64,000 nt of DNA from Quillaja saponaria. Its lineage: Eukaryota > Streptophyta > Magnoliopsida > Fabales > Quillajaceae. The notes below the pieces were generated by a model. It made no database searches. It was not told where the DNA came from and saw only the letters and a program-made list of their open reading frames with translations. A program made the position numbers and the translations under genes. Each line of letters opens with the position of its first letter. The stretch's first letter is position 1. Below, one piece after another: positions 1 through 64,000 of the stretch. The stretch covers positions 32,719,048 to 32,783,047 of the forward strand of contig CM055608.1 of the NCBI GenBank assembly GCA_029379385.1, written 5' to 3'.

Positions 1-47
1 AGAATATGAAATTAATAAAAATAATAATTGAAAATTGAAATATGAAA

Positions 48-356
48 TATGAAAAATTAGGTCAAACATTTATTTGAAAATTGAGACATGAAAGATTAGA
101 TCAAACATTTATATTTTCTTATTATAATTTAAAAAAAAAATCAATTAAATATGAAAAATTAGGTCAAACATTTATTTGAAAATTGAGACATGAAAGATTA
201 GATCAAACATTTATATTTTCTTATTATAATTTTAAAAAAAATAATCAATTAAATATGAAAAATTAGGTCAAACATTTATTTGAAAATTGAGACATGAAAG
301 ATTAGATCAAACATTTATATTTTCTTATTATAATTTTTAAAAAAAATAATCAATTG
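48..356. repeat. Three-copy ~103-bp tandem repeat
   Basis: Three head-to-tail copies begin near 48, 150 and 254, with periods of 102 and 104 bp. Each unit contains two related sub-units built around ATTAGGTCAAACATTTAT and ATTAGATCAAACATTTAT, so the array looks like an older ~50-bp duplication that was later amplified. The copies differ mainly in the length of the A-run before ATCAATTAAAT. There are no distinct spacers and no coding potential. It lies about 250 bp upstream of the CSD1 TATA box. Confidence 0.9.
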
Positions 357-609
357 AAACTGTGGCAGTGAGCCCTCAATTTGCTTTCCAAATCTGTAAG
401 TGGGCCAATGTGGGGCCCACGTTTGTTTTTGGGGAAGCCACATTTTATCAATTAAATTAAAAAGTTGAAATTTATGTGTCTACCTGCAAAGTTGAATTTA
501 CAGTTTCACTCACCCAAGCTGGGTAGGTGAGGTAGGGACTAGAAGGCCAATAGGCCACCACGGGCTCCTCATTATTTTGTCGTCCTCATCTCCTGGTCAC
601 AAACTTCTC

Positions 610-616
610 TATAAAA
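610..616 (+). promoter_or_regulatory. Probable TATA box of the CSD1 gene
   Basis: TATAAAA followed by more A residues lies about 75-80 bp upstream of the 5' half of the predicted miR398 site. A start of transcription near 640 would give a first exon of roughly 60 nt ending at 703. Placement is inferred from motif and spacing only. Confidence 0.55.
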
Positions 617-900
617 AAAGAGTCCAACCCATGAGTATCGGCACTTAATTCTACACACTTACATTTTTCATTTCTGATTCTTTTTCTTTAGGGGTGCTCT
701 GAGGTCAGCTTTCTCTTCTCCCTTCCCCTGATTTGATTGTTGGTAATATGATCAATATGATCTTCTTCTTGTTTTCCTTCTGGGTTTTGTTCCTTTGATC
801 TGATTGTGCCAAAATAAATGGCGGAAGCTCTTATAGGCTTCTATTGCTTAATTATAGTTTGGTTTCTTTGTTGATCTCGGTGATCTGATTTGCATGATAC

Positions 901-933
<33 letters not shown>
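901..933. repeat. T20A13 homopolymer pair
   Basis: Twenty T residues run directly into thirteen A residues inside the CSD1 leader intron. This simple-sequence tract can fold on itself and is prone to length change. Confidence 0.9.
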
Positions 934-1092
934 CATATACTTAGATTTTTTTTATTTTTTTTTCATTCACGACAATTCACAGGTAGCGTTATTGTAGTTT
1001 CTCCAGGTGAGTTAGTGATGACTGATGACTATAACTTTTGTACCTATGATAAAGTCTTCAGCTTGATTCATAAAAAATGGATTTCAGTTCCC

Positions 1093-1093
<1 letters not shown>

Positions 1094-1127
<34 letters not shown>
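1094..1127. repeat. C34 homopolymer
   Basis: An uninterrupted run of 34 C residues lies inside the CSD1 leader intron, just after CCT. Such a long poly-C tract is rare in an AT-rich plant intron and its exact length is a likely sequencing or polymerase-slippage artefact. Confidence 0.9.
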
Positions 1128-1131
<4 letters not shown>

Positions 1132-2020
1132 TGGATGCTATAAGAGTGAGGAATAAAATGTAAAAATGAAGAGGCTAACTTTTTTTAGCTTCATCTTATC
1201 GTGCCACTTAGTTCATTTTCAGATATTAGGCTTTTTTTATTTTTGGAAAGTATGGTATGGATGCAGTAACAGGAGGAGCCGATCTATAGGCTACCTTAAT
1301 AATCAATATGCCACTTTAAGCTTATGCATTTTGGGTGTTCGAGAAACAAACATAATTTAATTTACGTCAGTTACAAAGGTGTATGTTGGAGAGCTATGTT
1401 TCCAATTCACTTTTATGACTTGTTTCTCTTATTATATTTCTTACCTTTCCTCTGAACTCTGAATAAAACCGGGAGTTGTATTAAATTTAAAGTGTCTATG
1501 AGAAAGGTTAATTTATTCTGGAATTTATTTTTTAGGATATCTACACATGGGAGGAGTGGGTTGATGGTTAATTTCTTACCCAAGTTGCAGCGTGTTGCTA
1601 GGTTATGGATCTCATTGATAGAATAGCCACAGTGTCCTGTTGGGCCATTGGAGATTTTTCTTGTTGAGGTTCTCTTTAAATACTTTCACCATTGGCTAAA
1701 GACATTGGACCTGTTTTATCTATTTTGTTATTAGGATTTGAACAATCCATTTGGTTTGTTGAGATAAATGTGCTTGAAGATAATAAGGTACTGATTTTTT
1801 ATTTTGGTTCTATGCTAGTATAACAAGAAGTGTAACTGGCGTTACTCTAATTTTGATATATCTGGATCAATTTCATAATACCAATTTGATGATTGAAATC
1901 TTTTAAGAGTTCTTTTGGTCTATTTTAATTTTTACCTTCTTTCTGATTTTCATGGAACTCGTGTGTAAGTTGTCTTGTGTAAAAATCTAAATAGCTGTTT
2001 TGTCCAGATCACACACAACA

Positions 2021-4321
2021 ATGGTGAAGGGTGTTGCAGTTCTTAGCAGCAGTGCAGGTGTCGCAGGAACTATCTTCTTCAATCAGGAAGGAAATGGTAA
2101 GCTCAAATTCCATCCAATGTTCTTGATGTGTATATTTGTTGTTTAGCTGTTTAATTGAGGTATGTTTGCTATGAAATCTTCAGGTCCAACCACTGTAACT
2201 GGAAATCTTTCTGGCCTTAAGCCTGGGCTTCATGGCTTCCATGTACACGCCCTTGGGGACACCACAAATGGCTGCATGTCAACTGGTATTTTCAGTGACC
2301 ATACATAAAAACACCCAAACACATATAACTAGTGGTAATATTTTGAAGAGTTCGGTCAAAAGCAAAGATAAATTCATGACTTTGCTGCTCTGGTTTGTCT
2401 GGATTCTTAAAAATGTGAGGGAAAGGAAACAAGAAGGAAAATCTTGCGCAAGTTTTCTTTTTTAAGCTTTTTGTATTCTTTGCATTTTGTTGTTCTCCAA
2501 AGCCCAAACATAGGGATTGCATTTGAGAGTAACTAAGTTCCAAAATTTGAATTTCACTTCTTTAGTCCTTGATCTTTTTATTTCTTTTTTTACAGGTCCT
2601 CATTTTAATCCTGTTGGCAAAGAACATGGTGCTCCTGAGGATGAGAATCGTCATGCTGGTGATCTGGGCAACGTGAATGTTGGGGATGATGGTATGCATG
2701 TTGTTCTTCAAAGCCTCTGCTTATTTGGATCTCTTTGCTGTTGGTTTTTCTTTTTTATATTATTAGTATATTACTCCAAATAGTGTATATTGTTACTTAT
2801 AATAAAAAAAATTAGTGTATATGCTTTCATCTTTATTTTTATACCTAGTCCTTAACTTATTTCTATCTGTTTGTATGGTTCAGGAACTGTTTCCTTCACT
2901 ATCATTGACAATCAGGTTTGTAAACATCTTCTATGTTGCTTGTCTTGTTATTTATCAGTTGCATTTATATATAATGGTCCTACCATGTCAATGTCCGGTT
3001 TCTGAGTTGCTAACATGTTTGCAGATTCCTCTCACTGGACCAAATTCCATTATTGGAAGGGCTGTTGTGGTCCATGGAGATCCTGATGATCTTGGGAAAG
3101 GTAACCATTAATCTATTTCTGCATTGTTGCATGGATGACCATAGATGAGTAGGCTAAGCGATTATTGACTCAAGCTGTCTCACACTAGTAAGAGCATCAT
3201 GCACTTCTTCTATCTATGAAGGAAAAGGAAATGCTTTTAGGATTTTGTTCTGGGGTGGTGCTCTTGAAGTTGGAGCCCTAAAGCCGGCGTATTTATAGTT
3301 TGATGTCAATTGTCATGGGTCAATAGTTGTATGGGAAAGATAAGCAAGCCACAGGCTTCTTTTGGGAAGGGAAGCAAATCAATGCTCACATCCATCATAA
3401 AGCTGCTCTTATTTTGATATTCAAATGGATTTATTTTATTCATGAATGGATATTTTAAATTTTATTTTATTTTGCCTTTGAGAATTTTTAGGTGTTTACT
3501 GCTGCAACCTGCTGATCTCTAATTTTTTTGATTTCCACATTGGTTTCGACCATTTTGTCAATAAAGTCATAAACTAGCCCAGTCTTGGCATCTTGAGGGG
3601 ATTGACTCGGTTTTTGTTTCTACCACTCGCATCTTTGGTCTTCATACTTTGATTATCTTTGCAATGACTGGCATAAGCGGATCTTTTTTGTTTCAATTGA
3701 AGCCCCCAAGTCCCTCTTTACAAATATCACTTGATGTTTTCTGCAGATCTCCAATTTTTTGATTTCCACATGGGTTTCGACCTTATTGTATTAAGTCATA
3801 AACTAGCCCAGTCTTGGGATCTTGAAGGGATTGACTCGGTTTTTGTTTCTACCACTCGCATCTTTGGTCTTCATACTTTGATTATCTTTGCAATGACTGG
3901 CATAAGTGGATCTTTTTTGTTTCAATTGAAGCCCCCAAGTCCCTCTTCACAAATATCACTTGATGTTTTCAGCTGCAATTAATCCAATGTCAACTTTTCT
4001 TTTTTCCTCTAGGCGGACATGAGCTAAGCAAAACCACTGGAAATGCTGGTGGCAGAGTAGCTTGTGGTAAGTATAAATGGCCAAGGCACCATATCAAATT
4101 TCCTTCTTTGTAGTTAGTTTTTGAAAGTTGTGGCCATTTTGAGGGTATCATATATGTTTGGGGATGACTGTGTCCAAGCCCCAGTTCCATTCATGTCCGA
4201 AGTGTTCCTATCATGGACTCGTGATTATGATTTTTCATCTCATGTCATTCCACTTTTGTTTGCTACTTTGATGTTCTCATGTCCTCGCCATTTTGTAGGT
4301 ATTATCGGCTTGCAAGGATGA
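2021..4321 (+). CDS. CSD1: Cytosolic Cu/Zn superoxide dismutase, complete, 152 aa
   Basis: The enzyme converts superoxide to oxygen and hydrogen peroxide in the cytosol. Coding exons: 2021-2096, 2184-2285, 2596-2691, 2884-2915, 3025-3100, 4013-4066 and 4299-4321. Their 459 nt encode 152 residues plus stop. The protein begins [10 protein letters not shown] and has no transit peptide, which marks the cytosolic rather than the plastid form. Metal ligands are visible in GFHVHALGD, in GPHFNP and the following acidic zinc loop with NRHAGDLGN, and in [10 protein letters not shown]. The disulphide pair is Cys in NGCMSTG and Cys in RVACGIIGL, and the active-site Arg lies in GGRVACG. All splice sites are GT-AG. 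Expression is probably post-transcriptionally controlled by miR398 (leader site). The next gene converges on it from the other strand. Confidence 0.97.
3512..3976. repeat. 232-bp tandem duplication in CSD1 intron 5
   Basis: Two nearly identical copies lie head to tail, with homologous positions at 3514 and 3746 (period 232 bp). Both contain ACTCGGTTTTTGTTTCTACC and the same TTGAAGCCCCCAAGTCCCTC stretch, differing by scattered substitutions and small indels. The duplication lies wholly in the intron between exons 5 and 6 and leaves the splice sites intact. Confidence 0.93.
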
Positions 4322-5101
4322 ACTACTGTCAAGGACTGGGAAACATGCAGTAGAAGGCTTAAGAACTCGAATAAGTGTTGACCTTTGATTTCTTTTTGTT
4401 AGGTCTGTTTGTAATCTTATGTGCTTTGTTGCTGTATCTTGGCACTCTTGTCTAATCAAACCTTGTGCTTCAATTTCACGGTGGTCTTCTACCCCTCTAT
4501 GGTTTTTTTTTTTTTTTTTTTGGCAATAAGCTCAAGAAATGGGTCCGATTTATTTTGGTACCTAAGTTGGTAATTCCAATCATAAAGTATAATTCTGCCA
4601 TATAACATGTTGATTGTATTTCTCAGCGCTCAGTTCTCCATATTGTACATAAACCTTTGGGATGTTCACGACTCACATACAGAATAGGCAAATGGTGTTC
4701 CCGATTAAGATGTGTTTTAAGATTTTGGATTTTCTCCGTATGGCTCTCTATTTAGGAGCTCGGAAAATTCAACCATTTCGTCAATTGAAGTATATGAGCT
4801 ACGCCAGGATTTAACTGCATATAACTGTAAAATTTGACTGCAAAACTTAATCATCCAATTGAAATTAACCAGTCTTTACAATCCGGGGCAAACTTCTGAG
4901 GCCAATAGGTCAGAAATATATCCCTTTAGATACTCAGGTTTCAACATCGCAAATATTCATCTACACTCAAATAATAACCAGTGGTATAAGTGCCTTCTCA
5001 CAACCCAAAAAGCTTGTAAAAGCTAACTACATGATTTTTTCACAGATGCATTGCTCCAACTTCACACAATACATTTTACATCTTCTTGCTTGACGTTCTT
5101 C
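4322..5101. other. Intergenic: converging 3' ends of CSD1 and NHX
   Basis: This holds the 3' untranslated regions of two convergent genes. The CSD1 trailer probably ends before the T20 run at about 4502. The NHX trailer lies just below its stop at 5102. No further ORF with recognisable content is seen. Confidence 0.6.
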
Positions 5102-8100
5102 TCATTGCCACTGCTGGACACGTTCAGTTGGTGAGCCAGGAGCAACAGGAACAAAACCCCTGCCACCAAAAACTGGACGCATGAAGGCATCATCAAACTT
5201 ACGCCAGTATCGATGAACAGTGTGTGTTGGTGTTGCCAGTAGTGCACGTATGCTGCTTGGACGAGGAAAATCATGCCCATCAAGATCAGCTTCAGAATCC
5301 TGTGCAGCTCCAAGAAGTGGCACGGCTAATGACTTTGGAGTAGTTGGATCTGACAGTACCATGCTGGTTGAAGATTTTGTATGAGGTAACAATAACCTTA
5401 TAAGAGGCTTTGTCATCATACCAAACACCTGAAAGGTTGTTACAAAATGTCATTACCATCTCCAAGAGACTCGAAACAAATTAATATACCTAGCAAACAT
5501 AAATCTTAGTGATTACTAATTTGGTTTTGGACAAAATAAAGCAATTGAATTTGGGTAGTATCTTAGCAGCAAGATTTGAAAAGCTTTCTTCTCATTCACC
5601 GCAAAATTATCAGCTGATTATCAGGAAACTTATATATCCTTTTGATTATTAAGTGGCTGTATCAGGACATGTAATCTCAAATGGTCAGTCCATTACAGGG
5701 GACGGATCGACCATGCAGAGAGAATGGTAATAAAATCTATATGATTTGTCCAAACCCTGTCTCAGAATGTAACAGATAGCAAAACATGCGAAAAGAAGGG
5801 AGGGGGGAATTAGAAAATAGGCAGGTGACTTACCACTGTGCTGACAAGAACAACAGTAATGGTGCTGGTGATCATAATTGCATTTGCTCTCAATTGAGTA
5901 TGTCCTGACATAGTGAACTGCACATAAAAGAGTAAAGCTTTATCACATTAACTCCTATAGGCTTATCTCCCATGAAAATAAATTCAGTTCAGTTTTTACC
6001 TGATTATATGCAAGGGCCATGGAAACAGCACCTCGCATGAGACCAGCCCACCATATTATCACCTAACATAAGCAAACTTGTCAGAATTTGGTAAATGAAT
6101 GATGTTTTGCAAGAAAAGGAAAAAGAAAGAGAAATATGGAAGTTACAGAAATGTAAGACATACTTGCTGCCTGAAGGAGATTTTCCGGTCTGGATTTTTT
6201 TTAGTTAAGTTAGATAAAAAAGATAAAGGGAAAACAAAAGCTGCTCGTCCCACAAGAACTAGAGCCAACAATATTGAACTCACTGCAACTGATGTTCCAG
6301 GACTGTGGAAGAAAAATCATGATATGCAAATGTCAAGTGTGTTACAAAGAAGAGGGCTATAATATTCAATACATGATATACTCTACAACTTGTAAATGAC
6401 TAAATGCACTGACATGCAAGAATATAGAACATACCTATCGCTAACAAATCTCCACTTCTCAATGTCCAAGGCATCCATGCCAACATAAAGGAAGATAAAA
6501 ATCTCAGCAACAAATGACAAGGTTGCAAAGGCATGTCTGCAACAATTTTTCGGAAATACATAGCATTTAGCTATACAAAGAATTGACTAGTGTTTCTAAA
6601 TCGGGAATAAAAATCATATAGCTCAAGTTATTCTATTAAGAAAGGCATACTTGGTAGTGATTCTTGAACTCTCAGTGACATTATGCCAAGTGTAATGAGA
6701 CATCACAATTCCACAAAAAAATACAGTGAGAATGCCACTCAAATAGCTTAGCTGCAGAAATTTGTCAAAACTATTAGCATCTGGGCATATAGCTAACTTA
6801 GCCATCAAACAAGAAATATTTGAAGCACACGGGAAAAGGCTCATGAAGTTCTTTGAAATCTTACTTCAGCCAGCATATATGAAAGATATGCCATTAGCAT
6901 CATAAGAGCAACCTCACGATCTGTAGAGTGCCTGGAAATTGTTAGAAGTTCAGAATAATCTTGGTAAAGTATTCCAAATATTACTTCAAAACCAGGTCTT
7001 ATTTCATCCTCAAAATAAAAGTGCAACTAAGTAACACCTAATTAAGACATCAAGCCATTACACTTTTTTTAATCAAAGAAGAGGACCGGATCATAACAAT
7101 ACATGAAGTGAAATCAAATCACAAAGGATATATGACTAGAATTCACAAAGAAAATGGAATCTTATTAAGATTCCATTCCTCTCGTGGAAACTTAATATTA
7201 ATCAAAGAACTGGAGTTACACTGCCATAGTGAACAGATTAATTTGTGTTCACCATCCCATTCTAAGCAGAATAAGAAGGGCCATTGCCAGCCAGATTTAA
7301 CTTGTGCGTGTCAAAAATAGAAAAAGCTCATAAAAGAGGTTCGGCAACAAACTGGAGGAGCTGAATATGAAGCAAGCTAAATATCCATCAATAAAGACGG
7401 AATTCCAATCAACTCCATTTGAACTCTACCCTAGTGGTCAGGCAATTGCTTGATCATCATCAAATTGAACTAATATAGGAACTTTCCCAAGTTCCCAGTA
7501 GTACTCCAGCAATCTAGTTTCAATATGTAAACTGACTAGACAATTTAGAAAGTGAAATCTCATGATAATAATTAATGCACAGTGCATCATAAGAAAAGTT
7601 CAATTCTGGCGATAATATACCTGCCAATGTACAATTTTTTGATAATGTAAGCACTGATCAGCCCAGTCTGCAAGGTAACAAATATACGAATACTTAAGTG
7701 GAAGACCATGTGCAATACTAAGTTAAGTCTATACCTGGGAGTGTGTATGTGCCTCGTGTGTACAAGGGAGGGGGAGGGGGCAAAGAAAGGGCAACTTACG
7801 AAAACCCCTAGCAGTGTGCTTGTGAGAAACAAATACAAGAAGTTGCCAAAAAAATGCAAAGCAATCCGGGGATCAAGATGAGTCAGGTCAAAGCTCTGGA
7901 TTGCATTGAAAAGCACTACTGATGTGGCATCATTTACGACTCCCTCTCCAAATACAAGACTGTACAGTAAAGGTGTCTCATCCTGATTTAGCACCTGGAC
8001 CAGCATTTTAAATAATGTTGGTATTTAAGAATTCCAACCTTTAGATGTTTGGAACACTGCAATAGATCAATTAGTACCGTACCTGCAACGTGCATACAGA

Positions 8101-10173
8101 ATCCGTTGCAGCAAATATTGCGCCAATTGCTGAAAATATATGACAAAGAAGTGAGTGACAGACAGAAGCAGAAGTTGCCAAATAGATGAGAGTGACAGAG
8201 TTAGTACCCAGATAATCCCCCAATTCTAGCGAACCAATATTCATCCTTTTAAAAATCTGAGTAACACCTGAATCAATGCAGCACGATGTAAGTCAGAATC
8301 AGAAACTAAATTCATCTACAGTCACTCTGATCAGATAGACAGCTACTAAGTGTATCCGTCAATATCCTTCAACTGAGTATCTTTTATGTCTCCAACATTT
8401 TTCTGCTGTAATCTAACAAATCTAGCATAGTAATAACGGCATAAACTACCAAATTCATCTTTTTCTTTATGGCACACCATGTGCTTCTCAAGTAGAATAG
8501 CACATATCCATGGCAACGCACATAAAGAGGCCAGACATACCAAAAGTTATGATGCTACAGGATATTAGTGTACCAATAGCGCCAAACATCACGATTGTGA
8601 TGAAGTTCACAAAAAACTGCTTCTTTTTCACCTGAAACCTGGCAGAAATAATGAAGATTAAATTCTTAAAATAGAATAATGAATCCACCATTAAATTATG
8701 ATATTGAAGGTTAGAAAGAAGTTTAAATCAAGAATAACAGAAATTTCCACATGTATAAAAAAAAAATTATTGTGAAACTATTGTCACAAAAAAAAAGATT
8801 CGCTCTCTTATTATAAACAAATCGGCCACATTCCTAAATCTAAATATTTGGTCACTAGTCACCCAATAACAGAATAGCGTAAAGGATATGAAAGAATCTC
8901 AGGCCCTACTAAACTTCTGTAGTTACTTCACACAAACCTGAGAATCAAGACTCCTCACTTGCATGATGCAGACACTTGTAAGCAAGTAAAGTGCAGAACC
9001 GGATACATTTCATATGGCAAAAATCTATGAATCTATTATTCTCCTGAACTTTCTCTCCAATATTTTGTGTAACATTACTTATACCACGTTCTAAGAATGA
9101 ATGACAACTGTGGATCATAAATGAAGCAAAAGGACACCCCTCTTGGAAACCAAATCATCACTAACTTGCATTATTTGCAAAATATGCCGCAGTTTCCATT
9201 TAAATCTAATATGCTGAAGTTGGCTGAACAAATTCAAAATTCCTAGAGTTCCAGCCATGCCAATCAGTAACATTAAAATGAATTGACTCCTTCATTTTGA
9301 TTATGGATGTGGTATAAGTGGAAGTGGAACCAGTTAGATCATATTATACTTAGGCCTCCTCATATACCTTCTGCACCCAACCTATATCCTATTAGGAGTC
9401 TAAACCTATAAGTTCCTGATTCTAATAAAATATATAACTTTGTGCTTTTGAATGAAAGTAGGAATGCACAAGGGCCAAAGTGTAAGTGCAATCCTATTGG
9501 GAAAAAAGTGTTGTAAAATAAGATAGCATTCCTATATTAAATATCAATAGCAAATATCAACATGGTATTTATAAGGCTTAGCAAAACAAGAGTAATGATG
9601 AATACTATAACCAACATTAACCATGATATGTACTTTGTAATGTGTTAAGTCATAAAAAGAATCATTTTTCACCAGAAATTCTGTGAAACTTAACTGAAAC
9701 CATTACCAAATTCAAATTACATAATGATCACAACAGAATGAAGAAAACTGTTTGAACAACATGAAAGATGGTACAAAAAATTTACCCGGCATTGAATATA
9801 ATAGGTGGCAGAAGGTATATAAAGAAAAGATCTTCACTGAAGACTAGAAGATGAGAGCTTTTACCCCCACTGATCAGCAAAATAATTACACCAGTAGAGA
9901 GACCCTGACACCAACCGATATAAAATTGATGAGAAATCCAACAGGTGCGAGCACAGCTTCGTCTCATTAGCAACAAATCAAGGGAAGAATGAAACTTACA
10001 ATCACAAGGGCAGTGATAGACTCATTCACCCACCGATTCTCCTCAAGAAGATGACCTAATACTATACAAGCACAAAGGAGTGCCACAAATAGGTTCATAG
10101 AAACTATTGAGGCATGATCCGAAGTGGATAGCATTTGTAATCTTGAGAATGCAGTACTTAATTCAGAAGCCAT
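5102..10173 (-). CDS. NHX1: Vacuolar Na+,K+/H+ antiporter, NHX1/NHX2 type, complete, 540 aa
   Basis: A CPA1 antiporter that moves Na+ or K+ into the vacuole in exchange for protons (salt tolerance, K+ and pH homeostasis). Exons in transcript order: 10000-10173, 9786-9904, 8541-8638, 8208-8267, 8083-8129, 7800-7994, 7621-7667, 6865-6931, 6651-6751, 6435-6536, 6164-6302, 6000-6062, 5834-5917, 5102-5428. They total 1623 nt, and Arabidopsis NHX1 is 538 aa. Visible marks are LFFIYLLPPI (residues 84-93, amiloride-binding motif), AATDSVCTLQ, GVVNDATSVV with the conserved Asn-Asp, HSTDREVAL, and the tail FMRPVFGGRGFVP. About a dozen hydrophobic helices precede a hydrophilic C-tail. The start is the ATG at 10171-10173 (MASELSTAF); the in-frame codon nine bases upstream is GTG and was not used. 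NHX1 versus NHX2 cannot be resolved; the vacuolar class is clear. Confidence 0.95.
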
Positions 10174-11340
10174 TTTATCCACCTCTAAATATTAATGCAC
10201 AACCACTTGATGCTAATAAATTAAACAGCCACTGACAATAAGGGCCCCTAATCACTCTAACACCCTGAATCTTCAGAATCTATGTCTCCGAGCTGTCCAT
10301 CCCAAGTTGGATATACAAACCAGACAAAATCTGCATAGAAGTAACATGTTAAGATTGTGATTAGCGAAGCCAACAATAAGCTACCTCAATATAACTCAAA
10401 CTAGAATGTAGAACCCCAAAATTCTTTGAAGCAACTCTAGGAATCACCTGGAACCCACTTTTTAATACGTAACAATGTGAAAACAAAAACAATTCAAATG
10501 CAAAAGCACGCATGCACTATGCACATCCGTGTGAGTATGCAAAAGAAATCCAACTGAGAGGGCTTTTATAGGGAAAACAATAAAGCTCCAGAAAACTGTA
10601 TTTTAGACATGAGAATTACATAATGCAACAATCAGTAAATTAAATAAGGGAAATTGAATTTATAGTTTGTTTGAAGTTCATCCTTACACTTATGGAAAAC
10701 GTTCAAACAGAACCCATCACAAGTACGTTTGTTGCTCTTTCTAATTTCTATTCTTTTCGCTTGGTATCTAAGCAAGTAAAAGAAAAAAAGCGTTTTGACC
10801 CAATAATTTACTTACACATCAACAAAATATAAACAAAGTGCTCACCAAAGCGCTTGGAAGTGGCACGCATAAGAAAGACAATCAACTCAAGCTTCAAAAT
10901 TCTTTGCTATATCTGGAAAGTTCTGAGCATAGCATATACAAAGAATTCGAACAGAGAAAGCTAAAAGGAACAATCTCTTGTTCGAATTCCAGTAAAATTG
11001 GAAGATCTTCAGCTACCCAGTTGGAAGAAATGCACGAAATGGAAGAGGAAATAAGCAGAACTGTATGGATACAACAAAAAGAAGTTAATGCTACGAAATT
11101 TTCCGAGGAGACAAACAGAGCGAAAAATAATGGAAACTAAAGGGTTAATAGGAAGAAAAATTTGACTTTTGAAGAAAGATAGAAGAGAAAAGAGAGGCTT
11201 ACCGATGAAAGCTCTGGATATTTAGAGAATAATAGAAGAAAATAGTTGAGAGACAGAGGAAGAGAGAGAAACGTGTAGTGCGGTGTAACAGAGACAAGAC
11301 AAAGAATGGAGAGAGAGAGGAAAGCCCCATAAATAGGTCG
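10174..11340 (-). other. NHX 5' leader with intron, and promoter
   Basis: On the minus strand an acceptor ATTTAG precedes the start codon (intron edge at 10185) and a donor CATCG/GTAAGCC lies at 11202. This predicts a ~1-kb leader intron 10185-11202 and a leader exon from 11203 to about 11300. A TATA-like TATTTATG sits near 11327-11336. The plus-strand reading frame at 10838-11140 lies in this intron and has no recognised content. Confidence 0.5.
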
Positions 11341-14300
11341 TGGTAAGCCACATCGTACGCAAAACGACAGTTGAAATGTATAATAGATCCTGACCGTTGG
11401 ATTTTCTGCCTTTGTGAATCGGATGGTACGGGAGACTGGAGCACCTCCCTCAGATAATTTGGTTGAAGAGGAAGAAGAACCAGATTCGTAAACCTTTTTA
11501 AATGACCAAAACAAGTAACGTAATGTCTGCATTATTTTATTTTATTTTATTTTCTAGATAGAAGTTTGTATATAAATCATCAAATATAGTCTGTTTAATT
11601 AACAAAATAACATTAAGTTCTTCAACTTGAATCTTTAAGCTTCAATAAATCATGAATATCTCAAAGTTTTAATGTTATTAAAGTTATATAAATATGTAAT
11701 GTTTTTCATCTAAACATGTGGTACTAATAAGTAATTTTTTCATTTTATTAAAAATAAATAAAACATGAGAAGATATTTTGGTGCATAAGATTATTTCTAA
11801 GAGGAGTTGCATTGCACGTGACTCAATGTGTCTTTTGTTCTTTTCCTTTTTCATATTTTTCAACCAAGTTAATGGAAGTCTCATGAATAATAACGAACCA
11901 AAGCCTGTAATGTAGATAGGAATCACGGAATTGCTATTAAATATTTTTCCCTTTTGGGTCTGAACATGCATGTACTTGCATTTAACAGTGATATATTTAG
12001 AAACGGGTTTCAATTGCATACAACTTTCTTGCACGTCCAAATCTATATCGTATATAAAAGAATATTGAAGGAAAAATATTTTGATTTCTTACTTTATTAT
12101 TTGTATTTATTCAATTTCTAATATTGTCTCTTACTTCTACAATTTATTTTTGTGCATCTATTTATTACTATTTTTCATTTTATGGGAAACAAAAATAAAA
12201 ATTATGATGTGCAATGAAATTATAAAAAAGTTATGTATAAGTATTGAGAGCTATAATAGTAAAAATTATCGATAAAAAATAACAAAATATTAACGATCAT
12301 ATTAAATTAGTATTCAATGAAAAAACACAAGTTATCAAAAGTATCTTCAAAAAATTGATTCAAAATATCCCTTATGATTTGCTAATTTTTAAATATAAAA
12401 GTGGTTTAGTGAATTTTTTTATTTTTTTTTTACTATTACATAAATACTTTTTAGTTATTATTTTGCTCCAAATAAATTATTTATTTATTTTCTATTTCTT
12501 CTCTATTTTAATATTAATAGAATTGTAATTGTTTTGGTTAATATAATTACTACGGTGTATTATTTTGTAAATTTTATATCATAAATAAGATTTACATGCA
12601 ACAATGTATGTCACTGAAGCTAATATAAATATAATAAGTTTTGATTACTATTTTCTTTAATTACTTGCTGAATTTGAATTCTAAATGCTTTAAAACTTTG
12701 AATTTATATTTTGTGTATGGTCATAGTTATGGGGCAAAGATTTCAAGAATAATTTTTTAAAGGAGAATAAGAAAGATAATGACTTGGTATTCCATGTTTT
12801 TGAAAAGACTCAGAGAATTTTGCAACTATCAAATTATAAAATCATTTGAGTTTTGTTGTTTAATATTACTTACTTTTGTTAACTAGATTTTAGTTGTTCT
12901 TAAAAATAATTAGATGAAGTATTTTAAAAAACAAATATACAAAATTTATTTCAAATTGCACAGTGCACATGACACGGCTACCATATTGTTCTCTTTTGTT
13001 TTTTGGGTTTTTAGAGATAATTCATATATTTGACTTCTTCAGGAGATTACAATTCGCTTATTACTACGACCAACCACATTTGGATATTATTTTATACTAA
13101 AATTCATGTAAACTAAATAATAAGTTATTGTAAATTTTGCATCCAAAAAAATATTTTATTATAAGTAGTTCATAAATTTATTACATTGATTTTTCTTACC
13201 AAATTCATCAATCAATTTATAAAATTTATTATCTATGCTTATACAAATTTATTACTATGTGAGAAAAGAGCTAGTATACATGTAACACTATTCGAATAAA
13301 AAAAACTAAATATTTTTATTGTCATATTTTTGCCAAACACTGTAGAAGAAGAAAAACATTTGAGGTAGGCACCCAACAAGATCTGAACCAATAACTAGTT
13401 ACAAGTTAACAAACATACTGGTGTTGCTAGACCCACCGTTGGTTATTTTGTAATTTGTATGTCAATGCAATAATCGTTTTATTTTTTACCAAAAAAATTA
13501 GCATAAGATTTAACACGAATTAATAAATACATAAAAACTGAACCATAAGTCTGATTTTGAGAAAAAAAATAAAAATCATACTCTATAAGAATAAAATATA
13601 TTTTAATTTAATAAATAATTTTAGACTTTCAATTTGTAAATTATAATATACTTAACTAGAGAGAGGAAAGAAAATTAAACGTGGCCCGACGATCTTATAT
13701 GTGCATTGAAACTTCAAGTGTTTAATTAATTGTTCAAATTATCTCATCTTTTTAAATTAATTAATATATATATATACAAGTCAAGATATCTAAGTTTCCA
13801 ACATTTAAAACAAATCTCCCAATTGTTGAAGACTACTACCCACATCGCATTTACTAATCATTATTTCTTTTTCTTCTTTCTTATTTCTTCCAGTGCTATA
13901 TTTTTCTCATTAATTTTTAGTAAGATACACAAATATGACAAAATATAACCAAAAAGAGATGGTCTAAATCAACACAATTTTTATTTTATAAAAAAAGGGT
14001 TCAGTGTAAAAATGTTAATGATTATCAGCATGACATCAACCCATTGGACTAGTTACATGTCACATCCTCGTAAACTAATTCAACGATAAATACATTTTTA
14101 TATTTATGTGTACACATGATATATAATATTCATTAAATCTAAATTTATATCATAAAAATAATGTGTAATAAATTTATTTGTTATCTCTAAAATAAGAAGT
14201 TTATTTATTTGTTATCTCTAAAGTATAACGTTTACGACAACATCTTAGTATTATGCAAAGTTATAATATTATTAATTGTTAAATTAAATTAAAATATTTC

Positions 14301-14470
14301 ATTTGAATTGATCAACTTTCGTTAATTATTGTAAATTGAATTTATCTTGTTTTTTTTTCTTATGAAAAGCCTAATCTAAGAGAGAAAACATTGGCCCATT
14401 TCACAACTAATAAGGCCAGTTTTCAAGATCGATCCTAGCCCATAAAGTAGAGAAAAGGCCTCGCCGCCTT
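11341..14470. other. AT-rich intergenic spacer, no gene seen
   Basis: About 3.1 kb of very AT-rich DNA separates the divergently transcribed NHX and eIF2B-epsilon genes. Only short frames occur and none has recognisable domains. A small local duplication around 14165-14225 repeats TTTATTTGTTATCTCTAAA. I found no terminal repeats that would define a transposon, and no RNA gene I could support. Confidence 0.55.
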
Positions 14471-14550
14471 CATTCATTCACAGTAACACCCTCGGCTCTC
14501 CCAACTTCAGCTTCAGCTTCTCGTTGTCAAAACTCAACTGTAGCAGCAGT

Positions 14551-14637
14551 ATGCATTCCATACCACTGCAACCAACACTTGCCTTCAGTCTTCCACTTCT
14601 TCCATCTCATATTTTCTGGTTATTTTTCTGTTTGTAA
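14551..14637 (+). promoter_or_regulatory. Upstream ORF (28 codons) in the eIF2B-epsilon leader
   Basis: An ATG at 14551 opens a 28-codon frame (MHSIPLQPTLAF...) ending at TAA 14635-14637, 88 bp before the main start at 14726. It lies in the expected 5' leader if transcription begins near 14460-14500. No leader intron is apparent. Conservation of the peptide is unknown. Confidence 0.5.
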
Positions 14638-14725
14638 TTGCACGCAAGGTATAATCGAGGGGCTACTGTTGTGTTCAACGTAAAATTTCTCTGCTACAAG
14701 GAAGAAGAAGGAGGACGAGGAGAAG

Positions 14726-17700
14726 ATGGGTGCACAGAGAAAAGGTGCAACTAGGGTTTCCGAGGATCCGGAGGAATTAACACGTGTCCCCTTGCAGGCC
14801 ATCCTCTTGGCTGATAGTTTTACTACAAAGTTCAGACCCATAACCCTCGAACGCCCCAAAGTACTATTTCTCCTCCTGCTTCTGCTTATCTACCTTTGTT
14901 AATGTACATTCATGTATAATCAATTGAAAAGAAGGAAGCTTTGTTGGCATTATCCAATATTTATATCAAAAAATATAATAGACTTGCTTAAGTTTATTAA
15001 GATGTTATAGTTTGAAAATTTTGATCATAGAATTAGTCACGTAATTCTCGAGTAAGAATTCTTATACATCTCTTACTTAATGGGAGCTTGATTGAGTTTG
15101 TCAATTTGAAGCTTTAATATTATTAAGATTTTGGACACGTTTGATAAGAATGCAGTTTCATGAGTATATTGCCGAACTGATTTTTTATAGTTATAAGTAC
15201 AATGATCATGGAGGAATTGCTTTTGAATTTTACTGCGTTTTTGAAGGTACTATTGCCACTAGTAAATGTTCCAATGATTAATTACACCCTGGCATGGCTT
15301 GAATCTGCTGGTGTTGAAGAGGTTTTTGTCTTCTGCTGTGCGCATTCCAAGCAAGTGATTGATTATCTGGAGAAATCCGAGTGGTTATCACAACCAAATT
15401 TTACAGTCACAATGATAGAGTCACACAATTCTGTGAGTGCAGGAGATGCTCTTCGCTTAATTTATGAGCGCAATGTGGTAAGTATACAACTTAATTCTAA
15501 TTTAGTATTTTGTTTTCCTGTTCAATTGAAGCTGAATTGCTGATTGTTTCTTTTTTTTTTAAGAAATTATTCTTTTAATTGGATTGTGTTGCTTGGTCCC
15601 AGAATATAGTTGACGTCTATAGATACAGCAAGAGAGAGGTATTCTCATAAGTCTTAGACATGTTTCCTTAACAGGATTTGGAGGTGATTGGCTATTAGTT
15701 GTATCTCTAAGGTTAACATTAAGAACCACGCGTGCTAGATGCTATTATTATCACTACACTGCTATCCACATAAACCTTGGACATGTTTCTCTACAAGATG
15801 ATTTTTTTTTTTTTTTTTTTGGGTTATGGAGTTTAGCTGACTACTAGTTCTATTGATAAGGTTAACACCAGATCCCGTCCAATTATTCATGTGGTTTATC
15901 TGACTATTAAGGTCTGTTTGTTCCTCTGTCACATTTACAGTATAGTTCTATTCATTACTTATAAAAAAAAAAAAAAAAAGTTCTAACATATAGTCTTTTG
16001 TTGTTATTTCCTCGTCTGTAAGAGCTGGATTCATTCTGCGTGGGAATAAGCTCTAACAGCATACGAACAGTCTAATAAACTTATATTATATGGACCTATG
16101 CTTGCAGTCATAACCTGCAATTTCATTTGATGTAGTAACAACTTCCAGATCTTTTGTTTTATTTGAAGATACATGGAGATTTTGTTCTTATTAGTGGAGA
16201 TACTGTAAGCAACATGTCACTTACACAAGCACTTAAAGAGCATAAAGACAGAAGGAAAAAGGATAGCAATGCTGTAATGACCATGGTCATCAAACGATCA
16301 AAACCTTCACCAATTGCTCATCAATCTCGACTTGGTACAGATGAATTGTTTGTGGCAATAGATCCTACTACCAAGCAGCTTTTGTATTACGAGGATAAGA
16401 TAGACTATTCAAAAGGGACTATATATCTTGACAAATCGTTGCTGACCAATAACTCTTCTGTATCACTGCACAATGACAAGCAGGTTAGGCCCCTAATCCT
16501 TCCGACGTTTTTGATTTATTTTCAGATTAGCTATTATAGAAAGTAATTGAATTTCATCTGTTTTTGGTGTATATGTAACAATGACTAATTTTTGGAATAA
16601 TTTGTATTAATCTAAAATCAATTTTTAGTCATGGTCATGAATGAAAGTGTGGCTGGACTATGGAAGAAAATGCTAAGTCTGGAGACTGTATGCAATTTTT
16701 GTTAGTTTAGCTTTTAAATACAGTTTCATGATTGGCAATAGAAGATTTTGATGTGCTGTAAATGTTGTTTCTTTTTCTGACGTTGTGGTTGATTTTACCA
16801 GTTGAAAAGTTTGCATGGAACATCACTGATGCCCCCTCCTCCCCAGGACTGCCTTTCTTGTTTTATTTATTTGTTTACTTGTTAAACTTATTAAGGAAGC
16901 CCTATTATATGAACAGAATCCTTGTGCACAAAGAATACAGAGCCCAAGCCTTCAAATGATAACTGACCTCAATCATTGTTTTTTTTTTAAATTAATACCC
17001 GTTTGTTTACAATAAATCTGTAAACATTGACATACATTTGGTACTTTATGGTTCTTATTAATTGAAATTATCCTATGGGCATATCTTCTGGTATGAACGA
17101 AAGCTCATAAATTGCAATTCAATCTATATCTTTTCTCTGCAGGATTGCTATATTGACATCTGCTCGCCAGAAGTCCTAAGCTTATTTACTGACAATTTTG
17201 ACTATCAACATGTGCGGCGCCATTTTGTCAAGGGATTGCTTCTTGATGATGTAAGATTCTTCTGTATGCTTAATGTATCACCTTTTTATGTTATTGTTCT
17301 AATATGATAATAAATGGGTTATTGCTCTAATATAATATCACTTTTTTACATTATTGTTCTAATATGCTTAAACAAATTTGGGAATTGCCAGTTCTTGTAG
17401 ATCCACCAAAAAAAAGAAGAAAAAAAGAGAGCTTACAATACTAGGAAGTGAGGGTTTCAGCTTCAAATTTCAATTGACAAGGAGAAACCATTTCCTGGTT
17501 TAACTTTTTTGTAAATGCACTCAAATTGTCAGTTATCAATTAATTATTTGTCAATTATTCCTTTTGATTTTAGCTTTTTTTCTTAACCCACTCTTAAGCT
17601 GGCCATATATCCTTTCAGATAATGGGATACAAAATATTCACTCACGAAATACACTCAAGTTATGCGGCTAGGATTGATAACTTCCGTAGCTATGACACTG

Positions 17701-20700
17701 TTAGCAAGGACATAATCCATAGGTGGACGTACCCATTGGTGCCGGATGTCAAGTTCTTTGGTAATTCAGCAACTAAACTTGAAAGACAGGGGATGTACCG
17801 AGCATCAGGTAATGATCAAAGATTAACTGGTCACGCTACATTTTTGTGATTGTGTTTGAGACAAAGCCATGACATATGTTTTTTTTTCATTTAATAATTA
17901 CAAATCTTGTTTAAGGCAATGGTCAGTGTTATATGTTAGTTCTATTCCTATTAGCTTATGCATTGCGGATAATAAAAAATTCAATAGTTACTGTATTATT
18001 GTACTCGTAGTTATGTGGCCACCACTCACTTCTGACCTAATTCTGTGTGTGTCTTTTCACTGATTGTAATTTTATAAACTACCTTCCCCAACTCTAAATT
18101 GCATGTGCACACACTCACATAGACACACATGTCTGCACGTGTATTAACTTTACCATTTATTGTGTTTTCATGAGCTCTCTGTCCCTTTCCTCTCAGAAGT
18201 AGCACAATCGCGTTCTGCCGAGATTGGTCCATTCACTGTCATTGGATATGGAACAAAGATCGGGAGTAACACAAGTATTTCAAATTCAGTTATTGGAGAA
18301 GGGTGTACCATTGGTTCAAATGTTCATATACAGGGTTCCTATATATGGGACAATGTCACCATTGAAGATGACTGTAAAGTTAGCCATGCAATTGTATGTG
18401 ATGGAGTGACTTTGAAATTTGGAGCCATTTTAGAACCTGGTGTAGTGTTGTCTTTCAAGGTATTTATCTTATATCCTTCTGTAATGCTTTCAAAATGCAA
18501 ACCATTATCTATCATGCATTACTTGTTTTTGTTTTAACTAGTCACTCAGAATATATGCACATTATTGCTTTAAGTTAATGAAATGGCCTGCATGTCCACT
18601 CATAGGTGTTGGATGAACTAATTTCTAAAACTCTAATATATTTAACAATTTACAGTGTGAATATTGATAGTTTTGTCATTTACACATGATGCATCTGAGT
18701 TTTCTTGCTTTCCAGGTTGTGGTAGGGAAGCAGTTTGTTGTTCCTTCATACTCAAAAGTATCTTTGTTACAACAGCCAATTAAGCAAGATAGTGATGAGG
18801 AGCTGGAGTATGCAGATTGTAGCAGTGGTATTGCAGAGATTTCATATATTTAAAATTTTCCATGTCTTCATCCTAATTTCCTTGCTTGTTTCTTTACTTA
18901 CTAAGGTCCTTGCTGCAATCACGTGGAGTTTACAATATACCCATAGCATCAATTTAATTGATCATCAGTTTTGAAAAGGGGCCAGGCCTTGAAGTGAAAA
19001 ATATATGTGCCATTTGGCATTTTGTTGGGAATTAACAAAATCATCGTGAGATTAATAAAAATAAAATCAATATGAGAAAATTGTTCCACTAATAGAGATA
19101 TCTGTCAGACATTGACAATTTTTTATTTTTTTTCAAGGAAGCCACAACAATATTTACTTTGGAATTTGCATCGAGTTCTTACAAGTTGCAACTTGATACC
19201 TTCTGGCTTAATTGCAATCAGTTTAACTCAATATCTCAGTTTTCTTGGAATCCGAATATGAATGGTGGAACTCATACAACACAATAAATTTTGTGTACAA
19301 AAAAAGAAGAAGAAAACTCATACATTTATTATGGCCAATCTTATTTTTGTTACGTTCAACATAGATAATTTATCAGTTTAAAGCTAGTGTCCAGAATATC
19401 TGAATTATTTTGTTTGGTTTTTGTTAAACTTGCTTTAAATTACTAAAAGAACTTGGTATTCTTGTAGTGGTAACTGGTTTAATTTCACTTTAAAATTCGT
19501 TATGTTTTGCTTATGGATGTGTTGTTGAGAAGCTGATTGACACAGTGCATGCTAACTTATATGGTAGACAAAGCCAGGCTGGTTTTAGCCAATATGTTTT
19601 TCTTGTTGTCTATTTAATTTTGTAGTTACTTGAGATTTCTGCTTTAACCAGTTATGATTAATGTCTGACGACTCTTATTTTTTCATTTTCCCTCAAAATT
19701 TTAATGTAATCACAGCAATGACAAATGCAGTAGATATCTCAAATGGAGATATGACATCCCAAATATTGGAGACACAACACTGGCCTTCTCATGAGGTTAG
19801 TTCCTGATTTTGCTTGAATCTTTCTCTCAGTACCACTTGGCCTGGTGAATCAATATGTCTGGACTTATTTGTTTCACGTGTCGAAGATGTAGCATAGGTC
19901 CATATGAGTGTAACCTAGTTTATAATGCTAAAGCGGAGACAAAGGGCCTATCTGACAACTGCTTACAGTGCGGTTTATTGAGTTGGCCATAGGACTCCTG
20001 CAGCCTTGTAGTAATATGTATCAATATTTCTTACGTCTAAAATGTCCGTTGACTTTCGTATCAAATGGCAATACCTCCTCTCCCCAACAGAAGAGAAAAT
20101 AATTTTTGATGCATTTTTGTTCATTAAAAAAAATAATGTAATGCATCTGGTGGTGATTGAAAAGTCACCCTCAGGAAAGGAGGTATTGCGTTTTGAGTTG
20201 AGAGGAATGTCAAAGAAAGTTTCATCCCAAAACAAATATTACATTTTTGTACTGTGGCAATAAGAACACGAGATTTGGTGACTCAAAAGTCAAGACCCTC
20301 TCTTTTGGTCACGTTGAGTAATGCATTTCCCCAGGCAAATTAACCACACTTGAACATGTTGCCCAGGGACTTATCCAAGAGACTGCAAGTTTGCCGTTAT
20401 GTACGCATGTGGATATAAATATATCTGTGACTAACATTTGGACATGAAAGTGTCAGATTATAATGGTTATTTGTCATAATTGGGTATGTGATGGACACTT
20501 ACTCCAATTACACTCTTTGATCAGCTTGGTACAGGAGGAGTTGGTCATATTTGGTCAATTTGTGAAGGAGGTCATGAAGAAGAATGGAGGCATTCAGTTG
20601 CACCCATTCCTTCAGATAAAGTTGCTGAGGCAATGAAAGATACAGAGGATGAGCTGGAGTTAGCTCATGATGGAAGTATTCTACCTCCTTCTGGAGAGTT

Positions 20701-23583
20701 GAAACCTTACTCTAATGACTCAAGTGACGATAATGAAGACTCTAGAGATGAGTCTATCTACTTCGGGAAGGAGGTGCAGATGTCAAACTCAAAACTATGT
20801 TGTACAAACTTACTACATACTAGATTCAAGTATTCAATTAACGGTTGCAGGTTGAAGCAACCTTCCTTAGGGCTGCACACGAAAATATTGAAGAGGACCT
20901 TGTAGTCTTAGAAGTAAACTCACTGCGGTATGTTATACATACACACACACATTTATATATGTATGTTTATTCAGTTTTATTACTTGCTGAATTATAAGAT
21001 GGCTGTGTGCTGTATTTGGCTGTATTCCAACTGACATAACTGAATTCTGTTTTTGTAGTTGTTAGACACAGTTTTGGATCTTGAAAAAAAAAAAAGAAAA
21101 AAAAAAAAGGCTTATAATTCTTCATTTATATGTTCTATGGTTGCATATTCTTGAGGTGAAAAACTATTCAACTTTACACTCTTAGACTACACAACTGGGG
21201 GTAGTTAATTTCCTTTCCTGTAAATTCCACTGCTCTCATCCTAGTGTTTTAGCTTTGGATATCTCTGTAATTGTATTGTTTAGGAAGGTATCATTGTGTT
21301 TAAATTTAACTTCCATCACTATTGCGATTTTTTTCTGTTACCATCCTAATACAAAACTATGATTCTTATGTTATACCATTATTTTTCATGTTTGCATGTT
21401 CTTCACTCAGTGATGATTTTACCCACTTACATGGCAGGTTGTCATATAATAAGGAAGCTGCAGACTGTGCTGGAGCTATATTTTTTTCAATGATGAAATT
21501 GGCTTTAGAAACTCCACATACTTCAGTTAGTAAGTTGTTCCTATTGCTAGACTCCTAGGAAGCATGGATATCAGTACTTTGGTTTGGTATGGTATGATAC
21601 GGGTATAGGGGTTTGTCAATTTGAAAAAAAATATGGTACATGTATGGCAGGGTATGTTAACCAAGAATTAGGACTGCCATCCAGGTCGAGGATAGTACCT
21701 TGACCTTGAGTCTTTCTTTTCAGGATTTTTTAGGAGAAGGATCTTTAGGTTGGATAAGGCCGGGGAGATGGTCATTTAAAGTTTAAACCTTGGAGTCTCA
21801 CCAAGGCCTTCTAGAAATCTCATTCTCATCTACAAAAAAGGATTTTGTGAACTAGCACTGTTGAGAAGAATCAAACTCTGAAATGATTTTGTATTAAAGT
21901 TAAAATTTAACCTGTAATGTGATACATGTCCTTACTTGGTAATAACTAACTATAGAAAGCAAAAAACTCATACTTTATACTTTCTGAAAAAAATTACTTT
22001 CTAAGGCTAATCCTTAAAATAAATAACTTGTAATTATGGAGCATAAATTGGACTCTCTGTAAATAAAATAAGCAAACTTACTAAAGTACCTCCAGATGCT
22101 GAGCTTTCTGTTCTGGAAATCCTAAGATGCTTAAAATACACATTTTTGCAATTATATTTTCTCATGCTTTATAGGCAATGGACGTCATTTGCACAGCACC
22201 GGTAGTTATTATTTACACATTTAATTGTGTCTCGTATAGATACTTAATGAGTTTCTTTGAAATTTACTTTTCCAGACGAACTATTAAAGAATGTTAACTC
22301 TGTACTTACAAAATGGAAAAAGATTCTGAAGTTCTACCTGCCTGGCATGGATGAGCAGGTTTGTCTTGTTAATCTAGTTAACATATTGTGGGCTACATGC
22401 TCACTGGTTTTTTCGTTTTCTTTCTATGTAAAATTTATTGAATTTCGTTTGCTTTTTCCTTTATATGCTCTTACAGTTCTTATAAAAGTATCCAGTATGG
22501 ATTTAAATTTTGAACCTTAACGAATGCATAAGGTCAATGGAAAGAAAATATTTTACAAAATTGGACTTTATAGCTGCAATTGTTTTGCAAATTTTGTCGT
22601 GCATCTGGTTTTGGTTTCATGTTACTAGCTTATCTATCTAACCAATTTCAAGGGAAAGTGTAATTGAACACGCTGCATTCTGGAACTTTTAGTTTTCTCA
22701 TATCAGTCTCACTTGTGGAACTTAAAGTTACATAGAAGCCTATAAGTCTGTGCTGAATGTTGTCAGAGACTTTTAAGATGTTATGGTAATACTTGCTCCT
22801 TGAGTCCGTACTTGCGAATACACATTTGCAAATATAATTGACAATTACTTAATCGTGATGGCTACCGAATGGAAGGCCCACTGTTCATGGTCCATCCTCA
22901 GTTAATTATTTATTTTGTTTGGGTATTATGCAGATTGAAGTAATACTAAAATTTGAAGAAATGTGTTTGGAATCGGCACAGGAGTTTTCTCCGTTATTCA
23001 CGAAGGTAAGTTTATCTCATTGATTAGGTTTATTTGAAGATCTCATAACATTGATCTCTAGCCTCTTCCTATGTCTCAGCTCTATCCAGTTATCTGTTAC
23101 ATAATTACAAAAAAATTATACACACATACAAACATATTTATACATGGTAGTTACTTATTCTTTCTGCTAAGCTGGTTTCCATAGTCTGCACTACATTGCT
23201 TTATATAGTCTCATTGTTCATCTCTTCCGTCAATTTAAGTTGCAGTGGATTTATCTTCTGTTTATGGTCTATTTCTTTTGCAGATTTTGGAATATTTATA
23301 TGATAAAGATATTGTATTAGAAGATGCTATTTTAAGCTGGGAAGAAGAAAAAAGAGATGCAGAAGAGTCGGATAAAGTTTTTGTTAGGCAGGCCCAACCG
23401 CTCATTCAAGTGAGTATTTATATTCCTTTGTACACACAGAAGTATTCGTGTATTACTCGTATGGCCATTTCTTCTATGGGTCAAATGGTGTCTGTCTAGG
23501 GCAGCATTATCTTTTTTTTTTCTTTTCTTCTTCTTATCTGGCAGTGGTTAAGAGAGGCATCTGAAGAAGATGAAGAAGAGTAA
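14726..23583 (+). CDS. EIF2B5: Translation initiation factor eIF2B epsilon subunit, complete, 723 aa
   Basis: Catalytic subunit of the cytosolic exchange factor that reloads eIF2 with GTP. Exons: 14726-14860, 15247-15477, 16169-16483, 17143-17250, 17619-17808, 18197-18459, 18716-18827, 19716-19795, 20525-20773, 20851-20927, 21438-21529, 22276-22358, 22934-23005, 23284-23409 and 23545-23583. Their 2172 nt encode 723 aa; human and Arabidopsis homologues are about 720-730 aa. Residues about 20-250 form the nucleotidyltransferase-like domain ([27 protein letters not shown]). Residues about 330-430 form a left-handed beta-helix of hexapeptides ([24 protein letters not shown]). An acidic linker ([26 protein letters not shown]) follows. 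The C-terminal W2 HEAT domain ends in acidic-aromatic boxes ([27 protein letters not shown]) that bind eIF2. Its leader carries a short upstream ORF. Confidence 0.96.
20046..20225. repeat. Nested imperfect inverted repeat in eIF2B-epsilon intron 8
   Basis: The arms CAATACCTCCTCTCC (20069-20083) and GGAAAGGAGGTATTG (20174-20188) are inverted copies. Inside them GATGCAT (20108-20114) pairs with ATGCATC (20141-20147). The resulting hairpin of roughly 150 bp resembles a degraded MITE, but no target-site duplication was recognised. Confidence 0.4.
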
Positions 23584-24472
23584 TGAAGGAGGTACTTATG
23601 TCTACGTCGCATGGCTGAATATGCATTGTCTTACTATGACGAACATCACAATGATGTAGCGAACCTCGGAGTAATGCATGTGACAGTACTTCAACAGAAC
23701 TCTGCCCAGTAATCCACCCTAGTAATGAAGAATAATTCTGATTTGTATTTTTCTTATGCAATATTTTTTGGGAATTTAATAAATTGAAGTGGTTTAGAAA
23801 GTCATCAAAAAAGGAAAGAGTGGCCAGGAAGTAAATTCTCAAAGTTGATTACTCAGGATTTGTCATTTCCTTTGCTGTTGCAGAAGTCTGAATTCTCGAG
23901 ATATCTGGTCTGAAAGGATTTTCATAAATTAATGTTGTACGTGCTATAGTTGAGCAACTACCCTGCCCCTTAAGACCTAATGTAATACAATTTATGAAAA
24001 GATGGATGGTTCTTGTTATAAATTGATGCATTACCAAGTTTCAAGTTACTATTTCACATACATGGTTTGTTTTGGATAAGGAGGACAGTATGCTTTACAT
24101 ACCAAACTTCCCTTATTTGAACCTGACAGTCAACGTGTTCAATGTTGCAAATGGTCTTTTGAATCTGATATTAGAAGCGTTCAATGTGGCAAATTGTTTT
24201 CTATGGAACTCGAAAATTTTGTTTATACATGTAAGAACATAACTACACAGAAAATTACATGATGGAAGAAAAATATTTAATTCATAACCAACCTCAAAAT
24301 CCATTAATAATTAATGACTCAGCACTCTAACATGCCTGAATAAAATTAACTTCATATTAATTACATTTCAACTAAGGGCAGATTAGCAACACCTACTTAA
24401 TATGGCCTCGTTCTGCCCCAGAAAATTGTATTCTATGAAAAGGGGACAATTAGTCATGTGACCTACTCTTCA
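23584..24472. other. Intergenic between convergent eIF2B-epsilon and HASTY
   Basis: Presumed 3' trailer of eIF2B-epsilon followed by spacer. The minus-strand frames here have no recognisable domains. Around 24120-24200 there is a weak local repetition (CAACGTGTTCAATGTTGCAAA / AGCGTTCAATGTGGCAAA). Confidence 0.5.
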
Positions 24473-24583
24473 GGGTGCTGGGTGCTGGGTGCTGGGTGCT
24501 GGGTGCTGGGTGCTGGGTGCTGGGTGCTGGGTGCTGGGGGCTGTGAGCTGTGAGCTGTGAGCTGTGAGCTGTGAGCTGTGAGG
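24473..24583. repeat. Heptamer microsatellite (GGGTGCT)9 followed by (GTGAGCT)5
   Basis: Nine perfect GGGTGCT units from 24473 pass through a GGGGGCT transition into five GTGAGCT units plus a partial one. The two motifs differ at two positions, which suggests one array that mutated and then re-expanded. On the plus strand the first block offers ten G3 runs spaced by four bases, a strong G-quadruplex pattern. It lies 185 bp beyond the HASTY stop, probably in or just after its 3' trailer, where the RNA would be C-rich. Confidence 0.95.
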
Positions 24584-24767
24584 AAGAACATAACACCGAC
24601 ACTTCCACTCAGTATTCTATTTGCGTGAGCCTCTGGGTGAATTTTCTCAATTAAGCAGTTCCGCTGTGCAGAAAAAATGCCTTCTAATTCAAAGACGTAT
24701 ATGCTTTTAAATCAAACTCATTCTGTACATCGAAGCTGCCTTTAGAATGTATGATAATTATAATCCT

Positions 24768-27700
24768 TCATATAATAGCTGCTAATCCCACAACATCCCC
24801 TTCATCGACTACTGATTCTGGAGCGTTCGTGGAGATGCGAGGCCTAGCTGAAGAGTACAAAAGGTTACATGTATATATCAAGTATATCAGATCCAGTAAC
24901 ATAATATAGTTTTGAACACCGAAAATAATTCACCTTTTAAAATAGCTCTATTCATCTTAATTGAAAAGGCTCAAGATGCGGATTGGAGAAATCAACAACC
25001 ACAAGATAAATGTAAGTACAGTTGCATATATGATTATCTTAAATTTCAGTAAGGTTGTATTAGGTAAACAAAATTTTCTGAGATCTTGGTAGCAATATCA
25101 GCATTGGAAGGATGGTGTATACCCCTGGTTGCAAACTTGCAATTTGATGTGAAGGTAGGGGATTTGGGTCATGACAATCATAAGTATTTGAGATGGTGTG
25201 ATGCTGAAGGTGGTGCCAAAAATGGGACTACTTGGGAGACAGCAGTTTGGATTACTATGACAACATTAGCTTATAGCAGATAGTAGTGGTAGACTGCTAG
25301 CAGCTATGAGGTTTGACACTGATAGGGCAATGTGCACGTAAGCATTTCAGAAGTGACAGCCCTCAAGGTGTTCTTGGGGAAGGATAAACCTAGTAAACAG
25401 TTACTTAAGTATATAAATTGATATTGGACTTGCCCATATTGAGAAATTAAAGGTCCATGGCTGACAAAGTGGGGACAGTCCACTTTAGAATTCTCTCATC
25501 CATCAAGCTTCTATTCTCAGTTTTTTCCTACTTTATGTAATGACATCGCTATTGTGAAATAAAAATGGGGACTTATTTCCCAAAGAATATGGTCAACAAA
25601 ATATATTCTTCAAGGTTACTGCAAATTATGGGACTCGTGGTTGAGACACGAGGAAATGCAAGTTTGCTTCATTAATTAAATTTCTTCTTAGTAAACAGCA
25701 ATCAATTGAAATTGACGAAAAAACACATTTTAGGAACACAATTAAAGTTTATGATATTTATATGATAATTTGTAACTTTGGATTGAAACCCATCTTCAAT
25801 GTCATCATCCTTAACTTTAACTAGGTTAATTATAACACCTACCAAAAGGGAACAAGTTTACAGCATAACAATGGAAATAAATTATTCTTGACCACACCAA
25901 AATCAGTTTGTTCATTCGGTATATGAAAAAATAAAAATGCAAGAAATGAAGAGTGATTGCTTACTTGAAACATTTGTGATTACATTTACACTCTTCTGGG
26001 CAGTAAGAGCTTTTAATTTGTTTCCTGTAGCTAATAAAAGCAAGCTCTTCATGTGTTGTTTCTGTTCCTTAGGACTGGCTGTTTTGGTTAAAGCTTCCTC
26101 AAAAGCAATCAAATCTTGGGTATTGATATTAGGGAGAGACAACAAAACCTGAAAAAAGAAAAGAAGGAAACAAATCGGCTCATTAGTTATGTTGGTTGCT
26201 CTCTTCCAGTTTCATACACCATGTGCAACAAAGAGAATGACCACTAACCTGCCTAGGAGCTGGATCTCTATCACAGAGATATAAAAATATTTCACGACAG
26301 AGACCAACCATGTCAGCACTAATTATTGCATTTGATTCAAGGGCCAAACCTTGGATGATAGCAGAAAAGAGATCTTTAGAAACAAATTCTCTGAGTTCCA
26401 CATTATTCGTTGATATAGCTAGAACCACCAAAGCAGAACAGAATGAAGAAATTTTTGTGACAGCTTCACCATCTGTCCATGTAAAAGCTTCTAAACAAAT
26501 AAGCAATGCTGGAATGGCTAAACCTTTGTGCCTAAAAAGGAAACTGCAAATAAATAGTGAATTATTATATTAAACTAGAATTTAGGAACAAGAGTCAAAC
26601 AGAAAAGGTAGAAAGGTATATGGATAAACAACCATTCTAGCAAGAAGCAACAAGCTTACCCAACCAAAGAGCTCGATGCAAATGTATCCAAAGTTTTCAG
26701 AGAAGACATGTCTAAACGATTAACATGCCCAGATTGATCTAAAGAAGGGAGTCTGGAATTCAGTGGTGGAGAAGCTATAACCGAGAGGAGTGTACACATC
26801 TCACGTGTGAGAGCACGAAGCAACTTTTCTTCCATCACTTCTACTCTTAGATCTGACCCGGCAAGTATGCCATGGACATCTGGAACCTTTGCTCTACCTT
26901 CTTGTAGAAGACTGGCCCATGACTGGCTAAGAACCTTCTGAGCATGCAGAAATAATGGGCTCAGGACCTTTTCCAGCCAGACCTCCCACACTTCTGAAGG
27001 ACAATTTTTAACCAAAGGAATCAAAACTGAATGAACAAGCTGCCTTATATGTCTGAAGTCCATGGACTGAATATTCTCCGTCAAGGCAACAGCAACAGAT
27101 TGCACATCCAACAATTTGAAAAATGAATCACCAATGGTCGTAGACAAGCCCAGTACATTATATCTAACATTTATAAACCAAGGATTAGCACCAGAAGAAG
27201 TTTGCATGAAGCAGAATAAATATAAAGGATATAACCAAAACTTCCTCTATTTAACAATTCGGTGTAGAGAATCTATGTGCTTTCCAATCTAGTAGCCTAG
27301 ACAGTCATCCCTTACTTATCGTAATAACATATAATAATTATCAATATGTCAGTAATGCAAACATTTTGAGAATAGTAGCACATAAAGACACACACAGAGG
27401 AAAAGGAGGAGGAAATTTGAGCAAAAATACGAAAACAATTAACATTAAATTAAGCTAGTCTACACATAAATTTCCGATTACAATATTCCATATACTGTCC
27501 AGGGAAGAATAGAAAACATGCTTATATATATTAGGCAAGAGGTAAATGGAAAGAAAATCAATCAGAATGGTAAACTGGATTGCTTTGCTTGTAAACAACA
27601 ATGGAACTCATAGATGTCCTAGAAAGAAATTGACTTCTAGCAACAATTTTGACAGTGGCCTCAGGGCAATGCCGTCCAAATAGGCCAGAACAGAATAGAA

Positions 27701-30700
27701 GGGCACACAAGATAGATCAACGAAACCAGTTTAGACCACCAACTTATAAGTAAATATAGAATAAAAATGAAAGTAGGCACACTTACCCACCATCTCTGAT
27801 ACCTTTCAACCAATTTCGTATCTCAGTCAAATTTGTTTCAACATTTCGTTCCTTACTCATGTCAAGCTGAGATCCATCTGCGAAAGTTAATGCACCCTTC
27901 AACAGTTTAGGGTTCCCTTCTCCAAGAAGACTAAATCGCTCAACATCACTCATGGTCAATGCAGCTTTCATTTCTCCAGGTAAAGCTTGAGACATTGACG
28001 GTGACCACAGAGAATGTACAGAACGAAGCAACTACAAGAACAAGGACAGGATGCCACAATTACCACAGAATACTCTTAGAGAACATATCATGTATTTCCA
28101 AGATACTTTTATTTCCAAAGAGAAATAAAAAAAGTAAACACAAGTTGGCCTCATACTTTTAAAAGCGGAGGCAGCATCCATGAAACATGAGATGTCATTG
28201 GGTGCGAAGGAGTGGAGCCTGGTGTTGAGCTGTTCTCTATGTTCCAATTAGCTTTCTTCATTCCACTCCTCTTAAGAGCCTTCTCAAAAAATGTCACAGT
28301 GTGAAAAATTGACCACATAACTTGTGTCTCAGAGCACAAGTGAACCAAGCCTAGGGGATCAGACAAATATCTATTTTGCCACTCCAACTGCGTCCATTGT
28401 TGGCTTAAGGGTTCAAGTAGCCAAGCTAAAACTTCTTGCTGCTGTTGAATCCTGAACCAAATTAAAAACTTCAAAAAAAATTCAGAACAATGATCATATA
28501 ATTATAAATATATATAATTATCCTTTGTAAGATAATTACCCAGCAGCTGAAGCCATAATAAGGAATGCTTCACCTAGAAGATTATGTTCACCACGAAGCA
28601 AACATCCTTCCCTTTGCAAGCTTGCCATTGTATCTGCAATACCCTGCACATAAATGTGACAAAATAAATAAAAATGACAACCATTAAAAAAAACAAAGGT
28701 AAGAAAGTTTCCAGCTCGAAGAAAGAAATGTCAACATAAAGCTCCCTCCTCGGCTAGCAAAGCCACTAGCAATGAATCGAAGGTTCATCAATACTCGTTG
28801 ATAAGAGTCTTAACTAAAGGATTGATGCTATAAACGTTTCTCTCCCAATGCTTACGTGCATAGTAATAGAAATGCGGTATGTTTCAGGATGTGGAACAGA
28901 AACGGAAAACTATACCAAATTAAAACATGGTTCGATGGGGTAAACTTAGTCGGTTCGATATTATGGGATGCGGTTCGCTTAGAATTTTTATTCAAGTCGC
29001 TTTACCATGATAACATATTTTATATTAAATCATGCTAAGTTATTAAAGACGTTATATTCAATTTAATAAAAGAAGGAAGCGTGAATTAATAAAACGTTGC
29101 AGCTTCATCTTCTCCCACAAGCAGCAACTGTTAACTGAAGGTTGAAGGCTACGCAGCCACAGAAATGAGTTAGCGGAGCAGGTAGAACAGAATCTTTGCA
29201 GCGCGAGGCCAACCATGCTCATCTAAGCACTTCAACTACTGTCAGCAGCAAGGCGTGCTGCTGGGAAGTGCTCTCAAGTCCGGATCTACATGGGATCTTT
29301 TGATCAGAAAAAAAACATGGATACCAAAATGTGGGGTCTCCATTTTTCACGATCAGGTGCGAAATTTTTTTTGCAACCAGGATGCAAGATCTAGATATTC
29401 GTTCCCAAGGGCTGCCAACGTTCCCGGTAACTATGCTACCGTGGACTACAAATGGTCTTAAAAGAATCTATAATACTAATTAATGGCTGTCAACTACAGT
29501 CCTTTGAACCTCATAAGTCATAAAATCAGACACATAAGCCACTCCCATGAAACCTCAGCATAATCTAATATATCAATTTCTTCCATTCGAGTTGGCTCTG
29601 TATCATCAATGTTCCATGATAGGTGTATTGTACAAAAGTATTACCAAGGTTCCATTCTTATCATTTTCAACCCTTCATTTTTGTTTTTCATGGAATACAT
29701 TGCCCATGTAGTCTTTACCACCCACCAGTTCATATGTGTATGAATCAAGTTCCATAAATTCACCACAACCCCTTTAACCTTAGGCGTATGGTTTAGCAAT
29801 AACTAATAAATAAGGTATACCTTCATATGAGGAAGAATGCTTTTGTCAGCAGCTTTGGCTATCCGAATGAACGACATACAAACCTGCAATCTCGCATGCC
29901 TTGCACTAAGAGTTGAAGCATCCTACAAGATAATTATATAGTATAAACTGGAGGCCTATTCACGTTTATTTTCACTGGAAATAAAAGTAAAAGTGAAATG
30001 TAAATAGTGAACCTTAATAACAAAAGGAAGGGATGTTAGAAGTTCAAAAAGTTTGTTGATGACAATGCCAACTGCGTCTGGGAAATACTTCAGAAAGGGA
30101 CCGAATGCATCCAGATAGTGACCAAGTACTTCAACAAGGGCAGGCTCAGTCCATTTCAAAGAAAGAAGTTGCTGAAGTAAACCTTCAAGTCATAATACCC
30201 AATTCCTTTTAGGAGGCCAAAATATAAGAAATCTAAAAACTGTAATATTAAATGGAAAATTTGCTAAGAAACCTTCAAATATTCTACACGAGGCATGCTG
30301 AACTTCAGTACTAGCCTTGCAAAAGTTACTAGCTCCATCAAAGACAGCACCCACAACATTTTCTAGAGCCAATTGCATATTTTCCAACACAGCTAAGTCC
30401 TGAAAATGGATGGAAGCCTATTTTAGAAAATATAATATAGGAGCAAAGGAACTGACAACTGTAGAGGGTACACATTGGCTAGGAGTAGAAGTTGGGTCAC
30501 AAGTATTTGTAATTAAACCTGAGCAGATACTGTTGAAAGCAAGAAGTTCTTGATAATTGTAATAATTCTTTCAGACACTTTAGCCCCAGCTATTATGGGC
30601 TTGTAAGAAGCAACAAACCGAATTAGCTCCAACTGTTTTCAGCAGCATTAGTTAGCATTAGTTAGAGAAATATTCAAATGGAAAATAAAGATGAGAACCA

Positions 30701-33700
30701 AAAATAAAATATAAATAATTATAAGGAATTTATTTTAATATCAAAGTTACAAGAGAATTAAGATAGAAGGTGTTCAGAATGCTCAACATTTCAAATCTAG
30801 AGACACGAGAATCTAATTCATGTACATGGATTTTCATAGTAAATAATAACTATAATGGTACTTTCAACAGTTTGAAAACCTTTTATTCCATTCAATCCAA
30901 ACATAATTCATCAAGCAATGGGCCACTTCTTTCCAACAGTCCATCTTCTCCCTCCACCAATCTTACTAACAAATTCAGCAATATTTAACACTTCCATGTT
31001 AAATTTTTTAATGATGAACTTCCTTTTAAATAAGGAAAAGTTCATATGTATGGAAAATTCATTCAATTTTAAATTTATGTAAAAACATACCAGTCTAGAA
31101 CGATACTGACTGAATTCACCCTTCCCCTCAAAATTGTCACTCCATAACTCCAATGGCCGTAAAGAAAGTGCAGTTTCTGGAAGAACCTTTTCTCTTTTGA
31201 GCATGCGTGTGAAGGATGTGTCCAGAATTGCACTACAAAAATCATCGTTCACAAAAGTTAGAATCTTATTCTTTTCATTTTCAATCTCTGCGGACTTGGA
31301 ACCACTGACAACTGAAGCATCCCCAGCTGAATGTGCAATAACCTTTGGCCTGGACATCTGGTCTCTCATTAGCCCCTAAAAAGACAAGTAAAAAGATGGA
31401 AACTTGACATGGACCATGGTTAAGGAAAGGCATCATGACAGTAATTCTATATAAATATTCCACGTACCAGCCAAAAGAGCAAGGATTGAAAATGAATTGC
31501 TAGCTTAAAATGTTGAAAAAAGCCCAACATCTGAAGAAAGAGTAAATAAATAAGGGATTATTTGAGTATTTGGACTCTCAATTACATATTAAAGGACAAA
31601 AAAATTATTAAAAAAACAGGAAAAAATTGCAAGTTGCACATCAAGTCATCAACTGTATCAACCTAGAAATAACATGAAAAAGAACACGTTCTTTAAGCAG
31701 AAATAAACTCCACATACAAAATTACAGGAAAAATCAAGAATGCCTTAGGATTGCAATATATCTTTAAGCTGTAAGCATATGCACCAAAGACTTTACAGCC
31801 AAAAAATTGTCATTAGGATTGTCTTGCATATGAGACTCATGCTCATCAGCATATTGTTACCTTCGATGATCATCATATGCTGCAGTTAGTTGCAGGGAAG
31901 CTTATATTCATGACTGCATGCAATTGTATAGTTTTTGTAAGTCAAATAGGAGGGTCACGTAATTTAGGCTTGCTTTGAGATTTCATTACTTGGGGTACAG
32001 TATTACGGCCCCCTCCCCCCAGTGTACTTTTGATTTAAATCAATAAAGTGGGGGTAACACCATGGCCCATGTTTTCCTAAAAAAAAGGAAAAAAGAAAAG
32101 AAATAACCTGGACAGATATTAGCATGATAATGTTCAACACAAACATAAACCATATGACAAAGCTGCAAGATGGAAATGAAAATGCAAAAAAATGAAACCT
32201 TCCCATTTGTGCTATGTGATTTAAATAAGTGATCATCATTCACGCATCATGAACAGTCAGAATTTGGCACTTAATCAATGAATTAGGTAGATATGGTAAA
32301 CCTCACATCATGAGTGTTTCCTTGTAAGATATTGATAATGACAGCAAATGAATGAACATGACAAGCAGAGATGGCCAAATGTACTGTTGATATTGACCAA
32401 GGATATATCCAAAGTTCAATTGCAGCCAGTCAGATATATATGAGAGTCAGGTCAGTGGAATATGTTAAACTATTTATTTCATGCCTAATAAGCTCTAGAA
32501 AAAGGCCCCAAATAATTTGCGTAGAATCAGTTAGGCATAGAAGGGGGTAAGTTGAGTTGAGCAAGTTCTGGCTTCAGAGTGCCTGCAACAGTATATTTGA
32601 CTACACAATTTGCTTGTATCAACTTTACCTTAATGCCTAATTACCTGTTGTAGGTAGAGAGGAAGTATGTTGTTATCATCAGCTATACATTGCAAGTTTG
32701 AAGAACCCAGTGACACCATACTCTCACATATATATTCTGCAAACTCATATTCACTCTCATCGATAGTCCCAGCAGTTGAGCTACATCTGTATAAAAACTC
32801 TCTAGATATGTTCATCAAGATCTGAAAGATATGGTTCATAGCAGAATCAAATTCAGAAGTAGATGCATCAACAGGTCGCTTCCTGCAAGTTGCAATTCAC
32901 AGTCACTCATTGCAACACTGATTTGGAAAGAAGTCTGTTCTGATTGTACACATAAACCAATAGAAAACAATATTGCTTACCTTGGGGACACAAGTTTGAA
33001 AAACTCACAAGCATGAAGACGAAAGTCCGGTGTAGATAAAAGGAAACCACACCTGTTAAGGGACAGGTTGGAGAGAGAGAAATAACCAATTTACAGTTAC
33101 ATACCAACTATGTTAGATTAAGCTTGAATACTTGATAATAAGGCAAAGGATAAATACCCATGAATAATTCCATATTTAGCAAGATCAGGCAATGGAGCCC
33201 ACTCTGCATACGCGTTGACAGCATTTAAAGTAGCTGTAACTGTAGCAGCATGCTGTTTTGCAATGTCCAGCTGATGCCTACTGGCTTCACTCAATGCAGC
33301 TCCAAAGTGCCTTTCTAGTAACTGTAACAAGAATCATAACATTAACAATGATGCGATCATAAACCACTAGTAAGTAAGGACTGAGACATACAGTGTATAG
33401 TAGAGGCAAAATTTCAGGCAACGATTGAGTCAATCCACGTAACAATAGTCTTCGGCGATCACCTGGATAAACCAATATGTCAGTAATAAGAGAAAGTAAC
33501 AGTTAAGTCCAGCGAGATCTCAAGATAAAATATATATATATATATATATATACATGTAAGCATTCCTATCCTTTAAAGCAATTAAGAAATATAAATCAGT
33601 TTGAGGATGGGGTTTAAATGGGGAGGGAAAGAAAATGATTCCAGTGAACCATGAAAGAAAGAACAAAAAAATTAATTTGTATCATTATCCTTATTGTATC

Positions 33701-36140
33701 AAGGGATGAACTTATGCATGCTTGATATTCAGGTTTGCTACTTGAAAGATGCAGTTGATTCCAACTTGAAAACATCAGAAAAAGAAAAATTTAAATTCAT
33801 AAACTTCCAACATCTCAAATTCAGTCATGCATGCACACAAGCGTGAGTATAGACACATACAAACACACATGCATGAGAAAAGTCAAGAAAGTCCATTTTA
33901 AACCTTCCAAATCTTCATTGTGGACTGTAATATCTTCAGGAAGCCACCTCAGCATCATTGAAACCAACTCAGCCTAATAGTATGCATTGAAAAAGTAATA
34001 AAAAATGAAAAAAGGTTAACGAATATCTGAAATTTTGATATAATCAAGAAAACAGATGCAAACAGTAGAAACAGGTGGAAATTTACTTGTATAGGACCCT
34101 TATTGGATAAGGAAATCAGAGATGGAAGCAATTCTTGCCATAGATTCAGGCCTTCTCTTCTAACTATCTGTGGATGAGCCGCCAGAAAGAAACGTGAAAA
34201 GAGGAAACTGCAATCACAAATATGTAATAAATAAAGTAGAAACATAAATTAAAGCCAAGAGCATTATGATTTGAACCTCAGCAACGAGGGCAGCTGTCTG
34301 ACTTTTCAAAGCCCATTCTTCACAAGGATTGGCAATCTCAGACATCAAATCAATAGTGAGGTTTGCAAAGCTCCTTTGCTCTGTGGGGCTTAATTCCTCC
34401 CACCTTAAACGGACCAAATGCTGCAAGTAAATACAAATAGAGCTATAATTAATTGAAATAAATCATAGTACCAAAGAGGCAAAGAGGCAAAGAGCAAGAT
34501 AAATCTAACAAAAAATGGAGCAATGGAATATGTGCAAGAACCTGAAGCATTTTAAAAGCATGTAAACGGATTTCAGATGACCAATCTTTTTTTACTAGAA
34601 GGAATGATGTGTTCGCCAATATCCGTACGTCTCCTGTCTTAATCTGCATAAATAATTAAATAGAGAAGAGATTAGTCCTTCACAAAAAATTAAACAGGGT
34701 CTCATTGTTGATTACTTTTCCTTTTTAACAAACTGAATGATGTGTGTGTCATGACAGTATGGGAATCATTTATCTGCACAACCTCATCCAACAAACTGTC
34801 TTTTAATCAATGGATAGAACTCGGACGAGAATAAATCTTCGGAAGTTTAGTTGAAAATGGTGAAAACATAATCACATGGTAATTGGCATCACATTGGTCA
34901 TTTAAAACTTCAGTGTAGTTACAATATTACAGGATTCAGAGCTCATGAAAACTGAGGCCTTTGGCCAGACCACAGGCATTTGGAGGCTCTGTGCAAACTG
35001 TTTGAAGTCTAAGTGACTATGGAAAGTATGAATACATTAGCTGGGAGCCCGGCTAGTTCTGGTCCATTCAATTTTCCGTTAGATTGTTTCCACTTGTAGT
35101 TAACTGGTTGCTTTAGGTGTGGTTTCTGGAGCAATTTCCCAAGCATGCTTTATAGCCCTCCTGAACACATAAACAAATTGCCTACAAGAGAGAAGATAAC
35201 TCAATCTGCCTTTTGCTCTAAACTTTTGCTTGTTTATATTTTGGAAAAGGATGGTCATTTTTTCTTGTTAATGAAAGGGTTATTCTTCCTATATTTGCTT
35301 GTTCACTTGAACATTAAGATTGAGATGCAATTTGAGCCTTAAGAACTTGAAAACTACATTTCTATTGTTTCTCTTTTTAACCTGTAGGGATACTCACATC
35401 TACAAACATACATTTAAACAGAGACACAAGAATTTAGCATCTAACGTGAGTGATTGCTTGATTTTTAAAAGATACTAAGAATATCTTGAAGACATCAAAT
35501 TATTATTATTTTATTTTTTTATTTTTTATTTTTTTTATAAAAAAAAATGAAGAATTGCTCTTTCTGTTTTGTAGGTTTGACATTGTGTGAATTGTGCTTA
35601 AGTATCTTTTCGTTTCTTTTTTCTCTCTCAATTAGTCATGGTTTCTGGGTGCTTACTAGGGTTTCTAAGGTTTGCAGTTTCATTCTCTGAATAGTCCTAA
35701 TATAATAGGGCAAAACAAATACGTCCAAATACATAAAGTACCATTATTACTTAACCCAAAAAGTAACCCAGCGAAATCCTATCAAATTCAAAAATTTCTG
35801 CGATCACCAATACAACACTATATTGTGCAAACCTTAACTTCACCCAAGTGCACCAAATTCTTCATTGAATGAATTGGCATAGTTAGACTTAATTACCAAA
35901 ACTGAAGAAAAAAATAGGGTCTTTATCCAAATTGACGTCCACTTGCAGAGGGAGGAAAAAAAAAAAAAAAAGACTTTGCTATACAGTATACACAAAAGGA
36001 GATAGAGAAAGAAAAGAGACAGTTACATATTCGAGATAAGAGACGGCTTCTTTCCTAGCGTCGGAAGTGGAGCTCCAGTCAAGGGCTGTGGCTATGGCTC
36101 TGGCAACATTGTTGACTGTGTTACTGCTACTGTCCTCCAT
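24768..36140 (-). CDS. HST: HASTY, exportin-5 orthologue involved in miRNA export, complete, 1207 aa
   Basis: A nuclear importin-beta/exportin-family receptor that in Arabidopsis promotes miRNA accumulation and trafficking. The 22 exons, in transcript order, are 36027-36140, 34542-34643, 34277-34420, 34087-34167, 33904-33973, 33392-33462, 33158-33321, 32981-33052, 32645-32882, 31468-31530, 31091-31375, 30519-30632, 30273-30399, 30013-30182, 29821-29922, 28540-28643, 28157-28451, 27787-28031, 26660-27163, 26249-26543, 25965-26148 and 24768-24847. They sum to 3624 nt in frame, and AtHST is about 1200 aa. It begins MEDSSSNTVNNVARAI. Conserved blocks include RRRLLLRGLTQSLPEILPLL, HYLDAFGPFLKYFPDAVG, QQQQEVLAWLLEPLSQQW and AFTWTDGEAVTK. 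HEAT-like helices run throughout. The 80-nt last exon, 1.1 kb from its neighbour, restores the family tail VSTRPRISTNAPES...GLAAII. For exon 26249-26543 the acceptor giving GFLFRHKG was chosen by homology. Confidence 0.96.
24848..25964 (-). other. Last intron of HASTY
   Basis: A 1117-bp intron separates the penultimate exon from the terminal 26-codon exon. If it is not spliced, translation reads from VITNVS into SKQSLFISC and stops after 17 extra residues. The intron contains an open plus-strand frame at 25086-25283 without recognisable content. Confidence 0.7.
28644..29820 (-). other. HASTY intron with atypical block 28780-29460
   Basis: A 1.18-kb intron. Its middle (about 28780-29460) is less AT-rich than neighbouring introns and holds two plus-strand frames (28856-29038, 29255-29461) with no recognisable domain. 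I could not find terminal repeats or a target-site duplication, so I do not call it a transposon. Confidence 0.4.
33531..33552. repeat. (TA)11 microsatellite
   Basis: Eleven TA dinucleotides lie in a HASTY intron. It is an ordinary simple repeat and the length is likely polymorphic. Confidence 0.9.
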
Positions 36141-36504
36141 CGCTAACCGCCAATGGCTTCACTCGGTGATTGTCGTGAGGTTTTATTTGTTGGGCTTAAT
36201 AAGAGAGAGCCAGTTTTTATGTACAACTTTTTTCGCGTGATTAAGAAGCTGTTGCTGCGTTTTATTTAAGGCTGGCTTTTATACACCGTCCTTGCTTTTC
36301 GCTTTAACAAATATTTATTACCCATATATTTTGTTTTTTTGGCTATATTCTTTTCTCATTGAACTTGAGGAAAGAAAAAGGAGAAACATGTTGCAAGCTT
36401 TATTAGGCGAAGGAATTGGGGAGAAAACAGTTGATATTGAATAGATAATAATTTTTAAGTAAGTGTTTTATGTATGTATTTAATTTTTTTAATAAGTGTT
36501 TTTT
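36141..36504 (-). promoter_or_regulatory. HASTY upstream region, cut short by a MITE
   Basis: Only about 365 bp lie between the HASTY start codon and the inserted transposon. On the minus strand there is a pyrimidine-rich stretch but no convincing TATA box. The core promoter and leader must lie here or extend into the element. Confidence 0.45.
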
Positions 36505-37181
36505 GAGAACGGATCCCATGGAGAGGAATCACTTGGAGAGGTTGCTAGAGAGGACCTCAACGACGCCGTTTCTCTCTTATTTTTTTCTTTTTTGTTTTGA
36601 TTCACAAAACGGTGACGTTTTCAAACCTAAACTGCTTCAGCTGCTCTTCCCTTCCAATGGCTCTCCAATGGCAAGGACTAGGAATCACAATAAAATAGTG
36701 AAATTTGGCTCCATATTCATCTAAATAAACCTAAATCTCTCTTTCCCTCTCAAGTTTTTCAACCATGAAAGCTCAAATTTAAGGTTCAATTTCAATAATT
36801 TGACTGCATCTGTTGAAGTTCAACTCAAGGGTTATGGAGTGCTGCAAGGAGGAAATATATTTGATTTAGTTTTAAAACTCTTCCTCTTTATGGGTATCCA
36901 CTTGAGCCAGAATTTTAAATCCAAGATTAAAGAGTAGCAGGTATTGTCATATGAGAGGATGGCAAAAAAAAAATGTAACAAAGTCTGAAATTATGGTATC
37001 AGTAAACGAACACAGTAGAAGAACAGTGAGCATGAGAATTCTCTGGAATAAGTGTGACTAAAGTAAAACGTCACCGTTTTGTGAACGAAAAAAAAAAGGA
37101 AAAAAAAAGAGAGAAACGACGCCGCTTAAAGTCCTCTCTAGCAACCTCTCCAGGTGATTCCTCTCCATGGGATCCGTTCTC
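36505..37181. mobile_element. Mutator-like MITE, 677 bp, with ~115-bp terminal inverted repeats
   Basis: The left arm (36505-36625) and right arm (37061-37181) are inverted copies. Both start GAGAACGGATCCCATGGAG when read inward, and they stay similar through AGAGAGGTTGCTAGAGAGGAC to CACAAAACGGTGACGTTTT. The 9 bp on either side, GTGTTTTTT (36496-36504) and GTGTTTTGT (37182-37190), match at 8 of 9, as expected for a Mutator-superfamily target-site duplication. Long arms, a terminal G and no transposase fit a non-autonomous MULE. It sits about 365 bp upstream of the HASTY start codon. Confidence 0.85.
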
Positions 37182-38366
37182 GTGTTTTGTGTATGTATTC
37201 ATTTAATTGATTATTATTATTATTTTTTTAATTAACTTATTCCAAAACTTATCTACTTCTCTTTATGTTATATAACAATTATAATATTTTTAAAATTAAT
37301 TTTTTTACAAAAAAAGCTCATAAACAATATGTAAGCATGTATATTGGGATTAGTATGTTTATAAACATAACTTTATAAACTTATTTTAACTTATTTTTTT
37401 ACCTTTTATCTTTTAGATGAACATAACTTTATTTTCTAAGATAAATTAAAACTTTTATTTATTAGAAAAAAATAAAATTTTAAAACTAGAGAGTAAAAAG
37501 TTAAAAACATATTAAAACATAATTATTTAAATAAAATAATAAATTTATTTTAAAGATATTAATGTCTTAATGAAAAATAGAGACTTAAAGACTAATAAAA
37601 ATATGTACATTACTATAGTAAAAAAATAAGAGTATTGACATGTGTAGGACACTATTTAGAAAAACCTTTATTGTATTTAAGTGTATCTTAATAAATACAC
37701 TTACCATAAAACATTAATATTATTATTATTATAAAAAACCTAAAGGAGGTAGCTTGCTTAGCATAAAAGTTAGCACTTACGGTAAAGTGGTTCAAAACTT
37801 TTTATCTTTTTCTTCTTCATAGTCTATTACAAATGAAATGGTATTGTCAAAATGTTATTACAACTTTCCGTTTCTTTCTTTCATCATCTCTGCTTCGTTT
37901 CTTTTCCTGGTTCCTGGTAGAAGAACCAGCTTTCTCACTAGGATGTCCACTTGCAAATTCTGAAATCTGAACTAAGGAAATAAATAAAGGAATATAGCTA
38001 AAGAATCGATTACGATTAACATGATAGACAGAATTCAAATGTTCAGTCAAGGAACTGGGTGAAAATCCATACACATAACCATACCCAAAGTTGAACAACA
38101 AAATTCTCTTTATCTTCTATGGCAACAATGGAAAAGGGGGAAAATGAAAAAGAAAGAGAGCAGAGAGGGGATGTATAAGGAAAATTGATGATCACCTTGC
38201 AACTTTAACCAAGCAATTAAGCTCTTCCAGGCTACGAGCAGCCAGGCAGGCTCATATGAGTGGCAGCAGAGAGCAATTCAACTCCATCCATAAACGTGGC
38301 AATGTAGGCAGTGAAATTTCATAAAATTTGATTTTACATTGAATGGACTCCCTAAACTAGGATTTT
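37182..38366. other. AT-rich spacer between HASTY promoter and kinase 3' end
   Basis: Very AT-rich to about 37780. The last 300 bp before 38367 are probably 3' trailer of the kinase. One exon-like minus-strand frame (37847-37966) is listed separately; nothing else recognisable. Confidence 0.5.
37847..37966 (-). other. Exon-like frame encoding a basic tail, unrecognised
   Basis: A minus-strand stretch follows a good acceptor (CTTAGTTCAG) and encodes 39 residues before a stop: ISEFASGHPSEKAG, then a highly charged NQEKKRSRDDERKKRKVV region that resembles a nuclear localisation signal. It is phase 0. It could be a terminal exon of a lost gene or an alternative 3' exon of the upstream kinase, or chance. 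I could not join it convincingly to a preceding exon. Confidence 0.25.
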
Positions 38367-41300
38367 CTACCCTTTAATCTTTTCTTTCTGTGCTCTTGAT
38401 GCATCTAATGAATTACCTGCAGCATGCTTCTTCCGCCTTGTGGCACCGATGCCAACAGGATCAGCAATTGGACCTGACCAAGTTTGCATAGGTTCCTTTG
38501 AATAAGTGAATGAAGTTGAACTGAAAGGGACAACAGGAGGAACATTGTCTGGATACATATGATGTGAAGATCCCAAGGGAAATCCGAGTTGCCCATCCTG
38601 GTGTGGTGGAGGGAACTTTTCGCTCTTGCTCTTTGCGTTTGCATGAGTAATTAAACGCCTTCTCTGTTCCAGATGAAATCATGGTCAAAATTTAACAATT
38701 AGAATTTAGAACTGAAACCTTACTGGAGCTACTAGTGCATCTAAAACTTTATCAACCATGCCTTGTAAACAAAAGTAGTTGCTTATGTACACAAAATTAA
38801 AATCATCATGCTAAGAAATGAGAGCAAGCTGCTTCATGAAATCATGAAATCATGAAATTGAATAACCAGTTAAGCTCATCCAAAACTTAACTAGGCTTAA
38901 TATTTGAACTCTGCTCAATTACATTTTCAATTCAATGCCTTTGAGCACCACATGATCCAACAGCAATGAACTTCCGTAAATCCTACAAAGTGAGCAGGTA
39001 AGAGGTAACGCAAACTATCTATTCCTTCTGTATGTGTGTGTCAGAGAGAGAGAGACCAGGGATGTATTTTGACCAGAGTCCATGAAAAGTATAAAATTCT
39101 GCTAATTACAATTCCTAATCTGATTATTACATCCAGTGCTGCCTGATGATATCGGAATTAATATATAAAGTGGTTACGCTCAAGTAACCCAACTAAAAAG
39201 TTGACAAATCCATACTTAGTCAAGATCATAAAAGTTGGAGGCAATATCATCTTATCAAACAGAGCGCAAAATTTAAACAAACTGGTTTTGCATTTTTTAG
39301 GTTAAAATAGTATACATGTCCTATTTGCCTATATTTTTGAAGAGAAAGATGAGGAAGAAGTGGTTGCTAAATCATGACTGAATTCTCAATCACATTATCT
39401 AGTTATGCATTCATGGAAAATACCCAAGCAGATATCCAAAGCTTCAAACATACAATAGTGATGATTGATAAGGAGCTTATCGAACATACATCAATGTTAG
39501 ATTGCAGCTCCGCATTGGCTTCTGGAGCTGGAACAGCTCTAACAGCACGGTCTCGTGTGCGTGTTTTCTTTGAACCATCTTCCTGAGCTTTACCAGCAGC
39601 CCTTAGTCTGCACATCCATGATCAGAATAATGTCAAACTTTGTCAAGAGCATGGCTAGATGGATTTAAAACCAATGGACAATATGAAGAAAAAGTACAAC
39701 ATATGGAAAACAAAAACCTTAGTGTCTTTTCCAAATGAGAAATATATTCAAATTTTTAGAGCACAGGGCACTTCACTCTACTGATCTTTCAAGCTTATTG
39801 GCATATATTAAAAATGATATTCCAATTCCAGTGAGGTTTATGAAGTTACATATGGAACATGTCCACATACATAAAAATAGATATACATACGTGCCTTCAT
39901 AAAAATGTTTAAAAATGCAGAGGTCTGAAGAAAAAACAAGCCAACAAGATTAAAGAACTTGTTCTATGTATATGTAAATAAAAAGATAGAGAGGAAGGGC
40001 TAGTTTGGTATTGCCTATTGTAGATATTCTACATTTATTTATTTAAAGAAACAATTTTTATACTTGGTGCCAGTCATCAGACCCTTCTCTTTGGAAACTG
40101 TTGCTGCTTTTATTAGGTTGCTTCTAAAAGCTATTGATTATTTCTGGTTCTATTCATACTATTCTATTGAATAATACTCTAACAAGAACGTCAAAAATCA
40201 AAGTTCCTTCTCCTTTTTCAATTACAAATGCACCTTCTCAGTATTTTACAGCTACAACATCTTATAGTAGATTCCACAGAAGATTTTTAATATAAAAACC
40301 AGTACCAGCCAAATTTATACCAAAAAACTGAAAAGAATAATAAAAAATAAAAAATATAGATAAAGTCAGGTTGCGTTGGTCCCTTTTCCATCTTAAATAT
40401 GCGCAATCATCCTAATTAACTGTTTTACATGTCAAAAGAAAAGTTTAAAATCAGACCTCCTAGCTTCATTGTCCCGTCTTCTAGCATCTATTTCTTTACT
40501 TGGAGGATATTTTGGAAGGCTGGACGGATCACAAGCATGGGGTTCTGCTGCAAAGAACTGCAAAAAGAGATTTAAAATGGAGGTATATAAGTACTATATT
40601 CAAAACCATAAAATCTAAATACAAATTTGAAACAAGGTTAGGTTTCTATGGACTCTCCTTAAATATGAAATTCAAGATGTCAACTCACTTGATCAATACC
40701 ATTTCAGTGATGCTAACCATTCATGTAGAGAATTTTCTAATTTTCATTTCTTGAGGATTCTAAAGTCCCTGTACTCTAATTTCAAGTAAAGACGGGTCAA
40801 TCCCATTCTATTCAGCAATGCATATGCAATATGCTACCCAAAGATGGGAAGAGGACTCAAACTGAAACAGAACTAAGATAATGTTCCTCTGAATTGAAGA
40901 TTAGGGGAACCATTGTATCAGAAGAAGATCTCTTAACATAATATTTTAACTATTACAACCAAATCAGCCAAAAGATAGAAAAAATTTCAGATACGGGGTT
41001 AAGGTCATCTCTTCCAAAAAAAAAATTCACTAAGTAGATTTATTTTACTATTTACTGTTTGACAAGCTGCAAGAAAAGAAGCATCCAACTTCTAATTTAA
41101 GCATATTTATGAATATTATTTCCTCAGAGTCCACATCCCTAGTGAGATAAGTAAATCATTTGTACATTGACCTGGAACAGGAAGCTGAAGAACTAGATCT
41201 ACAGAAAAGTTGTGAAATCAAGACACAATTATCAGCACTTCAAAACAATAATCACTATAACTGATCATTATAAGTAGTTACTATTAAAAAATTAATTAAG

Positions 41301-44136
41301 CGACTCATCAAAAAGGATTTTAATGGACAATTTTGACCATCACTTTAAGAATTTACAAGCACCAAATAGATCAGGATTGAACAGATATTCATATTTTCCG
41401 GTTTATGGAAGAACTAATCCACAATTCCACATAGCAAGAAAACCATAAGAACAATATGAATGGACCAGACAACTTGTAATTTTGTAAATACCGAACCACC
41501 ATTCAAATATGGGGAAAAAAGAATCTGGAAATTTTCAAAGCCTACCTCACTTCTTAAAGCTACAGAGGCACTATGCCGTTCTGCCGGATCAATTGCGAGA
41601 AGAGTATCAATAAGTGGCAGTGATGATGGCGGGAAATCTTTAAATGTCTCCCTTATACATCTCTTGTAGGGCTCTCGGGGTTTAAATAAGGTAGCATTAG
41701 GCAACTTCGACTTTTTCCAATACTCATCAGATGGTGAACCACATAGTTTGTATATCTTATGTAGTTGCTCCACCTAAGCAATTAAAAAAAAAGAAAAAAA
41801 AGAGGAGTTAAAAAAGTTGACCAGTAATCTTATTCATAGGCTATGAAAAAATTTGTATTTATTGGTCAAAGGTTGAAAAAAAAAAAAAAAAGACTAAAAC
41901 TGTTAGCAAAAGAGACATATATCTTTAAAATGAAATGAAATTACAAAATCACATAATTCCTAACAAGCTTATTGCGAAAACTGAATATTTCCTTAATAAA
42001 ATGTCAACTCCATGAAAAAGGAGGTACTAGAAAAAATACAAATAGAACCTTAATCCTAACAATACAGCATGGTTGTTTACTAGAAGAAGGCCCTGAGATC
42101 CCACTTATCTGGAAAAAGGGAATTTATATTCGTTATGGAAAGTTGAACTAGTTTCATCTTTAGTTTTATTTGTTGTAAAATATTTGAGCCAAATTTCTAT
42201 TTTAGATCCATATAACTATGAACGTCTTTAATTCCTCCAATGCATGTCTTGATTTACCTTTGACCCACAACTAATCAATCTAACAACTTATGACTTAGCT
42301 AAGGTTATAGTCACTGAAAATCAGTAGAGAACAGTAGGTAATTTCTTATGTCCACTTTTTTCTTTCTTTTAATTGGTTTCTCACTGATTACAAATCTTAA
42401 TACTCCTAACAGATTGCTAGGTATGCCCTCTTCTCAGTTATAACTCAATCAGTCTACTTTCTGTACTATACCATTCATCATTTTCATGTGCATAAATGTT
42501 TATTTAAGACTATGGTATTCATTCCGTGATCGGAATATACAACTTAACCTATATTGAACTTGCTTGAGAACCACAAAATTGATTGAACCAGGTATCACAC
42601 CAATATAAAGCAGACACTTATAGAATTATATTAAGGAGTTGAATTTACAATACAGAAAATAAATTAAATGGACTTACTTGCATAAAAGGTCTAAGTTATT
42701 ACCTCTGTACGCCCAGGCATAATTGGCTTCCCAGCCAACAACTCTGCTAAAATGCAGCCGGCACTCCAGAGGTCCACACCTGCACCATAATCCGTAGCTC
42801 CAAGAAGAAGCTCTAGAGGTCGATACCAAAGGGTAACTACACAACTAGTCATGGGGTGCTTGTGGTTTGGATCAAAGAAAGAAGCCAATCCAAAGTCAGC
42901 AATCTTAAGTATGCCTCCATTGTCAATAAGAAGATTTGATCCTTTGATATCACGGTGAAGTAAATTATGGTTATGACAGTGTTCAAGTCCAGATAGAAGT
43001 TGATGCATGTAACATTTGACCTGTAATAGAGAGACAGTGTTTACGATATCACATTATAATCCAAGTGGATGTGAATTAGAGACAATGCATTTGCTTTTCA
43101 AATTCAATGCAAACCTGGGGCTCCGTGAACTTGATTCCAGGGCTTGCAGCAAGTCCAGCTAAATCATGCTCCATGTACTCAAACACCAGGTACAAACTAC
43201 ATGACATCCTTGACGTAACTAAACCCTCCAACTTTATAACATTTGGATGATCCAATCTTCGCAAAATAAGGATCTCTCTAGCCATGAACTTTACACTCTC
43301 AGGTTCCAAATTGTCAAACCGAACTTTCTTAAGTGCAACAATTTTATCCGTCAACATATCTTTAGCTTTGTAAACATTACTATATGTCCCTTGCCCAATC
43401 TAGTATCAAAAGAAGATTTCAAAAGAAAAAAAAAAAATCCTTTGAGAATATAATTTACTGAAAAGAGAAAATATCTCATACTCTGTGATTTTCTCTGTAT
43501 CAAATGATTAAGCATCGTGTTTACTTTTAAATTTCAACCAATCAACTAATGCACCTTGCATTTTGAGAACATCATTGCCACATCATTCATGACAGTCACT
43601 GATTTGACTTAAAATATTAATCTAAAGTATAACAGGATCATTCATATTTTCCCTTTTCAAGTTAAATGAACATATCCCACCATTAACTTTGAAACAGCCA
43701 ATGCCTTATCATGCAATGCATTGATTCAGGAATGACAAAAAATATGGATTTCCAATAGAAACCTACCCACCTTATCAATTTTCTCAAATGTGTCTGCTTT
43801 TCGTGGAATCCACCCACTGAGTGCTTCCCCACAAACATCTGTTAGCCAGGGTGGCCACCCAGCTGCTACTTGCTCCCCCTGCAAACGCTTGGGCAGATTA
43901 TTTAGCCTCGGATTTGGTTTTGACCTTCTTCTTTCCCCTGGTGGCCGCTGAGCTCTTCCATTACTACCCTTTTCTTCCCTCCGGCTCCCCCCATTATGAA
44001 CCTCTGCAGCATTCTTGTCAAGTGTCCTGGCTGAGATTTCTTTTACCTTCCTGTTCGATTCAACACTCAAATTCTTCTCCTCCTTCACCTCAGAGACTAT
44101 GCCTGATAACACTTCTCTACTAATAACACACCCCAT
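38367..44136 (-). CDS. CDK-like Ser/Thr kinase, At1g54610 type, complete, 570 aa
   Basis: Exons in transcript order: 43771-44136, 43115-43399, 42703-43020, 41546-41773, 40457-40557, 39490-39607 and 38367-38663 (1713 nt). Arabidopsis At1g54610 is of nearly the same length, and the tails match in PAPEANAELQSN and ITHANAKSKSEKFPPPHQDG. The N-terminus MGC suggests myristoylation and palmitoylation, hence membrane anchoring. Kinase landmarks are the glycine loop IGQGTYSNVYKA (123-134), VALKK (Lys146), FMAREI in place of PSTAIRE (Glu164), HRDIKGSN (Asp241) and DFG (Asp259). The activation segment reads MTSCVVTLWYRPLELLLG: Cys277 and Leu286 stand where relatives usually have Arg and Pro. The substrate is unknown for most of this family. 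A basic, disordered C-tail follows the catalytic core. Confidence 0.93.
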
Positions 44137-45318
44137 TTCTTAAACCAAGGCCTCATTTCTTGACATGGTCAATGTATAAGCTCTCTGATCATCAAACAAT
44201 CACTACAGAAGAACAATACACAAGCATAAATACCTCCATACATTATCCATAACCATTTCAATCTACAATTAATCAAATATAACCGGAAAGAAGAAAGCAT
44301 AAGCATGTAATATAAAGATAAAATACAGAAAACAATCAAAAGTAAAAATTCAATAGATAATGACTCACACGAACACACAATTGTAGCAAATTCAGAGTTT
44401 AGTTGAGTTGAAGCTTGCAATATTCATTGGGTCTCAAAAAAACATAAGTGATATGGAAAAGAAGAGAGAGTGATGAAAAAGGAAAGAATTCAGATATAGA
44501 AAATGATGGGTTTTGAGAGAAAAGGAAATGGAAAAGGAATATTTTAAAGGGTATCAAAGATTTGGGGAAGTGAGAGTGAGAGAGTTACCAAAATTGAATC
44601 TGAGTTCCATAGAGAGAGTGATTGTTGGTGTGTGTGAGAGAGAGACTGGTAAGTTTTTCTCCACTTTTGGTCTTTTGCCGTCTTTTCTGGCTCTCCGACA
44701 AGATGAGGAATAAAATGAGCAACAGATCTTCCTTTTTGCACCAAGTCAAAAGCCCAACTCTGTCTTTCTCCAGTCTCTCACTCTCAATACGGCTATGTAT
44801 CTCAAATTCCTAAGTTGACGGCCATTTATATTATTATATTATTATTGCTTCTGCTTTTTTTTCTTTTTCAATTTTGGTTACAAGTAAGTTGAACTCACAT
44901 TTTTGTTTTGGAGCATAAATACAACAAGAGTGGAACTATTTTCACTAAAAAAGAATCATTAGTAAATCCAGTTTCCCCAACTTTAATACGTTAAGCTCAA
45001 AAAAATATAAATTTTACATTATAATTATAGAGATATCAACCAGATACCCGATTCCTATTACTTCAGTAATTTCCCCTTACAAAACCATCATATATGGCAA
45101 AAATCAAAAGTACTCAATTTAAAAGTCTGCAGTATGTCTTCTCGTATCTTAAGATTGCCAAGCTCTGAACTTTTTCTTGCCACTCTCCAGGTTCAAAAAT
45201 TTTCTTTACCCTGTTTTTGACACTTCATCATGGCTCAGAACAGACTGGCATTACTGATCTGATTCATACAGATGGTGCCATGAACAAAGGAGCAGGTGCT
45301 CCTCCAGTGTAGAATCTT
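44137..45318 (-). other. Kinase 5' leader/promoter and spacer
   Basis: Upstream of the kinase start the minus strand carries CT-rich stretches near 44460-44480 and 44570-44650 (GA repeats on the plus strand), typical of plant leaders. From about 44820 to 45318 I see no gene. Confidence 0.45.
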
Positions 45319-46172
45319 TCAGACCCGGCTATGGATGAACATGTTGGGACTCCATTTCTCATTCTTCGGCCCTGCTGAAGCAGTCACATTCATGGTTCTA
45401 ATTTTAACAGTATCTACTGCAGATGGAGGTGGTCTTAAACTTCTGTGGGGACTTGCTTGAGATTGTGCTCTCATAATAAGCCGAGGAGAGTCAAAACCAG
45501 GTAGGCTTTGCAACTGATAATTGACTGGCTTATATCTCAAGTCCTTGCTTCTCTGAGAATCCCGTTCAAAATTGCCAGTTTGGTTACCTCCCATCTGAAA
45601 GTTCCCAGTATTGCTGTTAGATCTACCAAGTTTCAGTTTGTCATCCTACTGAACTGGTTCTAGGAAACTCGTCTCATTACTAATGTTGCAATTGGACGGT
45701 CTGGAATAGCAGGCGTAGAGTACTCGGATGATTCTTCTACCTTTTCACCCTGTGTCTCTCTAATAGTCACTGTCGAACTGCCCCAGTTTAAATCAGGAAA
45801 CATGTGGTTTGAGAAGCAGAATGGTGGACTTGAAGTAGCAATAGTAAATCTGGGTCCTACAGGAACTGGTTCTATCACCCTTGCAGGTAAATATAGACAG
45901 TGGTCAGGCTGGAGCATGGATTGTATTAGCAGATAAACCCGTGGGGCTGGTGGAGGAACACTTAGAGCAAACAAACAACTTTGCTGATGTACAATTTGTT
46001 CCTGCTGCCAGATCTGATACATGGCAACATCAGGGGAAAAGCTAGAGTTGCGCAGCCTTGGCATTGCAAAGGATATAAAACAGGTATTGGCATCTTTTAT
46101 CTTGTGTATTCCAAACCCAACAAAATATAGAATAGATTTGTTGCTCTTATTCTCTTTTTTTAATAGGTTCAA
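45319..46172 (-). pseudogene. Unrecognised ORF remnants in two frames
   Basis: Two minus-strand frames lie head to tail. One spans 45660-46172 (the credible part begins near MPRLRNSSFSPDVAMYQIW and includes VIEPVPVGPRFTI and FPDLNWGSSTV). The other spans 45319-45594 and its upstream extension (RSNSNTGNFQMGGNQTGN, later SLRPPPSAVDTVKI). Their composition, rich in Pro, Ser and Gln, looks protein-like rather than random, but stops interrupt both frames around 45650 and no start is convincing. It may be a decayed gene, the 3' exons of one, or a retrocopy. I do not recognise the family. Confidence 0.3.
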
Positions 46173-46421
46173 TGAATTAAAAGTTATGACTTAATTTTTT
46201 TTCTCTTCATTCATAAGAGAAAACAGTAACTAGATTAACAAATTTGCCAATAATGAATCAATTCAACAGTAAGTTCTCTCGCCTTGTTGCAACAATGCTT
46301 GAGTTCGAAACTCGTAGTTCGGGGTTAATGAACATCTAAATGTGCCCTGCTTTGAGGGTTGGCCTAGCTGCCCCTATTTTTTTTGGGGATCAACACAATA
46401 AGAGAATATCTTCAAGTCCCA

Positions 46422-48878
46422 TCACCAATAATCATTACAGGAGCATTCCCCATTAACAAAGTGATGAAAACGATTGGCATCTCTGACAATAATCTCCCTC
46501 TGAGCTATCTTTGATATATATTTAGTAACTACATGACAGTCAACACAGACACGAAGGTTTTTTGTGATCCTAATCAAACTTCCATATGGTGTGCTTAAGA
46601 GACCAAAAGCAATTGCTAGTCTCTCGCTATGTCTCCAGAGCAACTTAACCTTCATCGGCTCTTCCAGATCACGAAGAACACAACTGGTATCAGGGACATA
46701 ACCTGAAGCCTCCAACTCAATTCTCAAATTCTCCAATAATTGATCAATCTCTGCCCACCTAGGATGTGAATCATCTCCAGCAAAAAAGGTGTAAACTTGG
46801 TTTTGTACTTCAATCAGACTAAAAGCAGGTGTTTTCTTCAGCCCCCTTGTCCTGATGAGGTGTCGCATGTAATCGACAGCATCCCATCTCTTTGCCTCAG
46901 CATATATATTGGATAGCATGACATAGATTGCAGTATTCATGGGATCAATATGAAGTAATTTATCTGCGACTTGAATACCCATATCTATGTTCTTATAAGT
47001 TCTGCAGCCATTCAGCAAAGCTTCAAGCACAGCACCGCTGGGTTGAAAGGGCATTTGTCCGATCAATGCCTCTGCTTCCTTAAGACGGCCTGCTCTACTA
47101 AGAAGATCAACACAACAAGCATAGTGTTTATCAGTAGGTCTAATGTTATGGTCTCTTTCCATACAGTGGAACAAAGTTATACCCTCTTCAACAAGGCCTG
47201 AATGACTACAAGCAGCTAAGAGAGAAATAAATGTAGTTTGATTTGGCTTGAGACCCTCCTCCATCATTCTGTTATAGACACCAACAGAATACTGGCCATG
47301 ACCATGTATGCCATAACCCATTATCATAGAGTTACACAGGATAACATCTTTATAAACAACATTATTAAATACTCTCTCGGCATAACTTATTTTTCCACAC
47401 TTGGCATACATGTCAATCAAGGCTGTCATGCTCACTACCTCAAATGCAAATCCATGCCTGATTAAATGAGCATGGATGCTTCTACCTTTCTTTAGAGTGC
47501 CCAAGTGAGCACAGCAATAGAGTAAACTAACAAGAGTTACAGAATTAGCTGTCACTCCCTCTACTTGCATTTGCTTGAATAATTTCAGGGCATCCTCTGC
47601 ATACCCATTTTGTGCTAACCCTGCTAGCATAGCAGTCCATGAAATCACGTTTCTTTCATTCAATCTTTCAAAGACAACACTTGCGTGTGCCAGGGCACCA
47701 CATTTGCAATACAAATCAACTATTGCAGTAGACAAGATTAAATTCAATTCAAGTCCTCTTCTGAAAATACAAGCATGGAGGATTTTTCCAGTTTCCAAGT
47801 TAGCTGTTTGACAACAGCCCTGAATAAGGCTAACCAAGGTTCCTGAATCAAATTTTCCACCACTTATGACTAGTCTATGAAAGAGACTAAAAGACTCTTG
47901 TACCTGACCATTTTGAATGCATCCGGAAATCATGGCATTCCATGTAACCAAATTTCTTGTGGGCATGCTCTTGAAGACCAAACAAGCACTTCCAATGTCA
48001 CCCATAGTACTATACATGTAAACTAATGAAGTAAGCAACAACACATCATCACCCATGCCTAATCCAAGCAAACAACTATGAACACATTTTCCAAGTTTCA
48101 GAGCCCCACTTACTCCACATGCTCTGAGTAAGCTTGCTATAGTTACAGAACTTGGCCTAATTCCACGACCACTCATCTCAAGGAATAAACTAATTGCCTC
48201 TTTAAAGTGGCATGCCTGCACATACCCACCGATCATTGAATTCCAGCAAACAACATCTCTTTCAGGCAAGCCATCGAAGATTTTCCGTGCTTCATCAAGA
48301 TTACCAAATTTCACTAAAAAATTAATCATTGAACTACCAAAAAAAGGATCTTTTCCGAAACCCCTCTCCACTGCTCTCTTAATTATTTCCATACCCATTT
48401 CATAATCCAGCAACCCCAAGCATGCTTTGAGAGTAAAGTTACATGTATAACTGTCAATTTCTATATGACAAGAACCCATCCATTTGAACAATCTCAGCAG
48501 CTCCTCGTATTGCTCATATCTTAAATAGCCAGCAATCATGGCATTGCACAAAATAGTTTTCGGATGCGGAAATTGATCAAACAGGTGACGGGCATCGTCC
48601 AAACGGCCCAGATCACAATATGACTTGACAAGATTTTTAGCCAGAAATTGGTCAGTGGATACTGAGTTGGTAATAATCTGTCCATGTATCGACTTGACCT
48701 GGATAAGGCTGTCCGATATTTTCCGCAATAGTGACAATAACCCATCAATAATGGGCGGTTGGTTAAACTGAGCATTGTTACTTGAAGTAAAGCTTGAGAA
48801 AGTAGACACGTAAATGAGTCTGGAAGATATTCTGGGTTTGACAACGTAGCCTCTGAAGTAACAAAAAGAAGAACGCAT
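46422..48878 (-). CDS. PLS-class PPR protein with E and DYW domains, 818 aa, intronless
   Basis: A pentatricopeptide-repeat protein of the class that edits specific cytidines to uridines in organelle RNA. The N-terminus (MRSSFCYFRGYVVKPRISSR) is basic and Ser-rich, consistent with mitochondrial or plastid import. P, L and S repeats run from about residue 70 to 630, with typical cores such as VVCWNSMIGGYVQ and VISWTAMLAGLAQNG. The E motifs follow, then the DYW domain from about 726. The deaminase signature is intact: HSE at 750-752, CVDC at 778-781, HHF at 805-807, CSC at 812-814 and the terminal DYW. The PG box reads KTPAFS (682-687) instead of the usual PG pair. The single-exon structure is normal for the family. 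The target site cannot be deduced here. Confidence 0.95.
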   Translation of the reverse strand: MRSSFCYFRGYVVKPRISSRLIYVSTFSSFTSSNNAQFNQPPIIDGLLSLLRKISDSLIQVKSIHGQIITNSVSTDQFLAKNLVKSYCDLGRLDDARHLFDQFPHPKTILCNAMIAGYLRYEQYEELLRLFKWMGSCHIEIDSYTCNFTLKACLGLLDYEMGMEIIKRAVERGFGKDPFFGSSMINFLVKFGNLDEARKIFDGLPERDVVCWNSMIGGYVQACHFKEAISLFLEMSGRGIRPSSVTIASLLRACGVSGALKLGKCVHSCLLGLGMGDDVLLLTSLVYMYSTMGDIGSACLVFKSMPTRNLVTWNAMISGCIQNGQVQESFSLFHRLVISGGKFDSGTLVSLIQGCCQTANLETGKILHACIFRRGLELNLILSTAIVDLYCKCGALAHASVVFERLNERNVISWTAMLAGLAQNGYAEDALKLFKQMQVEGVTANSVTLVSLLYCCAHLGTLKKGRSIHAHLIRHGFAFEVVSMTALIDMYAKCGKISYAERVFNNVVYKDVILCNSMIMGYGIHGHGQYSVGVYNRMMEEGLKPNQTTFISLLAACSHSGLVEEGITLFHCMERDHNIRPTDKHYACCVDLLSRAGRLKEAEALIGQMPFQPSGAVLEALLNGCRTYKNIDMGIQVADKLLHIDPMNTAIYVMLSNIYAEAKRWDAVDYMRHLIRTRGLKKTPAFSLIEVQNQVYTFFAGDDSHPRWAEIDQLLENLRIELEASGYVPDTSCVLRDLEEPMKVKLLWRHSERLAIAFGLLSTPYGSLIRITKNLRVCVDCHVVTKYISKIAQREIIVRDANRFHHFVNGECSCNDYW

Positions 48879-49433
48879 GAACGAGACGAGAAGAGATTGA
48901 CCCGAGTGGGGGTTTGATTAGCTACTTTCCCTCCTGATTTCATTTGCATTTCAGAGAACATAGACAAGAAGGGCCAAAGGAGCGACGGTCGCTGTTTTGA
49001 TTAAGGTAAGGTTAAACTACAAGCATCTTATCAAACTACAAATGTCGTGCTGTTTCTTTCCCTTATCCCTTCTTGGTTGGAAATATACTACACGTCGTTT
49101 GCTCGTGCAGAAGTAAAACGTGGCTCTCCACATAAATTATATTATTTTTAAATTTTTCTTCAATTTTCTTTTCCAATTTTGATGTTAGTATTCAATATTA
49201 AAATATATATATATATCTAAAATCGAGATTAAAAATTCATTACGGGTTTGCTCAAAATTAATTTTGAGCTGGGGTCTTGTAATAAATTTTTTATATAATG
49301 TGAGACATAGTTAGCATGATGTGATAATAATAGGTACCATCTTATCAAAGCCAATAACAACTGAGGTTGTAGTTTATTTGTTGTGAACTCAAAGAAGAAA
49401 GAGTACTAGTAAGACACAAAACCTGTCAACTTG
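48879..49433. other. Intergenic between PPR promoter and protease 3' end
   Basis: It holds the PPR upstream region and presumably the trailer of the aspartic protease. It includes a short (AT)n stretch near 49205. No gene seen. Confidence 0.5.
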
Positions 49434-50834
49434 TTAGTTATTATTACATATCTCTGGAACAAAAGAAATTGCATTTGCTCTAACATCAAACAGGAAGCGG
49501 AAATCTGTTTGCTGAAATGCCCCGAATATACAGCTTGGTCCTTCTTTATCAGAAGAAGGTAGGATAACCAAGCAAAACATGTTCCTGTCATCAAAATTTT
49601 GAAACACCCTTCTGTCATCCAGCTCCAAATCTGCTCCTTGAAAATGATAAGTCATTGATGGCTTTGCAAAGTTTTCAGATGGCGGGTTTCGATAGCAAAG
49701 GTTATATGGTAGTCTCTCCCCTGATATGGGATTCATTTGATACTGTTGGAAGTACCTAAAGACCGAATATGCCACTGTCACAAATACATCCTTAATCAGA
49801 AAAGTCTGTCCAGTACCTGAATCAATGGCAAACCCACCACTTCTATCGGGTTTCATTTCGAATAACGATGGATCTATTTGAAGCCGTGCTCCTGCAATAC
49901 TAATACCTACACAAGAAACATAGTATCTAGGTAGGCCTGCAGGTACCATTAGTGTAGTTTGAGCTTGTGCACTAATTTGTGCATCAGGACCAAATCTTAG
50001 ATATGTCCTGACACTCTCATCTGTTATCCAAGACTGTAGGCAGTAAGAGAAGCGTAGTTGGGTAGCAGGCTCTAGCAGCTTTAGAATTGACCTTTTTCCT
50101 GCTCCTAAAGCAAGCAAACCTGCTATGACATTGTTAGGTCCTAAAGGACCCCCAAACATTATGTTCTTACTGTCAAATCCACAACCAAATATCACATTTT
50201 CAAAGCTAACAAAACCTTCATTGTCTGGAAATGTGAAATTATCCGTTGAAAGAAAGCCGCTAGTTAATTGACCTCCTGCGTACATCCAATTGTAAACACA
50301 TAGCTCTCTAGCACAGATTTTGGGAAGACAAAGTGGATGGTCACATGATAAGACGCGGTACTTTCTGGATTCATGGTAATTGTAATTACCACCGGCAAGT
50401 GGAAAGCAATTTATGCATCCTTCACATTGAAACCATGTATCATCAGAACCGGTATCCAACAGCAAGTAAGGTGTGTATGGTCTTGGACCAACGTTTATTT
50501 GAGCTACATAAAGACTAGTCAGCATACGTTGAATCCGTGGTTGCAATGTGTCGGGGATTTCTCCTGATGTCCCCTTTGTTGAGTTGATTGCAGCTGCAGA
50601 AATTTTGGAGCTGAAATGAAGTGCCCGAGCTCTAGAAAGTTGGACAATTCTGTGATGTTTTTCTTCTAAGGTCAGATTTTTGGGAAAGAGCTCAGTATCA
50701 ATGGAGTATCTAGGAATGAGTTTCATTTTGAAGCCAATGGTTTCAATGGCCATGAAGACAATGAGAATATGGATGAGAAGGGAAAGAAAAGATCCATATG
50801 CCATTGACTGATCGGAGAAGGTCCTCTTGGCCAT
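49434..50834 (-). CDS. Nepenthesin-type aspartic protease (A1B), intact, intronless
   Basis: A secreted pepsin-like protease of the plant atypical class. The chosen start, ATG at 50834 (MAKRTF), gives 466 aa; it has G at -3 and +4. An upstream in-frame ATG at 50930 lies before the TATA-like box. The ATG at 50804 (MAYGSF) is the alternative, because the decayed neighbour begins at the equivalent MAFG. A hydrophobic segment (FLSLLIHILIVFMAI) suggests a signal peptide or anchor. Both catalytic motifs are present: DTGSDDTW (Asp127 from this start) and IDSGTGQTF (Asp338). A Cys-rich insert after the first motif (CEGCINCF, SCDHPLC, CARELC) fits the nepenthesin class. A tandem copy upstream is broken. 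The substrate is unknown. Confidence 0.9.
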   Translation of the reverse strand: MAKRTFSDQSMAYGSFLSLLIHILIVFMAIETIGFKMKLIPRYSIDTELFPKNLTLEEKHHRIVQLSRARALHFSSKISAAAINSTKGTSGEIPDTLQPRIQRMLTSLYVAQINVGPRPYTPYLLLDTGSDDTWFQCEGCINCFPLAGGNYNYHESRKYRVLSCDHPLCLPKICARELCVYNWMYAGGQLTSGFLSTDNFTFPDNEGFVSFENVIFGCGFDSKNIMFGGPLGPNNVIAGLLALGAGKRSILKLLEPATQLRFSYCLQSWITDESVRTYLRFGPDAQISAQAQTTLMVPAGLPRYYVSCVGISIAGARLQIDPSLFEMKPDRSGGFAIDSGTGQTFLIKDVFVTVAYSVFRYFQQYQMNPISGERLPYNLCYRNPPSENFAKPSMTYHFQGADLELDDRRVFQNFDDRNMFCLVILPSSDKEGPSCIFGAFQQTDFRFLFDVRANAISFVPEICNNN

Positions 50835-50867
50835 ATCTTTTCTACTCTTCTGATCAAGGTAGCAATG

Positions 50868-50875
50868 ATATATAA
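50868..50875 (-). promoter_or_regulatory. Possible TATA box of the aspartic protease
   Basis: The minus strand reads CTTATATATCA here, 34-41 bp upstream of the ATG at 50834. If it is the working TATA box, the upstream in-frame ATG at 50930 cannot be the start and the leader is very short. Confidence 0.4.
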
Positions 50876-51377
50876 GTACAAAGGGGGTTTTCCTTATATG
50901 GAAGTCTAAACTATCAGCCAAATGCTGCATTAATTAGGACACTTATTACTGTGATATGTATAGAAACTTCTTTGCATTTAATGCAGTCCTTGAGAATGAT
51001 TTTAGTGCTATGCAATTAACAACTTACTATCTTAACCAGATTTCAACGACTGCAGTTATTATTGCACCTTAACAAATTTCATTAGGACACTCGTTATAGG
51101 ATGAGTTCATGTGTTAGTTATGTCATTAATATTTCAATGCAGGACTAACCACCTCTTGTCGTCACAGAAAATTACATACTGAAATCAGTCCTGATTTCTT
51201 TAAATTCTTTTTTATAGCAATCATAAAATGAAAAAGAAAGCAAGGTATAATTTTTGGAATAAATAACTATGCAAATGCTATAACAATATCTAGCAAGGAT
51301 AGAAACAAAGAGCCACATTAGATTGTTAAATGTATTGACAATTTTCTGCAAGAAAGGAAAGCATAGATGCTCTCACA

Positions 51378-52730
51378 TTAAAAGAACCTATGATTCACCT
51401 GTTGGCATGCCCTTGAAAAGCTGGGTCCTGGATCCTCAATGGGCAATACAATCAAGCAGAAGCTATCAGAGAATTGTTGGAAAAGATTTGGAGGTTCTAA
51501 TGAAAGGCTGGCTCCATGAAAATGTAATGTCATTGAAGGCAAAGTATGGTTAGCACTGGCCATGTTCTTAGAGTAGCAGAGATCATACATAGTATTGTTG
51601 ACCCCTCTTATAGGACACCAGTTGTATCGTTGCCAGAAATACTCAACCGATTTGGCTCTCACTCTCTGATATACACTTCGAGCCAAAAATGTTGGTCCTG
51701 CTCCAGAATCAGCATACAACCCATCTCTAAATAAGCTTGGTTCTGACCGTAGTCTTCTGTCAGCACACTAACTTCCAACAAGTTCAGTTGGTATCTTGGT
51801 ATGCCTGGGGCCATCCTCACTGTCTGTATTCTTCTAGCAGCACCTCTAATTCGTGCATCGTCACCAAAACGCAAGTATGTGTGTACAGTTATTGATGCTG
51901 TCCATGACAGTAAGCAGTAAGAGAAGAGACCATTGGTTTCAGCTTCTAATTGCATTAACATTGACCGTGGCCTTTCTGGACTCGCCCCCAATCCAAATAT
52001 TCCTGCAATCATATTGTTACGTCCTTCACTTTTGGCAAAGTTAAAATTTCGATTGTCATAGCCACAGCCAAATGCCACATTAGGGAAGCTTCTGAAGTCT
52101 CCAGTATGGGTTGGAAATGTAAACGTATCAGTTCCAAGTGCACCACTAGTGCTACTATAAATATATGACACATTATAGAGGCAAGTTCCATTTCTGCACA
52201 TTTTCGGAACACAAAGTGGGTGATTGCAAGGTGAGTATAGGAAACTTGATGAAGTTTGGGATTTGAAGCTCCCTCCTCTGAATGGAAAACAGTTTCTGCA
52301 CCCTTTCACATTGAACCCACGTTTCACCACTGCCTGTATCAATCAAAATGTAGGGTAAATATCTCCATGAGCCAATCCCTACCTTGGTCACATACAAATT
52401 TGATAGAAGATGAACTACAGAAGGTCGCAATGCATTGGGACTTTGAATATTTAATTTCTCTTCTGTTGAGTTGTTTACAAGTCCTGTAGTAATGGATTTG
52501 AGATGAAGAAAGCGAGCTTTGCTAAGTTGGACAATCTTTTCATGTCTTTAACTTAAAGTAAGGTTATTGGGAAAGAAGGGTGATCCTATTGAGTCTATTC
52601 GAAGAAAAGGGATTTCAAAACTAGAGAATCCACCGAGCATGGTGACAATGATGAAGAGCAACATAAAAATGAGATATCTGAATGGAACTTTGCATTGGTT
52701 AGCAATATGTGGTATGGTTCCAAAAGCCAT
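51378..52730 (-). pseudogene. Decayed tandem copy of the aspartic protease
   Basis: This is the same strand and family as the intact gene 0.5 kb away. The copy begins MAFGTIPHIA with a hydrophobic leader, then meets an in-frame stop at 52548-52550. The same frame resumes with the first catalytic motif (DTGSGETW). A frameshift near 52300-52340 moves the Cys-rich insert (CRNCFPFRGG) into another frame. A second frameshift near 51700-51760 precedes the second catalytic region, which reads DSGAG where the intact gene has DSGTG. The end (SRACQQVNHRFF) lacks the usual C-terminal sequence. At least three independent lesions make a functional product very unlikely. Confidence 0.9.
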
Positions 52731-53768
52731 TCTCTTTTGATTTGAATGCCACGGTATGTAGGAGTATCGTTGTGGAGGACTTAACGTGAATATTTACAAT
52801 ATACTTATTGTTGGTTTCTTAATCTTGAGATCAGTCTACTGGAATTAAGAGTAAATCTGTGTAATAGATTTCTTTTGAATGAAAGCAGATTATGTGTATT
52901 TTTTGTACTTCCCTTTCAAAATGGTATAAAAATGAAAGCATGAATATTTTTATTTCTTCAAGTAAATTAATCAGGTTCAATAAATTTACATCTATGGTAT
53001 GTCGAATGTGAATTGCTTCTAGTCTAAGGCAGTGAAAGATGTGATTGCTTTTATGTCATATCCACCTCCTGTGAACTTTATAATCAATTTGCAGATTCTG
53101 TAACTAAAAGATTGGAAGATGTTACCCTGGATCATTAATTGGTGTGATCTGCCTTTTTTTATTTTCTAAGCTACACTAACTATAACATTTACAAAAGGTC
53201 TTAATCTAACATCCCTTTTAGCAACATTTTTACCAATCTCCTCCCCTGAAAAGAAGAAAAAAGTTGCTTTATTATGTACTGTGATTGAAAATATAGCTTC
53301 ATACTAAATGACATGGAAAATGTTATGACATGATAACAAGCAAGACTAACTGTGTTAATTTTCATAAACTAAAGACAGTCCAGATGTTATGACATCATAC
53401 ACAAACCCTGTTGAAATGCCCCCAAAAAGCTTCCTTTTAGATCATTAGCGGGGGATCATAACCAGACAGAAACTAGTTAAACAATGTTGAAAAAGACATT
53501 TCTTAGGCAACAAAATTGATAATAGAATATAGAAATAGTACACAACATTAAACAACATCCCATATATCTATTCAATCTTTACAACACCTTATTTTATCAC
53601 TCATGTCAGAGGCATGTCACATACACAGGTTACCAATAACACCATAAGAGTGCACAGGTAGCTACACAAACTATACAAAGGAAAATAAACGAAAGAGAGA
53701 AAATAAATCTGACCACACAAATATGAACTCTTCTTTCTTCAGAAGTTACTTTTCAGACCATTCTGACA
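52731..53768. other. Intergenic spacer
   Basis: About 1 kb holding the presumed upstream region of the decayed protease and the 3' trailer of the Gly/Tyr repeat protein. No ORF or repeat of note. Confidence 0.5.
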
Positions 53769-55241
53769 CTACTGCCTTGATGCTTCCCTGCTGTCAATGG
53801 TGTCTTTGTAAGCATCTTTAATTGGCAGTGAAGAGATTGGTACTGAGTACTTGGTTTGTGGAGGAGTATTAGCAATGGATGGAGATCTTGCAGCTTGCTT
53901 CAACAACTCCATTACCATGCCAGTATCATTTGTTGTTTCACTAAGTTGAGCACCATTACTTTGTGGTGCAGCCCAGTTACCATTGGTGGTCAAGGATGGT
54001 TCCACATAACTATCATTTTTACGTTTGTGGTCATCATAGCTGTTGTCACGGATGCTATTTCCAATAGGGATGTGCCCTTCTTTGTTCTTGTAGTCACCAT
54101 AGCCACCATGGCCGGTAGATCCAATAAGACCAGCTGGAGGAGGATTATTTACTTCTTTGTTGCTATAGTCAACATAGTCACCATAGCCAGTAGTGCCAAT
54201 TGGACGAGAATTATGCTCTTCTTTATTTCCATAGTCACCATAGCCACTATATCCAGGACTTCCACTGAGACCCATTGAACGAGGAGGTTGCCCTTTGTTG
54301 CTATAATCACCATAACCACCACGATTATGCCCTTCTTTGTTTCTATAGTCACCATTACCAACAGCGCTGGTGAGACCGATTGGACGAGGGTTATGCCCTT
54401 CTTTGTTTCTATATTCACCATAGCCACCATATCCAGTGGTGCCACTGGGACCTGTTAAATGAGGGCTTTGCCCTTCTTTCTTGTTGTAGTACCCACCATA
54501 TCCACCGGTATGCCCATCTTTGTTGCTGTAGTCATCATAGCCACCATTTCTGATTGTGCCACTAAGACCCATTGAATGAGGGGTGTGCCCATGTTTATTG
54601 ATATAGTCACCATAGCCACCATTGCCAGTGTCAATGAGACCAGATGGACGAGAGTTATGCCATTCTTTGTTTCTATAATCACCATAGCCACCTTGACCAG
54701 CAGCTCCATTGAGACCTGTTGAATTATAGTCACTATAACCAGGATGGCTAGTAGTGCCAGTTAAACCTGTTGAATGAGGGTATCGATGCCAATCTGTTGT
54801 TGTCAAGGGGCTAAATTTAGCTGGGCGGCTAACTTCAGTTTTGAACTTGATGATGAACTCCTCAATTTTCTGAGCACGATCAACATGAACATGAACTGGA
54901 GTTGTTGGTTGGTTCCATTTCTTGTCATCTCGGTCTGCCTTTGGTGGAGAGTTATGCTTGTATTCATTCCCATAAGTTGAGTAAGTATGATCTACAAGTT
55001 TATTTCCAGTAACAGGGTTATTAGTACTGTGGTTGGACCCAAATGGAAGAACTAACCTTTTACTCCCTTCTTCATCCTGCATAATCGGATAAGCAGTGAC
55101 AATATTTGTTTTGCTTTGATCTTCACTGTGTGGCCCCATGGTGCTGAAGTTGGAGTAGCTTGATTTGGTCCAGTCACCAGTGCCTGGTTTAGTCCTATTA
55201 TAGACGGTGTAGCCCCTGAACATGCAACCATACCCTTCCAT
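53769..55241 (-). CDS. Gly/Tyr-rich tandem-repeat protein, 490 aa, unrecognised
   Basis: One uninterrupted frame starting MEGYGCMFRGYTVYN. I do not recognise the family. Residues 1-160 are hydrophilic, with one predicted amphipathic segment (AQKIEEFIIKFKTEVSRP, about 123-140). Residues about 168-392 hold roughly eleven imperfect repeats of 14-27 residues around GYGDYxNKEGHNxRPxGLxG. The C-terminal 100 residues are Ser/Asn-rich and end DSREASRQ. There is no signal peptide, membrane span or Cys pattern. The composition (Gly, Tyr, Asn, charged) predicts an intrinsically disordered protein. The DNA repeats keep the long frame open, and two other frames are partly open across the array, as expected of a repeat. 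A TATA box lies 78 bp upstream of the start. I judge it a real gene; its role is unknown. Confidence 0.8.
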   Translation of the reverse strand: MEGYGCMFRGYTVYNRTKPGTGDWTKSSYSNFSTMGPHSEDQSKTNIVTAYPIMQDEEGSKRLVLPFGSNHSTNNPVTGNKLVDHTYSTYGNEYKHNSPPKADRDDKKWNQPTTPVHVHVDRAQKIEEFIIKFKTEVSRPAKFSPLTTTDWHRYPHSTGLTGTTSHPGYSDYNSTGLNGAAGQGGYGDYRNKEWHNSRPSGLIDTGNGGYGDYINKHGHTPHSMGLSGTIRNGGYDDYSNKDGHTGGYGGYYNKKEGQSPHLTGPSGTTGYGGYGEYRNKEGHNPRPIGLTSAVGNGDYRNKEGHNRGGYGDYSNKGQPPRSMGLSGSPGYSGYGDYGNKEEHNSRPIGTTGYGDYVDYSNKEVNNPPPAGLIGSTGHGGYGDYKNKEGHIPIGNSIRDNSYDDHKRKNDSYVEPSLTTNGNWAAPQSNGAQLSETTNDTGMVMELLKQAARSPSIANTPPQTKYSVPISSLPIKDAYKDTIDSREASRQ

Positions 55242-55318
55242 GGCTACTAAAACTTGTTTCTCACTCTAGTAGTTAGTTTCCTGACTTCTTTTTATTTGTT
55301 AAGATATTACATCATCTC

Positions 55319-55325
55319 CTTATAT
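55319..55325 (-). promoter_or_regulatory. TATA box of the Gly/Tyr repeat gene
   Basis: The minus strand reads CTATATAAGGA here, about 78 bp before the ATG at 55241, which implies a short leader of about 45-50 nt. Confidence 0.6.
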
Positions 55326-55329
55326 AGAA

Positions 55330-56532
55330 AAGTTTATAACACTTGCATAGAATCACATAACGTTCATATTCAGGCCAAAACAATGTGAAGGAGGAAAAAA
55401 AAGATTCAATCCTAATCATATGCTTCTTTAACAGAAAGGCTTAATAGAATCCTATTCTGTGCATACATGGACAGAGACCTCCATTTCCATGCTGCCAATG
55501 ATAGAACCTACTTTTTTTTTCTTTTTTTTCTGGTAATTCCTGAATATGTTCTATTGGCATCTCAGATGAGACAACAGAGAAAATTTACTACTTGATACTG
55601 ACTCTGAATTTATGCTTATCTAAATCTGACTTCAGCAAACCAAAGAATCAAGAAAATGGAGGTAAAGATGTGGCCTTATTTACTAATTTTGTCCAATATG
55701 GTTTTCCATTAGCATTCTCTACACTGTCAAGTCAACAGTTTATTCATTCAGCCTACAAGTTCTGGTTGTTCTATCTGCTTTCTTTTTCAATTGTGTGGTG
55801 GAATTTACTGACCATAAAAAACTTTGAGGGATCTGATTCGATTTGACGGTAGAGCCTTAGGCCGTATATGGAACCAAGAGCAGGCTTGGTCACACTTCCT
55901 CTCTAGGTTTGGACTATCTACTCTCAAACTCTCCAAAGTATGATATTCTGCTTATTCATGGACAGGGACCTCCATCACCTGCATACCCATTTTAATTCCA
56001 GGGAGTCTGTTGGGAGAAATTGGCAGTTAGGAACTGACAAATGGTTCCTCTCTGGATTCTGGAAAGCAAATAGTTATTCATGTTTGCATATCTCATTCCA
56101 ATGTATTCTCATGGAAGCACTAGGCAGATATGCAAGGTTCCACTCTTTTCTCATAAACTACTTCATATTTACACCACCAGTACCTCAGTACTGAAAATTT
56201 AACATCTTCCATTTATAGGCATAACTTATACTCACTGAGAAATGAAAAAACCTACAAAATTGTTCTGATTCATTATTCCCCAAATAGAAACCAGCAGCCC
56301 TTCTTATTTTTCAACCCAGTTAACATAATAGTAGGATGAACCAAAACAAATTATAGAACTCTTTATACTTGTAACAGTATAACAAGTAGCAGGCTCATCA
56401 ATCATCAGCAAGGTATTGGGAAACAAAGATCACATTTGTATTATTAATTCTGATCATGTATAAAAATTTCTTTTCAAGGAACCATGATTCTAATGTAATA
56501 CCAAAAACAATTTACCACTATAAATGTAGTTT
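55330..56532. other. Intergenic spacer with a short dispersed repeat
   Basis: No gene is recognised. A motif ATGGACAG(A/G)GACCTCCAT occurs at about 55468 and again at about 55958, embedded in loosely similar sequence, suggesting a small old duplication. The distal end is probably the 3' trailer of the phytyl ester synthase gene. Confidence 0.45.
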
Positions 56533-59500
56533 TCAAGGCTCAAATGCTGGAATATCATTTGAAGTACCATGAATTGCTTCATACATTTTCCTATTAATAA
56601 TACTCCTGTAAGGATCATCCTCTCTCTTCTTGATCAAGTAATTTAAATTGCGCTCAACTTCAGATTTAATCTGCAGGTACAGTTGGTTTGCATTATTCTT
56701 GTCTTTTAGGAACTCTTCTCTTCCTTTTGTTTCTATGGGCTTCCCAAATAGGTAGTAAAAGCGGCCGGGTATTTTGGGTAACACTCCCGGAAGAAAGAGT
56801 TCTTGCCTTGCCACCTCCCCACTTGTCTCGTCTCTACAATAATTGTAAAATGAAGTGGCATGTTAATAGAAGAAAGCTAGTCCTGTAATAAGAATTTGGA
56901 AAATTCCTATATCTTGCACAGCTATTACAAGAAAAAGAAGGAAAATGTGCAGTCTATTAATTTGCAATGGAGATAGGAGATAAATTACCTCAATTTAATA
57001 GTATTGCGATTAGCATCTGTGACATAATCATTGACTATAGGGATTTTCATTAGGTCGTTGTAGTCAAGAACCAACTGCAACGGACAAAGTAATTAGAGCA
57101 CAAATCAAAAGGCAAGTACAATTAACACAAGATCAAGCTTTTGAAAGTATACTTGCTATTTCTTTGTGGAGACAATACCCATAAAATAAATTAACAAGCA
57201 ATTGAGCAAACAAAATTTAACATAGTTTGACAAGACTAGCTACATCTACCCATGGGAAGAACTATAACATCATGAACAATGGAAAATAATAAGCACACCC
57301 AAAACAAAGTCATGGACAACCTCTGTTTCCTTGCTCATATAGTTCTAAATTTCTAATAATTAGGCGACATGCTTAACAAGGAAAATGCCCACTTCTATAC
57401 TACACCAAGAGAAAAGCTAATTAGAAACCAACCAAATAACTATAATAAATAGTCACTCAATCTCTTATACCCACTTATCTTTGTAATTTGGTAGTGTTTT
57501 ATGATTTTTGATAAATCAGAATAAATGGGAAAAAATTCAGAGTAAGGTATTATTACTAAAATTAAAGAAATTGCTATTAGAGTAAAAGAAAAACCTACTT
57601 CAGCTACATCATCTTCTCCTACAGCTCCAAAGGGTACAATTGTGGCCTCAAATCGTGCTGCCATTCTCACAAATTCCTGCTGACGAGGCCAAAATAACTT
57701 ATATTCTTCTCCCTGGCAATTATGGAAGCACTGTAAGTTCAGGATCCAAGACTCTGATAATAAATAAGTTACTAAAACACCAAAAGATTAGTGGAAGTGG
57801 CTTCTGTACATCTGTAACTTCTCCCTTAATAGTGGTAGATTACATTTACCAAAGATTACATATAAGGACAGCAGCTATACAAGGAAAAGAAATGAAGATT
57901 AAAGGAAAATGAACTGTCACGATTTCCAACTAAACTTTGCTAAAAATGTTTATTTAGTCGCTAAAAAACTAGCTCAAATCAAAGTGAGGAACTTCATGCA
58001 CCTTGTCATGTAGTGCCTCGCGTGCACCGCCAGGATAAAGGAGAATGTGTGATTTTGTTGAAAGCAACTTATAAAGATATCCTGCTGTGACAGGTACTGC
58101 TCCAAATATCTTCAACCAATCAGTCAAAGAAAACTCAGAAGATGAACTCTCAAGTCTACTACCCATTAACAACTCTGTATGGGCTATACCACGAACAAGA
58201 ATGTTTTTCTTTCTCAAGAATTCCTCAACAAGAGAATAAATCTCAATCCCCATCAACATGTGATAACCAACTAATAAGACAGGACCTTCATCTGGAACAC
58301 CAGCAAGACCTTTCACAATCTTCCCATCTTCCATAGTTGAGAACATTACAGGACCGGTAGCAGAGCGAACTGACCTGTCATTCATATGAATGTAATATAT
58401 ATTACATAAACAGGCGCAACTGAAACAAACTGTTTAGATTTTCTTTTTCTAATGTTCTATATCGTATAAAAGCATTAAAAATAAAATTAAAGGAAACCTA
58501 CAATTTGGTGATTTGAACAAATGTCCAACAAGGAACATATTACAAAGATCCAACAGGATAGAAAAATGTTAGGGAAACATGAAAATAGGGTAAATTTCTC
58601 TCAGGAACCAAATCTATGTTAATCCATTAGACTATTCAAAGCATAAAAAGGCGGACAAACAAGTGGAAGTGATAGAAACATTCTTTTATATGTTGGGGAA
58701 AAAAAATGGTATGGGTCTATCACCAATTCCATTAAGCAAGATCAGCCTAATGCCATTAAAACACCAAGTACAGAAAAAACTCATAACTGACTGCATAATC
58801 AGACTATATAGATACTTCTAGGAATCGGATAATGAAGGACTATTTCACAGAGACAAGCAAAAGTGTCACTGCAGATACAAATTCAAAGAACTTAAGATGT
58901 CCATATAAACTAACTACAAACAACTAGAATAGCAGTAAACTGAAAGAACTTTAAAGTTCCCATGTAAAGCCCCAATCCAAACTCTTTTCTACCTCAAGTA
59001 TATGTAAGAATTGTCATGAACTTGGTGCTGGTGTAGAACTTGGTTTTAGTTAGATTTTGAAATAAGGTTGCTTGTTTTGGATATTTAGGAATGCGATTGA
59101 AGTGCACTTAAAATAATATTGTATTTTAGTACTACAAATGTCAGACCTAGGTTTTTTACACACCTATTCTAAAGTTAACTCATTCTATATAAAACTTGGG
59201 GTTTCAGTTTTGCTCGTTGGCTAACATGTTATTTTGGACTTCTAAAAGAATTATTATCATGATTTGAACTAATTTGTGAGGCATAAATGTTAGGATGTGC
59301 AAATTCAAGATATACCATCCCCCTCCCCATGACAAAAAAATTTAGCCTGATTAAATGATATAGACCATCATTTATTTTAAATTAAATAAATAAATTTGCA
59401 AGCCCATAATGTGCCATTGTAAATAACAGCCAAATTAGGACAATTGTCCACCAATTACCCAACTACTTGATCAAATGCATATGTGATTTCATTCCTACTA

Positions 59501-62500
59501 GGAGGAATGAAATTGATAACCATATCATGCCTCCTTGAACGACGGTATTTGCAAGTTCCCCTGATAATTGTGAGCAAACTAATGTCTTCTTCCTGCATGA
59601 TAGAGAAAGTAAAACCGATTGGCAATTAGAAAAGTTATTTAACTTCACAAAATTAACAAATAAAGTGCAAGACTGTCCAACAAACTAGAATACAGGGGGC
59701 AGATAATGCAATTGGCAAATACATTGTGCCAAGTACAGGACACAATAAATAATAGAGGACACTAGATATATGACATTTACGAATTTACTAGATAAGCACT
59801 TTTTCTACTAATGTTTGCTGTTAAATCAAATAGAATTAGGAAACAGATTGTGGGCTTGATTGGCTAATCAAAGCCTACACCTATAACCTTTATTTATAGT
59901 AAACAATAAAACACAGACTTCTACATCTAGGCAATATGGGACTTAACAATACATTACTATTATATTCCGAACACTCCCCCTCAAGATAGAGCATTATGGA
60001 GCATATAATGCTCAATCTTGTACAAGTATAATCCAATTATCTATCTCAACACTCCCGTCACTTACAACAACCTAAAAACAATAAGTCAAAGTAGTAAATA
60101 GAATAAGAAAAGGTTCTACCTTCAATCCGTTTGACGAACATCAACTAGCAGTATCATGTGAAAAAAGGGTGCACAATACCGTGAACAGTACCCAGCTAAG
60201 ATTTTCCGGAACAATGAAAAGAGCACCGCTAGAAAGACACGACAGAATTTTTCTAAAAAATAAAAGTAGCACCGATGGAAAGAGACATAGTGGAAAAGTT
60301 CACGGAGGTATTGTTTAAGTCGTTTAAACCTTAAAACAAAAAAAGGCTTGAAAAGAAGATGGGTTGAGCCATCCTTTACGAAATAGATAACTAGGGATAG
60401 AGAAAAGTGGGAATAACTAGGCTTGAAGAGATGAAATAACTGGGCTTGAAAAGATGGCCTGCAGCAAAGCTCTTTTTTTTTTTTTTTTTTCTTCATGTGG
60501 CGGCTAGAGAAAAGAAAGAGAGAATTAGGGTTTTTGGAAATAAGGCCAAGATCGGGCTTGAGTTTTAAATATGCTCTGATACCATATTAAATAAAATAGA
60601 ATTAGGAAAAAGATTGTGGCCTTGATTGGTTAATCAAAGCCTACACCTATAACCTTTATTTATAGTAAACAATAAAACATAGATTTCCACATCTAAGCAA
60701 CATTGGACTTAACAATACATTACTATTATATTCCTAACATTCACTAAAAAAGCACACCTGCAAATACTAGTCAAACTTATGATATACATTGAAAAATTAA
60801 TGGAAATATCATCTAATCGCACAGAACAAACAGAAAGAACTTTTGGCTGTACATCTTTTGTTGAGCCTACTTCCATTAGTGATGCACTCAAATTTAAAAA
60901 TACATTCTTCATGGTTAATCTAGTCATCACCAGATCTAGAAGAAATGTACTTAACGTCTTTCTTTAATACCATTAATTTCTAGCCTTTCATGGTATCCTT
61001 TACGTATCCTTTATGCACATGCCTTTCCCCCTCAAGCACTATAATTATCCAAAAAAGACATAAATAGATACAGTTTCACAAGACAATAAAAGTATGTTCA
61101 GAATAATCTCCACTAACATTTTGATATTTCAGATATAACAGTGCTTCTGAATTGCTATATTTTATTTGAAAAATGATTTTCTTGAATATAGAAAACTGTA
61201 GTGCAGGTGCCTATTGGTTTTGAACATAAAGAGATAACAAAAGTAGCAAGTGGTCATAAAAAAAATTATAAAGAAACATAGCACAGAAGAAATGGGGCAA
61301 TTGTTTCAACATAGACATTGAAGCACCATGATTTGATTCCATAACATTGAACCAGATCAAACCAAGTTCAACCAATATGATACAAGATGTTGATTAGTGC
61401 AGCAAGTCATGCTAGTTTTTTTGTAAGGTACACAAATCGCTGATGACAGAAGCAATAGCACCAGAGTACAACTACATTATCTAAGGGAATTTTGAAATCA
61501 GTTAAAACAATTACGTATTCTCACTTACCAATAAAAGGGTATGCCCATTGTCCTTGAAGTTACGGACTATGCAATCCTGCAATGAGCTTTTTAGCCGCTG
61601 GGCTTCATCTGCGCTAGGGAGCATGTTATCCTTGCCACTAGAATGCAAATAGTCCATCAACTCAATAACCCATGAAAAATACCAAGTTGAGAGTAATTTA
61701 TGTGCATCTCATACAAGAAAAAAGATTCTTGAAACTAGAGAAATGCTACATTTCTAGGCATATCATAACAATAATCTTCTGCCTAATATTATGACACAAT
61801 CCAAACTTACAAAACCTAAAAGTAATAACAATAGTCACCACAATGGTAAATTCACTTGTCTATGATATTTCCATAACTTGCAAAGCCTACATACATATGT
61901 ATGTGGGAAGAAAAAATGAAACGGAATATGCTGGTATGTCATGTACAGGTACTCAGTAACATATATGCATATGTGGGTAGACATATAGATGTAAAAACCA
62001 AGAAAGAAAGCTATTACAATTAACATATCAGCCAGGTGTCTTGGAAAATTTGTCTTCATTTCACATTACTATGAAAAGATGAAGGTGACATGGACGTAAA
62101 AGCCTTCTGGACATTCTGGCAGTAATGATAAGGAGAACCTTTTCTTGAGTCCAAATCACAAGGATTGCAGCTTTCTAGATAATTAAATACTTGATGCAAG
62201 ACTTAAAATTAAATATGATTAGTGTGTGCATGTGCCATCTGAAAACTATTAATGATATTCTATAAAATTATAAGCTCTATAGGTCAATAATAAGTAAAAC
62301 TTAGAAACATGTCAACTTTCAATTACAAGAGCATATATATGAATTGCATCACAGTTAAATGGAATGCTTGGATGGGTAGGACACATATTCTGCAGCAAGA
62401 TTCCAAATTATTAAAGAACAGCGAAACGAGAAGCAACAAAGCATTATGAGACTCAAATAAAGAAAGAACTACATTGACTTAAAGAGAATAAGAACCTAGC

Positions 62501-64000
62501 TAGCACAAGTACTTCAGCTTTTACAGCATGGAGACGTGAGTTGGCATATGAAGCAGCTGATTTAAGAAGCTTCAGCTTCCACAGAAGTGTTTCTCTTGGG
62601 AAAATATCAGTAAAACCCTGACAATAGATCAAGCAAAAGTATTACACAGAATGACAGCCCAGTATAATCCCATTTGTATAAATATTTCATAGAAATATAA
62701 CAAAATAGAAAACGCTAGAGAAACTTAAACTAAAATCCCCACCCTCTTTTTTTTTCCTACATACAACTTGGATTAACAAAATCAGCAAATTTACCTGCCT
62801 TGTATTAATTTGCACCCATATTATTCAGTATACTAGAGTTAAATTTTGGGTTAAAGACGGTTTTGGTCCCTGAGGTTTACGCCATTTCTCAATTTCGTCA
62901 TTGAGGATCTTCTTCATCTGGTCGGGTCATAAATGACTCAATTCTTTCTAATCAGGTCCTCCAAGATTTAGTTCTTTCTTATAGGATCCTTATTCATGTC
63001 AAGCCCATTGAATTGAGCGCGTATCCAAAGGAATTAGTTGATCTAGCTAAAATGCCTAAAGAAATTTGATATGGAATAACTTGGAGAATAACCACATTAT
63101 GATAGGGATTTATTTTTTGAGATTGAGAAAATAAAGTTCCGCTGCAAATGGAGTTGATATTCATGCGATATTTTTTTTTTTCCATGAATTGGCATTTTAT
63201 TTCTTTATCCTCTTCGAAAAGTATGTCAGCTAATTCCATTAGGCTCAACCTCACGGAGAAAATTGAAAAATGATGCACTACTCAGGTACCAAAATAATAT
63301 TTAAGCCTAAAAATTTCTTTTTTTTAATAGATAAAAGTTTATCAAAATAATGTACTTTGCACCATTGCAACTGGAAGGACCATTCCATGATCCAACTTTA
63401 GATGTTTGTGATAAAAATGAGCAGCATTTGAAGGTGATATCTATCATGAGTTTCTTTGAGTCTCCACCATCTAAAAAAATTTTGGGAATATCTAGGAGGA
63501 AAAAGAATATTGCCACTGATTGCACACTAAAGTAAAAGGATCCCTCTGATGTAAGCTGACTGATCACTGCTGTTTGCAGTAATGACAATGTACAAACTGG
63601 CTCAAATTTAGTATAAAATCCCTTACACTATACAGCCTCCAGCCAGAAAAGGGAAGTACTCCCTCCAGTTGGGACATCCTAGAATATAATTCTGAGACTA
63701 TCTTTACAAGAAAAGAAAAAAGGAAAAGAGAAAACTTGAAGAAAAGAATAGGAGAAAATAATGTACAAAATGATTCATTAATTCGAGGAATTGCTCTATT
63801 TTGTTCTGAGATATGTGAGTGTAAATACAATGAGGCATCTAATTTTAATCCGAAAAAGATTAAAAAAATGAAAAAACGCATAAACTCAAACGATTCTTAC
63901 AGGAATACGCAGCAGCCATGCTGTAAGATTGCCAGAAAATTCTTCAATTTTCTGTGTGGGTGGAAGGTTATTTTCAATATTGACCATTGCCATCTTGATT
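56533..64000 (-). CDS. PES1: Phytyl ester synthase (PES1/PES2 type), 5' end beyond the window
   Basis: A plastid esterase/acyltransferase that in Arabidopsis makes phytyl esters and triacylglycerol during chlorophyll breakdown. Exons in transcript order: 63901-64000 (continues past the edge), 62496-62617, 61529-61637, 59459-59592, 58002-58374, 57599-57712, 56989-57074 and 56533-56833. Frames join throughout and end IPAFEP-stop. Visible blocks are WKLKLLKSAASYANSRLHAV, KYRRSRRHD, FSTMEDGKIVKGLAGVPDEG, LLVGYHMLMGIE, ILLYPGGAREALHDKGEEYK, FVPFG-like IVPFGAVGEDD, LDYNDLMKIPI and GRFYYLFGKPIETKGR. The C-terminal half is the DGAT2-like acyltransferase domain. The N-terminal transit peptide and most of the alpha/beta-hydrolase domain lie beyond 64000. 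PES1 versus PES2 is not resolved. Confidence 0.93.
59819..59973 (-). repeat. 3' LTR of the TRIM
   Basis: A 155-bp terminal repeat, downstream copy relative to element orientation. It ends TTTAACA and starts TGTTCGGAAT on the minus strand, directly after the purine tract. Confidence 0.85.
60585..60739 (-). repeat. 5' LTR of the TRIM
   Basis: A 155-bp terminal repeat of the same length as its partner and about 92% identical by hand count. It abuts the primer-binding site at 60571-60584. Confidence 0.85.
62841..63316. mobile_element. MITE-like element with imperfect ~65-bp inverted ends
   Basis: The left end (62841-62905) contains GGTTTTGGTCCCTGAGGTTT and the right end (63250-63316), read in reverse complement, contains ATTTTGGTACCTGAGTAG. 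The arms stay alignable for about 65 bp at roughly 70% identity, including a shared TTTCTCAATTT / TTTTTCAATTT block. No transposase frame is present and the flanking duplication is unclear. It lies in an intron of the phytyl ester synthase gene. Confidence 0.6.

What the first reader, a model, noticed from the sequence alone, without database searches (positions are those of the whole stretch)
689..2013. miR398 target site of CSD1 appears to exist only after splicing of a 1.3-kb leader intron
Before splicing, the 3' part of the site is GTCAGC and pairing with the miR398 5' region is poor. Joining 703 to 2008 supplies ATCACA and yields a 21-nt site with three mismatches and one G:U pair, fully paired around the cleavage position. 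The site would therefore be present in mature mRNA but absent from pre-mRNA and DNA, and sensitive to splice-site choice. Genome-based target scans would miss or under-score it. I cannot tell whether the same junction arrangement is already described in other species.
Basis: partly seen in the sequence, partly recalled or inferred. Interest (0 to 1): 0.75.

Follow-up and report, generated by a model that had tools for sequence, protein, structure and literature searches.

The report
miR398 site split by CSD1 intron
In this plant the landing site for the small RNA miR398 on the messenger of a copper/zinc superoxide dismutase gene is cut in two by an intron and is put together only by splicing; a second copy of the gene in the same genome has the same layout, so it looks real, but it belongs to a well-known regulatory pair.

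Summary
Exon 1 of a cytosolic Cu/Zn superoxide dismutase gene (CSD1, 152 aa) ends GAG at 703 and exon 2 starts ATCACA at 2008. Joined they give TAGGGGTGCTCTGAGATCACA: 3.5 penalty points against each of the three miR398 forms found in this genome, versus 6.0 unspliced. Of 2603 GT-AG joins tried, only 703/2008 reaches 3.5; 0 of 20,000 shuffled miR398s do so at this junction. The best support is an intact paralogue (138/152 aa identical) elsewhere in the same genome whose intron divides the site at the same base: CAGGGGTGTTCTGAG|ATCACA.

The biology is the textbook miR398-CSD1 5'UTR module. Loss of the site by alternative splicing is reported in peanut and soybean (PMC9502370, PMC7201782; passages read). 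I found no text saying that the leader intron splits the site, but key papers were not held. Expression, junction use and cleavage are untested here, and no cleavage of the cytosolic form was found in longan or Hevea. Extra observations: the donor is weak (GTCAGC; the paralogue and two captured copies have GTAAGC), and three MIR398 precursors carry the spliced-form sequence, two non-pairing bases included.

The parts
610..616 (+). TATAAAA, likely TATA box of CSD1
   Evidence: sequence; inference
642..703 (+). leader exon 1; the start at about 642 is a guess, the end at 703 is the donor
   Evidence: 5' end not determined
689..703 (+). exon-1 part of the miR398 site (faces miRNA positions 21-7)
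   Evidence: same in paralogue L021:5183-5197
704..2007 (+). leader intron, 1304 nt, GTCAGC...GTCCAG; 27 ATGs inside
2008..2013 (+). exon-2 part of the miR398 site (faces miRNA positions 6-1)
2008..4321 (+). CSD1 coding region, exons 2-8 with introns; ATG at 2021, stop ending 4321
   Evidence: (152 aa), Pfam Sod_Cu, PDB sequence match 2q2l_A
983..1006 (+). candidate 24-nt cassette exon without ATG; inclusion would leave a 6.0-point site; prediction only
   Evidence: splice matrix recalled

Best explanation
This is a functional-looking cytosolic CSD1 gene whose 5'UTR miR398 site is built by splicing: the leader intron sits between the bases that face miR398 positions 7 and 6. Mature mRNA carries the full site and would be sliced by AGO1-miR398 between the bases facing positions 10 and 11, which lie in the exon-1 part, lowering CSD1 when copper is short. 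Transcripts that keep the intron, use another donor or acceptor, or include an extra exon would lose most of the pairing at positions 1-6 and escape. Shown from sequence: the split site, its reconstitution, its repetition in a paralogue, the host's MIR398 hairpins, an intact protein. Inferred: junction use, slicing, copper response, escape by alternative splicing.
For: Joined 3.5 versus 6.0 unspliced against all three host miR398 forms. Unique among 2603 joins; 0 of 20,000 shuffles at the junction. Paralogue on C3 (L021): CAGGGGTGTTCTGAG|GTAAGC ... TTTTGTCTAG|ATCACA, joined 3.0-3.5, unspliced 6.5-7.0, 911-nt intron, protein intact and 138/152 identical. The two differences between the paralogues' sites fall at positions 21 and 13; position 13 is unpaired in both, 21 is an end position. 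Five miR398-containing loci fold as hairpins; four of the five were tested against shuffles, z -7.3, -8.1, -4.2, -5.1. Maize SOD-4A's listed target CGGGGGUCGCCUGAGAUCACA has the same GAGAUCACA (PMC4510349, table passage). Rice OsCSD1 has a 5'UTR site with 3 or 3.5 mismatches (PMC8068833, passages). Soybean GmCSD1a/b were confirmed as targets by 5' RACE, and 5'UTR variants lacking the site exist (PMC7201782, abstract and passages).
Against: No RNA evidence was available. By a splice matrix recalled from memory this junction has the weakest donor (5.95) and weakest acceptor (5.77) of the gene's 7 introns; the donor ranks 6 of 76 and the acceptor 10 of 68 in the region. The site has a mismatch at position 5, within the region where plant sites usually need pairing. 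In two other trees the cytosolic target failed: longan DlCSD1a was predicted but no cleavage was found (PMC3623967, passages), and Hevea cytosolic CuZnSOD was neither predicted nor cleaved (PMC3821574, passages).
Confidence: 0.88

Rival explanations
1. The joined site exists in mRNA but is not cut to any useful extent in this species; it is a conserved relic or acts weakly, for example only by translational repression.
For: Mismatch at 5 and weak pairing at 12-13; no cleavage of the cytosolic form in longan or Hevea.
Against: Pairing is kept in two paralogues whose differences avoid paired interior positions; 5' RACE confirmed soybean GmCSD1a/b (PMC7201782).
Confidence: 0.08
2. The leader is not normally joined 703 to 2008: another donor (best scoring: 1006) or a downstream start is used, and the full site is a rare or absent product.
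For: CAG|GTGAGT at 1006 scores far higher (10.29) than 703 (5.95); the window's donor has C at +3.
Against: The only join of 2603 that makes the site is this one and the paralogue has the same split with a consensus-like donor GTAAGC.
Confidence: 0.04
3. Splicing hardly matters because miR398 also acts on the unspliced 6.0-point sequence.
For: Position 689 remains the best + strand match in the window, and a miR398 site with a 6-nt bulge in the 5' region works in Arabidopsis BCBP (PMC4005643, passages).
Against: Unspliced pairing loses positions 1 and 2, has a mismatch at 5 and G:U at 6; intron-retaining RNA is usually nuclear (general knowledge).
Confidence: 0.03

Closest known systems
miR398-CSD1 module (5'UTR site)
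   Same: same gene, same 5'UTR location (PMC9502370, PMC4005643, passages), same GAGAUCACA as the maize SOD-4A target (PMC4510349); host MIR398 present
   Different: here the site is shown to be divided by the leader intron in two paralogues; cleavage not tested here
CSD1 splice forms without the miR398 site (peanut AhCSD1-2.2, Park and Grabau 2017, seen only through PMC9502370; soybean GmCSD1a-1 and GmCSD1b-1, PMC7201782)
   Same: splicing decides whether CSD1 mRNA has a miR398 site
   Different: those are reported isoforms; here only candidate alternative sites are predicted, and I could not read whether the legume site is split at the same base
miR165/166 site of PHABULOSA/PHAVOLUTA spanning an exon junction (Bao, Lye and Barton 2004; recalled, nothing of it seen)
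   Same: a plant miRNA site that exists only after splicing
   Different: coding region, other miRNA; there linked to methylation of the gene (recalled)

Membership tests
miR398 target CSD1 | encodes a cytosolic Cu/Zn superoxide dismutase | tested here: met
   152 aa, Sod_Cu E 1.4e-50; PDB match 2q2l_A over residues 1-152; no N-terminal extension; location itself not tested
miR398 target CSD1 | miR398 site in the 5'UTR within usual plant scoring limits | tested here: met
   3.5 raw, 5.0 with double weight at positions 2-12, for each host form; weights recalled
miR398 target CSD1 | host genome encodes miR398 | tested here: met
   five loci, hairpins; expression not tested
miR398 target CSD1 | cleavage opposite positions 10-11 | not testable with these tools
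   no degradome or RACE data
Splice-junction-spanning miRNA site | site complete only after joining two exons | tested here: met
   3.0-3.5 joined; 5.5-6.0 and 10.0-11.5 on the two unspliced sides; same layout in paralogue
Splice-junction-spanning miRNA site | junction used in RNA | not testable with these tools
   no transcript data for this genome
Alternative-splicing escape from miR398 | an isoform without the site is expressed | not testable with these tools
   candidate splice sites only

The most novel reading that the evidence does not exclude
The MIR398 precursors of the GCCCCUG type descend from a spliced CSD1 leader (or the intron entered CSD1 after MIR398 was born). Their 5p arms read CAGGGGCATCCTGAGATCACA (L006) and CAGGTGCGTCCTGAGATCACG (L004, L005), unbroken across what is an intron in CSD1, and share with the C3 CSD1 site the same non-pairing T at positions 5 and 13; one change on the mature arm at position 5 would explain its mismatch with both star and target. 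If so, the intron position helps to date the birth of an ancient miRNA.
Probability: 0.1. Interest if true: 0.6.

Novelty: new member of a known kind. Interest (0 to 1): 0.33.

Why it matters
A site that only splicing completes couples two layers of control: slicing is confined to correctly spliced mRNA, and any shift of the leader splice sites would free CSD1 from miR398 without changing the protein. Reporter constructs and edits must therefore keep the intron or use cDNA. Since legume CSD1 is reported to lose the site by splicing, the layout offers a simple structural cause for it that can be tested across plants.

Tried and rejected
Rfam on the window: 0 matches at gathering score. Contiguous miR398 site: nothing better than 5.5 in the window on either strand with the three forms tried; in the paralogue locus L021 none at 5.5 or less on the + strand and one unrelated 5.5 on the - strand. 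A recursive (zero-length exon) splice point at 1006/1007 was considered; YAG|GTRAGT occurs once on the + strand and never on the - strand of the window, but in a 1.3-kb intron without RNA data it stays a curiosity. Homology of the MIR398 5p arms with the CSD1 leader beyond the 21 bases was not evident by eye. The chance figure for sharing both mismatches (890 of 200,000) is after the fact, assumes a one-half chance per base, and the three precursors are not independent, so it is not a test; loci L007 and L008 lack the position-5 T in their 5p arms. The candidate exon 983-1006 is not kept in the copies L002 and L003 (by eye). A first splice model of the paralogue's coding exons was off by one at two exons and was corrected. 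Searches for a statement that the CSD1 site spans a junction gave no paper that says so in the listings or in the passages I read, and most listed papers were not opened; one search was too loose to mean much. Searches for the PHABULOSA precedent: one search listed 7 papers, two of them looked into without result; one search listed none. Papers not held. Passages of PMC9191229, PMC12869259, PMC8389029, PMC5902779, PMC11755482, PMC4299684 and PMC4924269 said nothing on the junction; nor did those of PMC4005643 and PMC5751366, cited on other points. Of the 10 papers listed for the core sequence I looked into 4: maize was a CSD-type target, longan and blueberry were miR398 5p strands, for Hevea the passage was not shown. 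L022-L026 were only scanned for sites, and the single-exon loci L009-L020 were not read.

Full report
What was checked. The window is from a 351.8-Mb assembly in 213 contigs, place C4:32719048-32783047. The gene at about 610-4321 codes for a 152-residue Cu/Zn superoxide dismutase without N-terminal extension. Exon 1 ends at 703 (GAG|GTCAGC), exon 2 begins at 2008 (TTTTGTCCAG|ATCACA), and the start codon is at 2021.

The site. The genome itself has five places with the miR398 sequence at up to one mismatch: three GCCCCTG forms (L004, L005, L006), one ACCCCTC form on the minus strand (L007) and one form with GGCCACCCCTT (L008, one mismatch). All five fold with the mature strand paired on the 3' arm. 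Four of the five were compared with 200 shuffles each: z -7.27 (L004), -8.14 (L006), -4.20 (L008), -5.11 (L007), with 0, 0, 0 and 1 shuffles folding as well. With each of these three host sequences the joined site scores 3.5 and the unspliced one 6.0.

Chance. Of 2603 GT-AG joins built from 76 GT and 68 AG positions in about 640-2060, one gives 3.5 (703/2008); the next best give 5.0. With the letters of miR398 shuffled, 0 of 20,000 reach 3.5 on the junction (best 5.0, once) and 1 of 4,000 does on the 693-nt model mRNA.

The paralogue. A second CSD1 lies at C3:35886121 onward (L021). It is intact, 138 of 152 residues identical, and its 911-nt leader intron divides the site at the same base: CAGGGGTGTTCTGAG|ATCACA, 3.0-3.5 joined, 6.5-7.0 unspliced. 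ATCACA is identical and 1 of the last 10 intron bases differs. By contrast three other genes with superoxide dismutase-like matches have miR398-like sites that are unbroken in the DNA: L023 and L024 (GCGGGTGACCTGGGAAACATA, found by pattern; an ungapped scan at 5.5 points did not reach them; I recall the same letters for Arabidopsis CSD2) and L025 (GGTGGGTGACCTGGGAACATT, 3.5 points). Calling them CSD2-like and perhaps CCS is my reading, not a test. L022 and L026 showed no site at 5.5 points or less.

Splice signals. By a matrix recalled from memory this junction has the weakest donor and acceptor of the gene's seven introns (5.95 and 5.77; others 6.80-9.41 and 7.37-15.25), and there are stronger signals inside the intron, above all CAG|GTGAGT at 1006 (10.29). 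The paralogue and two captured copies of the leader (L002, L003) have GTAAGC where the window has GTCAGC, so the C at +3 looks derived. This makes alternative use plausible; nothing here shows it. An included 983-1006 exon would add no ATG and leave a 6.0-point site; a retained intron would add 27 ATGs.

What is known. Passages read state that CSD1 carries its miR398 site in the 5'UTR (PMC9502370, PMC4005643), that peanut AhCSD1-2.2 loses it by alternative splicing (PMC9502370, citing Park and Grabau 2017, not held), and that soybean GmCSD1a-1 and GmCSD1b-1 5'UTR forms lack it (PMC7201782; the same paper also concludes that miR398c control of drought tolerance was not affected by this splicing, and did not detect these forms by 5' RACE). 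Maize SOD-4A's listed target has the same GAGAUCACA (PMC4510349). Against generality, no cleavage of the cytosolic form was found in longan (PMC3623967) or Hevea (PMC3821574). Blueberry mature miR398 forms agree with those used here (PMC5751366). That a plant miRNA site can be made by splicing is recalled for PHABULOSA and miR165/166; I could not read it here. I found no text that says the CSD1 site is split by the leader intron (searches), but the library lacks the main papers, so this is not a claim of priority.

A further reading. The 5p arms of L004-L006 resemble the spliced CSD1 site, not the genomic one, with the same unpaired T at positions 5 and 13 as the C3 gene; the window's own site shares position 5 only. 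This may be descent from a spliced transcript, or shared constraint on duplex shape; L007 and L008 do not show it. I give it one chance in ten.

Verdict. The observation and most of the interpretation are right. It is a new, well-supported example of a known regulatory pair, with a structural detail that would explain why splicing can switch it off.

Noticed in passing
L002:1501-1870 (C4:22015752 on) and L003:1501-1865 (C2:7903279 on), matching window 673-1174: Two copies of the CSD1 leader-exon end plus the 5' part of intron 1 sit in other contexts and are 79% identical to each other over 530 columns that begin upstream of the captured part; in L002 a downstream frame codes for a BED zinc finger (E 1.7e-9), as in hAT-type transposases, which suggests capture of the leader by a mobile element or its domesticated relative.
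   Followed up: partly
window 1090-1127: Run of C (38 columns, 94% match) inside the leader intron; unusually long, possibly an assembly artefact.
   Followed up: no
window 45-355: Three tandem copies of a 104-base AT-rich unit upstream of the CSD1 promoter, 98% match.
   Followed up: no
window 3509-3970: A 229-base tandem duplication (94% match) inside the sixth intron of CSD1 (3101-4012).
   Followed up: no
window 1004-1012: CAGGTGAGT, where one AG|GT scores as the best acceptor and the best donor of the region, the form of a recursive splice point; the only YAG|GTRAGT on either strand of the window.
   Followed up: partly
L004, L005, L006, 5p arms within 1400-1500: MIR398 star strands carry GAGATCAC, the CSD1 spliced-junction sequence, with non-pairing T at positions 5 and 13; UGAGAUCACA is also listed for blueberry and longan 5p strands (PMC5751366, PMC3623967).
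   Followed up: partly
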